This document shows, in pieces, positions 1-64,000 of a stretch of DNA of 64,000 bases. The notes beneath the pieces are model-generated. The model worked only from the letters and a program-made list of their open reading frames with translations. It did not search any database and was not told where the DNA came from. The position numbers and the translations under genes were made by a program. This DNA is from Branchiostoma floridae. Its lineage: Eukaryota; Chordata; Leptocardii; Amphioxiformes; Branchiostomatidae. Numbering within the stretch: the first letter of the stretch is position 1; the number at the start of each line of letters is the position of its first letter. The stretch covers positions 19,142,414 to 19,206,413 of the forward strand of contig NC_049979.1 in assembly GCF_000003815.2 (NCBI RefSeq), in the 5' to 3' direction.

Positions 1-1
1 G

Positions 2-400
2 CATGCAGAACGTGAGCACCCCAAACACATGCTACACTCACAGTCACGAGTGCCTCTGTTTGCAAAGATTGGTCTTGCCCTACTGTATCTTGGTTGTTGG
101 GTATCAGTTGACAACCTTAAGTTGGGAATCTCCACTGTCTCTATGGATGACATAATGAAGGCCAAGAATGTGATTGACTCACTGGACAAAGAGGAGACTC
201 TTTGTAAGTGTAATTCAGCCAAGTGTCGGTTGATGATTGCTAAAACCTTCCTGCAGTACAGGTTGGGTAGTTACCCTCTAGCCTATGACTTGGCCCGTGA
301 AGCCAAAGCTTTTGCCACTGAGCATTCTCTTGGAAGGTATGCTAAGTTTGCAGACAGCATTTGCATGTATTTACAGGACTGCAGGTCAAGGGACCAGTAG
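2..400 (+). CDS. C-terminal exon of a TPR-like repeat protein, partial at window edge (paralogue of 9347-10861)
   Basis: The frame is open from base 2 to the TAG at 398-400 and the gene enters from outside the window, so the internal ATG at 29 is not a real start. The 132 residues align without large gaps to the C-terminal third of the complete gene at 9347-10861: the HxExExP start, the xIGxxxLxLxCWxSV segment, a spacer ending EExLC or REPLC, and a last helical pair (LAKAHLCYRFKQYPEAL against IAKTFLQYRLGSYPLAY). The alternating amphipathic helices look like TPR repeats, a protein-interaction scaffold. No catalytic residues are seen. The last residues after the final helix differ between the two paralogues. 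Same strand and homology mean tandem duplicates, now parted by the fold-back element. Function unknown. Confidence 0.75.
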   Translation, partial: HAEREHPKHMLHSQSRVPLFAKIGLALLYLGCWVSVDNLKLGISTVSMDDIMKAKNVIDSLDKEETLCKCNSAKCRLMIAKTFLQYRLGSYPLAYDLAREAKAFATEHSLGRYAKFADSICMYLQDCRSRDQ

Positions 401-1163
401 GTGGTACAGGACTATGTTTGAGATACACATACAGTTTGGATCTTTGATGACTTTTTGTTACAGAGCCACAGTAGTATGGAACCAGCTTGCAGACCGCCCA
501 GTCTTAAAGATCCTTTAAAAGATCCCTTAATTGAATTGACTGCAAAAACAAAATTAACAAGTGACCGTAGGTAACATACTCTGTGACCTAATTATGGTTT
601 ATGTTGGTTGTGATGTTTTCTGTGGTGTATGACTCGGTGTTAATATTGCATACAGAACACATCACATCAGTTAATACCAAAAACTTACTTAAAAGCTAAC
701 ATACCTATTACTGCCAAATTAAAAACACAGTCCTGTACGCATTAACAGAGAAATCAGCGTCTCAATCGAACGACACCAAATGAAAACAACAACACAGCTT
801 TACAATGGATACCTGAGATGCACACCATTTTAAAAAGTGGGTCAGCGACAGCTGTGGACATAACATAACCCCATATCTGCTTGGAGATAAGTAATTGCCA
901 AACCCCATCGTCTATAGGCCAGCTGTTCCACAATACCAAGGAAATAGGGGTGATTTCTCAAATTATTACATCGATAATGAAAACAGCTACCGCGAAAAAA
1001 AAGATCCCAAGGATCAAACACGTTCTAACCATAAAATGCATATGACTATCAACCGCGCAAAATGTTCAAACCAACCTCAATACTGGAAACGCAAAGCCAG
1101 AACGAGATGGCATATTCCGACGAGGACAACATCTGCTTGACGGTATCCAATTACCACATGGCT
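401..1163. other. Intergenic, downstream of the partial TPR-like gene
   Basis: This holds the presumed 3' untranslated sequence of the upstream gene, then AT-rich DNA. Short open frames here show no similarity to known proteins and no splice-supported structure. I see no gene. Confidence 0.6.
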
Positions 1164-1165
1164 TA

Positions 1166-1716
1166 AAGGTCTACTACGCAGTTATTTGCGCTCAAATTTG
1201 AAATATTCTAGAACTAAGAAATCTCAGATTTACTACTACTTTTTGCCACTTTTTGACAATTTTGTGTCATTATTTCACGTTTGCAACGTAGAGAATTAGC
1301 CTACAAACATTTCATCCTACGCGCACTGTAACTTGTTGACCCCCCTAGTTAGGCACTGGTGAGAATTCAAACAAGAATCAATTATCAACGGTTCTTGGTC
1401 GGGAATCTCCGGTGAGTTCCGGGTGCGTGCGAAAGGTCACGGTGAACCACGTGACCAATCTCCGGGTAGGCTCGGGCAGACTCGGGACAACTCGGATTTC
1501 GTCGGTGAAGAAACAAAATGGCTGAAACCCAGCGCGGGCGTGCAGATTCCTAGGTTTTCAAACGCGCTCGCACGGGGAAAATATCGACTCCTGACATGCC
1601 TTGAATAGTGTTCCGTAACGTGGTAGGCTTGATTCAACTAACTATATAAAGAAATAGCCGGAAAATAGATTTTTTTGTTTTCAGTTTGAAGCGCAAATAA
1701 CTGCGTAGTAGACCTT
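1166..1716. mobile_element. 551-bp MITE with long terminal inverted repeats and TA target duplication
   Basis: The left end AAGGTCTACTACGCAGTT continues for about 30 bases and is repeated inverted at the right end (about 1689-1716). Both ends are bordered by TA (1164-1165 and 1717-1718), the duplication made by Tc1/mariner-type transposases. The interior is richer in GC and CpG than the surroundings and encodes no transposase. It is therefore a non-autonomous element. Confidence 0.8.
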
Positions 1717-1718
1717 TA

Positions 1719-2736
1719 AGGCACAATCATAAGGAAGACCTGAACCACTATACCGGCAGTGTAGGGGTGAAAACTGAAATTATTACATCCATAACGTACA
1801 CATGTACTAGTATATGATAGTATAAAGTCTTTCTATTTTTAGATAATTGTACACAAATACTTTCAATTCAGCCTTTCAAGAATATATAATAATATATGAC
1901 TGTATATATATATATATATATACATCTCATCTATCATACATGTATGTTTGCTGTGAAGTATCTATTCCAGGTTAAAAAAAATGGACAGAAATTTGTTGCT
2001 ATTTGAGGTCTACTCCACTACATGTTTCTAATCTTAAAAATAAAGTAGGAAAAAGATTTAGACATACAAATACATGTACATGTACATCAGTTAGCTATAA
2101 TTATTATCTAGTATCTGGTTATCTATTACCATATAGCATGAACTGACCCTGCATCTAAATGCTGGGTGTTGTCATTTGGTTACCCAACATGTATGCAGGG
2201 AACTGAACTGAACAGAAGAACTTAATTGCATGACAATTGTACTGAACTCACCACAAGGTTTACAAATGTAAGTCTACTCTGTTACATGGTTATCAACAAA
2301 TGCATGAATTACTGGTTGTCATTCTTGAATAAAAATTCTTGCAAAGTTAGAAAAATATGTTCAGAATTTATTTTTGTGTTTTTTTCAGTTATGACCATGA
2401 TATTATGCCACCACTAATATGCATTTTCATTCTACAGTCTGAAGAAATAACTGTATGTTGTACTATCAGACATTTGGTTAACTATTTTATGGCAAATTTA
2501 TCCAGCTCCAACATTTAGTCTTGCCAAACTGCACACAGCTGCAGTGAGCTTCAATCATTACTATCATCAGGTTCTATGTTGTGTTTAATTATATGCTTTT
2601 CATTGCCTTAGGCAGTATTTGCACTTTGGGTCCTTAAACATCACAACTACCTGCTCAGGGGTCTCTGGGAGTTATAAATGATAAAGCAGACAAACTGTAA
2701 AATGTATTCGTGTTTGATAGATATCTAAGCCTCCCT
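1719..2736. other. Intergenic, AT-rich, with a short (TA)n run
   Basis: A (TA)n microsatellite lies near 1903-1922, with several 'acatgta' words around it. No coding exon can be supported. Confidence 0.6.
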
Positions 2737-2864
2737 ATAAAAGAAAAATATTACAAAAATGAAAGTGAAACTACTATATTTTTCAGAGCTAAATGTACAT
2801 ATAAAAGAAAAATATTACAAAAATGAAAGTGAAACTACTATATTTTTCAGAGCTACATCACATA
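2737..2864. repeat. 64-bp tandem duplication (two copies)
   Basis: The segment starting ATAAAAGAAAAATATTAC at 2737 is repeated almost exactly at 2801. This is a recent local duplication in non-coding DNA. Confidence 0.85.
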
Positions 2865-3599
2865 ACCTCAACAGCAGTGCAAACTAACAATGATATTTCT
2901 ATTGACATAAATGCTTCATTTTATGTTTTGTTGACTTCAACTGTTTGGAATCTAATTTGAAGAAAAGGTACACGTCACCACCTGCTGCCCCCTGTACTGT
3001 GTTGGACGCCCGTTTGAGGCACTTGACATGGTCACGTAAAAAAAAGATTAAAAAATTGCGGTGGGCTCAATCAGGCTGTCAAAGGCGTCCTCGTAATCCC
3101 CACGAGTTGTTCTATCTGCCTTGTGAATCTCAAGCGATGGACTTTTACGAGAAAGTATATATTTGATGTCAAAGTTGACCGATTTTCGACAGCTTTTTCC
3201 TATGGTTTCGCCATTGTCTTCAAGCCGAAATACGCACCGTATGGGGGTTTCGGGGTGTCCGCTTAGTGGGCGAGGTTCAACTGTTTCCGGGTCACGCTAT
3301 ACCGTTGCGGCAGTCACTCGCGACCTCACTCGGTAGTGTACACAAGTACTTTTGATGGTGCTGTCAGCGTTTTTACGAAGTAATATTGAAATGTCTTTGA
3401 AGTATAAGACAGCACTATGATCTGTAAGGTGTTATTCCAATAGGTTGCGTCGTGGGTAAAGTGAACTGTAGGTAACGTTACCCGACGAGGGCTTTTCACG
3501 GCATCTGACTGTTAACTGTTGAAGATATTAGATACATTGCTCGCGCCTGGCTGAGGGATGAACTAAGATTAGAACAGTATATAGCTAATTAATAGCGAA

Positions 3600-5300
3600 A
3601 AACGTGTTCAGAAGAGAAACTGTGCCAATTTGAATGACACAAAAAATAGCGCCGTAAGAATTGTAACGTTGTATAGCTAACTTGTAGCGGAAAACGTGTT
3701 CAGAAGACAAACTGTGTCAATTTGAATGACACATCTAAAGGACCGTTGTGCGCTGCATTAAGTGTATATAGCTAACAAATAGCGAAAAACGTGTTCAGAA
3801 GAGAAACTGTGTCCATTTGAATGACAGACTTACAGAACAGTAAGAACTATAACGTTATGTAGCTACAATTGTAATAGCGCAAAACGTGTTCAGAAGACAA
3901 ACTGTGTCAATTTGAATGACACACTTGCAGATAGCGCAATAAGAACTGTACATAGCTAACTCCTAGCGGAAAAAGCGTTCAGGAGACAAACTGTGTCGAT
4001 TTGAATGACACACTTACAGGTAGCGCAATAAGAACTGTATATAGCAAACTAATAGCGTAAAAAGTGTTCAGGAGACAAACTGTGTCAATTTGAATGACAC
4101 ACTTGCTGATAGCGCAATAAGAAATGTACATAGCTAACTCATAGCGAAGTGTAACGTGTTCAGGAGACAAACTGTGTCAATTTGAATGACACACTTGCAG
4201 ATAGCGCAATAAGAACTGTATATAGCAAACTAATAGCGTAAAAAGTGTTCAGGACACAAGCTGTGTCAATTTGAATGACACACTTGCAGATAGCGCAATA
4301 AGAACTGTATATAGCAACCTAATAGCGGAAAAAGTGTTCAGAAGACAAACTGTGTCAATTTGAATGACACACTTGCAGATAGCGCAATAAGAACTGTACA
4401 TAGCTAACTCATAGCGAAGTGTAGTGTTCAGAAGAGAAACTGTGTCAATTTGAATGACACACTTGCAGATAGTGCAATAAGAAATGTACATAGCTAACTC
4501 ATAGCGAAGTGTAGTGTTCAGAAGAGAAACTGTGTCAATTTGAATGACACACTTGCAGATAGTGCAATAAGAACTGTATATAGCAAACTAATAGCGGAAA
4601 AAGTGTTCAGGAGACAAACTGTGTCAATTTGAATGACACACTCACAGGCAGCGCAATAAGAAATGTACATAGCTAACTCGTAGCGAAGTGTAGTGTTCAG
4701 AAGAGAAACTGTGTCAATTTTAATGACACACTTACAGAATAGCGCCAAAAAACTGTATATAGCTAACTTAAAGCATAAAGTGAGTTCAGAAGACTACCTG
4801 TGTCGATTTGAATGACACACCTATAGAATAGGCACGGTTAGAACATGTATATATATTTAACTAACAGCGCAACGTGTTCAAGAGACAAACTGTGTCAATT
4901 TGAATGACACATTATAGAACAGTACTGTAAGAACTTTATATAGCAAACTAATATCGAAAAACGTGTTCAGGAGACAAGCTGTGTCAATTTGAATGACACA
5001 CTTACAGAATAGCGCCGTTAAAACAGTATATAACTAACTTAAAGCGAAAAGTGTATTCAGTAGACTACCTGTGTCAATTTGAATGACAGATTTATAGAAA
5101 AGTGCTGTAAGAACTGTATATAGCGGAAAACGTGTTCAGGGGACAAACTGTGTCAATTTGCATGACATACTCACATTATAGCGCCGTAAAAACAGTAACG
5201 TTACATAGCTAACCAATTTAAAAAAAAACGTGTTAAGGATACAAAATGTGTCTGTGAATGACACATTCATAGAACAGCGAGGTAAATTTATTTTGACCAA
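3600..5300 (+). repeat. Left array: about 19 units of a ~90-bp repeat
   Basis: Units recur every 89-95 bases (for example at 3713, 3808, 3903, 3992, 4081, 4173, 4262, 4351, 4441, 4531). Each carries the near-palindrome TGTGTCA-N7-TGACACA, then AGCGC(A/C)(A/G)TAAGAACTGTA, TATAGC(T/A)AAC and CGTGTTCAG(G/A)AGACAAAC. The open frames read through parts of the array arise because the unit is often a multiple of three long. They are not genes. Confidence 0.9.
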
Positions 5301-5369
5301 AGCTTGCTCTAACAAAAACTTTTTCAATCAGATGATCATACTATTTAATTATCGCTTTACTTTACTTGT

Positions 5370-8300
5370 GTGTCATATGAATTGACACAGTTGCCCTCCT
5401 AACGAAGTTTTCTGTTGTAAAATGGTTATATGCAGTTCTTACAGCGCTTTTCTTTAGGTGTGTCATACAAATTGACACAGTTTTGTGTCCTGAACACATT
5501 AGCCGTTAAGATTTAGTCATACATTTGTATACTATACGTTCGGCGCTATTCTACAAATGTGTCGAAACAAATCGACACAGCTGTGCTTTTGACTACGTTT
5601 TCAGCAATAAAGTTGTTAGGTACAGCCCAAAGTACACTTTTTACCAGTGTGTCATATAAATTGACACAAATTCTTTACTGTCAAACTTTTTCCGTGATCA
5701 ATTTTACACACGTTAAACAGCGCTTTTCTCATTGTGGGTGATATAAATTGACACAGTTGTCCCCCGGAAAAACCTTTTCCATTTTTAAGACACGGTTCAA
5801 ACATCGCTTACAAAGGTGTCAGACAAATTCACACAATTTCCCTCCTGAAAAAGTCGTCCGCCATCAAGACAATTTTACACTGATTTCACATCGTGTTTCA
5901 TAGTGTGTCATATGAAATAACAGTTGTCCTCCTGACAAGGTTTTCTGTCATTTGATACAGTTATCGTCCTGACCGTGAGGGTTTTCCGTTTTGTGAAATT
6001 TTAATAAGTTTTAAAAAACTTGTTAATTGACACAGTTGTCGTCCCGACCAAGTCTTCCATCAGTTTAATACTGTTTAATCATCGCACTAGTGTGCCATAC
6101 TATCAGTGACAGTTGTCCACCAAAGTTTCCGTCATGAGGCAGTTTTATACTGTTTACCACTCGGTTATTAATTGCAAAGCCGTCCTCCTGACAAAGTTTT
6201 CTGTTATAAACTATTGTGTCAATTAATGTGACAAACTAACAAACTGAATAGATATACCTAAATCGTATAATCATTCGATTCAAAAAGTTTTCGGCAGAGC
6301 GAGTTTTCCGTCATAAGATAGTTATTATGCGTTTCAAAAGTGTGTCATACGATTGACACAGTTTTCAGCTCAGACAGCGCAGTACTAGATTTGACAGTTT
6401 ACTTGAACAAGTTAGTATTTCAGTTACTTTAAACCCTACCATGGTCCAAACTCCAGTAATCAGTTGTTAATTGATATGAAATAACCGCATCTAAAGTCAT
6501 ATATACGAAGAAACGCCATTTAGTTCGTAAGAAGGGACCTTAGAACTTGTCTGACACACTTGCAGAAAAGCGCTGCCTGAACCGCGCTATTATGTAAGTG
6601 TGTCATTCATATTGACACAGTTTGACTTCTGAACACGCATTAATATTCCGCTTTAAGTTAGCTATATACAGTTCTTACTACGCCATTATATAAGTGTGTC
6701 ATTCAAATTGACACAGTTTGTCTCCTGAACACGTATTTTGCTATTAGTTAGATATATTCAGTTCTTACGGCGCTATTATGTAAGTGTGTCATTCAAATTG
6801 ACACAGTTTGACTCCTGAACACCCTTTTTCGCTTTTTGTTAGCTATATACAGTTCATTCAGCTTTGTTCTGCAAGTGTGTCATTCAAATTGGCACAGTTT
6901 GACACCTGAATACGTTTTCCGCGATTTCTTAGCTATATACAGGTCTTACATTGCTGTTCTATAAAAAAAAGTGTGTCATTCAAAGTGACACATTTTGTGT
7001 CCTGAACACGTTTCTCGCTATTATTGAGCTATACACAGTTCTTACGGCGCTATTATGTCAGTGTGTCATTCAAATTGACATAGTTTGTCTCCTGAACACG
7101 TTTACGCTATTAGTTAGCTATATACAGTTCTTACGGCACTATTATGTAAATGTGTCATTCAAATTGACACAGTTTGACTCCTGAACACGTTTTCCGCTAT
7201 TAGTTAGCTGTATACAGTTCTTTTAGCTTTGTTCTATAAGTGTGTCATTCAAATTGACACAGTTTGACATTTGAACACGCATTCCGCTTTAAGTTACCTA
7301 TATACAGTTCTTACAGCGCTATTCTATAATGCATTGTGTCATTCAAATTGACGCAGTTTGTCTCCTGAACACGTTTTTCGCTATTGGTTAGCTATATACA
7401 ATTCTTACGGCAACATTATGTAAGTGTGTCATTCAAATTGACACAGTTGGACTCCTGAACACGTTTTTCGCTATTAGTTAGCTATATACATTTCAGCTTT
7501 GTTCTATAAGTGTGTCATTCAAAGTGACACAGTTGGACTCCTGAACACGCATTGCACTTTAAGTTACCTATATACAGTTTTTTTACAGCGCTGTTCTATG
7601 AATGCATCATTCAAATTGACACAGTTTGTCTCCTGAACACGTTTTTCGCTATTAGTTAGCTGTATACAGTTCATTCAGCTTTATTCTATAAGTGTGTCAT
7701 TCAAATTGACACAGTTTGTCTCCTGAATACGTTTTCGCTATTAGTTTGCTATATACAGTTCTTTGGGCGCTGTCTACAAGTGTGTCATTCAAATTGACAC
7801 AGATTGACACTTGAACACGCATTCCGCTTCAAGTTAACTATATACAGTTCTTACAGCGCTATTCTATAATGCATTGTGTCATTCAAATTGGCACAGTTTG
7901 TCTCCTGAACATGTTTTTCGCTCCTAGTTAGCTATATACAGTTCTTACGGCACTATCATGTAAGTGTGTCATTCAAATTGACACAGTTTGACTCCTGAAC
8001 ACGTTTTCCGCTATTAGTTAGCTATATACAGTTCTTTTAGCTTTGTTCTATAAGTGTGTCATTCAAATTGACACAGTTTGACACCTGAATACGTTTTCCG
8101 CGATTACTTAATAGCTATATACAGGTCTAACATCGTTGTTCTATAAATGTGTCATTCAAAGTGACACATTTTGTCTCCTGAACACGTTTCTCGCTATTTG
8201 TTAGTTACATACAGTTCTTACGGCGCTATGATGTAAGTGCGCCATTCAAATTGACATAGTTTGTCTCCTAAACACGTTTATCGCTATTAGTTAAGCTACA

Positions 8301-8475
8301 TACAGTTCTTACGGCGCTTATATTATGTAAGTGTGTCATTCAAATTGACACAGTTTGTCTCCCCAAGGAGGTCTCCCGAACACGTTTTCCGCTATTAGTT
8401 CCCTGTATACACTTCTTACAGCACTGTTCTATAAATGTGTTATTCAAATTAACACAGTTTGTCTCCTGATGTCTA
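5370..8475 (-). repeat. Right array: inverted copies of the ~90-bp repeat, about 21 good units plus a degenerate inner part
   Basis: This is the reverse complement of the left array. Good copies run from about 6597 to 8475 (the core recurs near 6696, 6787, 6875, 6971, 7061, 7151, 7241 and so on). The inner part, 5370-6370, keeps the TGACACAGTT core and CTCCTGA words but is much more diverged. The outer units are more alike than the inner ones, as expected if exchange homogenises the array from one side. Confidence 0.88.
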
Positions 8476-9016
8476 CGAGAATGCCAGTTAATAGTTCGTT
8501 CGGATGGGACCTTACAACCGTTGCAGATTCGCAACGTGGGCCGAGACGATACGAACAAACACAAACTTAAAAAAACGTTCTGCAAGTTCAAACATACTTT
8601 CGCCAAGAGTCCCTTAACAAACCTAATTTAACAATATGCGTAAGCCTGACTTGAATCCTCCTCTACCGAACCAAGCGCAGACTGAGACCGTCAAGATACC
8701 TGGTGACCCGCGTTCAATGACCTCACTCGTACGACCCGGAAGTATATGATCGTAATCGGTTGCACGGAAACCCCCATGCAGTGCGAAATCGAGGCCGAAA
8801 ACAGGCATAAAGAGCCAGTTTGAAGGCTAACTTTGACTCTTCAAATCTCGTCCCGAAATAATATTTGAATCAAGACGAGTATTGTAGGCGATAGAACAAC
8901 TCGTGGGGATTACGTGGGCACCTTTGACAGCCTGATTTGGGCCACCGTGATTTTTTAATCTTTTTTTTACGCGACCATGTCAACTGCCTCAAACGGGCGT
9001 CCAACATACTGTATCA

Positions 9017-9346
9017 TGCTACCATGTAAGAAAGTTCAAAGTTCATGGGATTGAACATTAACTGTATGGGTAAATACAGGACCACTAAGGTGACAAAACC
9101 ACAAAATTTGATGTGCTTTTAGTTTTTCCCACAATAATTGACATTTATACAATGTAATTCCTGCATAGAAAATGTATTTCTGTTGAGTTTTTCTTGCAAC
9201 ATGTAAAATGTAAAATTTTGCTCCACCTTGTACCCCCTAGAAAATAATGGATCCATTCTGTTTAGATTTGCTAAACAAAGACGTGAGGGACTTTCCAGGT
9301 AACCCGGACATTGGATTGAAGACAACAGTCTGCGTTGTGAAAAAAA
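9017..9346. other. Presumed promoter/5' region of the membrane TPR-like gene
   Basis: AT-rich DNA between the fold-back element and the first recognised coding exon. I see no clear TATA box or further coding exon. An upstream untranslated exon cannot be excluded. Confidence 0.4.
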
Positions 9347-10861
9347 ATGTTTCTTGAACTGCACATTTCTTGGTCTGATTTTCCAATCATCCTACTGCTG
9401 TTTATTTTCTTGTATGTTGTTGTGATTATACTGGTGGAAATAGCCCGCAGAGACCAGGTACATAAACATGAGGAATCAATGTACATATACGTGGTGTGTG
9501 TAAATTTGCGTATATGCACTGTGGCATTTGGCATAGGCAAAATGTAACTAATCTTTAGTCATGGAAAATGAGCATCTACGTGCTCTGTTACTATCCAAAA
9601 ATTCTAAATGGTCATAAAAGTATTGAAGTTGGCATGGTTAGATCAAGGAGGTTGAAAAACCTCCTTGGTTAGATGTTGTATTATATCATGCAAAATGTAT
9701 GTGACATGTTATGCATTGTTCAATTCCTTTCACTTTCAGGACAGTGAAAAGATATTGCAGAGTACCCCAAATGGAACCGTAAATGTTACAAATATTCAAG
9801 GAGATGGCAACATTAGTGTCAGTGCTGGTAGTTTTAGTAACATCAGCATTTCTACGTGTACATGTCCTCAAGTGGTGGAGAAACCACTTCCACGTACAGC
9901 AAGGCTGGACAACAATTGGCAGAAACTGTGCAGAAAGACATTAGACCTTCTGGGACAGCTGTCTGCAAATGGAGAGCTCAAGAAATGCAAGAGAAGCATT
10001 GATAGGCTGTTTCAGGCTATCCCAGATCCCGACTTCCGTGCTGCACTGTGGAACGCTGCTGCAATCAATTGCATCAACGGGGGGAAAATGGCAAGTGCAC
10101 ATGAAGCATTGCATCATGTAACAATGCTTCTTAACGAAACCAAGAACAGAACTGAGCATGAGCTACGTCGAGATTACTACAAGTCACTCATCTATCTGAG
10201 GGAGGAGAAATGCGACCAACTCTTTCAGGGTGTTGGTTTGACAACAGTGGCCTTACAGACGACAGAGCTGGTGCAGGTTGGATGCATAAGAGCCTGGTTA
10301 TGGATCAATCATGGCTGGTTCTACATCAAGATGGCCAATATGCAGCAGAATTGCTACAAGCAGACTGCGCTAATCAAAGATGCTGAAGAGTCCTTTGTGA
10401 GAGCTTCATGTATCGATGACTCCTGTCATGAAGAGGAAGAGTTCCCTGGTCAACTACAAGACAAGAGGACCAGGATCCGTCAGTGTGCCCTGATTGGTCG
10501 TGTCTACCTGCGGCTGAGATGTTGGCGCTCGGTATCGGTAGCAGAAAAGGATACCAAACAAGGAATCACAGATGGTATCCCTGAAGAAAACATCCAAGAG
10601 GCACAAAAGATCCTTGTTTCACTGAAGGACAGAGAGCCGTTGTGTGGTATATGTGAGGTTCTGTACCATCTGGCCAAGGCACATCTCTGTTACAGGTTCA
10701 AGCAATATCCAGAAGCCCTCAAGGAAGCTGAGGCAGCAAGAGACTTGGCAATACATGGACAATTTAAAAACTACATTGACATTGCAAAAAGCATTGTCAA
10801 GCTTTTTAGGCAGGCGGTAACTCGTACACGTACTTGTGGCTGGCATCTTCTACCAGCATAA
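9347..10861 (+). CDS. Membrane-anchored TPR-like repeat protein with a Gly/Asn beta-prone segment (two exons, 410 aa)
   Basis: Exons 9347-9457 and 9740-10861 join in phase 0 (CAG|GTACAT donor, CTTTCAG|GAC acceptor). Exon 1 (37 aa) starts MFLELHISWSDF and holds one membrane helix (about residues 12-33) followed by Arg-Arg. By the positive-inside rule the long C-terminal part faces the cytosol. Residues 51-67 read VNVTNIQGDGNISVSAG and are followed by a second NISIS. This segment is Asn/Gly/Ser-rich, beta-prone and loosely like a RHIM core. Residues about 85-390 form helical pairs resembling TPRs, the last around YRFKQYPEALKEAEAARDLA. The C-terminal third is paralogous to 2-400. No enzyme motif is seen. 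The membrane helix plus scaffold suggests an adaptor, but that is inference. An extra 5' exon, or a splice near GCG|GTAACT at the 3' end, is possible. Confidence 0.72.
9641..9668. repeat. Short hairpin in the intron of the TPR-like gene
   Basis: CAAGGAGGTT is followed after 4 bases by AACCTCCTTG, a perfect 10-bp inverted repeat. It is probably the remnant of a small fold-back element. Confidence 0.6.
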
Positions 10862-12046
10862 AAATAATCATGGTGTTATAATCAGTGTGATTTCTTAACC
10901 AGTCCTGAAAGAAATAGGTATAATAGTTGCCAATGAGGTATTTGAAGTTGCTACGTGTACAAAAATCTAAACGTTGACTACAAGACGTCTATCATTTAAA
11001 CTAACTACCCTTGTAACAGTGACTGTTAAGTAACAAACAAACATGTAAACACCATCAAACTTATACCCATTCACCTTTAGTTTGAGCTTACTGATTATGT
11101 TGAAACTGTTGCCAATATTGACACATGCAGTATCATTACCAATTGTTGATTTTTTTGACACACATGTATCTTATTAATGGACTGCATTGATTGAACATGA
11201 CAATTTGTGCTGAACACACAATACCCAGGTGTAACAGGATCCATTGTACCTTATTGTGTCAAAGATGATTGTGACTGACTAAAACAAAGTACATGTATAT
11301 GTATTGTAGACTATGTATGACCAAGATGCAAACAAATATTAAAGTTAAATTTGGTCAGCAAGGCAAATTGTGTTTGTGAGATGAATTAGTCAGTAAAAAA
11401 ATCTACACTGCCAAATAACTATCTTTGTGCACAGTGCCAGTAATACATGTATGTGTGATTTTTTAAAAAATAAACTGCAATTTAAGTACAGTACAGTTTG
11501 TGTGACTTTCAACTTTCCTGGTGAATTATCAATAATAGAGGATATGGCTAAACATTAAAAGGCTTTAAGACAGTGATGCCGGTATTATTTACATTTTGTA
11601 CCAACTTAAAACTAAGGTATTTTCTTCTAGTAGCCATTTCCCAATACAAATCAAGGAATCAGGTATTAGATAACAATGTTTTAAGCTATACATTTATACC
11701 TTACAACAACTAGTCCTCTGGTAAGTAGTTGTGCAGGTGTAACCTTCTCCAGTGCTACATGTGTACCTAACCCTGTATTCAGTACATATGTGGTGTCAAC
11801 TAAAAGGCTACTTCAGCTAGGAGAAGCCTAACCACACTGTCTTAAAACTATACATGGTTTATATCAACGGCGAGCTCCGTTCGATCATGCTAGATAGGAA
11901 CATGTGGAGACAATGGTGTCACCTCTCCGAGGATGAACTGAACTGATACATGTATAATATGGCACGTCCCTTTCTGTAGTCCTGATGCCATGTCATCAAC
12001 TATAGAATTGTTTGTTTATATCTTAAAGAGAAAAGGGTTTACTCAC
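10862..12046. other. 3' UTR of the TPR-like gene and TTC7 intron sequence
   Basis: I searched the minus strand for the missing C-terminal TTC7 exons and found none. A stretch near 11870-11945 (CATCCTCGGAGAGGTGACAC) resembles the tail of the LINE fragment at 36670-36835. The rest is AT-rich and non-coding. Confidence 0.5.
11469..11474 (+). other. Candidate polyadenylation signal AATAAA
   Basis: This is the only clean AATAAA I see downstream of the 10861 stop codon. It would give a 3' UTR of about 620 bases. Its use is inferred from position only. Confidence 0.4.
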
Positions 12047-15000
12047 TCTTTCAATGTTGGCTCGAAGGTGTCCTTCCACAGCTGCAGCAGGTGTTTACAG
12101 GTGACTAGAGCCTCCTCCGCGTCGCCACCTGCCACGGTCAGCTTCACTTTGGTGAACAGCAGACTGATAGAGGAATTAAAAACATCAGCATTTCACATGT
12201 GATAAAAATTTACAAACCCAGTAGTGCAAGTCAGAGACATCTAACCCAACCCATTTCTTGCAAGGAATGTGAGTTTTAGATAGGGAACCTTAGGAAAAGC
12301 TATGTCTGTTTTTGATAACTTGATCACAATACACTACAATTCAATTGAAGATTGCTGGAACTACATGTTTGTACCAAATATCAGCATAGGAGCCCAAAAT
12401 ATAAGATTTAGATTGTTGAATATACATGTAGCACAGGGGTTACATATAAGTGAGAAAACCTCCTTGAATATACTAGTATATGACAAATGCCAAAAGATTA
12501 ATATTACTGCTGAGTAGAAATCTGAATGCCTACATATCTTAAGTGTTAATAATACATTGCATTACATGTGTGCCAAATTTGGACATTTTTTAATGATTTG
12601 CACAATTTGCAAATCAACAGTTACCAAATCAACAGATGCCACGCCGTATATGTGATAAGTCTATCACTAAAGCCAGCCTTGCTGACAACAGCGCCCCCTA
12701 CCTGCTGTTCTCGGGGTACTCTGACAGTGCTGCGTCCACCAGCTGCTGTGCCTCCGTGTGCTGTTTCCCTGCGGACAGCAGCAGTGCCAGCAGGTGCAGG
12801 GACGGCAGGTGGTCAGGTCGCAGCTGTAGCGCCTGCTGCACCCGCTGTAATGCTTCCACAATCTGATGGCAAAACAGATATTCACATAAAAACTTAAATG
12901 GAAATTTGCTCTGAAAAATATCTATAAAGAAAACAAGAAGAATGTGTACATGTATGTGTACAGTTCAATAATCACTATGGTTAGCATTATTTCTGAAAGT
13001 AAAAAATCCCTTAAATTATGAGTCTTCATAACAAGTAACATCTTTTCTCTGAAAATACAACATGACAGGGCCACCTCTACATGACATATACATGTATGTA
13101 TGTCATACAGCAGACAATACATCATCATACAGTCAACATATACTGTATGTCCAGATATGTACGGTGAATATGTGATGAAAATGGTTGAAAATCTACTGTA
13201 CTGTAAATCAAACCATAACAATATTACCTAAAAGATCCTCTCATCGCCTGCTACATCTATTATTTATTTCTCACTAATCCCCAGTAATCTTTAAGGAATT
13301 AAAGGTAACACCTGGGATTAAGAAGTAGAAAAGAAAAAAAAATTGTACTTTTTATTGCTATAGTAGACCTCTATCCCTTTGGGGACGACAAGATATAAGC
13401 ACCAAGCCAGCATATCAGAGATAATTGTGCAGCATTATAAACATAATCAAATTTGCATACACATTATACACATAATTGTCTATTGTCTACTTACAATTAC
13501 AAGTACTAAAACCTGGCATGAATCCTTCTAGATATACATGTACATCTACAAGACGGATAAAGCAGCCTTGTTTGCTAGCAATGAGGATCAAAATTAGTAC
13601 ATTTATGTCAACTTGACTTCAACATAATTATATAACAGCTTTAACATACATAACTGTTGTTCATGTGATAAATGATCATAACTTTATGGATGAATTGTCA
13701 CAGTGTGGTACATGTATTTTACACAGACATACACGCATGTAGGTGAGAAGCAGAGCAAAGAAAGTATACAAACATACATGTACATAGTGTACTGTAAATC
13801 TTTTAACTTTTGTAGTGGTTTCATTTTCATGGTGACCCCTCCACCACAAATCCATGACATTGTGAATGTCTCTCCCTCATATTACTACTGTATTACATAA
13901 GTGTTTCAACTTTAAAACTCCACAAAAACCTCCTTTTCTGTCCCAATGCAAAATAAAACCACTGCAAAATTAAATGAATCTACAGTACTTGAATACATAA
14001 GGCTCAGAGACAATCTAAGCAACAAACGAACAACAGAAGATGGCACATGACGGATCCCTTGGGAATGTGACGTAACAACACACAGGGGTTGGCACGTACA
14101 TGTACTACTGATGGTATAATGGAGTACCTGACACTGTCTGTCCCACAGTGGGCTCTGATCACAGAAAAAACACATGAAGGGTGAATGTCACCTTCAACAC
14201 AAGCACTACGATGTCGTGATATGGAATGACTTCAACATTTAAGTATGGTATTATAGAGGCTGAGCTACAAAACACTGTATACAGGACATGGCAAAGGGAC
14301 ATATCACAAATTTAAAGTGACAAAATGTGAAAAAACTGCTACATGTAAGTATGGAAACTTGATTGATTTGGAACAAAATAACAGTAGTCAGAAGAAAATT
14401 TGATGTATAAGAGCTGTGACTTCATCCATGTGGTAACATGCATGTACCACTTGAAATACCAAAAAACAACAAAACTTACAAAATACACATCTTTTTCCAT
14501 ACAATTCCCTTCAACCCTTTAAAAGATTTTGGGTCACTCAACAGTTGCCGCCCAAGTCGAAACAGTATATAACCTCCTGCAAATGTTCTTCCAAAAACAT
14601 AACTATTAATGGATTGACAAAATGAAGACACTTTGCAATAGTTCAGGGTGATCTAATTAGTGCATTTGTATGATAGGTGATGACATTTGATGATGGAAAA
14701 GGGTATGGATTACATTTGCATGCAGCACCAAGATGGTGACAGAACATGCACGAAATGATGGATTACAAATGAAAGCCTGTCAGGAATGGTACATGTTACC
14801 ACCTAGGACAAAATGCAGACTATGCAAACACTACTAACATGTATTGTAAGGCTTAATTGATTGGCTGTTACAGTGTTACAGCTACTGAAACTATCCATCA
14901 GCGATGCATAAAACGTCATCTCAGAGATGAAAATAGAGTTAATGAAATAAGTATTGAAGGTTATAAAAGACAGGCATCCCTTCTTTACCACGTTCCCTAC

Positions 15001-18000
15001 CTGTCTCTGTACTGCCAGCTGCAAACCAAGGTGAAACAGGGCCAGGTGGTCATCTGGGTCCAGGGTATGTGATCTGAGTCAAAAACAGGATGTTTCATTT
15101 GTTATATACATATACATGTATGGAACCATTATTGTCACAAATACAAATAGGGTAAATACCTAAAACTTAACATGATGCATCTACATTCATTTGATGTATC
15201 AAATACACCATTGCCAATATTTCATTGTGCATGCATGAGCTGACCTTGGATGGTATTACGTATTCAGTCTCACTAATCAACTAGGTGCTTATCTCTTTCT
15301 GTACAGAATGTCTACAATGGATGTTTTTCACTGTAGATGTAAAGTAAAAATTGCTGATTTGCTACCAGTATAATGATTTACAATAATTTTGAATGCATGT
15401 GAGGCTGCATTCAACTGTGAGAAAACCAACAGATTGCTAAGCATTCCTAAAGAATTTCATCATGTACAACGCACAGTCTCCAAGTCAAGATTGTATCAAC
15501 TAAATTTTCCAATCAAAATCAAAGTATTTTACTGCAGAATCTTCACCTGTTGAATGCATCCAGGGCTTTTTTCTGGAGTTCATGTCTGGCAGACATCAGT
15601 TTGGCTGCAACACACAACAAAACAACATAAAGTGTACAAGTTCATGTAATGTGTCAACAGAGAATAAAGAAATTGAAAGGCTGAGTCCCTAAGGTGTTGC
15701 CAAAAATGGCTATCACTATGGTCTTTGCAACTTTTGCTGGAACATGGCAAGAAACATCACTAGGGGAGGGCCCCAATGCCCTTTTGCGTAGAGCGTAATC
15801 GGCCGTTTTAATTTTACGTAGAGCGTAGACGGATCGCTTAATTCAACGTAGAGCGTAATTGACGCATTTTGCGTAGAGCGTAATTGACTCTTTTCATTCT
15901 ACGTAATACGTTGTAGCTCCCCGGAATTTACCGTAAAACGTAATGGATGAATTGTGCATATAGCGTAATCAAACCTGCCCTAACCATTGCCCTAAGTCCC
16001 GTCAAAATGCAGGAAATTGCGTTTCAGAGTGTCAAGATTTCAAAATTTCCGTGGACCTCCTTTGCGACGCCCCGCATAATCTGCGCTCTCGGCGACATGG
16101 TTAAAATATGTTGGGGCGTCGCCCTCAAAATTTTTAACTGTATTTTTAATAGAAATGGCATTAAAGATTCGTCGATGAAGGTTAGACATCCAGGTAATAA
16201 GATACGCCAAAACAGTTACTTCAGCAAAATCATATCCTTTTTTTGGCGGCATTAAGTATTGGCTAGGTAAATATGTTTGGGGGGGGGGGAGCAAGCTGAA
16301 ACTTTGTGTATTTTTGATGATGCAAATTTCATAAAATCGAGCTAGTCTAACGGCAAAATTTACCCCTGAAAATGCGAGAAACGGCGTTTCAGAGAGTCCC
16401 GATTTCAAAATTTTGCCAGACCTCCCTGTCCCGCGTCTACGGCACAGAACAACTATGTTGAGGGAGCGTCGCTCTCAAAAATCTTTTAAACAAATAGAAA
16501 TTTTACTATCGTGCTTAACTTCGTTAACAAGCAGAATGTGGTCCCCAAATGCAGGAAATGACGTTTTAGACGGTCAATATTTCAAAATTTTCTCCGGACC
16601 TCCCTAGCGATGACTTGCGCCTCAGGCGTTCACAACGACATGGTGAGAATTTGTGTGGGTCGCCCTCAAACATCTCTTTCTTGACAAACATGGCATAAAG
16701 TTTAGCAGTCTTCCAGCAAAATTTGTCCCTAGAAATACAGAAGATGGCGTTTCAGAGGGTCAAGATTTCGAAATTTCCCTAGACTAAAGTTGCGACAGCT
16801 CGCACCTTCGGTACTCGAAATCGTGAAAATATTTTGGGGGCATCCCCCTCGCTAAAACTATGTGTCTTTCTAACGGAATTGCCATCAAACTTAGCTTTAT
16901 CTGGCAGCAAAATTTGCCTGACAAAACGCGGGAAAAGGCGTTTTAGAGGGTCAAGATTTCAAATTTTCTCGGGGAGCATGCCCCCGGATCCCCCTAAGAT
17001 AGTCGTGCCTTCGGCGCTCAAGATGATAAAATTTCGGTCAGCAATATAATTTTTGCGCCCCGCGTTAGAAATTTGCTGCCGCCGCCTCTGCCACCGGTTA
17101 CCATGAATACTTTTAACTCAACTTTTGTACCATCTTTGACACAAACGCTCAGACGTTCGGTGATGAGTTTTGCATAACGTGTGGGGAAGCTTTTGAATTT
17201 AGCGTAGGGCGTAGAGAGGCTTCAAGAATTCAGCGTAATACGTAGCCGGCCATCAGAATTTAGCGTAGAGCGTTGTCGGGACCCCCCCATTGGGGCCCTC
17301 CTAGGGGTGAGAAGATATTAGTTTAGCAAGGTAAAAAAAAAGTGTAATATGGCTCCACTCCTGAGGTGTTGCCAAAATGTTTAATTGTTCCCATCATGAC
17401 AGTCACAATGAAAAAAGGGCTTTGAAAGTGGTAAATGCTTATGCTGAAATAAGCAATTTAAGACGACAGGCACAAAAAACATTTAAGGATAAGGTTCCAC
17501 CCCTGCTGAGTTAAAAGCATTTTCAAACTTCAAAGTACATAATATTTTTTCCGGGGTCACCAACCTTCAGTAGCCTGCATGCTGTATGCCACTCCTAACA
17601 TCAAAAAGGCTCGGGATGAGTGGAGAGTGTTCTCGGAATCCCTCTGTAGGTCTACACTGTTCTTGGAACCCCTCTGTTTGTCAAGACTGTTCCTGGAATC
17701 CCTCTCGATAACCTTCTTGGAATATATCACTGCATCTTCCAACTGGCAGAGAAGACAAATATCATGAGATTAAACATCTGTTACACTAAGCAAGGTTTGT
17801 TAACCAACGAAAAAACTCCAAAAGAAAATTTACAAACATTTTCTTTTTCTGGAGGTATGATGTAATGCTAGTTCACCTTTATCCGCGGAGTAACTTATAT
17901 CCGTTCCTGTCAGAAATTGGTACTTAGGGGTATAAAGTCGACGGACGATAGTTTTAAACTACAATAAGTCGAACGTATTATTACTTGAAACCATCGTCGG

Positions 18001-21000
18001 TCCAGTCGACATCACTTAATACCGTGTTGGTAAACACAACAAATATAGGTTACCCTGCGGATAAAGGTGAACTAGCGTTACTTGAGCAATGGAAAGTTTA
18101 GCAAACATGTAACTAAGGTAAGTAATATCATGTATAGTATCTACATGTAATATGTAACTGTGATTTAATAGCAAACACTACATGAAGTTTACTTATAGTT
18201 ATGAGGTCCTAACTTTCATAGTTTGTATCTTATAATCAATAATTGTCCATAGGACCAACTGCATATTCAGACCATTACATGCAACTTTGAGGTATACCAA
18301 TATGAATATTGACACCCTCTACGTCTCATTTGTTTGACTCTGCTACAGTGTACTCTTGTTATGTCTACAATGTGAAGTGGCAATGCAAGTCCTTGTTATG
18401 CCCATCCTTAAAATCTAAATTTTTCCAGTAAGACGGCATCTAATGACTGTCAAGTAATGCAGTCTAAAGTTATACAGACATGTATCCTACTAGCCATTAC
18501 TTATCATTTAAGACTAACTTTATCTTGCAGTGGCCTTCTAGCACTAGACATATGATTAAACATCTGTGCCAATTTTACCTGTACCATTTAACCCATAGGC
18601 TATTTCAAGCCAGTGAACATCTCGAAAGAGATTGATGATACCAAAACATGTGTACCTGCACGTACTTCCTGAACTATAGAGGGGTACAATGCTTACACAC
18701 AATACAGAAATACCATTCACTGTCACAAACTGTCACAACACAAAGCATTCCTTGTGCAAATATAGAAACATCTTTCCACTAAAAGGTTACCTGACATTTT
18801 AAAAGGAATGTACGTATTGTCCTCCTGTGTATAAATGCGTCACAATTGCATCACTATGTTGTCATGTTATGATAAAAATACAATAGCAATACATTTCACG
18901 AGTGTTAAATGATAGTTTAGGTAATAATCAGTACTCTTCTGACAGGAGAACACTAAAAGCTTATGTAGCCGACATGACAGCGTCTTTTAAATGTGCCAAT
19001 CAAGTTGACACAAAACACAGATGTTACTGTACTCTAACGGCCCCTTTGTCCATGAAAAACATATTCGGGCCTTACAAATTGGTCTAGGACATTCAAGGAT
19101 TTATTGTATCAAATTTTCTGAACCTGACAAATAAAAATGTGCACACAGCATGATGAAGAAAGCTAAAAAAGATAGAAACTTAAAAAGAAATTAATCTAAA
19201 AAGACTTAACATGCACATTTTTCAAATCCTAAATGATCTTTGCCATTATATAATTACCTATCCAGTAATCATATCTACACCCACTAAAACACACAGGACA
19301 CAGTCCAGAAACTCACTTCAGTAACATTATTTTGATTACCATGTATGGACAGATAGCAATATTATCATCATCATGATCATAGATAACAAGAAGTAAACCA
19401 TAAGAGTAATATGTACCCACCAATGACACATTATTATGGGCAATGAAAATGTAGCAGCATTCACACTGTGTCTCACATTACATACATACATTGGCAACTC
19501 ATTTAACGCAAAACACGGTCTTGAAGGGGTTGCAGATGTGTCTTTGTCTATAATTTAATCAACTGTGTAGTGACTGATTACCAACAGAATTCCTTTGGCA
19601 TAGAGTATGAATGATCCTGGTGCCTAAGTTCCACATCTATGGCAAGAATTTTTTTAAACAAAGGAGACACAACCAAATCAGACATGCAGGAAATAGCTAT
19701 TGTAATACTAATAATACTATGAGTTGGATTATGGATTTTGGTTGTTACAAAATGTAGATGGATGATTGTCAAACAACTTGGAAAGAAAAAACTGACAATA
19801 AGAAATAAAAGATATAGAAAAAAAACATCTGTTGAAAATTTATGATTTTTGGTCAACTTCATGTAGTACATACAACTAATATCTATCTAGAACTTTAAAT
19901 GTTAACTGAATTTGTCTGGCTGATATCCTTTATTTTCAGGACAAGAATTTCAAGGGAGCTAATCTTAAATAGTTGATCACTTCAAAAATGAAAGTAAAGA
20001 AATTAAGATAAAAATAGATATGCTTTAAAGCAAGGCCTAGGGAGATGTAATTGAAATGAAGACTAACCTGTCTTGATGTATGTTGAATATCAAAATAAGA
20101 ACAAGATATTGTTTTATTGCTAAAATCAACCAATAATTCTAAGCCCTTTTATGGATGTTCAAGACACATATTGTGTACCCACCTGATGAAGATGTTCTAT
20201 GCATAGTTTGGCCACAAACAAACACACTGTGGGGTTGTCTGGCTGGATGGTGTGGCATTCCTTTAGTACTCGAACTGCACGTGCATACTGCAACAAAATA
20301 GGGAGGACATACAATGTCACACTTTGCTATTTTGGACAATTTCATCAAACAGTTCAAATTGTGTGTATATACTGTATGCACCCGTGGCCTTTCTGGGTCA
20401 TATTTATTTTGTACATTTTCCAAATACAGCAATTTACAAACTACAACAAAACATTTAGCTAATTCACAGGGAGTCTTCATAAGACACCCTTCCTTGTTCC
20501 ATGCACCAAAACTCTTACCTAATATCAAACATATCTAAATGTCAATGACTTAATAAATTAATACAAATCAAATTACACTGTGATATAAATGTAGATGTTA
20601 ACATTAAGACTTTTAAGTTACCTTGCCAGCAGCCAGCAATGACAACCCAAACTGGTACCACAAGTGGAACTCATCAAACCCAAACTTCATGGTCCTCTCC
20701 AGGATCTGAAACCAAATGGTGCAGTAGTCAACATGAGTACAGTGATGCAGACTAGAAGAGCCCCCTGTTGAAAGACAAGCATACTGCAGTTTTTTTGCTA
20801 AAGAGTATTCATCATTTTGGTTACAGCATTGATAACTGTACACAAATTGATAAGTTTTTACATTAGTTGTCATAGCCGTGCATATATATGGTGGTGCCAA
20901 TCTCCAATTTGAAAACCTTTGGCCACACAACTTTGTGCAAGTCACTTATAGCAGGGGCGACACTACACCAAGGGTTTCTAAATGAGATGGTTGTTGTGTA

Positions 21001-24000
21001 CCGAGGTGGCAGAATTATGATAGTTGATGTTACCTCAGCTAGCAGCCCTGGTTGTGACCTCCTTATAAGCAGGATGGTGAGAAGATCGTACACAGCTGAG
21101 GCATTGGACACCGTCTGTACTCTGGACTCCTTGTGTTCTGGTGCTCTACTCAATACCACTTCTCTATTTGCCTGGGGAGAAAAAGCATCTCAAATGTTAA
21201 AAAAAGCTAGGGAAATAAACATGTAACATGTGAAATGTTCAATTTCAGTACCAAAAGTATGTCGATCTTTGTTTAGAAAATGTCATTGACTTCCAACACT
21301 TAGACTACTAGATCATACCATGGCATATTTCAGCACATTCATTCTGATTTTCAAAATGTCCAAATTACAATGAAGTGATAGTTTCATATTTTGCAGTATT
21401 CTTCTGAAGAGTGACAATTGTGTTGTATGACTTAACTCTGCTCTAACGCATCATCATACATGTAGTCCTTATGCAGGACAGAGCATGTGACAAACAAATG
21501 GAACCCTGATAAAAAAACATGATGTCTTGCCAAGCGAAGGTTATCCCCATTTGTGAAGAATGTGACTGCACACTGTGTGTTGTACTCACTATAGCTTCAC
21601 TCAATAGTAGCAGCAGTAAGGATTCTTCTGTGTCTTGTGTTGGGGTGAATACTCTGGAAGGGTAAAAAAAACAACACTTCATTGTCCATGTCAGACACTA
21701 ATGGTTGATGATTTTAAGCTACAAAATGTATCCTAATAGTACGTAAACAACGCTTTCAAAGGAGTGAAATATTGTCTGTGTTTCTCTCAGTATGTGTGTT
21801 TTGATCAGGCCTGTCTGCAGCTTAAATTTTTTTCTGTCACACTCATTGTTTGGGAGCCCATGTTGTTGACTTTCCTGGTTAAATATGTCATTTTCAGCTT
21901 ATGAAAGTATATTTTCAACAGTTTTCTGTCATTTTGGGGACGCGTGGGGTAAAACTATTTTCTGTCCCAACAAGCAAATGTCCATCCTGGGACCGAAAGA
22001 CAGGCCCTGGTGACAGCCCTGTTTTGATATACAGGAAGGGCTGAAGTCTGCTATCTCTGATCTTCTTATCTCCGTGCATCCGTCACTGCATACTTATTAT
22101 ACATGAGTACATCTAGTTGCTAGAAACACCTACCCTTCTGAGGGATATAGTTTAGGTCTGAGGGAGGGGGATGCCGTGCTGGATCCTGGTACTTTGACGT
22201 CGGCTACGGATGCTCTTTTCTGTACAGTCGTGGACGACGGCGGGGAAACCGGAGGACTGTACGTCTTCTCGCACACCGCTCGCAACAACACCTCCGACAA
22301 CTGTCTCGCTAAGGTCTGTAAGTTCACAAAAAATGATAAAAAATGTCATAATCCTTACAATAAAATACATCGTCATTATCAGCATTATAACATTGATACT
22401 ATCACCATGAAACGTCAAATATTAACTCATTGTTGTATAATGAACTACAATTTTGTAGCCATATACATGTAGACAAAATGTGTACTTCACATAATAGCAT
22501 ATCATACCATACATGTATCTACAATCGAAGCATAGTAACCAAGATTTAAGAAAGATATATACTTTTCTCTGAGCCATACTGCTGCTTTTAGTCTCTATCC
22601 AACCAAAGCTGCATGTTGTTGTGTACGCATAAATGCCTGTTGAATTTTAATGGCCACACCGACTGAAACACATGGATCTCAGTGAGCTCCCTTGCCTTAT
22701 TTGGCATTCTGTTTCTTGGAAAAACACCTGTGGCACTCCCGTACAAACTGCATAAGGACAGGATGCATTATGTACAAACTCACCACACAGACTGCAGTAG
22801 CCTTCAGGCACCGTTACAGTGATTTATATCTACACAAGTCATACATGTCTGCACTCAAGGAGCCGTGGGCAACCAGACTAAGTAATCCAGGACCATTTCC
22901 TCAGAAGTACAGCACTCCTGGTGAGTGAACACTATAGAACAGATATATGAGTTGTACTTTCTCAAGGTTAATGATCCAGACATTGATTAATGCAAAGTGT
23001 GGGAGTATCAATTTTCAAAACTATTTATCAACCATCAAGCCTTTGCTCTTCTGTTTTCTTGAAGAATGAAAGAAACTATGACGGTAAGGATATAAATGAT
23101 GAAAACAAGCTAATTTTCAGTGAGTAACACAATCTCTGCTGTCTGGGGCTGAAGATGTTTGGCGGGCTGCTATAAGATTTAATCAGGTTATCATATTGCT
23201 AGTATTAATCAATTTGAAAGCTTATCATGGCTGTAAATTTGAGGACAGAAAAAAGTTGATAATTTCATCTTAAGTCTGAAAACTAGTCTACTAGACATGT
23301 TAATTGTTTAGGTAGATTTGACATTCATTGTACCAGTACACAGCCCTAAATGTACCAGTCCTATATCATACATTTTTGTCCTTGCCCTTGGTAGAACAGA
23401 CGGGTTATAATTAGGCACCTGGAGCTGATTTATCTGATGTATGATTGGTCCTCTATGTAACATAAGATTGGATATCAGATGATCATTTTGTCTGGCTCAA
23501 AGCTACTAAAATCATTCAATACTAAATATATATATTTGGTCGTTGAAGCTCAAATGGAAATATTGGGAAAGACAATACTGTTATGTCCGGTAGCACTCTT
23601 TACATTTACCGGATAAATCCCAGTGCCTGCAATGAGACAGGCCCAGGCTATAATCTAATAAACAGTCCAGCTAGTGAGCTACTATACTTCTATCAAAGAT
23701 TAATATGAGGACACACATGTCAAGTACTATTGTTGTACTTGTCTAGCAGTTTATTTCTAGCAGTTTATTTTCAGCTTGTTACAGGTTCAGTGCCTGATAC
23801 AGTAATAGTGGTTAAAATGTAAAAGCCTCCCCTCCCTTTATTTGTCCATTTAGCCATTTGAGAAACAAGAAATCTTTTTAAAAAAGCTGTGCCTTGCCGC
23901 GTATTTTATGTTATTTTGGTAAGTTAGACTAGATTCTACGCTTAAAAATCCCGAGTTCCACATGTCGCCCCCCTCCCCCTCATTATCATAATTTATGTCA

Positions 24001-27000
24001 GATGAATTATTGGCACATTAAACAGGTTTTGTAAAACTTTTTGACCCACAATGAATATGCATTATTTTTTATTACAAACTAAGTTCCTTCTGATGCAATT
24101 TGTGATATATATTTATATGAACATGGTGAGTTAAAGCGTAGATTTATTACGCTGGACCACATACAGTAACATGCGTCTAGAAGACCGTTTTAATACTCAT
24201 CTGGAATGTACCATTGTCTAACTAAGCCATGAAACTCGGCAAGGAAAGAAGGGCCTTTGGAAGGGGCTTTGGAAGGGCAGGGTTAAAAGGTCCGTCCATT
24301 GATCCATGGAAAAAAGCTGGCGTAAAGCCTTGCCTGGCGGCAAGGCAAAAAACTAGAAATGTTCCAATTCAAAAGTTGTACTCATTCAAGTTTGGTGCAC
24401 TGCAGCAATAACTTGATCCAGCATTGTGGACATCTTTCATTTCAAAATGACTGGAGAAGAATTTCTAAACAAAACTTACATATTACAGTAGAGCTGAGTT
24501 ATCTGAAATACAGTTTTGGAAGACTAAGTGTATAAATTGATTATTACCAGACAATATTCAACTAATCCATTTAGGATTAGGATAATTGAGTATGCTAAAT
24601 GGGAAAATGCTGTTAGAATTGACTGTTTTCCTGTATCAAAATTGATAAATGAAACCTTTGTTGCTTGAAGGTACAAGGTAGTCTATCTTCTTCTTACAGT
24701 TGAGTCTTGAACTGTGCAGTGTTTCTATTGATACAATATACATGCACATGTGTCATATGAATACCAACCATTACATACATCATGTACATATGTGTAAGAA
24801 GTTCTAATGTGATCTCTACTTATTTGCTGGGTTCTCTAAGACTGCCACATTTCAAATAGATGGTAAATATAAGATCAACTAGTGTAGCGTTAATCTAATG
24901 GTACCCAGCAGAGTTGATATTATATGTAGGTACTGTACAGTAACTATTGAAATTGACCTACAATGTTCTTGTACTGTGACCAATAATCAAGATATGGACT
25001 CATTTTAAACTAAAAGTCTAGTCAGAGAACAAAATGAAAACCAAGTCCTGGCATCAGAGAAGTTGAACCTGACTACTGTAAGTTGTGACATATTTGCAGT
25101 GGTTTTGATGTTCACAGTTTTTGCTGTGACCTCTCGCTGCAGACTTATCAGACTGCAAAGCTACATTCTGCTTTGCATAATGATTGCATTTCTACTGTTG
25201 CTTCAACCACCAACTTAAAACATCACAAACATCTACAAGTACTTCATTCCCCTTCGACCTCAAAGTTAAGACTTCACAATCTTACATTAATAACTTAACA
25301 GTTATGGTGCACATTTATTGTTGGTATCTGTAGAATTTTGATGACATAGAAATTCGATACAGGCTGTTACAGAACCAAGCACCAACAAAGATCTAACTTA
25401 AAAGTCAGCTGGATTTGGCAGGAGACATGTATGACAAGCCCAAGAATGCCTACAGCTTGTGATTGTACAATAATTGTACAATGTATATGACTCTGATTCC
25501 AAAACTAATATGTACTAAGGTACAGACTTTCCCTCAGACTATGTTTTCATGTTTTTCGTCATGTTTTCCATCTTTATTCAAAACCAACCTTGTGGAAATA
25601 CAGTATTGTGTATTCTGATGAATATCGTTGATTATACAAAAAAATGTGTTTTTTTTTCTTCTATTAAAATCTGAGATCTACTAACCTGCCTGAGGTTCTG
25701 AGTACAGCGGGCCTCCACAGCTCTCAGCATTTCTCGATATCTGCCGATTCCTGTAGATAAATCCCTGCAACAGTCAAAACAAACATGCTTTCAAGTGGCT
25801 GCCTTTAAACCAGCATTTAATATACTGGACATTCTCATGCCATTGGCAATAGTCTTGCACAGGGTTGTAGCCAGCACCCATCCTTCCATCCTTTGACGGA
25901 ATTTTGCAGCTGGGGACGGAAAACATTTTTGACCATTCCGTCCTCTGTGAGCAAAACTTAACCCTCAAAATGCAGGAAATGCAGTGTTTCAGAGGGTCTA
26001 GATTTCACAATTTTCCTTGGGACCATGCCCCCGGACCCCCCTAGGAACGCTGCGCCAAAGTCATTCAAAATTGAGGGGACGGAAAATGATTTGGGAATGG
26101 CTACAACCCTGGTCTTGCATAATAGTACCTCTTTAAAGCATTACTGCCCCTGTAATGGGGAAAAGGTGATAACTGGTGTATTCCACATTGCTACGGGGAA
26201 CTGAATTGTTGAATCTCATCATGTACTCAGGGCTGGGATGTTAAGGTCTTTGCAGAGGCCTTAGTGTGCCATTAGCTAGTAATGCTGCAAGATGTGAGTG
26301 TAATATTGCGTACGGAAGGTACAAGAAAGGGGGAGTATCCTAAGTCTGAAAATTGTGGAATTTCTAACCCTCTAAAGAGGCACAATGTATCTCTTGATTT
26401 GATGTGATTTTATGTGATTTCTTCGGCTGTATCACTTGCATTTTGAGAGGCAATTTCAACTGAAAACTATGATGGGAATGTACGTTTTATCAAGCGCTTT
26501 CCTACGCAAACTGGGCAAACATGAATCTGGAGCCAATGTGGGTGTTCTGAAATGAATACCTTGGATGAATCCATCACAAGACAGAACATCCAAAGGTGCC
26601 AAAAACCCATTTGGTAGAAATACTGCTACAAGCGACATCAATTCAGCATAGTGGCCAGAGCATGACCAAACAGATTGAAGCTCCTTATGCTCCGGAAAAT
26701 ACGAATTACAATGTCAGGTTGTATGCTCTTGTGCCTTTTTGGAATATGATCGTGTCATTATCATAAGCTGTGACTTTTCTTATAATGTCCATAATTTCGT
26801 GGTAGGTAAAGGTGGTTTTGCAGCATAAGTTTGTGGTTGAACAGTTCTGTGATACTGAGTACAGTTGCAACACGTATTTACCGTGCCATTATTCTGTAGT
26901 GAAGAGATCAAAGCAAAAAGAAAACCACAGCGAACATCAAGAAATTTAAAGTATTCAGCAGTATTCATTGCTACCCACTGGGGGACTACATCCTACATTT

Positions 27001-30000
27001 CTACATCCTAAAAGAGTGGGACAGGAAAGCTTTTAGACAACAAGGTTATGACCACTCTAGACCAGATCATCTGGAACACCCACCCATTTTTCAAGTGCAG
27101 GACGGGCGTCCTGTAAATGGCAGTCTCCAGCACGTGTCCGAGGTCTGTGTTGTTGATGGTGACCCCGCCCACCGTGGGGGTGGCCTTCTGTCCCTTCTCA
27201 CACTCCTGCAGGTACAGCAGTGCCATGTCCCCTGAGTGTTCGTACAGACTGATGATCTCTTCCTCTCGCTCAGCCTGCTTCATTTTGCTAAACGTTTTTA
27301 GTGGAACCTTCTCCAAGCACATCGCTACAGAAAAGGAAGAAGATCAATCTATAATGTAGCTGTTTGGACCAAATAAAAACAATAAATACAATGCAATTGG
27401 TCTGCGAAGGATGGAAGGAGAGAGTAATGTTCATCTGTTCAATTGGATGATGATGATGAATTTGTCCGCAAATTTGACTGCAATATTGCATTGCAATTCA
27501 AGTTGTAACTTTCTAAATAGCTGTACGGCAGGTCTTCTTGCTTGTATGCTAATTGAACATCTACAATGTGTGAATGCGGATCACCTTTAAGTGCGTAAGC
27601 CTCAGCGATCAGTCTGAGTATCCTGTTGCTCTGTATGTTTGTGGAGAGTTCCTCCAGCCGACCCTTACAGAAGCAGCCCAGAGCTTCCTCGTAGTTCCCT
27701 GTGGCATAGTTCAGCTTTCCCTGCAGTAGTAAGATTTCCTCCGCCCACTTTTGCTGGGAAGGAGAACAACAAAAAATCGAAAGTTAACATTTGCAGGCAA
27801 ATGCAAGTTATCTAACTCCCATCCGTCCCAAAGGTAGCATTATGAGGCCTTTCCCTGCAGTAATGTAGTTCATCCCTAGTTTGTAGAACTGTTGCTTTAT
27901 GTACCGTCTCAAGAGACGACAAGAGCCGAAGAAGAAATCTACTTTGGAAATCACACTGGACATATTTTGTCAAAGGTTTAAAGGTTGTTTGGAGTTCAAT
28001 ATTCCATTTCCTCATAGCGCATCCATCACAATTGTTGTAGAGCAAACAGATTGGAGTATGACGGATGAATAATTGATCATTCCACATCTGCCAACTCTGT
28101 GTGATAATCAGTTCAATCACTACCAGGTCAGAGATTTCAAGGGAGGAAAATCATGTCCTAAAATAACACCACTCCTGGACACTAGGAGCGTCCCAATTTC
28201 CGTCTGAATGCACACAGACCAATCTTGCAAACACTGTTAGAAAATCAATACTGCATACTGGAGAGAAGCATGGGGAAGAGAGGAAATGGAAGACATGAGT
28301 AGAATACATCTGTTCCTTGAGACAGTTAGGTTAGGTATTTCATCTCACATAACAGTAGTGCAGGAAAGGTACATTATCTAAAAACCCACAGTTTGAGATG
28401 CAATCGTACCATAATAAGTTACAAGGCTACTGAGTGATTTGATGTACAAGTATTAGGATATATTTGGTTCAGTGCACAGATGTGGATATAGTTTCACTGT
28501 TATTGACATTGAATGTGCTAGTGGCCATTAATCACAAGGTGTTAGCTAATGTGTGACAATTAACATGCATGTAATCAACCTGCATGTGTACAAAAAAGTC
28601 AATGAAAAGAGACATATCTAAACTGATAACCCTCTATCTATTAGTATTACAGTTAAAGTTTTGCCCACTACTAGCACCTCCCTAACAGTAACACCTAGCA
28701 TTTCTGTATCTACTTGTTTGAAAACATAGCTCTTCAAGGATACACCAATTTGATTTGTTTGTTTTCAATCGAAAAAAACTTTGCTAGATTGCAAGGCAAA
28801 GGTATAAACAGACTCTGAAATGAAAGTCTGTAGTACAGACAGTTACTGATCCTGAGTAGTAGGGACAGGGAGTGAATGCACATGTAGTCAGAGTTAAGTT
28901 CTACAAACACTTCTCTACTTTTATATTGTAATCTTGTTGAACTTTTCATTTAAACTATCTGAAAACCAAGAAAATAATTGGCATGGCTTAAACAGTAGCA
29001 GAGATACTCTACCTTGTGTTCACCCTTGAGTGCATCGTTGAAGTGCCTCCTGGCCTCTGTTAAGGCTCGGCTGGCCTTGGCTATGTTCTCCTCCTTGGGA
29101 GGAACTTCTTGAAGGTGAAGTTCAAGCTTCGTTTCCCCGAGAACTAACTGGACCAGGGATTCTAAGGAACAGATTGCAATTTATAGGTGGTATATACATG
29201 AATTGTGTGTGTTTGATGAGGTGTAAAGGTGTCTGTAAATGGACACAAGGCTATACTGAAAAAAATCATTCATTGCACCTTTTAACGTTTTATGTTTTGT
29301 CAATACTAATGAAGGACATTTCCAGAGGGGCGGGATCCTAGGGATGTACCAGTCTAGGTTCTGGCCACTATGTCTGGTATTCAGAGAGACAGCAGCTTTA
29401 AGTTCAACAGTCATGCTGTCACATTTCCAAAATGTTGCCCTGCTGGGCAGTAATACATTTGTAGGCTTAAAACAAAACTTGCATGGGCCCTATGGGAATC
29501 CTTACAGCTCCTAGGCTACTCTTCAGTTCAGGTGATCCCCCAGTTGATTTTAATCCATACTTACGATGAAGGCTTCATCTACAGTGCGGTATGGAAGATA
29601 ATTTTTAATAATTCAACCAAAAGTAAATGTTCTACCTTACTAAAGCAAGTGTATCCGTTAACAGTTGTTGGTACAGGATGGTTAAACTCCAAAAGGTGAT
29701 CCCAACATCTACATTTGTAAATAAAATCATTATCTCAAAAGCTTTTCATACTCATCTCTGTATCCACTCTCCTTCATCTAAGAGAATTGAACATTTGTAT
29801 CAACCGTTTCTGACGCACAGATAGCTTAATGTTCTAATCCAAGCCTTGACTTGAGAGTAAATTGGGCACTTTGGGACACGAGATGCCACGGCCCAGCCAT
29901 TAGGCCTGAAGCAATAGACGAATTGGGATACTTAATGAAATCCCTCGACGATGGAAAAGTGTCAGCTAGAAGACCGTGAAATGCGTAACTGACACCTTAA

Positions 30001-31373
30001 TTTACATGTAGCATAAATCACTGAGGCAAAAAGGGTTTGCAGGTCTCTTTTACTTTCTATTATCACCATCTACAGTAATAACAGTAGATTTTCATAGAAT
30101 ATCAGAGACAGTTTCAATTGCTTGAAGCCTTCACTAAATGTGTCTATGTCAAGTAACATATACCAGATTAGTATAAACACAGGTATGTGAAGAAGTGTAT
30201 TTGTTAATCAATTTCAAGATTACACGTGTGCTCCAGAACAAAGCAAAGCCGATTTGTAAACAGGTCCTGGGTTTTTAACACTTTGTTAATGTATGACACA
30301 AAATGCCGCATTTCTACCCTGTGAAAATCACTAGGCAATGTGACAAGGAGGTATCAACGTATTGAAATGCAAGAGGAGAGTAGAACAGTTTTTACCCCAA
30401 GCTCGCTCCCGGGATTCGAACCCGCGACCTATCGTGCCATACCCAGGCAGCCAAGCTCCCCAAACCAAACACGCTACCGATGTCGCCACAAAAGCTCCGA
30501 GCCGTTTGGCAAGGATGGTAGGCAGTGCTTGAACCCCACTGTTACAGTATTACCAACTTATTATGTAATTAACCTAAGTCACAACCAAAACAATTTCAAT
30601 TCTAGATTCTTCTGAATCCTAGAAAAAGGTACCACAGATTTAGAGTAGCTCAACCAATAGGCACAAGGCTTTGTGAACAAATTGGATGTTACACTTCCAA
30701 AGGTCACATCAGTGAGTCGGCCTAGCCTCATCTATCATCGCCATGGTAACCTCATTCTCTCCATCAAAATGACCCTCACTTTCACTTTTTCAGATGGTAT
30801 ATGCTAATACAGATGGTAATACAGCGTTTATCTTGTATTTCTGGTAGTGTGATACCAGTGCATTTGTCATGATGTACGTGTTTGATCAAATTGATGTTTG
30901 GCTGGACGCCTAATTGTTAACTGGAGAGGAAACTGCATACTAGCAACTAATTGGCCTTTAAAGTCCTTCAAAGGAAAAAAAAAGTGATGCAAACAATTAT
31001 TTCTTTGTTTCACTAAGAAGGTCTACATGCTTGTATTTCTGAAGGAGCAATATAGTTAAGTCACAACAAGAACAACATCGGGTTTGCTTGACGAAACTTG
31101 ATAACTGACAATTTCATAAAGTGATGAGTAATCATAGTAAAACTTGCATCCCATCCTCTTCGTTTTGAAGAAACGCCCCCCACCCCCATATTACATTTAT
31201 CCTTCATCACAGCTTCTTAGCAAGCGTGTATGCGAATTCTGACAACACCAACCTAATCCAGAGTGTTTTCCCCTTTCCAGCTGCCTGACCAACTCCATGG
31301 CTTTGGTCCAGTTGCCTTCTGCGCGGCATTTTTCCACATCAAGTTCCAGACGACCGGGCTTGCGCGCCGCCAT
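12047..31373 (-). CDS. TTC7: TTC7, scaffold of the plasma-membrane PI4-kinase III alpha complex; 15 exons, C-terminal end missing
   Basis: TTC7 (yeast Ypp1) pairs with FAM126 and EFR3 to place PI4KIIIalpha at the plasma membrane, where it makes PI4P. Coding exons 5' to 3': 31373-31253, 29161-29013, 27753-27585, 27324-27084, 25764-25686, 22315-22134, 21653-21590, 21171-21034, 20705-20622, 20287-20183, 17742-17565, 15604-15547, 15073-15001, 12862-12702, 12163-12047. All phases join, giving about 639 residues against roughly 850 in vertebrate TTC7A/B. Telling segments are EKCRAEGNWTKAMELVRQLE at the start, ILERTMKFGFDEFHLWYQ, ESLLLLLLSEAI and SRAFLMLGVAYSMQATE. The start at 31373 has a good context (AACATGG); an in-frame ATG at 31433 is less likely. 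Exon 15 ends at a GTGAGT donor, but the last TPR repeats lie outside the window. Lancelets should have one TTC7 for the vertebrate A and B pair, which is inference. Confidence 0.93.
12164..15000. other. TTC7 introns around exons 14 and 13
   Basis: Apart from exon 14 (12702-12862) this is AT-rich intron with many 'acatgta' words. I see no nested gene. Confidence 0.5.
15760..17312. mobile_element. Non-autonomous DNA transposon, about 1.5 kb, in a TTC7 intron
   Basis: The ends TCACTAGGGGAGGGCCCCAA (left) and the reverse complement of TTGGGGCCCTCCTAGGGGTG (right) form imperfect terminal inverted repeats. Both ends carry subterminal direct repeats of the type (A/G)CGTAGAGCGTAAT: about seven at 15786-15970 and three at 17204-17275. 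The interior holds five copies of a TTTCAGAG(G)GTCAAGATTT module. Its high CpG content contrasts with the AT-rich intron around it. No transposase frame is seen and the superfamily is uncertain. Confidence 0.75.
16020..17000 (+). repeat. Five irregular copies of a GTTTCAGAGGGTCAAGATTT module inside the transposon
   Basis: Copies begin near 16022, 16386, 16563, 16749 and 16940, 177-364 bases apart. Each is followed by an AAATTTTC(C) stretch and a Pro-like GGACC(T/C)CC tract. A sixth, separate copy lies at 25984 inside a different element. Confidence 0.8.
17862..18081. mobile_element. About 220-bp fold-back MITE in a TTC7 intron
   Basis: GTAATGCTAGTTCACCTTTA at the left is matched inverted at 18062-18081, and the similarity goes on inward (ATCCGC, GTAAC, TATA). 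There is no coding capacity. The boundaries are good to within a few bases. Confidence 0.8.
18082..20182. other. Large TTC7 intron, no gene seen
   Basis: AT-rich intron between exons 10 and 11, with no recognisable exon, RNA gene or complete repeat element on either strand. Confidence 0.5.
21798..22028. mobile_element. hAT-type MITE, 215 bp, with 8-bp target duplication
   Basis: The element lies at 21806-22020 and is flanked by GTTTTGAT at 21798-21805 and 22021-22028. The ends begin CAGGCCTGTCT and finish with inverted AGACAGGCC and GACAGCCCT words. An 8-bp duplication is typical of hAT elements. It sits in the TTC7 intron between exons 7 and 6. Confidence 0.8.
22316..25685. other. Largest TTC7 intron (exon 5 to exon 6), about 3.4 kb
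   Basis: AT-rich sequence. Small open frames on both strands have no similarity and no splice support. I see no nested gene. Confidence 0.5.
25852..26119. mobile_element. hAT-type MITE, 252 bp, with 8-bp target duplication
   Basis: The element lies at 25860-26111 with ends CAGGGTTGTAGCCA and TGGCTACAACCCTG (inverted repeats), flanked by GTCTTGCA at 25852-25859 and 26112-26119. Its interior has one copy of the TTTCAGAGGGTC(T/A)AGATTT module found five times in the transposon at 15760-17312, followed by a GACCATGCCCCCGGACC tract also matched there. Confidence 0.9.
26120..27083. other. TTC7 intron between exons 4 and 5, remainder
   Basis: No further element or exon recognised. Confidence 0.5.
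27754..29012. other. TTC7 intron between exons 2 and 3
   Basis: Nothing recognisable. AT-rich, with scattered short open frames. Confidence 0.5.
29162..31252. other. TTC7 intron 1
   Basis: About 2.1 kb. Apart from the SINE-like fragment at 30380-30510 I see no element or exon. Confidence 0.5.
30380..30510 (-). repeat. Probable tRNA-derived SINE fragment in TTC7 intron 1
   Basis: Read on the minus strand, GGTCGCGGGTTCGAATCCCG is a textbook pol III B box. It is preceded by about 80 bases starting near GGCGACATCGGTAGCGTGTT, which could hold the A box. There is no cloverleaf of tRNA length, so it is not a tRNA gene. The limits are approximate. Confidence 0.5.
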
Positions 31374-31646
31374 GTTTGTATTAATGTCCTGTCTCGTTCC
31401 CAGGGTAGTAGTCACAGAGTACGCTGGGTACAAGATCTGACCCGAGTCGCCCTGTGACCTTCCCTGGGAAACCCCTCTATCGCTCTCTTTCCCATCTTGG
31501 TCGCCATTTCAGTGTGAGTGTTCAGCATAACTGTCCCAGAAATATGTCCATTATTTGAGCAATTCTACTTTCGAAAGTAGGTTAGAATAGATGAATGGAT
31601 ACAAGAGAGTTTATTTTTTGTATGTGTGTCGTTTCAGGGCGTCAAC
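31374..31646. promoter_or_regulatory. Shared head-to-head promoter of TTC7 (-) and RPS27A (+), with RPS27A 5' UTR exon
   Basis: The two start codons are only 273 bases apart and point away from each other. The pyrimidine run CTCTCTTTCCC at 31483-31493 is a good 5' terminal oligopyrimidine start, the mark of ribosomal protein mRNAs that places them under mTOR control of translation. The untranslated exon 1 likely ends at CAGT|GTGAGT (31513), and exon 2 begins after TTTCAG at 31638, just before the ATG. AACATGGCGGC at the TTC7 start also matches a YY1-type site. No TATA box is seen. Confidence 0.7.
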
Positions 31647-33611
<1,965 letters not shown>

Positions 33612-34514
33612 AGCAAATCACTGACATAAATACAGATGTGAATATCGGAACTTTGACTGTGTTGCGTCTTTGTATGAGTTTGAAAACGTAGGATATTATT
33701 AGACATATGTCAAGTTTGGTACAGCGGTAAATGTATTAAGGACACTGGGAATGATAGCTTGCCCCCAACATTAATAGTACATGTAGGAGGTTGACCAATG
33801 TCACTTCAAACCCTTTTGAAACAGTGATAAATCAAATTCCTTGGAGGAAGCTTGAGTTAGGTAGACATGGCTATGGTCCTCGCCTAACATGCCAGCAGCT
33901 TACATTAGGAAAAACCCTGGTATGAAAGCAAGGGCCTGCAGGTAATGCAGGCTGCAGTCTGTCCTTGGGAGCATTTGTGCTGGCCTACTGTGAGCCAGAG
34001 TCAGATACTCCCCTGCACATGCATGGTGACTGTTCCTTGTGTTACCAACCAACCAACCAAACACACACCATCAGGTGACACTATCAGTTGGTAACAGCAT
34101 ATAAGTCATAACAAAGGATGATGCCAGCTACCAGCAGATTCTCAAAACCAGAGAATGAGGAATGAAAATGATTTATTTTGTAAACCAGCAGCTGTCTGTA
34201 GCCAAAGTTTATTGATTTTCTCTTGACAAGGTGAATGTGGTGAGGGGCTTTCACCGCTATCCCAGGAGGGAGATGTGTAGATATTGACAAAACCATAGCT
34301 CTGTTTGGAAATGTCGGAAATCTGGAACCCAAATGATCTCTTTACATAAGGGGGAGTAAAAGATTAAAGCTGAAAAGGGGCAGGAATCAGGATACCTGAA
34401 ACCAATGTTGGTCCATCACTTAATATACACTTGGTTTGGAACCCCACAATATCCTGTCACAGGAGGTTGGGGAATACACCTTTCTCACGCAGTGGCCATG
34501 ATAGTTCGAAGACG
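33612..34514. other. Intergenic, downstream of RPS27A
   Basis: Presumed 3' UTR, then non-coding DNA with a short (AACC)n run near 34049-34062. No gene seen. Confidence 0.5.
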
Positions 34515-35185
34515 AGGCAAACAGACAAAACTTATCTCTAAAATCAGCTGCCATTTAGATTTCCCCCAAACCACACAAGTCTTCACAATATAAGATCAAA
34601 TAATTAATAAAAATTAGCGTAGTGTAGACTGACCCCATAGTCCCTTAAGAGATGCAAAATAAAAACATAATAATGCAAATATTTGACGGACATGCAGCAA
34701 AATCTCTTATTGGTGGCTTTCCTAATTGATCGGCTATCATTGGTTGAACTGCTAATTATGATGGACAGTATTTTGTTTGCCTCACTGAACTCCTTTTAGA
34801 TCTATCATGGCCGCCGCGTGAGAAAGGTGTATACATTAAAGACGAGGTCAATGAGGCAAACAGACGAAACTTATGTCTAAAATCAGCTCCCATTTAGTTT
34901 TTCCCCAAACCACACAAATTTTTACAATATAAGATCAAATAATAAATATTATAACTAGTGTTATGCAGCAAAATATGTAGAAATTTAGACTCGAGTACTG
35001 ATCCCATAAGTCCCTTAAGAGATGCAAAATAAAAACATAATAATGCAAATATTTGACGGATATGCAGCCATTCTCTTATTGGTCAATTGTCTAATTTCCA
35101 TGCTATCATTGGTTGAACTATTAAGTATGATGGACAGTCTTTTGTTTTAGATCTATCATGGCCGCTGCGCGAGAAGGGTGTATAG
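34515..35185. repeat. Two tandem copies of a ~335-bp segment
   Basis: The stretch beginning GAGGCAAACAGACAAAACTT (34515) returns at 34852 as GAGGCAAACAGACGAAACTT. Matching blocks follow in order: CACAATATAAGATCAAATAA, CCCTTAAGAGATGCAAAATA, TTTGACGGA(C/T)ATGCAGC and TCTATCATGGCCGC. The copies differ by small indels and substitutions. Confidence 0.85.
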
Positions 35186-36308
35186 GCCACAAGACAAGCG
35201 TGTAAGTTCAATGACCGATGTCTGCCTTGACATGGATTCTGTTGACAAAGACCTTACATTTTTTGCAAATCAATTTAACATATGCTATTAAGGACAATGA
35301 AGAGTACAAGAGAAAGAATATGGCTTTAGTACTATCAATATATACTTTTGCAACACAAATACTAAAGCTACACAAAGGTATGTTAGAATTCAGAATCAAT
35401 TAGGAACAAGACAAGCAGTTACTAGTATGTGAGACAGACCTTGAGTTCCAGCTCCAGGGCAGTAATTATGTCGGCAAGACAGAAGAAAAGCGAGTAGTAA
35501 TGGTAATGCTTGTTTAACCTTCTCCCTGCTGCCCAACTCTATAGCCAGTACAAATCTGATGCCAAAAGGTTACCTCAGCAGGGAAAAAGTTAACAACTTG
35601 TTTGACCAGCCCATGTGTACGTGCAGGACGTGCAGTCTGTCACCAGTCTCAGTGTCTGCTTACAGGTACAGTTTTCCTTCTTTGTCACAGAAATGTTTCC
35701 GTAGTCTTCTAAAGTCTGATTTTCTTTTTGGTGGGATTTCATGTACATGTTAAACACTGGCTATTTGCTTTGTTATTTGCCTGGTTATTTCCAGGCTCAT
35801 GTAATTCTGTCTTAAAATGCTCAGAGGAGTGAGGATACAGCCAATGTTGGCATAATTGTAAGATGATAAAGTGTACAGGTAAGATCAACTCGAAGTTACC
35901 AGCTTTTATTTATTTTTTATTGCAATGCTAAAACATAAAATAAATCTACTAAATAAAATGCAAAATCGTAGCCCTCAAGGTACGTGCACTTCAAATATCC
36001 AAGTGTTCATGACACTGAAGCAGACCTTTTCCTCATGTAGCATTAGCAATCTTAGGGCATGTGGTGGAACTATTAGAGTTCATGTTAGACTGGAATGGTC
36101 TAATTATAGGAGTAATGCCCAAATTACATGAATTAGTCAATGTAAACACAGGAAAGTCTGTACTCAAAACATAACTGATTCACTGCAACTATGACATCTA
36201 ATGTTAACATTATTCTGGATAACACTACAATTTCATGCATGGTAAAAATTCTGTCTTTGTTCTTGCTATAAATTTTGAAGCAGGATCTACAGCGTAAACA
36301 ACTACAAT
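35186..36308. other. Intergenic, upstream of the ankyrin gene
   Basis: No coding exon or repeat recognised. It may hold the promoter and 5' UTR of the ankyrin gene. Confidence 0.4.
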
Positions 36309-38250
36309 ATGGACTTGAAAAAGTTTGCAGGTATGATGCCAGAAACCTTGCCAGATCGATCAGAGCTTTCACTCCTCCCTGAACAGGTAATAACGTTACA
36401 TGTATATGATTGACATTTTCATGTTGCAACACCAATTTAAGGTTTAGTATTTTTTTTCGAAATATCAAAGTAGGATTACTAAATGGTTATTGTGATGTTG
36501 AAAAACGGCATTGACATGGACATTATAATCCCATAAGGAGATCAACCCTAGAGGTAGATACATGTGTATCTCAAAACAAGACCACTACACTTGTCCTGAA
36601 AGTGGTTACCATTAGACAACAAATTTTTATGCTAGAAAGTAAACTTGTGAACAAATGTAAGATCTCTCAGTTCAGTTCAGTCATCCATCAGGTGACACTA
36701 TAAAGTTCCTCCAGACTCTGTCGCTCATGACAGACAGGAGGTCTCTGTCTTGGAGGCCAACATCCTCCTCAATCACCCTCTTAAGGGTCAGGGATGGTCG
36801 GCCACGTCTTCCCTTCGATCTCTCCCACTGATAAAGGAGTGAAATATTGCAGCTACAGTAACAAAATGTGTATTCCACATTGCTTAGATATTGGGAGTGA
36901 CTCTGCTGCATGTGGCTGCCTTTAATGGCCAACAGAAAGCAGTAGAAGGACTGCTGAAAGGTAGCACCTCTGTGGACATCAGGGATCAGGTAATTAAGTA
37001 CAGCAGGATTTATACTATTAAAAAAGAATAAGAAAATTCTGCCAAATGTTTTGATTGATCAATTTTTATCAATTAAAATCTGTTTGTCATTCTATCACAT
37101 TTTAAGTGTTGAACTATGCCCAAAAGATAATCTGTGGCAGTATGCATGACTGTGCACCGGACCAAAGCTGAGTTGAAAACAAACGATTTAAGCCCAGGTT
37201 TTCAATATGTTTGGATCAAGGGTGAACTTGAAAACACCAAGATGATGATACAAATTGGAACAGTGCAAACATCTTGCAAAACATGTAAACTGATGAGGAA
37301 AACCGACATATGTGATGAAAATCATTATGTAAGAATAGTCACTTTTTATGAAAACCGCTTCCTGGGACACTTGACAGCACTGGCTAAGGATTTTTTATAA
37401 AAAGTAGCTGCTTTACAAAATGGTTCATCATTTTTCCGTAACTTTTGCAGTATTCTCATAACAGACTAACGTTATGTTTTACATAAAATCCAAACTATGT
37501 AAAAGCTTAAGTCATGTGAATCTCATACCAAAGGAATAATGACTAAAGATGCCCGTCCATATGTACAGGAGATGATGACACCTTTGCATTGGGCTGCCAT
37601 CGGGGGCCATCCGCAGATCTGTGAAGCCTTCATCAAGCATGGAGCAGAGGTCAATGCCAAGGACCAGGTACATCCATGTTTGCCTTTTCTGTATGATGAT
37701 GAGGCCAGTGATGAAAGTGACTGTGTGGGCCCTGTGATCACTAACCTGCCACACAAGACTACTAGTATGTGATTGTTGCAGTAATATGTCGTTTACACAT
37801 TTCAAGCTATTGCGATTGCTTTTGTCCCTTTAATGTCGCAGTTGTGTGGGAAGAACTGCACCATAAAGTCAAATTTGCCTTTGTAAGGTCATATGACGTA
37901 GGTATTGGTGGCTGTAGGTCACTCCAACTTTTGAACGTGGCAAAAATTAATGGGCCTGATGGCATAGGGAAGGGTTTAAAGGTTTCTACACCCCTGCTTT
38001 AGCTGCACCCCACTGCTAATCTTTGCCTGGCTAGCTTTTTCAAAAGCATTCATTTTCTGTGTTAGAACACAGTGTTAGCTCTGTACTATGGTAACAACCA
38101 ACACAGATGAACTTTGAGATTGATGCTGTTGTATATCAGATACATGTATGTTTCCATTCACAGCATGAGAAGACACCTCTGCAGTGGGCTGTGGAGCTGA
38201 ACCATTCAGAAGTCTGTGAGATTCTGCAGCAGAATGGCGCACAGGGATAA
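36309..38250 (+). CDS. Small ankyrin-repeat protein, four exons, 121 aa
   Basis: Exons are 36309-36386, 36888-36989, 37569-37667 and 38164-38250 (stop TAA), all in phase 0. Exon 1 (MDLKKFAGMMPETLPDRSEL) is a non-repeat N-terminus. Exons 2-4 each carry one ankyrin repeat with the TPLHxAA signature: TLLHVAAFNG, TPLHWAAIGGHPQICEAFIK with HGAEVNAKDQ, and TPLQWAVELNHSEVCEILQQ. Exon borders fall at the same place in each repeat, as expected from exon duplication. Three repeats are few for a stable ankyrin domain, so upstream exons may be missing. No other domain, membrane helix or signal peptide is seen. Partner and role unknown. Confidence 0.72.
36668..36835 (-). mobile_element. Fragment of a non-LTR retrotransposon C-terminus
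   Basis: Read on the minus strand this gives KGRRGRPSLTLKRVIEEDVG followed by RVWRN, the RGRP..W..D..  tail found at the end of many LINE reverse transcriptase proteins. It lies in intron 1 of the ankyrin gene. No further upstream reverse transcriptase sequence is present, so it is a 5'-truncated dead copy. Confidence 0.55.
36990..38163. other. Introns of the ankyrin gene
   Basis: Nothing recognised other than exon 3 (37569-37667). Confidence 0.5.
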
Positions 38251-39072
38251 ACTCTATTTATCATCAGAACCACCAGGTCCTTATTGTAGGATGCAAAATC
38301 TTTCAGATCTACATGATGATAATCCTGCACAACTAAAAATGCTTTGCATGTTTGTTAGATTTTAGTTCAAGTTTCTCTTATTTCTTCACAGCTTGACATA
38401 CAGTATCACTGTTCAAGATGTACTTCAAATATTTTTACTGAAGACATGATACTGGTCATACTGTTTTTAATTGCTGGTTTAAGAGAGACAAAATGGTGGT
38501 AGTTCTTGCATCACCAGTTCTTGCATAACCAATTTTTAAAAAAGCTGTCAAAACCAAGATTTCCTTGTTCTTCTGCATTACTTGAAATGTATTATTGTTA
38601 TCATTCTTTATCAAGAATTTCCTGAAAACATGTCCTTTCTTCAAACATGATATGACGTGTGTGTCTTCATTCAATCCTAGTCTCAGACTTTAGCTTTAGC
38701 TACATTTGTATGTACATAAAAACGTTTTTGGTGCTAGTGGAAGGAAATAGTCTCTATTCTTCCTTAACAGCACATGCTGAAGACTTCATGATCATGACAT
38801 GCACAGCATAACCAAATAGATGTGCATACTTCATACCCAAAATCTCTGACAAGATATATCTCAAATAGTAAAAACAGACAAAAATTGTACAGCAATTTTT
38901 TTAGCATACTTTTACTTCATTGTCAAATTTCAAGTTACATACAGCCTAGCTATACATGTATTTGATATGATATTGAGTGATTCACAATAATCCTTTCCCT
39001 TACATTACAGATTACATTTTTTGCATAATATTAGTTTTCCTGATAGCAGATTTTTCAGTAACATCCCCTAGC
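38251..39072. other. Convergent intergenic gap between the ankyrin gene and MTIF2
   Basis: Holds the 3' UTRs of two genes that run toward each other. I see no clear AATAAA on either strand close to the stops. Confidence 0.5.
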
Positions 39073-42000
39073 CTAAAAGCCTGGGTTCCAGTCTACTGTC
39101 TGAGGAACCTCGTTGACTTCAAAGCTCTGTATGACGTCTCCATGCCTGATGTCCGGACACTTGTGTAGAGCTATCCCACACTCCATCTCCTGTCGTACTG
39201 TCCAAACATCATCCTTCAGGTGCTTCAGTGATGAGACGGATCCTTGGGGGGAAAGCAGCATGAACATTATGAATTTGTAGAATGCTAAAAAGTAGGGCCA
39301 AGTTCGGCAATAGGAAGCAAAACAGCAGCATTCAAGTTTTGTGAAACTTTCTTACACAAATATGTTACTATCCTAGTATTGGATTTGTCTATCTTTCTGT
39401 GCAATTTGAAATCCTACAGTCAGTCTCCATGTCTGTAATTTTTGCTGGTACCCCTTTTCTCTCTCAATAACCAAAAATCAGAGGATGTGTGGGTTGATGC
39501 ATCATAAATGCAATGTTTTCTGTTTCATTAACCCATGCTTAGGATGTTTTAACTGTTTAACCAATGAGGCTGAAGGCTTGTGACTGTTCCTGGCAGCCTT
39601 GACTAAGTTGACATGATTCGAATTGCAACAGGGGCAATACAATTTTTACTCTAGGCAACTAGCAGCTAACTAGCTAATATTATGACTACAGACATATGCA
39701 GTCAAAAACTGGACAAGTGTCGCAGCCTAAAAGACAGTGTACAGACCTCTGAATATGACCTCCCCATTCCTGACCAGCAGTGCGTCTCTCCTCTTGTCCA
39801 TCTCCCCCTGAGTCACCCTGCACCCTGCCACTGGAACCTTCTTCTTTCCTACCGTCACCTCAAACACCTGCAGTACGTTGGCTGAACCTGGGACACAAGA
39901 ACAATCACAAACACTGAGTGGTATTGGCTACAGATGTATAATAATTACACCTTGTTGAATATTTTATGGCAACTGGCTTGAATTGTAAATTCCTGATGAA
40001 ATTATTCTTTAGACTGCACATCTGGAAAAAAACACAGCATTGCTAATGATGGTTTTTTGTAGCGAGACCCCTTCAGTTGTGAACAACTGATTTCCAAGGG
40101 AGCCCTGCAAATCAACATAAACTTACCAATAATCATATAACATAAAACATTTCTTTTATCACAAGTAGCCCCCTTAATAGACAAGTTCACACTTCTGAGG
40201 ATCACAAAAATTGCTTTCATACATCAAATTGGTCTGTTTTTTCCATTGCAGGAAAAAACAGACTATGCAGCAGCTACAAGACTAAGTCTGTCTTTTCCCA
40301 CAATAGCCAAGCATGCAACAGGCTTCTTCATTCTTTCAGTTAAAGAAGTAAACTCCTGCAAGTTATTCAAGCTGGCTTACAGAAGTTTACTTCTTTAACT
40401 GAAAGAGTTAAAGAAAACTGTTATTATAAATCTGTACCTTTTATGTCCAGTTCCTCCTTCATGGGTAGTTTGGCAGACAGTTCATCCTTTAAGTCTTCAA
40501 ACAGTCTGTAGATGATCTTGTGCATCTTGATGGGAACATTTTTCTGTTCAGCAAGCTTAGCAACATCCTTAGGCACCTTGGTGTTGAAGCCATACACCAC
40601 ACCTGTGGGGTATCATGAAGAAGAAAACAGTAGATAAATCCTCTTTAAGGGTACACAAGATTAACTTCTGAATAACTGAATAAACTAGTTTGAGGGGAAA
40701 GTCTGTATCTTGGCACACACAGTTTCAAGTTGTGAAAATAGACTCAGGTTCTACACAGTACTGAACATGTTCTGCATTGGGAATGATGTAGTCACATACA
40801 TGACTCAGCTTGTATCTTTTCACTGTTCATGGGAGATACAAGCTTAGTCACGTTTAGGACTGCTAATGATTTACCATCCTAATGATTTACCATCCTGATG
40901 AAACTCTTCATGGTTACAGGATAGTTGTTTTGTACTAAAAGAACAGGCCAGTACCGGGTCAAGAAAATTTCTTAGATTCGTTAGAAAGTAGTTCCACAGA
41001 GTTTCTCACCATCAAAGGCAGCAGCCATCTCTACATCAGACTCTGTGATGGCTCCGACGTCGGAGTGGATGACCTTCAACTTGCAGTCTTCCTCACAGTC
41101 GTAGGAGGCTAGTGTGTCCATGATGGCCTCTATGGAGCCAAACACATCTCCTAGATAATGCAAGGTTGAGGGAAACAACTTTGGACATCAGTGAACACAA
41201 AAGTTGTGTAATTGTGTTTCAACTTTTAGAATTTTAACTATTTGAAACAACTTAGCTAACTTCAATGGACCCACATATGTGTGTAACATGTATGGATGCA
41301 AATGATAAGAAATGTTTCAAGAATCTGTCATGACTACACTATAATTATGAATCTGTATGTCACATTGTCAGTACTGAAAAATTATGAAAGTTTGCTTTGC
41401 TTCCAGTGAATCAAAATTGAGTATTGTCTGTACGTTACTCTTTTAATGTAACACTCTCAATGACATACATGATTATGATTATGGAGATTGTACAGCTGTT
41501 GTATCCTTCATAAACACAATAAAGCAGCCTTAACAACTACCTATCCTATCTGCAATACCTATGAGTATGATAAGACTTTACCTCTGATGACAATGTTAAG
41601 TTCAGGTTCAGTACTCTTGGCCTTCTCACTGCCAGGTGTGGGCTTGAACTCCTCGTACTTTGCCTTCTTCTGCTGCCATCTCCTCAAGTCCTTGGTGGCC
41701 TCCCGTACAGCCTGGTAGTGCTCCAGATGTTCCTTTGCCTTCCTGTCGATCTCCACCTGGTCTTCTGCTAGCTTCTGTTCCTTCTTCTGCTCCAGTCTCC
41801 AGCCAACAACCTCATGAGCTCGGGACTAAACAGACATAAATACAGTACACTACATCTTTTGTTCAATAAAGCATTATTTTACAGTCCTAGAAAAAGACAG
41901 TAGATAGAGAGACTAGCATGAGTAAAAACTGTTTGTACGTTCTCTTCTCGCATCGGCTTGAAGTTAAATGCCAAAGTCTCTCTCATCGTGTAAAGAATTT

Positions 42001-45000
42001 GCAAACATGGCAAATATGGTTGGATGGGATACTGTTTAACTCTTCTTGTAGTCGGAAGCTCCCAAAAGAAACAAAATGTTCACAAAACATCTATGCTGTA
42101 GAATGGACCATGAAAGTTAGATCAAAAATATGTAACACTGAATTACAAAACTTTTACAATTAGTTAATATTTTCTCTCCTTTATAAACACTTCAGCTATA
42201 ATCAGACTACAGTGCATTCAATCAAGATTCTACATAAAGCAACAGGGTTTCTAACATGAAAAGATGCCACCTAGGCCATACCTCTGTTTCCACCTCAAGT
42301 ATGAGGTCCCCTGCTGAAGGGAGGTCCTTCCACCCCATGACCTCCACAGGTGTGCTGGGCGGGGCTTCCCTCACCTGCTGACCTGTCTCACCAAACATGG
42401 CTCGCACCTGTCAAAGGTGGGAGGTGAAGATGTTCAGTACATCTAAAAAAAAATAACACCATGGGATGTCTGCTGGACTGTCTACCTGGATATTGCTTGG
42501 GTGAATATGGACGGTGGCTAAAATCACAACCCACCCACCCTTTGCCTATTCACAAATACAAGAGGGACCCTGCCATACAGTTTAAAGGCTGTTTATTTCC
42601 TTTTGGACAGGACGTGATTCCCTGCCAATGCCAGGTTATTTTGGAGCTTGAGTGCACCCCCCCCCCACAGGTGACACTTACAAAATATTATGATCACATA
42701 CATGTAATTGCACATGGAAATGTAACACCCCAAGAGGCTGACCCTACCTTAGCCCAGGCTGTACCAGCCACCAGATAGCAGCCCCTCCGCAAGGTTCCTC
42801 TCTGGATCACAACAGTCGCTACGGACCTGCAAATATCATTATCTTAGATCTAAGATGAAATATGGCTTGATTTTATATGGGGAAGATAATTCATATTGAG
42901 AGCTAACCATCAGAATTTCCTATGAATATATCACCAGACAAATGGATAGAGTCGATTCCGAGACACCATGAGGGTTTTTAGACAATAATTGTAATAAGTT
43001 GGAATTATTTTGAATAGAAGAATATCTAAGCCCAAACAGTTATAATTTTTTCAAAAAAATTGATATGGAATTTTGAATCTATTTGAATTCTTTTGAATTC
43101 TTTGGAAACATTTTGAAAGAGATCACACGAAAATCTCTTTATTTACAATAATTTTCAAACATCTGCAGGATTCTTTCACTTTTAAAAATATTTACAAAAA
43201 ATGGTAAACCTTGCCAAATGGTAGAATTAATTTATTGCCCCATAAAAGTTAGCCCCTTTTGTCTGCCTGGTATATTTTTAGATTTCACTGGTGGGCACTG
43301 GTGGGTCCTTTGTGGTAGGCCATTGACATGACACCCAACCATACTTTGCGAGGATGTGTGAATTGCTTTCTTCCTAGCCCACTGACCCAATATTACAAAA
43401 AATGGTAGAAAATGGTAAATAACGGCAAAATGCTGTTACCATTGTTTACAAATTCTTAGAAGTATTCTGTTCCACATCGTGAATATTTCAAAGGTTTTAC
43501 AGACCGAGTAAAATATTAAGAAAGTTCAAATAGCATTAGAAATACTTCAAAAGTATAAAATCTCCTGGACATATAATTGAAAACAATTGAAAACGTATGT
43601 AAATGATGACAATAGCAACCCTCGCGGTGACTTGGAATCGGCTCTACTTCTTGATTTTGTAATGTTATTTGTAACAATCAATGTTACAATTACAATTACA
43701 ATGATGCTAATTCTTCACAAACTTGCTCACTCAATCACTGGTTTTATATCCAGAAAATAAGACAAAAACTCCCATACAATCCATTCCCCCTGTATAGGTA
43801 CTTGAGAAACATTATATATGTTTTCCCTGATGGTTATTTTAAATGATTTTTCCAATAGTTAACATACTGTTTTTGCTGGTGTGTTTTTCTTCTTTCTTCT
43901 TCATCTTGTATCAGGAAACAAACTTAGTCATTTTTCTACTACTAGTTAACTTACCCTCTGCCCTTGTCAGTTCGAGATTCGATGACCGTAGCCTCTACAG
44001 GGCCTTTGTTGTCACCTTTGACCTCCATGACCTCTGCTTGGGTCACTATGGCCTCAGCCAGTTCCGTCAAGCCTTGCCCCTGGACATGCGATAAATCAAC
44101 AAGTATGGTGTAAACATGAAGTATGAAAATCAACTCTTGATGCAGGGCCTCCTTTGTTTCAAGTGGCAGACTTTTATAAATGTAGGGTACCTGCAGGAAT
44201 GAACAGAGTTATATGTAAAAAGCATATCTTAATGTTTCAGGAATGCTATGAAATGATAATCACGACATTGGTATAATGAAAAAACAAAAAACACTTTTCT
44301 ATCTTCTTTTGTTATGAGATGTATGGATAAAAGGTATAACGAGGGCTTACCTTAAGAGCAGAAATCTTGACCGATTGTATGTCACCACCAAACTCCTCCA
44401 GCTCCATCCCATGGCTCAGCAACTCTCTCATCACAACCTCCTGTTGAACAGTCAACAGCAACATCATCTTACAAATGTACACATGAATGATGCACACTGA
44501 CAATAGGTAGATCTGAACTAAGTGGCTAAAAATGCTTCATGCTCTGACACCCCCATTATGTAATCAGGGCTCGAAATTCATTTTTGGGAATAGGTGCACT
44601 GGTGCACCCAAACTAGAAAATTGGGTGCACCAAAATATTTTTGGGTGCACCACATAAAATAAAGTAGAATATCAGAATAACATAATTGCAAACCTACTAA
44701 ATTAGTAATTTGAACAGTCCGGGAGCTCTTCAGAAATCGGAAGTACTATAACAGTCATTTTATTGTCTTTCTAACACACAGATGTCAAGAATATGGTGTT
44801 TACTTAGTATACTGACATCTTAACATGCATATGCCTATCAAAATAGTGCACCCACAGAAAAAAAAATTGGGTGCACGGCTCCAATTTTGGGTGCATCTGG
44901 GTGCACAAAACCCCAGTATTTCAAGCCCTGATCTGCTTCTCTCTTGCGCATCTGTTTCTCTCTTGCACACCGGTTTCTCCCTTGCACACCTGTTTCTCAA

Positions 45001-48000
45001 TCGCACACCAGTTTCTGTCTAGCGCACCTGCTTCTCTTTTGCACATCTGTTTCTCTTTTGTGCACCTGTTTCTCTCTTGTACACCTGTTTCTCTCTTGCG
45101 CACCTGTTCCTCTTTCGTACACTTGTTTCTCTCTTGCGCATCTGTTTCTCTCTTGTGCACCTGTTCCTCTCTTGCACATCTGTTTCTCTCTTGTGCATCT
45201 GTTTCTCTCTTGCGCTTCTGTTTCTCTTTTGCGCATCTGTTGCTCTCTTGGGCACCTGTTTCTCTCTTCCGCATCTGTTTCTCTCTTGCACATCTGTTTC
45301 GCTCTTGCGCATCTGTTTCTCTCTTGCGCATCTGTTTCTATTATGCGCATCTGTTTCTCTCTTGCGCATTTGTTTTTCTCTTGTGCATCTATTTCTATTT
45401 TGCGCATCTGTTTCTCTCTTGCGCACCTGTTTTTCTTTTGCGCATCTGTTTCTCTCTTGCGCATCTGTTCCTCTCTTGCGCATCTGTTTCTCTTTTGCGC
45501 ATCTGTTTCTCTCTTGCGCACCTGTTCCTCTCTTGCGCATCTGTTTCTCTCTTGCGCATCTGTTTCTCTTTTGCGCATCTGTTTCTCTCTTGTGCATCTA
45601 TTTCTCTCTTGCGCACCTGTTTCTCTTTTGCGCACCTGTTTCTCTCTTGCGCACCTTTTTCTTTTGCGCACCTGTTTCTCTCTTGCGCATCTGTTTCTCT
45701 CTTGCGCATCTGTTTCTCTCTTGCGCACCTGACTCTTTCATGCACCTGTTTCTCTTTTGCGCACCTGTTTCTGTCTAGCACACCTCCTTCTCTTTCGCGC
45801 ACCTGTTTCTCTCTTGTGCACCTGCTTCTCCCTTGTGCACCTGCTTCTCTCTTGCGCACCAGTTTCTCTCTCGCGCACCTATTTCTCTGTCGTGCACCTG
45901 TTTCTGTCGCGCACCTGTTTCTGTCGAGCATCTGCAGGGCCGAAATTTATTTTTAGGAATAGGTGCACCCAAACTAGAAAATTTTACTTACACATAAAAT
46001 AAAGAATATCAGAATAACATAACTGCAAACCTACTTATTATAATTAGTAATTTGAACGGAGCTCTTCAGAAATCGGAAAATTGGACAGTCATTTTATTAT
46101 CTATCTAACACATGGATGTCAAGAATATGGTGTTTACTTAGTATACTGACATCTTAACATACATAAGCCTATCAAAATATTTGGGTGCACCCTGTGCACC
46201 CACAGAAAAAAAATTGGGTGCACAGCTCCTATTTTGGGTGCACCTTGGTGCACAAAACCCCAGTATTTCGAGCCCTGGTAATTGATAAGTACAAATTACA
46301 TCAATTTCAGAGTGGTGTTTATGTTGACAGTAACATGAAGGTGTGACGGGTCGTTCAGTGTAATATATCATAACCAGCTGCTGCCGAGCTACCAGCCGGC
46401 GAAGCTGGTGTGTTACTCCAAAGGGTGGTTATACCGGCTATATAAATACAGATGTAACACTTTTCAACAGTGTATGGTGGTGCAGAGCTCTTAGTCTCAT
46501 AATGATAATGACAACATGTTAACGGAGGTATAATATTTCTGTAACTTACAGGGTCAGCATTCTTCTTGTCACACTTGTTGATGGCTACAATGATAGGAAC
46601 TGTGGAAAAACATAAAAACAAAGTGGTTGTAATCCATCCGGTAGAAATCTTCCGGAGCGGACTAAAGAAATACGGCTGGACTCCAGTCTATATTGTACAT
46701 GTACAAGGGATGAAAGGCTACCTTAATGACACATTATCAGTGTAGGATTTAATTTTGAAGTACATAATATTCAAGATGTACACAACACAAACCCATTTTT
46801 ACCGTTGGCAGCCTTGGCATGTTTTATTGACTCCAGAGTTTGTTCCATCACTCCGTCGTCAGCAGCAACCACCAGTACCACGATGTCTGTCACAAGAGCG
46901 CCGCGTGCTCTGAGCGCTGAGAACGCAGCGTGGCCGGGGGTGTCCAGGAATGTGATTCTCTCGCCCGTGGGAAGCTCAACTGTAAGAATAAACAAAATAT
47001 CTGTGTCACCTTTCACAGGGGCTATGGACACTGCAGGGATACGGGCACAAATTCAACAGGGTATCTGCTTTCATGTTATGCCAAAGATTATCATGAAAGA
47101 TTTGTCCATTTACAGAAATCCAGTCAAATATCAGGACAGAAATTTGGACAGAAATCCGAACAGAAATCCGGTCTGAAATCTGGACAGAAATCCGGATAGA
47201 GTTTCGGTCAGAAATCTGGACAGACCGCCGCTATGACTTTAAACAACAATTTGCATAAGAGCCCAACATACTTATAGAGAAGTGAAAGTAAAAAAGTGAA
47301 CCAGTGTACTTGGCTATAGAAACAAGTCATAGCAAAGCTGCATTGCATTATCAGCTATCAGAAAGCATTACACTTCGTCTCAAGTGTTATGCTTTGAGTT
47401 TGAACAAAAAGAGAGCATACAGATAGAGGGAGAGAGATAGCCATCTAGACAGAAAAAGCAAGAGAGGGAGGGAGTTATTTTTACAATTCTCAGTGCCCCA
47501 CCTGAAAAGGCCCCTATATGTTGTGTGATGCCTCCAGCCTCTCCAGCTGCTATGTGAGACTTTCTCAGGCTGTCCAGTAGGGTGGTCTTGCCGTGGTCAA
47601 CGTGCCCCATGATGGTCACCACGGGGGGACGTCTGACCAGTGCTGAGGGGTCCGGTGGAGGTCTGCAGAGGGGCATTTGTAAAGAAAAGCCATAGGGGTC
47701 AATATGAAACAAGCAAACTAAGCTTCAGTACTTATCTTTTTGCAATTAAGACCACACTGATTTCTTTGTTCTCAGATACACTGCTTTACTCTTCCTGAAA
47801 AAAATGTGTACAATCCAGGTATTTGAATCAACGTGAAAATGCTGGACTTAACCGTTGAAAAAGTCTCCTAATCACAGTTTATTCACTTCTCAACACTTTT
47901 TAAGTTGAAAATTAATTGTTTGCAATGTTAAGAAGCCTGGTGTGTTGACTTTGTGACTTTTGGACCATTGGATTCACAGCCAATCAGCTCTCTCATCCAT

Positions 48001-50070
48001 ACTTATACTAAGGGAAATATTCAAATGCATCTTCTCCATTAATAGCTTCCACACAAATTGGCAAAAGAAGCAATCAACGGAGTGAACGGGAGTTAGAGTA
48101 GGCTGGACAACAGACTGATGCCATACTACCTTCTAACTGCATCTTTAACTTCTTTTTTCTTTTCCTCATGCTCCCTAATCGGTACTGCCACCATCCCGGA
48201 TATCTTCACAACCTCCCTGATGGTCACTGCATCAAGAACTTCAAAGAAAATGAAAAACCTTTGCATTAAAAGGGCACAAGAATGGGAATGTTGTAACTTT
48301 GCGTATGTTTCTATCACAGCTAACATGAGGAGTTTGCAGTAGTTCACGAGTAGTTCTTGGTCAAAATAACTATGAAGGTAATACTGGGAGAGCATGCGAG
48401 AATAGCAAGAACTTAAAAATACAGCAAAAATTCCAATATGCACAGTTACTGTTTTTGAACTCACTCCACAGTTACTCATCATCATCCTTTATTGATTTCA
48501 ACATAGCAGACATAATAGCAGCCTGAATAGCGTTGAAATTTACAACATAAAAACCGTATATATACAATAAGAAACAGTATACTAAAGTAGTAAACAACAT
48601 CTCCGACGTTGAGTAGCCATTGTTACTACCTACGTGTCTACAGTCTTGTTGTACAACTTGATGGCTGTGTGCAGGAAAGAGTTCTGAAGTCTTTTAGTTC
48701 TAGCTGGGGGGATGGAGAAAGTGTTTTTGTTTCTCAGTGATCGTCCCGTGGCAGTTGATCTGGAAGGTGGAACCATGTCGTGTAGGGGATGGTCAACATC
48801 CAACATTTGTGTGAAAAGTTTGACAGCTGCATCCTCGCGTCGCGACTGGAGGGTGGGTAGGTCGGGCACATCGTGCCTGCCCGCTCGGCTGATGATCCGT
48901 AGAGCCCGCTGTTGGACTCTCTGCATTGCGCGTTCCTGTTCCTTGCTACAGCCTACAAGGAGGACATTACCGTACTCGAGGACTGGGCGCACGAGGGACA
49001 CGTAGATAGTCACTAGGTCGGCGACACTGGTCCCTTACTGTTTTTGAACTCACTCCACAAATTCAAAGAACTTAAAACAGTATCTAAACTTTAACAGTAC
49101 CAATATCTAACTCTTCGGGATGCCAAATTTGGTTACAGCCCAGTTTAGCAACTGGCAGGTTAAGTGGAATATTTTGCTCACCTGTTTTTGACTCCAGGTC
49201 ATCTATGTCATCTCTGTCCAACAGACACTCGTAGATGTGATCTAATAAAGGTGGGACAAAAGATATTAGTACATGTGTATTTCATTGTTTGAAGTACTAG
49301 CATATCAAGAAACAAAAGCACATGTCCCTACTGTATCTTATATCAAAAAGATATACATAGTGCAAGGAGCTTTTACCTGATAAAAGCTCCTTGCATAGTG
49401 TTATTCCAGGTCAAAAGTTGAGAGGGACTTTGAAGCTCAAGGTGTATCAGGAATATATATGTCATACAATACATGATCGACTGGTCAGAAATGTTTCAAT
49501 CATTCCACCCCTCCTTGAATCTTAAAATGGAATAACCCAACATGATTGACAGGTAAAACTGACCTTCAGTTTTGCCCATGGCCTGTGCCAGCTCCCTGAC
49601 TGTCATGTGACTTCTGGTTGACACCTGCTGCTTACGCACCTTCTTATCAGCTGGGCGAGCAGACGCACGCTCAGTCCTAGCCTGCTGAAAAATGTTTCCA
49701 TATGATGGCTGCATTGTCTGCCAATGTATAGTAAGGGCCTTATTCTCTCCTCTGATAATCTTAGACAAGTAAAAACCACAACAACAACAATAAAGGCTTG
49801 CAAAAACAATACAAAGTTTCCCACCTTTTTAGCATATCCTCTGGAACAGTGTATTCTTGGAAAATGACTTCTGTAAGATCCTGAGCCAAGCAGTCTTAGT
49901 GATGAGCTACAACTACAAGGTGATTTTCTTAAGATGGCACCAGAGTTTTCTACTGTATCTCCTGGAAACCCTTGGAAACACGTAGATAATGTTCTTGTTG
50001 TGGCAGCTCGTCTTCTGAGACATAACGTTAGTCCTGTCCTCAGCACGAGGGTTGAACACAATGCTGACAT
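39073..50070 (-). CDS. MTIF2: Mitochondrial translation initiation factor IF-2, 16 coding exons, 730 aa
   Basis: GTPase that brings formyl-Met-tRNA to the small subunit of the mitochondrial ribosome. Exons 5' to 3': 50070-49825, 49684-49564, 49241-49182, 48226-48130, 47662-47502, 46979-46803, 46599-46550, 44440-44351, 44079-43955, 42826-42748, 42407-42282, 41825-41582, 41150-41010, 40602-40438, 39887-39747, 39242-39073. All phases agree; the length is close to human MTIF2. The N-terminus is rich in Arg and Ser/Thr without acids ([21 protein letters not shown]), a mitochondrial targeting sequence. G motifs: G1 GHVDHGKT (194-201), G2 around [11 protein letters not shown]3 DTPGH (241-245), G4 NKCD (295-298), G5 SAL (331-333). 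Then IF2 domains II, III and C2 follow, ending TVDWNPGF. A Lys/Glu-rich helical linker lies in exon 12. Exon 2 could start three bases later. Confidence 0.97.
40333..40405. repeat. Perfect 22-bp inverted repeat with a 29-base loop in an MTIF2 intron
   Basis: CTTTCAGTTAAAGAAGTAAA plus CT at 40333-40354 is matched exactly by its reverse complement at 40384-40405. The size is that of a microRNA precursor, but the stem has no mismatches. A small fold-back element is at least as likely. Confidence 0.7.
42827..43954. other. MTIF2 intron between exons 9 and 10
   Basis: AT-rich sequence with a short TTTGAATTC repetition near 43082-43100. No gene seen. Confidence 0.5.
44565..44930. mobile_element. 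hAT-like MITE, left copy (366 bp)
   Basis: Ends CAGGGCTCGAAAT and ATTTCAAGCCCTG form terminal inverted repeats. The interior repeats GGGTGCAC words near both ends. The 19-bp minisatellite begins right after its last base. Confidence 0.75.
44931..45934. repeat. Minisatellite of a 19-bp unit, about 53 copies
   Basis: The unit is TCTGTTTCTCTCTTGCGCA with scattered changes (GCGCACC, TTGTGCAC, TTTTGCGC). Because 19 is not a multiple of three and the unit has no stop codon on most readings, long frames stay open in several frames on both strands and spell Lys/Arg/Glu-rich or Ser/Cys/Leu-rich repeats. These are not proteins. The array lies in the MTIF2 intron between exons 7 and 8. Confidence 0.93.
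45935..46276. mobile_element. hAT-like MITE, right copy (342 bp), same orientation
   Basis: A second, slightly shorter copy of 44565-44930, with ends CAGGGCCGAAAT and ATTTCGAGCCCTG. It starts exactly where the minisatellite stops. The bases GTAAT follow its right end (46277-46281) and also precede the left copy (44560-44564). Confidence 0.75.
47117..47226. repeat. Short degenerate minisatellite, unit about 13 bp
   Basis: Repeated GGACAGAAAT(C/T)(C/T)G words in the MTIF2 intron between exons 5 and 6. Confidence 0.8.
48446..49059 (-). mobile_element. 5'-truncated LINE insertion with 25-bp target-site duplication
   Basis: The insert at 48471-49034 reads on the minus strand as the C-terminal part of a non-LTR reverse transcriptase: [20 protein letters not shown], then [18 protein letters not shown], then [16 protein letters not shown]. 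Its 3' end is AATAAAGGATGATGATGA, a short ATG/GAT repeat tail. A 25-base duplication containing CTGTTTTTGAACTCACTCC flanks it at 48446-48470 and 49035-49059. The frame is still open, so the insertion is fairly young. It lies in the MTIF2 intron between exons 3 and 4, same orientation as the gene. Confidence 0.88.
49361..49395. repeat. Perfect 15-bp hairpin with 5-base loop
   Basis: TGCAAGGAGCTTTTA-CCTGA-TAAAAGCTCCTTGCA, in the MTIF2 intron between exons 2 and 3. Probably a very small fold-back element. Confidence 0.75.
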
Positions 50071-51566
50071 ACTGGTTTCTTTCCTGTGGTCTTGTCAATT
50101 TTTCACTGCAGCAGAAAATGATTTGTAAGTTATTAAATGTCAAGTTTCCACATTTGTCAATGAATAGCCAGGTTTTGATTGATGACAACTTACCACACTG
50201 TTTGAATTTGTTATAGATAACAACAGTTACTTATTGTAAAAACAATTGGCAGTTCGATGAAAATCAGATGACATGACACAAGAGCTTGAATATTTGCATT
50301 CAACATCTCATGAACTTGCAGTTGGGAAAGTTTAGGTTATATTTGCCTGCAAAAGAAATTTGCCACAAAACACAGTACGCTGTGATGTTAAAATACTGAG
50401 TTTTGCAACACATATTGAGGAAAAGGTCGTTTCATACCTTTATTACCCAGGAAAACATTGAAGCCTCTGAAGTTCATCAAGAACTAGAGTTAAATATTAG
50501 CTGTTAAACAGCAAATATGAACAGGTTTGCGTGTGAGTAATTTATGCAGGATAAATTAACATAAATAGTGAAATTAACGTTAAAAACACTACCGGTTAAA
50601 AATGGACTTTGCATGAGCCTGAGAAGTTCCTCATGCATTATCATCAAATTCGTATATTGAATCTTTAAAAGAAAAGAATGAACTTTTCTTGTGACATGTT
50701 GACAACTACTATGTAGTGAACCAGTTCAATAACCCTTCTGATCAAAAATTGTCTTTTGCATAATCACCACAGTCCAATATTAGCCACCCTGTGCGAGAAT
50801 GGACTATTTCATTGGCCAGCACCCACATGTGAAATGTACTTGTTTAGAAACACTTTCTCTAAAATAAAATAAAATGGACTTTGCCTAAGCACTCCAGTCC
50901 AAAATTGAATTTAGAAAAAAATGACTTTCGCAGAGTATTGTAGCGCTATCTTGTAAAGTAAAATGTAAAATGGACCCGCTCAATTACAGCTCCTCTCTTC
51001 AAAGAACGGACTTTGTATAATCATCCTGTCCAGAATTGCATTTAAATGAGGATCGACTCTTCTATAGGCACCTGCAGCAAAAACACTTCTGCTAAAAAAG
51101 ATAAACATATCAACGTATCTGTAAAATATAACGGGGGAGGGGGGTGTCTGTTTTTTTTTTCATAGTTGGAGCATGCTGGCTAGCCTCCACCTCCCTAAAG
51201 TAGCAAAACTCCCCAGGCAAAGTATTCTCCCTATAACAGCTGCAGCCAGCGTAGTCAGCCTGGTAGAGACTACATGTTAGCCTTTGAGCCGAGAAGTTGG
51301 AAGCCGTCTGGCACCCAGACTAAAATTTGTCTAGCTGTTGCAAGTTCTGCTGTCAACATCTCAAAATATAGCGTAAACCCATGTGACGTTGCCCGGGAGG
51401 TCAAATGGTGACATGCATGCGATGACCTCAAGCATCACAGGTGGAGGCATCTTTTATAACGTTCTCCACAAGATGCTATACGTTAACAATGGTGCATGTT
51501 TCTTTTCAAAAAATAGCTAGCCTTCAGTTAATTCCAAAGATATCTTTTCTCAGGTGTTTTTTTTTT
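50071..51566. other. Region upstream of MTIF2
   Basis: Presumed MTIF2 promoter and 5' UTR near 50071-50200, then AT-rich DNA. Between about 50600 and 51070 the motif AATGGACTTTGC(A/C)T(G/A)AGC and variants recur loosely, suggesting an old degenerate repeat. No gene seen. Confidence 0.5.
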
Positions 51567-51816
51567 TTGGCCGTCACCTCGTCAGGGAATTTCCCATGAC
51601 TAATGATCATGCAGGTGCATGTTCATACACGACACCACTGTCGCCGTAGACATAGAGAAGCGTGTTTTGTGTTGCTTTTCCAAAGGTTTGTGAACGTGTG
51701 ACAATGTCACAATATTTTACACTTGACGCTACGTCTACGGCGACAGTGGTGTCGTGTCTAAACATGCGCCTGCATGATAATAAGTTATGGAAAATTCCAT
51801 GACAAGCTGACGGCCA
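51567..51816. mobile_element. Fold-back MITE, 250 bp, arms about 100 bp
   Basis: TTGGCCGTCA at the left and its inverse at the right begin arms that match for about 100 bases, including CACGACACCACTGTCGCCGT and TCATGCAGG(T/C)GCATGTT. The loop is short and there is no coding capacity. Confidence 0.85.
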
Positions 51817-52099
51817 AGTGTCAAGTGTCCTTTGAAAGTTAACTTTGAAACATTTTATTCCTGTAGGAAGCACTGTTTACAGTCATTTCCTTCCTGTAGG
51901 AGAGACTGTTTACAGTCATTTGCTCCCCTTGATATTTTTGCCTATCGAAAATCAACATACATGTATCTGCAACCAGCAATCGTTGTCTAAATCTGAATTT
52001 TCTCCAGGGAGTCCCCCTATGTCTTTCCATCAAAATCCGACATGTCGTGTTTTTTTATAGGTTACATAAAACTTATGAAATTATAAAATTATTGGCTGT

Positions 52100-52841
52100 A
52101 TGTGGAACATGATAATAGTTTAAATTTGTATTTCTTTTTATTCTTTTTCATGAATTTAAGTTTCCAATGTATGTCTAAAAAGCAATTACATATGCGCCAT
52201 ATCCTCCTTATACAATCCGCACCCTCCTTACACAATATTTTCCTAATCTCCTGTCGGCTGTATGCAGACGACGTCGTCATTTTCTCAGAATCTAAAACAT
52301 GATGATAATGTGCACTGGACAAGCTTAACGTTTTTTTTAATGGAAGATTCAAGAATTCAAGACTAAAGAAAAGTAATGTGGTGGTTTTCAATAAATTAGG
52401 AAGGACTTTCAGAAACATCAAGTTTCCAAATGATGCATTTATACACTTTATTCAGGCCTGCCCTTGTCAGGCAGTTATTCTTTAGCTAAAAGCAACTGTC
52501 TTTAAAGACACAGAAAGCCGCCTTCGGTATCAAAACCTCATTCAGACTGCGTTATTCCCTAAAGCCATTCTTAACCTCGATAATGCACGTATCAAGTCTA
52601 TAATGTTATATGCTGTTGAGATCTGAGGCAAACATCACTCAAATAACAATTGCCATGTTGAAATATCAACATATAGAAACGCTTTGTAAAAGCATTGATC
52701 CTTAGTGCACACAGCCAATGTCTTCACGGCGAGACCGAAAGAAAATTTATTTCAAACTGTTGCCACAATTTGTCCAAGCTTTTGCCAATTAGTCGATCAC
52801 CAAAAGTCTACGTTTCACATTTTAAATCACAAACCCCACCT
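52100..52841 (+). pseudogene. Decayed non-LTR reverse transcriptase remnant
   Basis: The plus strand gives CRLYADDVVIFSESKT at 52253-52300, the YADD catalytic box of a reverse transcriptase. After frame breaks, further matches to the LINE thumb region follow (KKSNVVVFNK, KAAFGIKTS, MLYAVEI) up to about 52800. Stops and frameshifts make it inactive. It is separate from the fragment at 48446-49059. Confidence 0.7.
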
Positions 52842-55132
52842 ATTTCGCAGAGCGCAGGACAGTGAAGAAGTGAAACCTAATGACGGTTGATGATTGACAG
52901 GACGCGTGTGAACCTGACATCTTGCTATATTGCCGGTTAATTGAAAACGTGACAAACCCTGATTTTTCCGATGACCCCGATAACCCGATGACCCCGGGGC
53001 AGAGAAAGCTGCCATAGCTTGATACAACGTTTGCTGGTTCCCACGTTGTTGTTTTTTTCAACATTTCCAAAGTGTGTTAAGAGAGATATTTACAAAAACG
53101 TAGTTGACGTGTACATCTATAAATTGATAGCACAGTATTATTAGTTATCTTTTGGACTCAAGAAATCAACGAGGAAAATATCAAGATTGACGTTGTCTGC
53201 GTTTACAGTTTTTATTTTACCATTCGTGACTGTGTAGATCTATCTTACTTTTTAGAAATTGGTTTCAAAGACGTCATTCATGTGGCATGAAATTGCGCAA
53301 TCGCATGCAATACAATGGGAAGCTTTTTTGCCTATGTGAAAAAAATGATTAAAAAATCAGGGCAAGCATCTTTATTTTTCGTAAATTTGCCATGTTTTAG
53401 CTCTATTGTGCAGCAACGCAACGGCTGAAAATTTGTTACTACGCTAGTCTTTGCTCCAACCACCTGGCATATCAATCAGTCAAGGCACAACAACAACAAC
53501 AGTCGGGGTTTCATGGAATTGTGCAAGTCTTTGTCAGTGCGACTATGTAATGGCTATGTCTACTAACGTTAGGGTGTTCTTTCTACGTGTGTTTTATACA
53601 TGACACTAGTATGTCGCTGTGGCTTTAATATAGCATGCCCGCAGTCCCCGCCACGACCAATGGAATGTTTGGAGAATATGTCCAAGCTTTCAAGTTTGGT
53701 GTGATTTTATTTTACATGTTGGCCGGTTTCCTAGCTCCCCCTTTTCCGCTATGGAATAACCCATGGTCGCTGACCAATAAGCTGCCTAGTATTCATATTG
53801 CGTAATGCAGATGAAACGTAAACCAAGCTGCTTATGAGAACAACAGTCATTTCGCTGCCAGACAGAGGGGAGACAACACATGTCTGAGACTGGTCTCTGA
53901 TGATTAATAGCAACTGCCCCCACGAAGTCAACGCATTCCCCTGCACTTCGGTAAGTAACTCAGGTTCCACCTCCGCATAGTCAAGAGGATCTTTGAATTA
54001 TTGACCGTGTTCTTTGGTTAGAGCCAGGTATAGTTAGATTGCGAATTTCATTTAATTGTTAGTTTTTGTATTTTTCAAATCTATGGGTAAATGCAATTGA
54101 CCTTTCCTTTTTGGCATTGATGTTGCAGGGGCTCGTCATAAAGATGTTTAAGAAGTAAAACTATAATACCTGCAGTTAAAAGGAAACATCTCATCATCAT
54201 GGACTTCATGGACTTATTCTATTTCTTATCACTTTTATTTCGCAGAACGCAGGACAGTGAAGAAGTGAAACCTAATGACGGTTGATGATTGACAGGACGC
54301 GTGTGAACCTGACATCTTGCTATATTGCCGGTTAATTGAAAACGTGACAAACCCTGATTTTTCCGATGACCCCGATAACCCGATGACCCCGGGGTAGAGA
54401 AAGCTGACATAGCTTGACACAACGATCTACTAACGTTAGGGTGTTCTTTCTACGTGTGTTTTACACATGATACTAGTATGTCGCTGTGGCTTTAATATAG
54501 CATGCCCGCAGTCCCCGCCACGACCAATGGAATGTTTGGAGAATATATGTCCAAGCTTTCAAGTTTGGTGTGATTTTTTTTTTACATGTTGGCCCGTTGT
54601 TTAATACTTTTCTCCTCTCTCCTAGCTCCCCCTTTTCCGCAATGGAATATAACCCATGGTCGCTGGCCAATGGGCTGCCTAGTATTCATATTGCGCAATG
54701 CAGATGAAACGTAAACCAAGCTGATTACGAGAACAACAGTCATTTCGCTGCCAGACAGAGGGGAGACAACACGTGTCTGAGACTGGTCTCTGATGATTAA
54801 TTACGACTGACCCCACGAAGTCAACTCACTCATCTGCACTTCGGTAAGTAACTCAGCTTTTACTTCTGCATAGTCAAGAGGATCTTAGAATAATGGAACG
54901 CGTTCTTTGGTCAGAGCCAGGTATAGTTAGATTATGAACTTGATTTAATTGCTAGTTTGGGATTTTTGAAATTCATACTGCAATTGACCTGTCCTTTTTG
55001 GCATTGTTGTTGCAGGGGCTCATCATAAAGATAAACAAGATCAAAAGAAGTACAACTATAATTCTTGCAGTGGAAAGGAAACATCTCATCACCATGGACG
55101 TCTTATTCTATTTCTTATCACTTTTATTATTC
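52842..55132. repeat. Large tandem duplication, two units; the first carries 528 extra bases
   Basis: Unit A is 52842-54236 and unit B 54237-55132. Both start ATTTCGCAGA(G/A)CGCAGGAC and share the block ending ATGACCCCGGGG. Both resume with TCTACTAACGTTAGGGTGTT (53559 and 54426) and end with a TTATTCTATTTCTTATCACT block. Unit A has 53031-53558 in addition. No open reading frame is conserved in both. Confidence 0.85.
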
Positions 55133-56470
55133 TTATTCAAAAGCGAATCAACATTTTCAAATATTTTGTTGGGCTAAAGGGTTCAGGTACAGGTTAATAT
55201 GTGTGGGTCTCTGATCTTTGCACAGGTCGGGCAAATGAGATCCACACGAATTCAAGGGACGTCGGTGGCTTTCACTGAAAGACTAGCTGTATCACTGAAG
55301 GGAAGGACATCCGTGTGCAAATTGCTACAAGGGGATCGAGGCTGAGAGCCATATGCAAAACCCGAAACAACGTCGACCGAAGGAGCAAGGCCATGAGAGG
55401 GAAATGCCAGACCGGCAGCAGAGCCGCGGGCGGCCAACCGATTGCGCTGCTTTTGAGGGAAAAACTGAGTGCAGTTAGAGAATTCATGGACTGACGTACA
55501 CGTACTATCTGCGTTATTTGACTTATACGAATACGTGTTGTCTAGTCTATTAGGTCATATTTAGTAATGTAAAAAATAATTCAATTCACCTAGACAACGA
55601 TGGATATACGAATGGTGGACATCCTAACCAAACGTATATGAAAACTTTATTGACACGACAAAAGTACAGCGACTTTCGTGAGGATTATAACAACTATTTA
55701 CAGTACAGCTAAGCAGACGTATATGCATATTTACAGATATGAATAAGTCAACATGCTGTTTCTAGCATTCCATTTACATAATTCGAACATTGCCTTCAAA
55801 TGTCTTGAGTTACAAACGAACTTTTACCAATCTAACGTTTGCGGGAGTTTCTTAACGATAAAAATACACGTCCGTGCAGCCGTTTACTTTTGGGTTGTAG
55901 CAGCCGTTTACTTTTGGGCTGTAGCAGCCTTTCACTCCGTCACTTACAAGAAGATACAACGCAACGTTTGCTAGATGTAATTAGTCTGTAGTATTGTACT
56001 ATGATTGTTATTCTTAAACAGTTATTCGTTTGATGACGTGAACTACAACAGACCGAGATGTACTTAGTCTAGTAATATGAGCGATATTGAATGATGTGTG
56101 TAGCTGTCTGTCAGGTAAGGCAGGATACAAAGACGAGAGATTTCAACGGCAGTTCAGGAGAGCAGACATTTGTCTAGTACTGAGACAGAATGTGAATACA
56201 AGAGATTTCTAAGGTAAGAGAGTTCAGTTCAGGAGAGGCAATAGAGAACTTCAGTTAAGGCCAAAGAGAGATAGCATTATTATGAAGTCTATTATATTGT
56301 TAAAAGTCTTCTGTACCCAGCGTGCGGAAATTCTTGTCTCTTCATTGTCATTTCTTTATCCTTCATGTGCTGATCTTCGAATTTCAGTTGGCAACTAAAG
56401 GAACCTGTATATATTTGTTACATGTCTAAGCCTCTGTCGTTGGGGATCTCGTCGTAACTTTCTTAACTTT
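55133..56470. other. Intergenic, no gene recognised
   Basis: Contains a 24-bp duplication (GCCGTTTACTTTTGGG, near 55879-55927). A GC-richer stretch at 55218-55490 has short open frames on both strands without recognised similarity. Confidence 0.45.
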
Positions 56471-56970
56471 ACAACACACTAACCCTTCATGCTTGTGGCT
56501 CTTGCCGTCCTGCCGTTTCCGACAAGAGTACAAGATCATATTTCCTAACCATCCCATCCAATCCCTTCATACAACACACTAACCCTTCATGCTTGTGTCT
56601 CTTGCCGTCCTGCCGCTTCCGACAAGAGTACAAGATCCTATTTCCTAACCATCTCATCCAATCCCTTCATACAACACACTAACCCTTCATGCTTGTGTCT
56701 CTTGCCGTCCTGCCGCTTCCGACAAGAGTACAAGATCATATTTCCTAACCATCCCATCCAATCCCTTCATACAACACACTAACCCTTCGTGCTTGTGGTC
56801 TTGCCGTCCTGCCGTTTCCGACAAGACCACAAGATCACGTTTCCTAACCATCCAATTCCTTCATACAACACACTAAGCCTTCATGCTTGTGGCTCTTGCC
56901 GTCCTGTCGTTTCCGATGAGACCACAAGATCACGTTTCCTAGTCATCTCATAACTTCATACAACACACCA
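56471..56970. repeat. Tandem array of a 100-bp unit, five copies plus a part
   Basis: Units begin ACAACACACTAACCCTTC at 56471, 56571, 56671 and 56771, then at 56865 and 56959 with 94-base spacing. Each contains TTGCCGTCCTGCCG and TTCCGACAAGA. The last copies are more diverged. Confidence 0.92.
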
Positions 56971-57397
56971 ATCCGTCATATTCCAAATGGCGCCAGCGCC
57001 ACCCTTCCCGTCATACACCGTAAAACAAAATGGCGGCGCCCATAAAAGCCAACGAAAACAGAACAGGTTTTGCTACCGCAAACCTGTAATAATTCTGTTG
57101 CCCACATGTCCTGAGCAAATGAGAGGTCAACTGAGGTGAAAGATTTTATAGGGCGTCTACTGCACAAAAAGTATTGCCTTCTAGGATTTGCACAATTGGT
57201 CACATAAGAGTTACAATTTTGTCAATCCAAAATCTTACAAAGCAATTTATATAGAGTTCTTATAAAGCGCAAAGTTTGTATTTCGTACAATGTTCAGTTA
57301 TTTTTGATGTAAGAAAAGATTTGGCTGACAGATATTTTAGGCATTATTTTGACTAGAGGAGACGATTTGAAAGGTTGAAAGGTCAAAGGTTTCCAAG

Positions 57398-60242
57398 ATG
57401 GCAGCGGGAGAGTTGGGAGGTAGAGCCGAGCTGGAGACCGAGCTGGAAAAACTCGGCATTCAAACGGAAACTATCGAACATCCGGAGGTAAGGACGATTT
57501 TTATATCATAGGGTGACAAAAGGAACGATTGTAGTGGTTGGGGTGACGAAATCATGGCGGGAAAGATTGATAAAAGGGTACGACAGCTGGGCGGTGCCGA
57601 ATTTCCATCCTGTTAGGGAGTGTGTCATCTGGAGCTGGTTATGTGTATGATTTGTTTACTCAGCTTGAAAATGTAGGTCAACCTGCATGCCTTAGCTTTT
57701 GTTAGCTCTGGGTGTCGTTGAACTTTCTGAAAATAGGTCGTCAGCGACAAATGTGGTACTAAAACGTATGTCTATGAAAAGGCTGAGCTGAAGATTTTTT
57801 TTACAATAAGTAACGGGAGGGGGCCATACTTCGACAGGGGTCCAAAGTTCGACAGGTTTTAAAAATCATTGTTGCGGAGAAATGCATAGAGGCCTGCACA
57901 TGAGAAGTACACTAGCTGTAGACTAAACCTTGTTGTAAATAACTACAAAGGCGGGGTATGTGTCGAAATTAGCAAGTCCCACAGATAACGATTGAAAAAC
58001 TTGCACAAGTTTGACGCCTTCCGTGCAAGTTGACGAGCGAACGTATCGAGACCATGGCCCGGGAAACTCTTGAATTATTCTTCGCAAAATACGACATGTG
58101 AAAAAATATCACCACACATAGAAATGATGTTTATTAGCCTTCCGAAAAATAATATCTGTGTTCTGTTCTGCCTTTAACTGGCTTGGATAAACGGAGCTAA
58201 AATGATGCCACAATGTTCAGCCAGTCGGGGCCCCGCCATTTTACTATCACGCACGCAGGCGGGCGAGCGATGCTCAACACGTTGAACTCAGTCAACCCGT
58301 CCGTAGAGCGACAAACATTCAAGAAAAATCGATCTCTACCGACTAAAAAATCCTGTAGCCGTTGCTGCTGCCAAAAGACAGGATGAAATGGCAATCAAGG
58401 AAGCCGAAAAGCGAAAATGCCGTCACAGTCCAACGTAACACTGCGCTGCCGTTTTGCGGCAAGTTGGTCTCACCGTGAGAGGTAAACGTTTTAACACACC
58501 GTATTTGAATAAGTCGCGTAATACAAAATATGACCCATATTTGGTACAAAAAAAATATAATGAAGACTTTTAGTGCTATTCTATTTGCATAAGTTGTTTA
58601 AAAATGCACGGCGATGGTCTGGTTGTTACTATGTCGGAGTTTGGACCCCTTTTTTGTGTTGGAACGTTCTGCTAGGACGCAAGCCGAAAACCTGCCGTAA
58701 GTTTCGTGCGCTGTCAAAGTACAGTGCGGAACGCTACTGTTAAATGAAATATATATCTGTACAGCTTCAATAACAGTTATATGGATGCATACAAGATCTT
58801 AACTTGTTTTTGATGAGTTCACTGTAAAATGTACATTGACAAAAGCCATGCGCATCCACTTAGAACGGGTGTCGAAGTATGGCCCCCTCCCGTTAATAAT
58901 CTAACGTTAGATTCTTTTGCACTAACGGGTTATGTTATGGATTTTTTTAACGGTATTGATACTGAGGAGGATGTTCCTGTCATAAGGGCTTCTTCATGCA
59001 CTATTGACAGGGATGGTTTGGAACCAATCAGAAACCAAGGAATGGCACCAATGATACTGATAGCTTACCACGATGATCCTGACGATGATCTTGTGAATAA
59101 CAACTTAATAACATCACATGATCTTGATCTTAACAATAACTTGTATCAACATTCCCAATTATAATCAACTGTTGAATGGATGTAACATTATATGGATTCC
59201 ATACTAATCACTGCATTTCTAGACTGTCAGACTTTTTCTATCAATAACACTTCTAGTGCACTATTGATCATGTTAACAGCCATTTGGAAATGCAGACATT
59301 TAAAAAAATGTCTTTATGTTGTTTACATTGTTTCAGGTATTAACAGTAGATGTGATGGTAAAGTATTACAAATGCATCACATGTATCAGGTGCACACACA
59401 TTAATTGTCCATTTCCCCCAGGTGTTCACAGTGGAGGAGATGATGAAGTATGTGTCACATGCACCAGGTGCTCACTCCAAGAACTTGTTCCTCAGAGACA
59501 AGAAGAAAAAGAACCTCTGGGTTTTGACTATTCTTCACAATAGACAGGTCAGTAATATAACTTATGTGGTGTAAAGTGTTACTCATCCTTATTTATGCAA
59601 TGTTGGCTCAGCTGTTCTGGGAAAGTAACACAACTGTATTTTTGGGACATTTTATGTCTCTTATGGCACTTTTCTGCACAGACAGTATAGTAGGTTTGAA
59701 CCTTTTAACTCATTTCTATATTTAGTTATTTATGTTTTTGTTCAATGGAAAAGACAGAACAGATAATTGTCTTTTTACAACTTTTTTCTTGCAAAACTAA
59801 ACTAGCATTTCTTTTTTTTACATGTATGAGAACTGAAAGAAATGCATATACATTGGGAGTAAAACAATACATTTAAAAGAGATAGATTACAGTATAAGAT
59901 GTCAATGTCATATTTTTGTGCTACATGCAGGTAAATCTAGGCTGGTTAGCCAAACAACTCGGTGCGGGATCTGGCGGCGTTCGCTTCGCTGATGAGTCCA
60001 TCATGCTGGAGAAACTGGGCGTCGGGCAAGGCTGCGTGACCCCTCTCGCGCTCTTCAATGACAAGAAGGGCGAGATCAAGTTCCTCCTGGATGCAGACAT
60101 CGCGGAGGGCAGTCACGAGAAGATTTTCTGCCACCCGATGACGAACGCTGCTTCCATGGGGATGTCTGTTCAGGACTTCCTCAAGTTTGTCAAGGCAACA
60201 GGACATGAACCTAAACTAATACAATTTGAACCACTAGTATGA
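57398..60242 (+). CDS. PRORSD1: PrdX deacylase domain protein (YbaK/ProXp-type aminoacyl-tRNA deacylase), three exons, 175 aa
   Basis: Stand-alone relatives of the bacterial ProRS editing domain hydrolyse wrongly charged tRNA-Pro (typically Ala-tRNA-Pro). Exons 57398-57487, 59422-59547 and 59931-60242 all join in phase 0. The single YbaK domain covers nearly the whole protein: a leading helix (LETELEKLGIQTETIEHPE), then KNLFLRDKKKKNLWVL (50-65) with the conserved Lys in the family position, the GCVTPLAL strand (106-113) and CHPMTNAAS (139-147). The length fits the vertebrate family. The start ATG sits in an AAGATGGCAGCG context. Intron 1 has taken up a 1.1-kb DNA transposon. AATAAA at 60442-60447 is a likely polyadenylation signal. 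Precise substrate specificity is not shown by sequence alone. Confidence 0.95.
57811..58895. mobile_element. Non-autonomous DNA transposon, 1085 bp, in PRORSD1 intron 1
   Basis: Perfect 26-bp terminal inverted repeats begin TAACGGGAGGGGGCCATACT (57811-57836 and inverted at 58870-58895). Next to them, GGGGTCCAAA(G/C)T words recur inverted at 57837 and near 58634-58650. No transposase seen. The target duplication is not clear. Confidence 0.85.
58896..59421. other. PRORSD1 intron 1, remainder
   Basis: AT-rich. An open frame starting inside the transposon runs to 59164 with an Asp/Asn-rich end. It has no similarity or splice support, so I do not call it a gene. Confidence 0.5.
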
Positions 60243-60441
60243 TCAAGATGTTACCTGAATACTGTTGCAAAGCCATGTGCATACCATTTTAATTTGTTGG
60301 TCTTCAGATTCAAAGAATACTGAAATGGAACATCAACATGGAAACAGAGTCTGATAAAAACCAAGAAAATAGATTGGTTTGGTCTAATGGATTATTTCTA
60401 CTTACACCTGGTTTAACGTTTCTTTCTTTTAAAGTTGTAAA

Positions 60442-60447
60442 TAAACT
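60442..60447 (+). other. Polyadenylation signal AATAAA of PRORSD1
   Basis: Canonical hexamer 200 bases after the stop codon. Confidence 0.65.
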
Positions 60448-60818
60448 TAAAACTTAACTTGTCTTGGAGATGGGTGTGCTGCTAGCCAGGCAAATGTCTA
60501 CCTCTGTAGTATATGTTGTTTGAGAAAGGTGTAGTTTGGGTATTTTTGGTTGATAGTTTTCAAAAGTGGTTACATCTAACAGAATACTGCTGACCTTTTT
60601 TTGATATTGCACGAGTTAAGAACTATGGATGGCTAAATTGGTATGACTTTTGTGCCGAATAAAAATGGTAGGATTTGCTGTGCATCGCGTCTGTTGAAAA
60701 CATGGTGGGAAAGTTTGAAAAGCTGAGATGTGCAGGAGCCTGCAGCAATTCATTTGATAGCCCCTAGCTTAATTGAAAACATTCATATACCTAGGTGAAA
60801 CATGCATTAATTTTGGAG

Positions 60819-60930
60819 TGTGATAATTAATTGATAAGCTATATGATAGGTAGTGTTTTATAGGTGTGATTTAACTTTAAAGTGTGATAATTTATTGATA
60901 AGCTATATGATAGGTAGTATTTTAGAAGTC
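60819..60930. repeat. 62-bp tandem duplication
   Basis: GTGTGATAATTAATTGATAA and following bases (GCTATATGATAGGTAGT) are repeated 62 bases later with few changes. Confidence 0.8.
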
Positions 60931-61069
60931 TGATCAAGAAGGTTCTATGTTGAATACAGGAATGTCACCTGTATGTGGCTGTTATACAGGATTAATATTA
61001 AGTAATCATGACTTTCTCAAAGGCTGGTTGTGTGTAGCTCCCAAAGCTGTTCCCGGCTGAAGTGAAATA

Positions 61070-61234
61070 CAAAATCAGTACTCTCCAAGCAGAGGTTGGT
61101 TGAAAAAATCGTGACCTTTTCTTTTCATCCATTTTTTATCAACCGACTTTTCCACCAAAAAAAGTTGGTCGATAAAAAGCAAAGGAAAGTCACAATTTTT
61201 TCCAACAACCTCTGCTTGGAGAGTACAAAATCAG
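61070..61234. mobile_element. 147-bp palindromic MITE with 9-bp target duplication
   Basis: The element lies at 61079-61225 with ends TACTCTCCAAGCAGAGGTTG and the exact inverse. It is flanked by CAAAATCAG at 61070-61078 and 61226-61234. The arms pair over most of the length. A 9-bp duplication points to Mutator-like (MULE) transposases. Confidence 0.88.
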
Positions 61235-61489
61235 CTCTTTAAGTATCATGTTATAACAGTAGCTAGTTGTTGTTCTTTATGCCATAGAAGTGCTTTACTA
61301 ACTGATTCATCTTAGAAGCAATCATGTTTAAATGTGAAAATACTAACTCCTTGCAAAGCATTTGATTTTTCATTCTGGGAATAAAGCAAAACTTAAAGTA
61401 CTCTCTTGTGTCCGTTTTGTTACAGTATATTTCATGTGAATGATATAGTCAATGTGTGCATGGTACATCCACACATGCTTGAGTCTCCC

Positions 61490-62030
61490 CAGAACACGAG
61501 TACATACACACAGGTCCTAGAGCTCAACACTGTCCACACATGTAACCACACCTGTCCCTGGTGTTGAACACCACACACAGGTAAACACAGCTGTCCGTGG
61601 CACTGAACACCACACACAGGTAACTGCAGCTGTCCCTGGTGCTGAACACCACACACAGGCAAAGAGACCTGTCCCTGGTGCTGAACACAATCCACACACA
61701 GGTAGCCACATCTGTCCCTAGTATTGGGCATCATTAGCAAACAGGTAAACACACCTGTCCTTGGTGCTGAACATCATCCACACTAGTACAAGTAACCACA
61801 GCTGCCCCTAGTGCTGAACACTATCCACACAGGTAAGCAAAGCTGTATCTGGTGCAGAACACGAAACACACACGTGAACACATCTGGCCCTGGTGCTGAA
61901 CACCATCCACACACAGATACATGTACAAAGACATGTTGTTGGTTCTGAACACTTTCCAAACACGACTTAACATACCTGTCCTTGGTGCTGAACACGCGCA
62001 CGCACCTGCCCATCTCCCACGCACACATGC
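61490..62030. repeat. Minisatellite, irregular unit of 40-48 bp, about ten copies
   Basis: The phrase GGTGCTGAACACCA(C/T)(A/C)CACACAGG recurs near 61561, 61602, 61641, 61680, 61767, 61811, 61899, 61947 and 61989, separated by CTGTCCCTGGTGC variants. Cys/Trp-rich open frames on the minus strand come from the repeat and are not genes. Confidence 0.88.
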
Positions 62031-62304
62031 CTTGATGACGCTACTTTGACGTCCACAGGGTTTGACACTTGTCATCCTGTCGTGTCCCTTATTAGCCCCG
62101 TGTGGCGCACTCGTGTCCATGACAACGTTCCTAATAGGCTTGCGGATGTCTGTCACACACCCCTAGGCCCTTCACTTCACTTAGGATCAAATTGATCTAA
62201 TAGTTTATAATGACCCAGACAGGTTAAGCAGCGGATCTGAGAATAAACCTCTTCTTTATTCCGTGGTTGCTGAAAACGGACGTGTTGCTTTGTTGGTGGA
62301 AAAA
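62031..62304 (+). promoter_or_regulatory. Presumed promoter and 5' UTR of the secreted-protein gene
   Basis: Holds TTTGACGTCC at 62046-62055, seven bases of the TGACGTCA cyclic-AMP response element. Whether it is used is unknown. Confidence 0.35.
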
Positions 62305-63458
62305 ATGAACCGATTCATCATATGCCTGTTACCAAGTCTACTGTTCTGGTGGACACCAATAGGTATGTGTTTTGCACTTGTTTTTGTCTGTTTATTTCGT
62401 CTGGCTTCAATAGCCACTGTGCAAGCATAGAGATTTGTAATTAGCATGCTCTAAAGAATATGATACGATAAAAGAGAATTTCGTAAGGCCTTTTACAACT
62501 ATATGGATAAATACGAGTGAATACAATTATTTCATCATAGTAAGGACAAGACACATGAATATGGGTATCTAGAAAGTCGGGTTTAATCACCGTTTACACT
62601 TCAGTTTCTAACACCTAATGATTCTGTAATCTGTATGCCTATTTGTACACCGTATGGGTTATCTACTATCATAGTATCATTGAACCGATTTTTAGGATAA
62701 AGCATATTGAATTCGTTTGAGCAAGGAGACAGAAATATCATCGGAATAAGCGAGCCCCTCCATAAAAGGTTTCTCAAATTAGAAATGCATAAAATTATTA
62801 CTTACATGTACATATGATTAGCTGAAACATTGTCATGTTATCTTGTTCTCAGTGACTATTCTGCCTGTGTTGGAAGCCCGGCCAGTGACGGTCGGACCCA
62901 TACACCAGACACACGAGGAGTCCACTACTGCTGTGTCACCTGATGATTCATACTGGACAGAATCTGGTGAGAAATCCCCCACGGCGTGACCATATGTTAC
63001 TCGTTAGCTGCTACATAAACGATTAACGTCAAATGTGTTTCAATAATTACCACTAAAATGACTTAAGAAAATGGTTTCAGTATAAAGACGACCACTATAA
63101 AACAAAATAATGCTTCGGTCAATGGGGAAAATAATCTGAAGTACCACCAACTAGTCTTGTCTAAGAGTAACTATGACGACATGTTGATCGTGTATCCTAC
63201 AATTCAATTTGCTGTGGTTTTATTACACTCACTGAATCACTTTGAAGAGAATATGTGAAAATCACCTGTTATTTCTGTACAATCAATGAACGAGAAAACG
63301 ATTATATTTTGGAGATGATAATGATGTTTCCTGGTAAAGTATCATCAGCTCATAAAGCGAATGCACTTTAACATTGCTAGGATTGGATTCGACAACGGCC
63401 TTCTACAAAGTCCTCTTTGAGGAGAAACCCGACGGCGTCATTGACAACGTCACAATGG
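62305..63458 (+). CDS. Unknown secreted protein, first three exons, partial at the window end
   Basis: Exons 62305-62362, 62853-62966 and 63381-63458 are all joined by phase-1 introns, the pattern usual for extracellular proteins. Exon 1 encodes a signal peptide (MNRFIICLLPSLLFWWTPI). Exon 2 continues VTILPVLEARPVTVGPIHQT and is rich in Thr, Ser, Glu and Asp (ESTTAVSPDDSYWTES), likely an unfolded and perhaps glycosylated stretch. Exon 3 gives GLDSTTAFYKVLFEEKPDGV then IDNVTMG, with one N-glycosylation site. The reading frame is open at the GTAAGT donor at 63459, and no further exon was identified before 64000. No known domain is reached in the window. The start is supported by the hydrophobic leader and the A-rich context (AAAAATGA). 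Confidence 0.65.
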
Positions 63459-64000
63459 GTAAGTGGCAAATTGAATATCTATCGAGTTTTGACAAAATGA
63501 TGAAAAATTCAACTCAACTCTAACGTAAAACAAGATTCATTTGATTTTCAGCAGTTTTTAGTCTTCCTCAGGATAACTGAGGACCTACAGCTGATTACAA
63601 AGTTCGTCGTTCAGTGGGTCAAAGGTGGTTGGAAGTCGGTACCGCCCCCCGTCTCTGTTCAACTGACATGAGCAACGGGTCAAATGTGGTTGGAAGTTGA
63701 TGCTGGTGTTATGCTTTTCTGTTCATAGAATGTTGATGCGCTCTGGTGTGTTTCTGATATGGTTTGCATTACGAACAGCTGAAGGATGAAAATCTAATGT
63801 ACAGCTACATCACAAGGGGTAGTCTAGGTACCACCCTCTGTAGTTACCACTGGCTCTACCTTTTTACTTGCTTATCGGAAACGGAAAGAAGAGAGCCAAC
63901 GGTAACTACGGAGGGTAGTTCCAAAGAAACATGCGAGCCGCTCTATTCTCTCATGAAGGGTCTCGTGACCACTTGATATCCCGGTTTTGTTCCCCCCAAG
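63459..64000. other. Intron of the secreted-protein gene, or flanking sequence
   Basis: Apart from the hairpin at 63829-63919 nothing is recognised. A direct repeat (GGGTCAAA(G/T)GTGGTTGGAAGT) occurs at 63618 and 63678. Confidence 0.45.
63829..63919. repeat. Hairpin with ~27-bp arms
   Basis: CCACCCTCTGTAGTTACCAC-TGGCTCT at 63831-63857 pairs, with three mismatches, with the inverse stretch at 63892-63918; the loop is about 34 bases. It could be a short fold-back element or, less likely, a small-RNA precursor. Confidence 0.6.

Follow-up and report, generated by a model that had tools for sequence, protein, structure and literature searches.

A 64-kb stretch of Branchiostoma floridae DNA (the window, by which the whole stretch analysed is meant) contains a 6,007-bp structure at positions 3000-9006, in which inverted ends enclose opposed arrays of one short repeat. 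This arrangement raises the question of whether it is a mobile element and, if so, what directs it to its targets. A sequence-only reading had taken it for a mobile fold-back element, and this interpretation was borne out by the recurrence of the same ends at other loci. The 6-kb element is a mobile family with dozens of recent copies in the genome.

Layout of the element in the window

The element starts with TGTTGGACGCC and finishes with GGCGTCCAACA, so that its termini read TGTTGG...CCAACA. Repeat units were called by a profile HMM at E <= 0.01. The parts are as follows.

2995..2999, no strand: target-site duplication, left copy, TACTG (read directly and by a suffix/prefix test)
3000..3121, + strand: left terminal inverted repeat, TGTTGGACGCC... 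(91% to the right end)
3122..3570, + strand: left arm, 449 bp (matched at at least 34 genome places)
3571..5279, + strand: left array, 19 units of ~89 bp, each with the palindromic core TGTGTCAATTTGAATGACACA (profile HMM)
5280..5360, no strand: orientation switch, 81 bp (profile HMM; present again in other copies)
5361..6365, - strand: decayed reverse units, 7 at E <= 0.01 (profile HMM)
6366..6581, no strand: middle spacer, 216 bp (in 20 of the 21 copies read)
6582..8469, - strand: right array, 21 good units the opposite way, one of them partial (profile HMM)
8471..8885, - strand: right arm, 415 bp (at least 31 genome places, 29 full-length and 2 partial)
8886..9006, - strand: right terminal inverted repeat, ...GGCGTCCAACA (91% to the left end)
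9007..9011, no strand: target-site duplication, right copy, TACTG (read directly and by a suffix/prefix test)
9018..9029, - strand: target landmark, YY1-like motif TTACATGGTAGC, a weak match (ATGG starts 19 bp outside the right end)

When the left end was aligned with the right end, 111 of 122 columns were identical (91%, E 2e-45). Inverted ends of ~125 bp had been placed at 2999-3122 and 8888-9012; such ends do exist, but their borders were off by 1-6 bases (122 bp, 3000-3121 and 8886-9006). Past these 122 bp the two arms showed a weak likeness that was above chance, with a best local score of 84 compared with a mean of 40 (s.d. 6.6, highest 58) in 200 base shuffles. TACTG flanks the element on both sides as a perfect 5-bp target duplication, which was absent from the earlier account. 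A small palindrome containing ATGG, TGACATGGTCA, lies within the element's own left end at 3024-3034.

About 19 units had been counted in one direction, and the profile HMM gave the same number on the + strand between 3571 and 5279. The opposed array was likewise found, but the earlier figure of over 30 units was slightly high, as the reverse strand carries 28 in total (21 good and 7 decayed), or 30 if two units below the threshold (E 0.19 and 1.3) are counted. Outside the element, no unit was detected within the 64 kb at E <= 0.01 (best 0.018). The stretch of decayed reverse units was 96-99% alike between copies, among the comparisons listed.

The sole stop-to-stop frame of more than 100 codons inside the window element has 112 codons and lies in the left array. 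Among frames of at least 130 codons in the 21 copies read (many of these frames being N runs in gaps), none looked like a transposase by eye. A Pfam scan at E <= 0.1 of nine frames, five from the window element and four from copies L038, L040, L043 and L050, gave two weak sub-cutoff matches, neither of them a transposase. Hence, the expectation that the element has no protein of its own was upheld. An autonomous copy with a transposase between the arms, suggested earlier as something to look for, did not appear among the 21 copies read, where an intron-split or short-exon transposase could escape frame reading.

The element had also been said to part two tandem paralogues. This received some support, as the flanking frames share 30% identity over 137 columns (E 1e-13). 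Other host-gene exons in the window encode a TTC7 N-terminal domain (27011-27783), an EF-Tu-type GTPase domain that is initiation factor 2-like by eye (46774-47724) and an aminoacyl-tRNA editing domain (59898-60239). Further repeats in the window comprise a perfect 64-bp direct duplication of 1.9 copies just left of the element (2736-2855), ~5 copies of a 100-bp tandem repeat at 92% (56470-56941), and ~52 copies of a 19-bp tandem repeat (44933-45922) with long open frames in several phases, which is probably a minisatellite. The 'Mirage' minisatellites of amphioxus genes were considered and set aside as another thing, being tandem copies of exon-intron boundaries according to the available text (PMC3087553).

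Dispersed copies, target duplications and arrays

The whole assembly (513,431,437 bases, 431 contigs) was searched for the two arms. Because three right-arm places had no listed left arm, at least 37 places in all, whole or partial, carry the element; these counts are lower bounds since 40 candidates were scored per search. The places are distributed over contigs C1 to C17 as well as smaller contigs; their flanks are unlike and their ends exact, and left terminal inverted repeats of other copies matched the window's left end at 91-99%. Two of the places are on the unplaced contig C341 and may represent an alternative haplotype.

The window copy was read together with 20 others, the latter in stretches no longer than 10 kb. 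Within the sequence covered for each, the order of parts was common to all 21: the left arm and units in both orientations were present in every copy and the spacer in 20/21, and the right arm lay beyond the stretch read in two (L033, L036), was cut in L043, split in L038 and mostly lost in L040. Both-ended elements were 4.6 to 9.7 kb long, and some of them were interrupted by N gaps or by insertions of other repeats. The inserts in L038, L042, L043 and L050 resemble other repeats. From the last forward to the first reverse unit, the gap was 81-88 bp in 18/21 copies (82 in the window) and 29, 102 and 117 bp in the remaining three. The recurrence of this gap rules out an assembly error at the orientation switch, which is therefore genuine.

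Both-ended copies are bounded by short target duplications. An exact 4-bp duplication was found in 12 of 18 such copies and an exact 5-bp one in two, while four had none; target duplications had been sought as a sign of mobility, and 14/18 copies thus provided one. When left ends were paired with the right ends of other copies as a control, 4 bp agreed in 2/306 combinations and 5 bp in 0/306. Exact duplications of 6, 7 or 8 bp were found in 0/18 copies, and the exact-match test, carried up to 12 bp, gave nothing longer than 5 bp. The duplicated bases vary between copies (GAGC, TGAC, GTAA, TTGG and others).

Mean pairwise differences between copies were 1.4% for the left arm (21 copies), 1.45% for the middle spacer (20 copies) and 2.1% for the right arm (16 copies). 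In the available part of one report, heterozygosity in sequenced amphioxus species is 3.2-4.2% (PMC12500494). Compared with this range, differences of 1.4-2.1% in arms and spacer indicate a recent spread of the copies, and some insertions should still be polymorphic.

The number of near-full units per copy ranged from 9 to 59 in the left array and from 9 to 34 in the right array, gaps and cut stretches included. Across 1117 near-full units, the mean difference was 0.153 within the same array of the same copy, 0.152 when the same array was compared across copies and 0.185 between units of opposite arrays. As units are no closer within their own array than across copies, the arrays were inherited with the element rather than built at each site. 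The strictly nearest relative was in the same array of another copy for 446/491 right-array and 351/626 left-array units, and in the unit's own array for 3 and 53 units, respectively, most others being tied; this count is biased towards other copies because twenty of them were compared. The arrays move along with the element, lengthening or shortening as units are gained or lost.

The 21-bp core TGTGTCAATTTGAATGACACA shows 94-100% conservation at each site (1101 near-full units, 21 copies) and forms the longest well-kept run of the unit, with the qualification that the profile used for picking units includes the core. Judging from this pattern, the palindromic core is a putative protein-binding site, most likely that of the transposase.

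A partial left-arm match of 85% at C4:91734-91864 (L052) turned out to be the left end of a second family. Family 2 has the terminus TGTTGACCGCC and a 105-bp unit, and follows the same plan as family 1. By eye, its unit borders read GTGCGTCATG/CCATGACACAC, recalling the family-1 core, though the unit is otherwise unlike that of family 1. The genome search located family 2 at about 20 places, most at 93-99%, with at least 15 facing-end pairs among the matches listed, their ends ~2 to 15 kb apart. Two of its left ends on different contigs, L059 (C13) and L066 (C10), have an identical 50-bp flank, so both lie in a repeat or were duplicated together. At the place corresponding to the family-1 palindrome TGACATGGTCA, family 2 has GACATCGTC.

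A third family (GAGGCATAAGACATGGTCACG) occurs at many places among the matches listed, mostly without a facing partner. Its copy L051 (G000:C7:25074900-25078900) contains at ~1605-1984 a ~360-bp piece that is 84-86% like the element's right end. No second end was encountered in one family-3 copy read over 11.6 kb. Since the ~360-bp piece stands alone, another repeat may be carrying family 3 as a fragment.

Fixed spacing from a YY1-like motif in two families

ATGG, reading toward the element, starts exactly 19 bp outside it at 16 of the 46 family-1 ends for which 200 bp or more of flanking sequence was available. In these flanks every other ATGG distance from 4 to 199 was seen at most once. The motif was at 19 in 14 of the 18 both-ended copies, never on both sides of a copy (left 5, right 9), and in two further copies known by the left end alone. 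As for the four both-ended copies without it, C12:4552248 has ATGG at 20, C13:16485801 has a truncated right end, and C2:27209033 and C6:24893249 lack the motif.

Tallied base by base, the 16 sites read C(9) A(12) A(11) N ATGG C(13) G(7) G(9) C(10), which is close to CAAnATGGCGGC, the YY1 site in its longer form. For lancelet YY1, the motif is given as CGCCATNTT / GCCATCTTG, i.e. AANATGGCG / CAAGATGGC, in the available text of the source (PMC7481187). The window's own copy keeps the 19-bp spacing, but its motif is a weak YY1 match.

The same spacing was observed in family 2, where ATGG stands at 19 in 7/20 left ends and at another distance within 80 bp in only one. Two of the left-end misses have one and the same flank. 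The family-2 copy C3:19821958/19825067 has ATGG at 19 at both of its ends. With the two families pooled, ATGG stands at 19 in 23/66 ends, where the per-position background is 0.0034 (binomial P 4.5e-40). The surrounding context agreed at 4.35/7 positions on-site versus 1.75/7 at 526 other ATGG of the same flanks (P 8e-12), a P value that is optimistic because part of the consensus had been noticed in these very sites; the spacing counts are independent of the consensus.

The genome was also scanned with the pattern ATGG, 3-30 free bases, then TGTTGRMCGCC. This gave 95 matches, 42 of them at spacing 19 (15 free bases), and the remaining 53 were scattered over 22 of the 27 other spacings with at most 6 each; the reversed pattern gave 32. 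The tally includes three matches from one end and two from another, and the 42 are a count of matches, not a share of all genomic ends with the end pattern TGTTGRMCGCCNNNNNGAGGCA. Near the listed ends of both families, 34 matches were at 19 and six at 7, 10, 12, 20, 25 and 31.

The 42 fall at listed family-1 places (23), at family-2 places (11) and in neither list (8). Two of these last, C18:2190485 and C349:5012, probably represent the far ends of family-2 elements, as each has a family-2 left end within 7 kb; C4:21886438 adjoins a family-2 fragment. The five ends belonging to neither family (C1:10805920, C2:28865671, C4:4140571, C10:17373328 and C188:17149) may represent further families, an autonomous copy or chance.

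As the element lies mostly 19 bases from a YY1-like motif, its target choice seems to rely on a fixed landmark. The two families further suggest that the repeat unit is replaceable while a TGAC-type palindromic core and the targeting rule persist.

Proposed mechanism and comparison with known systems

We consider it highly probable that the element represents a non-autonomous family of fold-back DNA transposons, served by a transposase from elsewhere and inserted at a fixed distance from a CAAnATGGCGGC-like site. A transposase encoded elsewhere in the genome would bind the TGTTG...CAACA ends, perhaps with the assistance of the palindromic cores repeated in both arrays. Either YY1 or the enzyme's own motif-reading DNA-binding domain would hold it at the YY1-like site, and it would cut the target with a stagger of 4 bp (sometimes 5), some 15 to 19 bp away from where ATGG starts. 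The element would then be joined to this cut in such a way that ATGG begins 19 bp from its end.

Whereas the spacing was observed directly, the guide of insertion may be either YY1 or the transposase's own domain. YY1 is a plausible guide, because in B. belcheri it is reportedly abundant at all stages of life and, according to the available text, binds a different transposon, ProtoRAG, at its ends (PMC7481187). The full proposal, namely a chordate fold-back clade whose transposase is tethered to YY1 and inserts at one fixed base beside YY1 sites as the DNA-transposon counterpart of Tf1-Sap1, stands in our judgement at an even chance. Should YY1 be the guide, each copy would mark a YY1 site that was in use in the germ line, and the targeting rule is testable in cells by a mini-element together with YY1 depletion.

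Fold-back elements are already known. Within the accessible portions of the open-licence literature, we found no DNA transposon at a single-base distance from such a site, no publication on YY1-guided insertion of a DNA transposon and none on amphioxus fold-back elements. A 2013 discussion of DNA-transposon targeting, in its available text, names host-protein targeting only for the retrotransposons TRE5-A and Tf1 (PMC3706591).

It is quite possible, if somewhat doubtful, that the transposase reads CAAnATGGCGGC by its own DNA-binding domain (e.g. YY1-like zinc fingers) and needs no host protein. The single-base spacing (42/95 at 19) fits an enzyme that itself reads the motif, and for Dada transposons the accessible part of their description favours direct target recognition (PMC3706591). 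However, the motif belongs to a host factor and is bound by lancelet YY1 (PMC7481187), and Tf1 demonstrates that a host factor can also give base-level spacing (PMC5741268), both as stated in the available text.

A derivation of the families from a Ginger-type (integrase-related) transposon, accompanied by a change of target rule, is unlikely, though still worth considering. According to the available text (PMC2836005), Ginger ends are TGTNR, duplications are 4 bp in Ginger1 and metazoan Ginger2 and 5 bp in TDD-4 and TDD-5, the inverted ends are long, and both Ginger1 and Ginger2 occur in B. floridae. The ends studied here agree with this, since TGTTG was found at the family-1 ends, except for one CGTTG and one truncated end (both in L038), and at 20 family-2 left ends. 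On the other hand, Ginger1 targets CCGG or CCGT and Ginger2 prefers RTATAY, while the duplications here were varied and followed neither target, and no tandem-array arms are described in that text (PMC2836005).

Much less probable is that the motif is the start-codon context of genes, AAAATGGCGGC, with insertions gathering at gene starts through open chromatin. The sequence AAAATGGC is indeed a start-codon context, and 11/16 motif sites stay open over six codons past the ATG, where chance gives ~12 to 13/16. An in-frame stop within six codons excludes the other five sites, and only those. Moreover, open chromatin cannot set a distance to one base. GC in the 200 bp beside 29 left ends did not differ significantly from that 1.1-1.5 kb away (P 0.42), nor did the CpG ratio (0.81 vs 0.63, P 0.18, a comparison of low power), so GC or CpG context was rejected as a target feature for these 29 left flanks.

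A local inverted satellite or segmental duplication is scarcely credible: other tandem arrays are present in the window and the common 50-bp flank of L059/L066 suggests that a few copies may be duplicated with their flanks, but for family 1 the dispersed places, unlike flanks, exact ends and 4-5 bp duplications refute it.

Among known systems, the features of the fold-back class are all present here, i.e. inverted arms with opposed tandem repeats in 21/21 copies read and mobility with target duplication in 14/18 both-ended copies. Drosophila FB and sea urchin TU have inverted arms made of tandem repeats, and FB makes a 9-bp duplication and has a Mutator-type kinship. The element resembles FB/TU in its tandem-repeat arms, as had been proposed earlier; because its duplication is 4-5 bp, compared with 9 bp in FB, the likeness is one of plan and not of kinship. 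The 8-10 bp duplication of FB/Mutator-like elements was not found in the 18 both-ended copies, nor was the 7-8 bp duplication of Galileo and the P superfamily. Membership in FB/MULE, Galileo/P or Ginger therefore fails on the features tested.

Tetris of Drosophila virilis is similar in plan, with an outer flanking domain, a variable tandem array in each inverted arm, a non-coding middle and a unit number that differs between alleles. It differs in its 8-10 bp duplications, 220-bp unit and three structurally complete copies, and its available description mentions no spacing from a motif (PMC4079207).

With respect to targeting, fixed spacing from a YY1-like motif, as expected of YY1-guided insertion, was found in both families. 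Dada elements, as far as the accessible text describes them, are also DNA transposons with strict target choice, but they use one site inside multicopy RNA genes and make 6-7 bp duplications (PMC3706591); here the motif is outside the insertion and the duplicated bases vary. ProtoRAG is likewise a lancelet transposon tied to YY1, yet in the available text YY1 binds inside its own ends, which carry CACTATG (PMC7481187), whereas here the YY1-like site is in the target. Like the present element, Tf1 of fission yeast integrates at fixed bases, -9 and +19 from the Sap1 motif, although the available text describes an LTR retrotransposon with another host factor, whose distances are counted from a 21-bp motif (PMC5741268).
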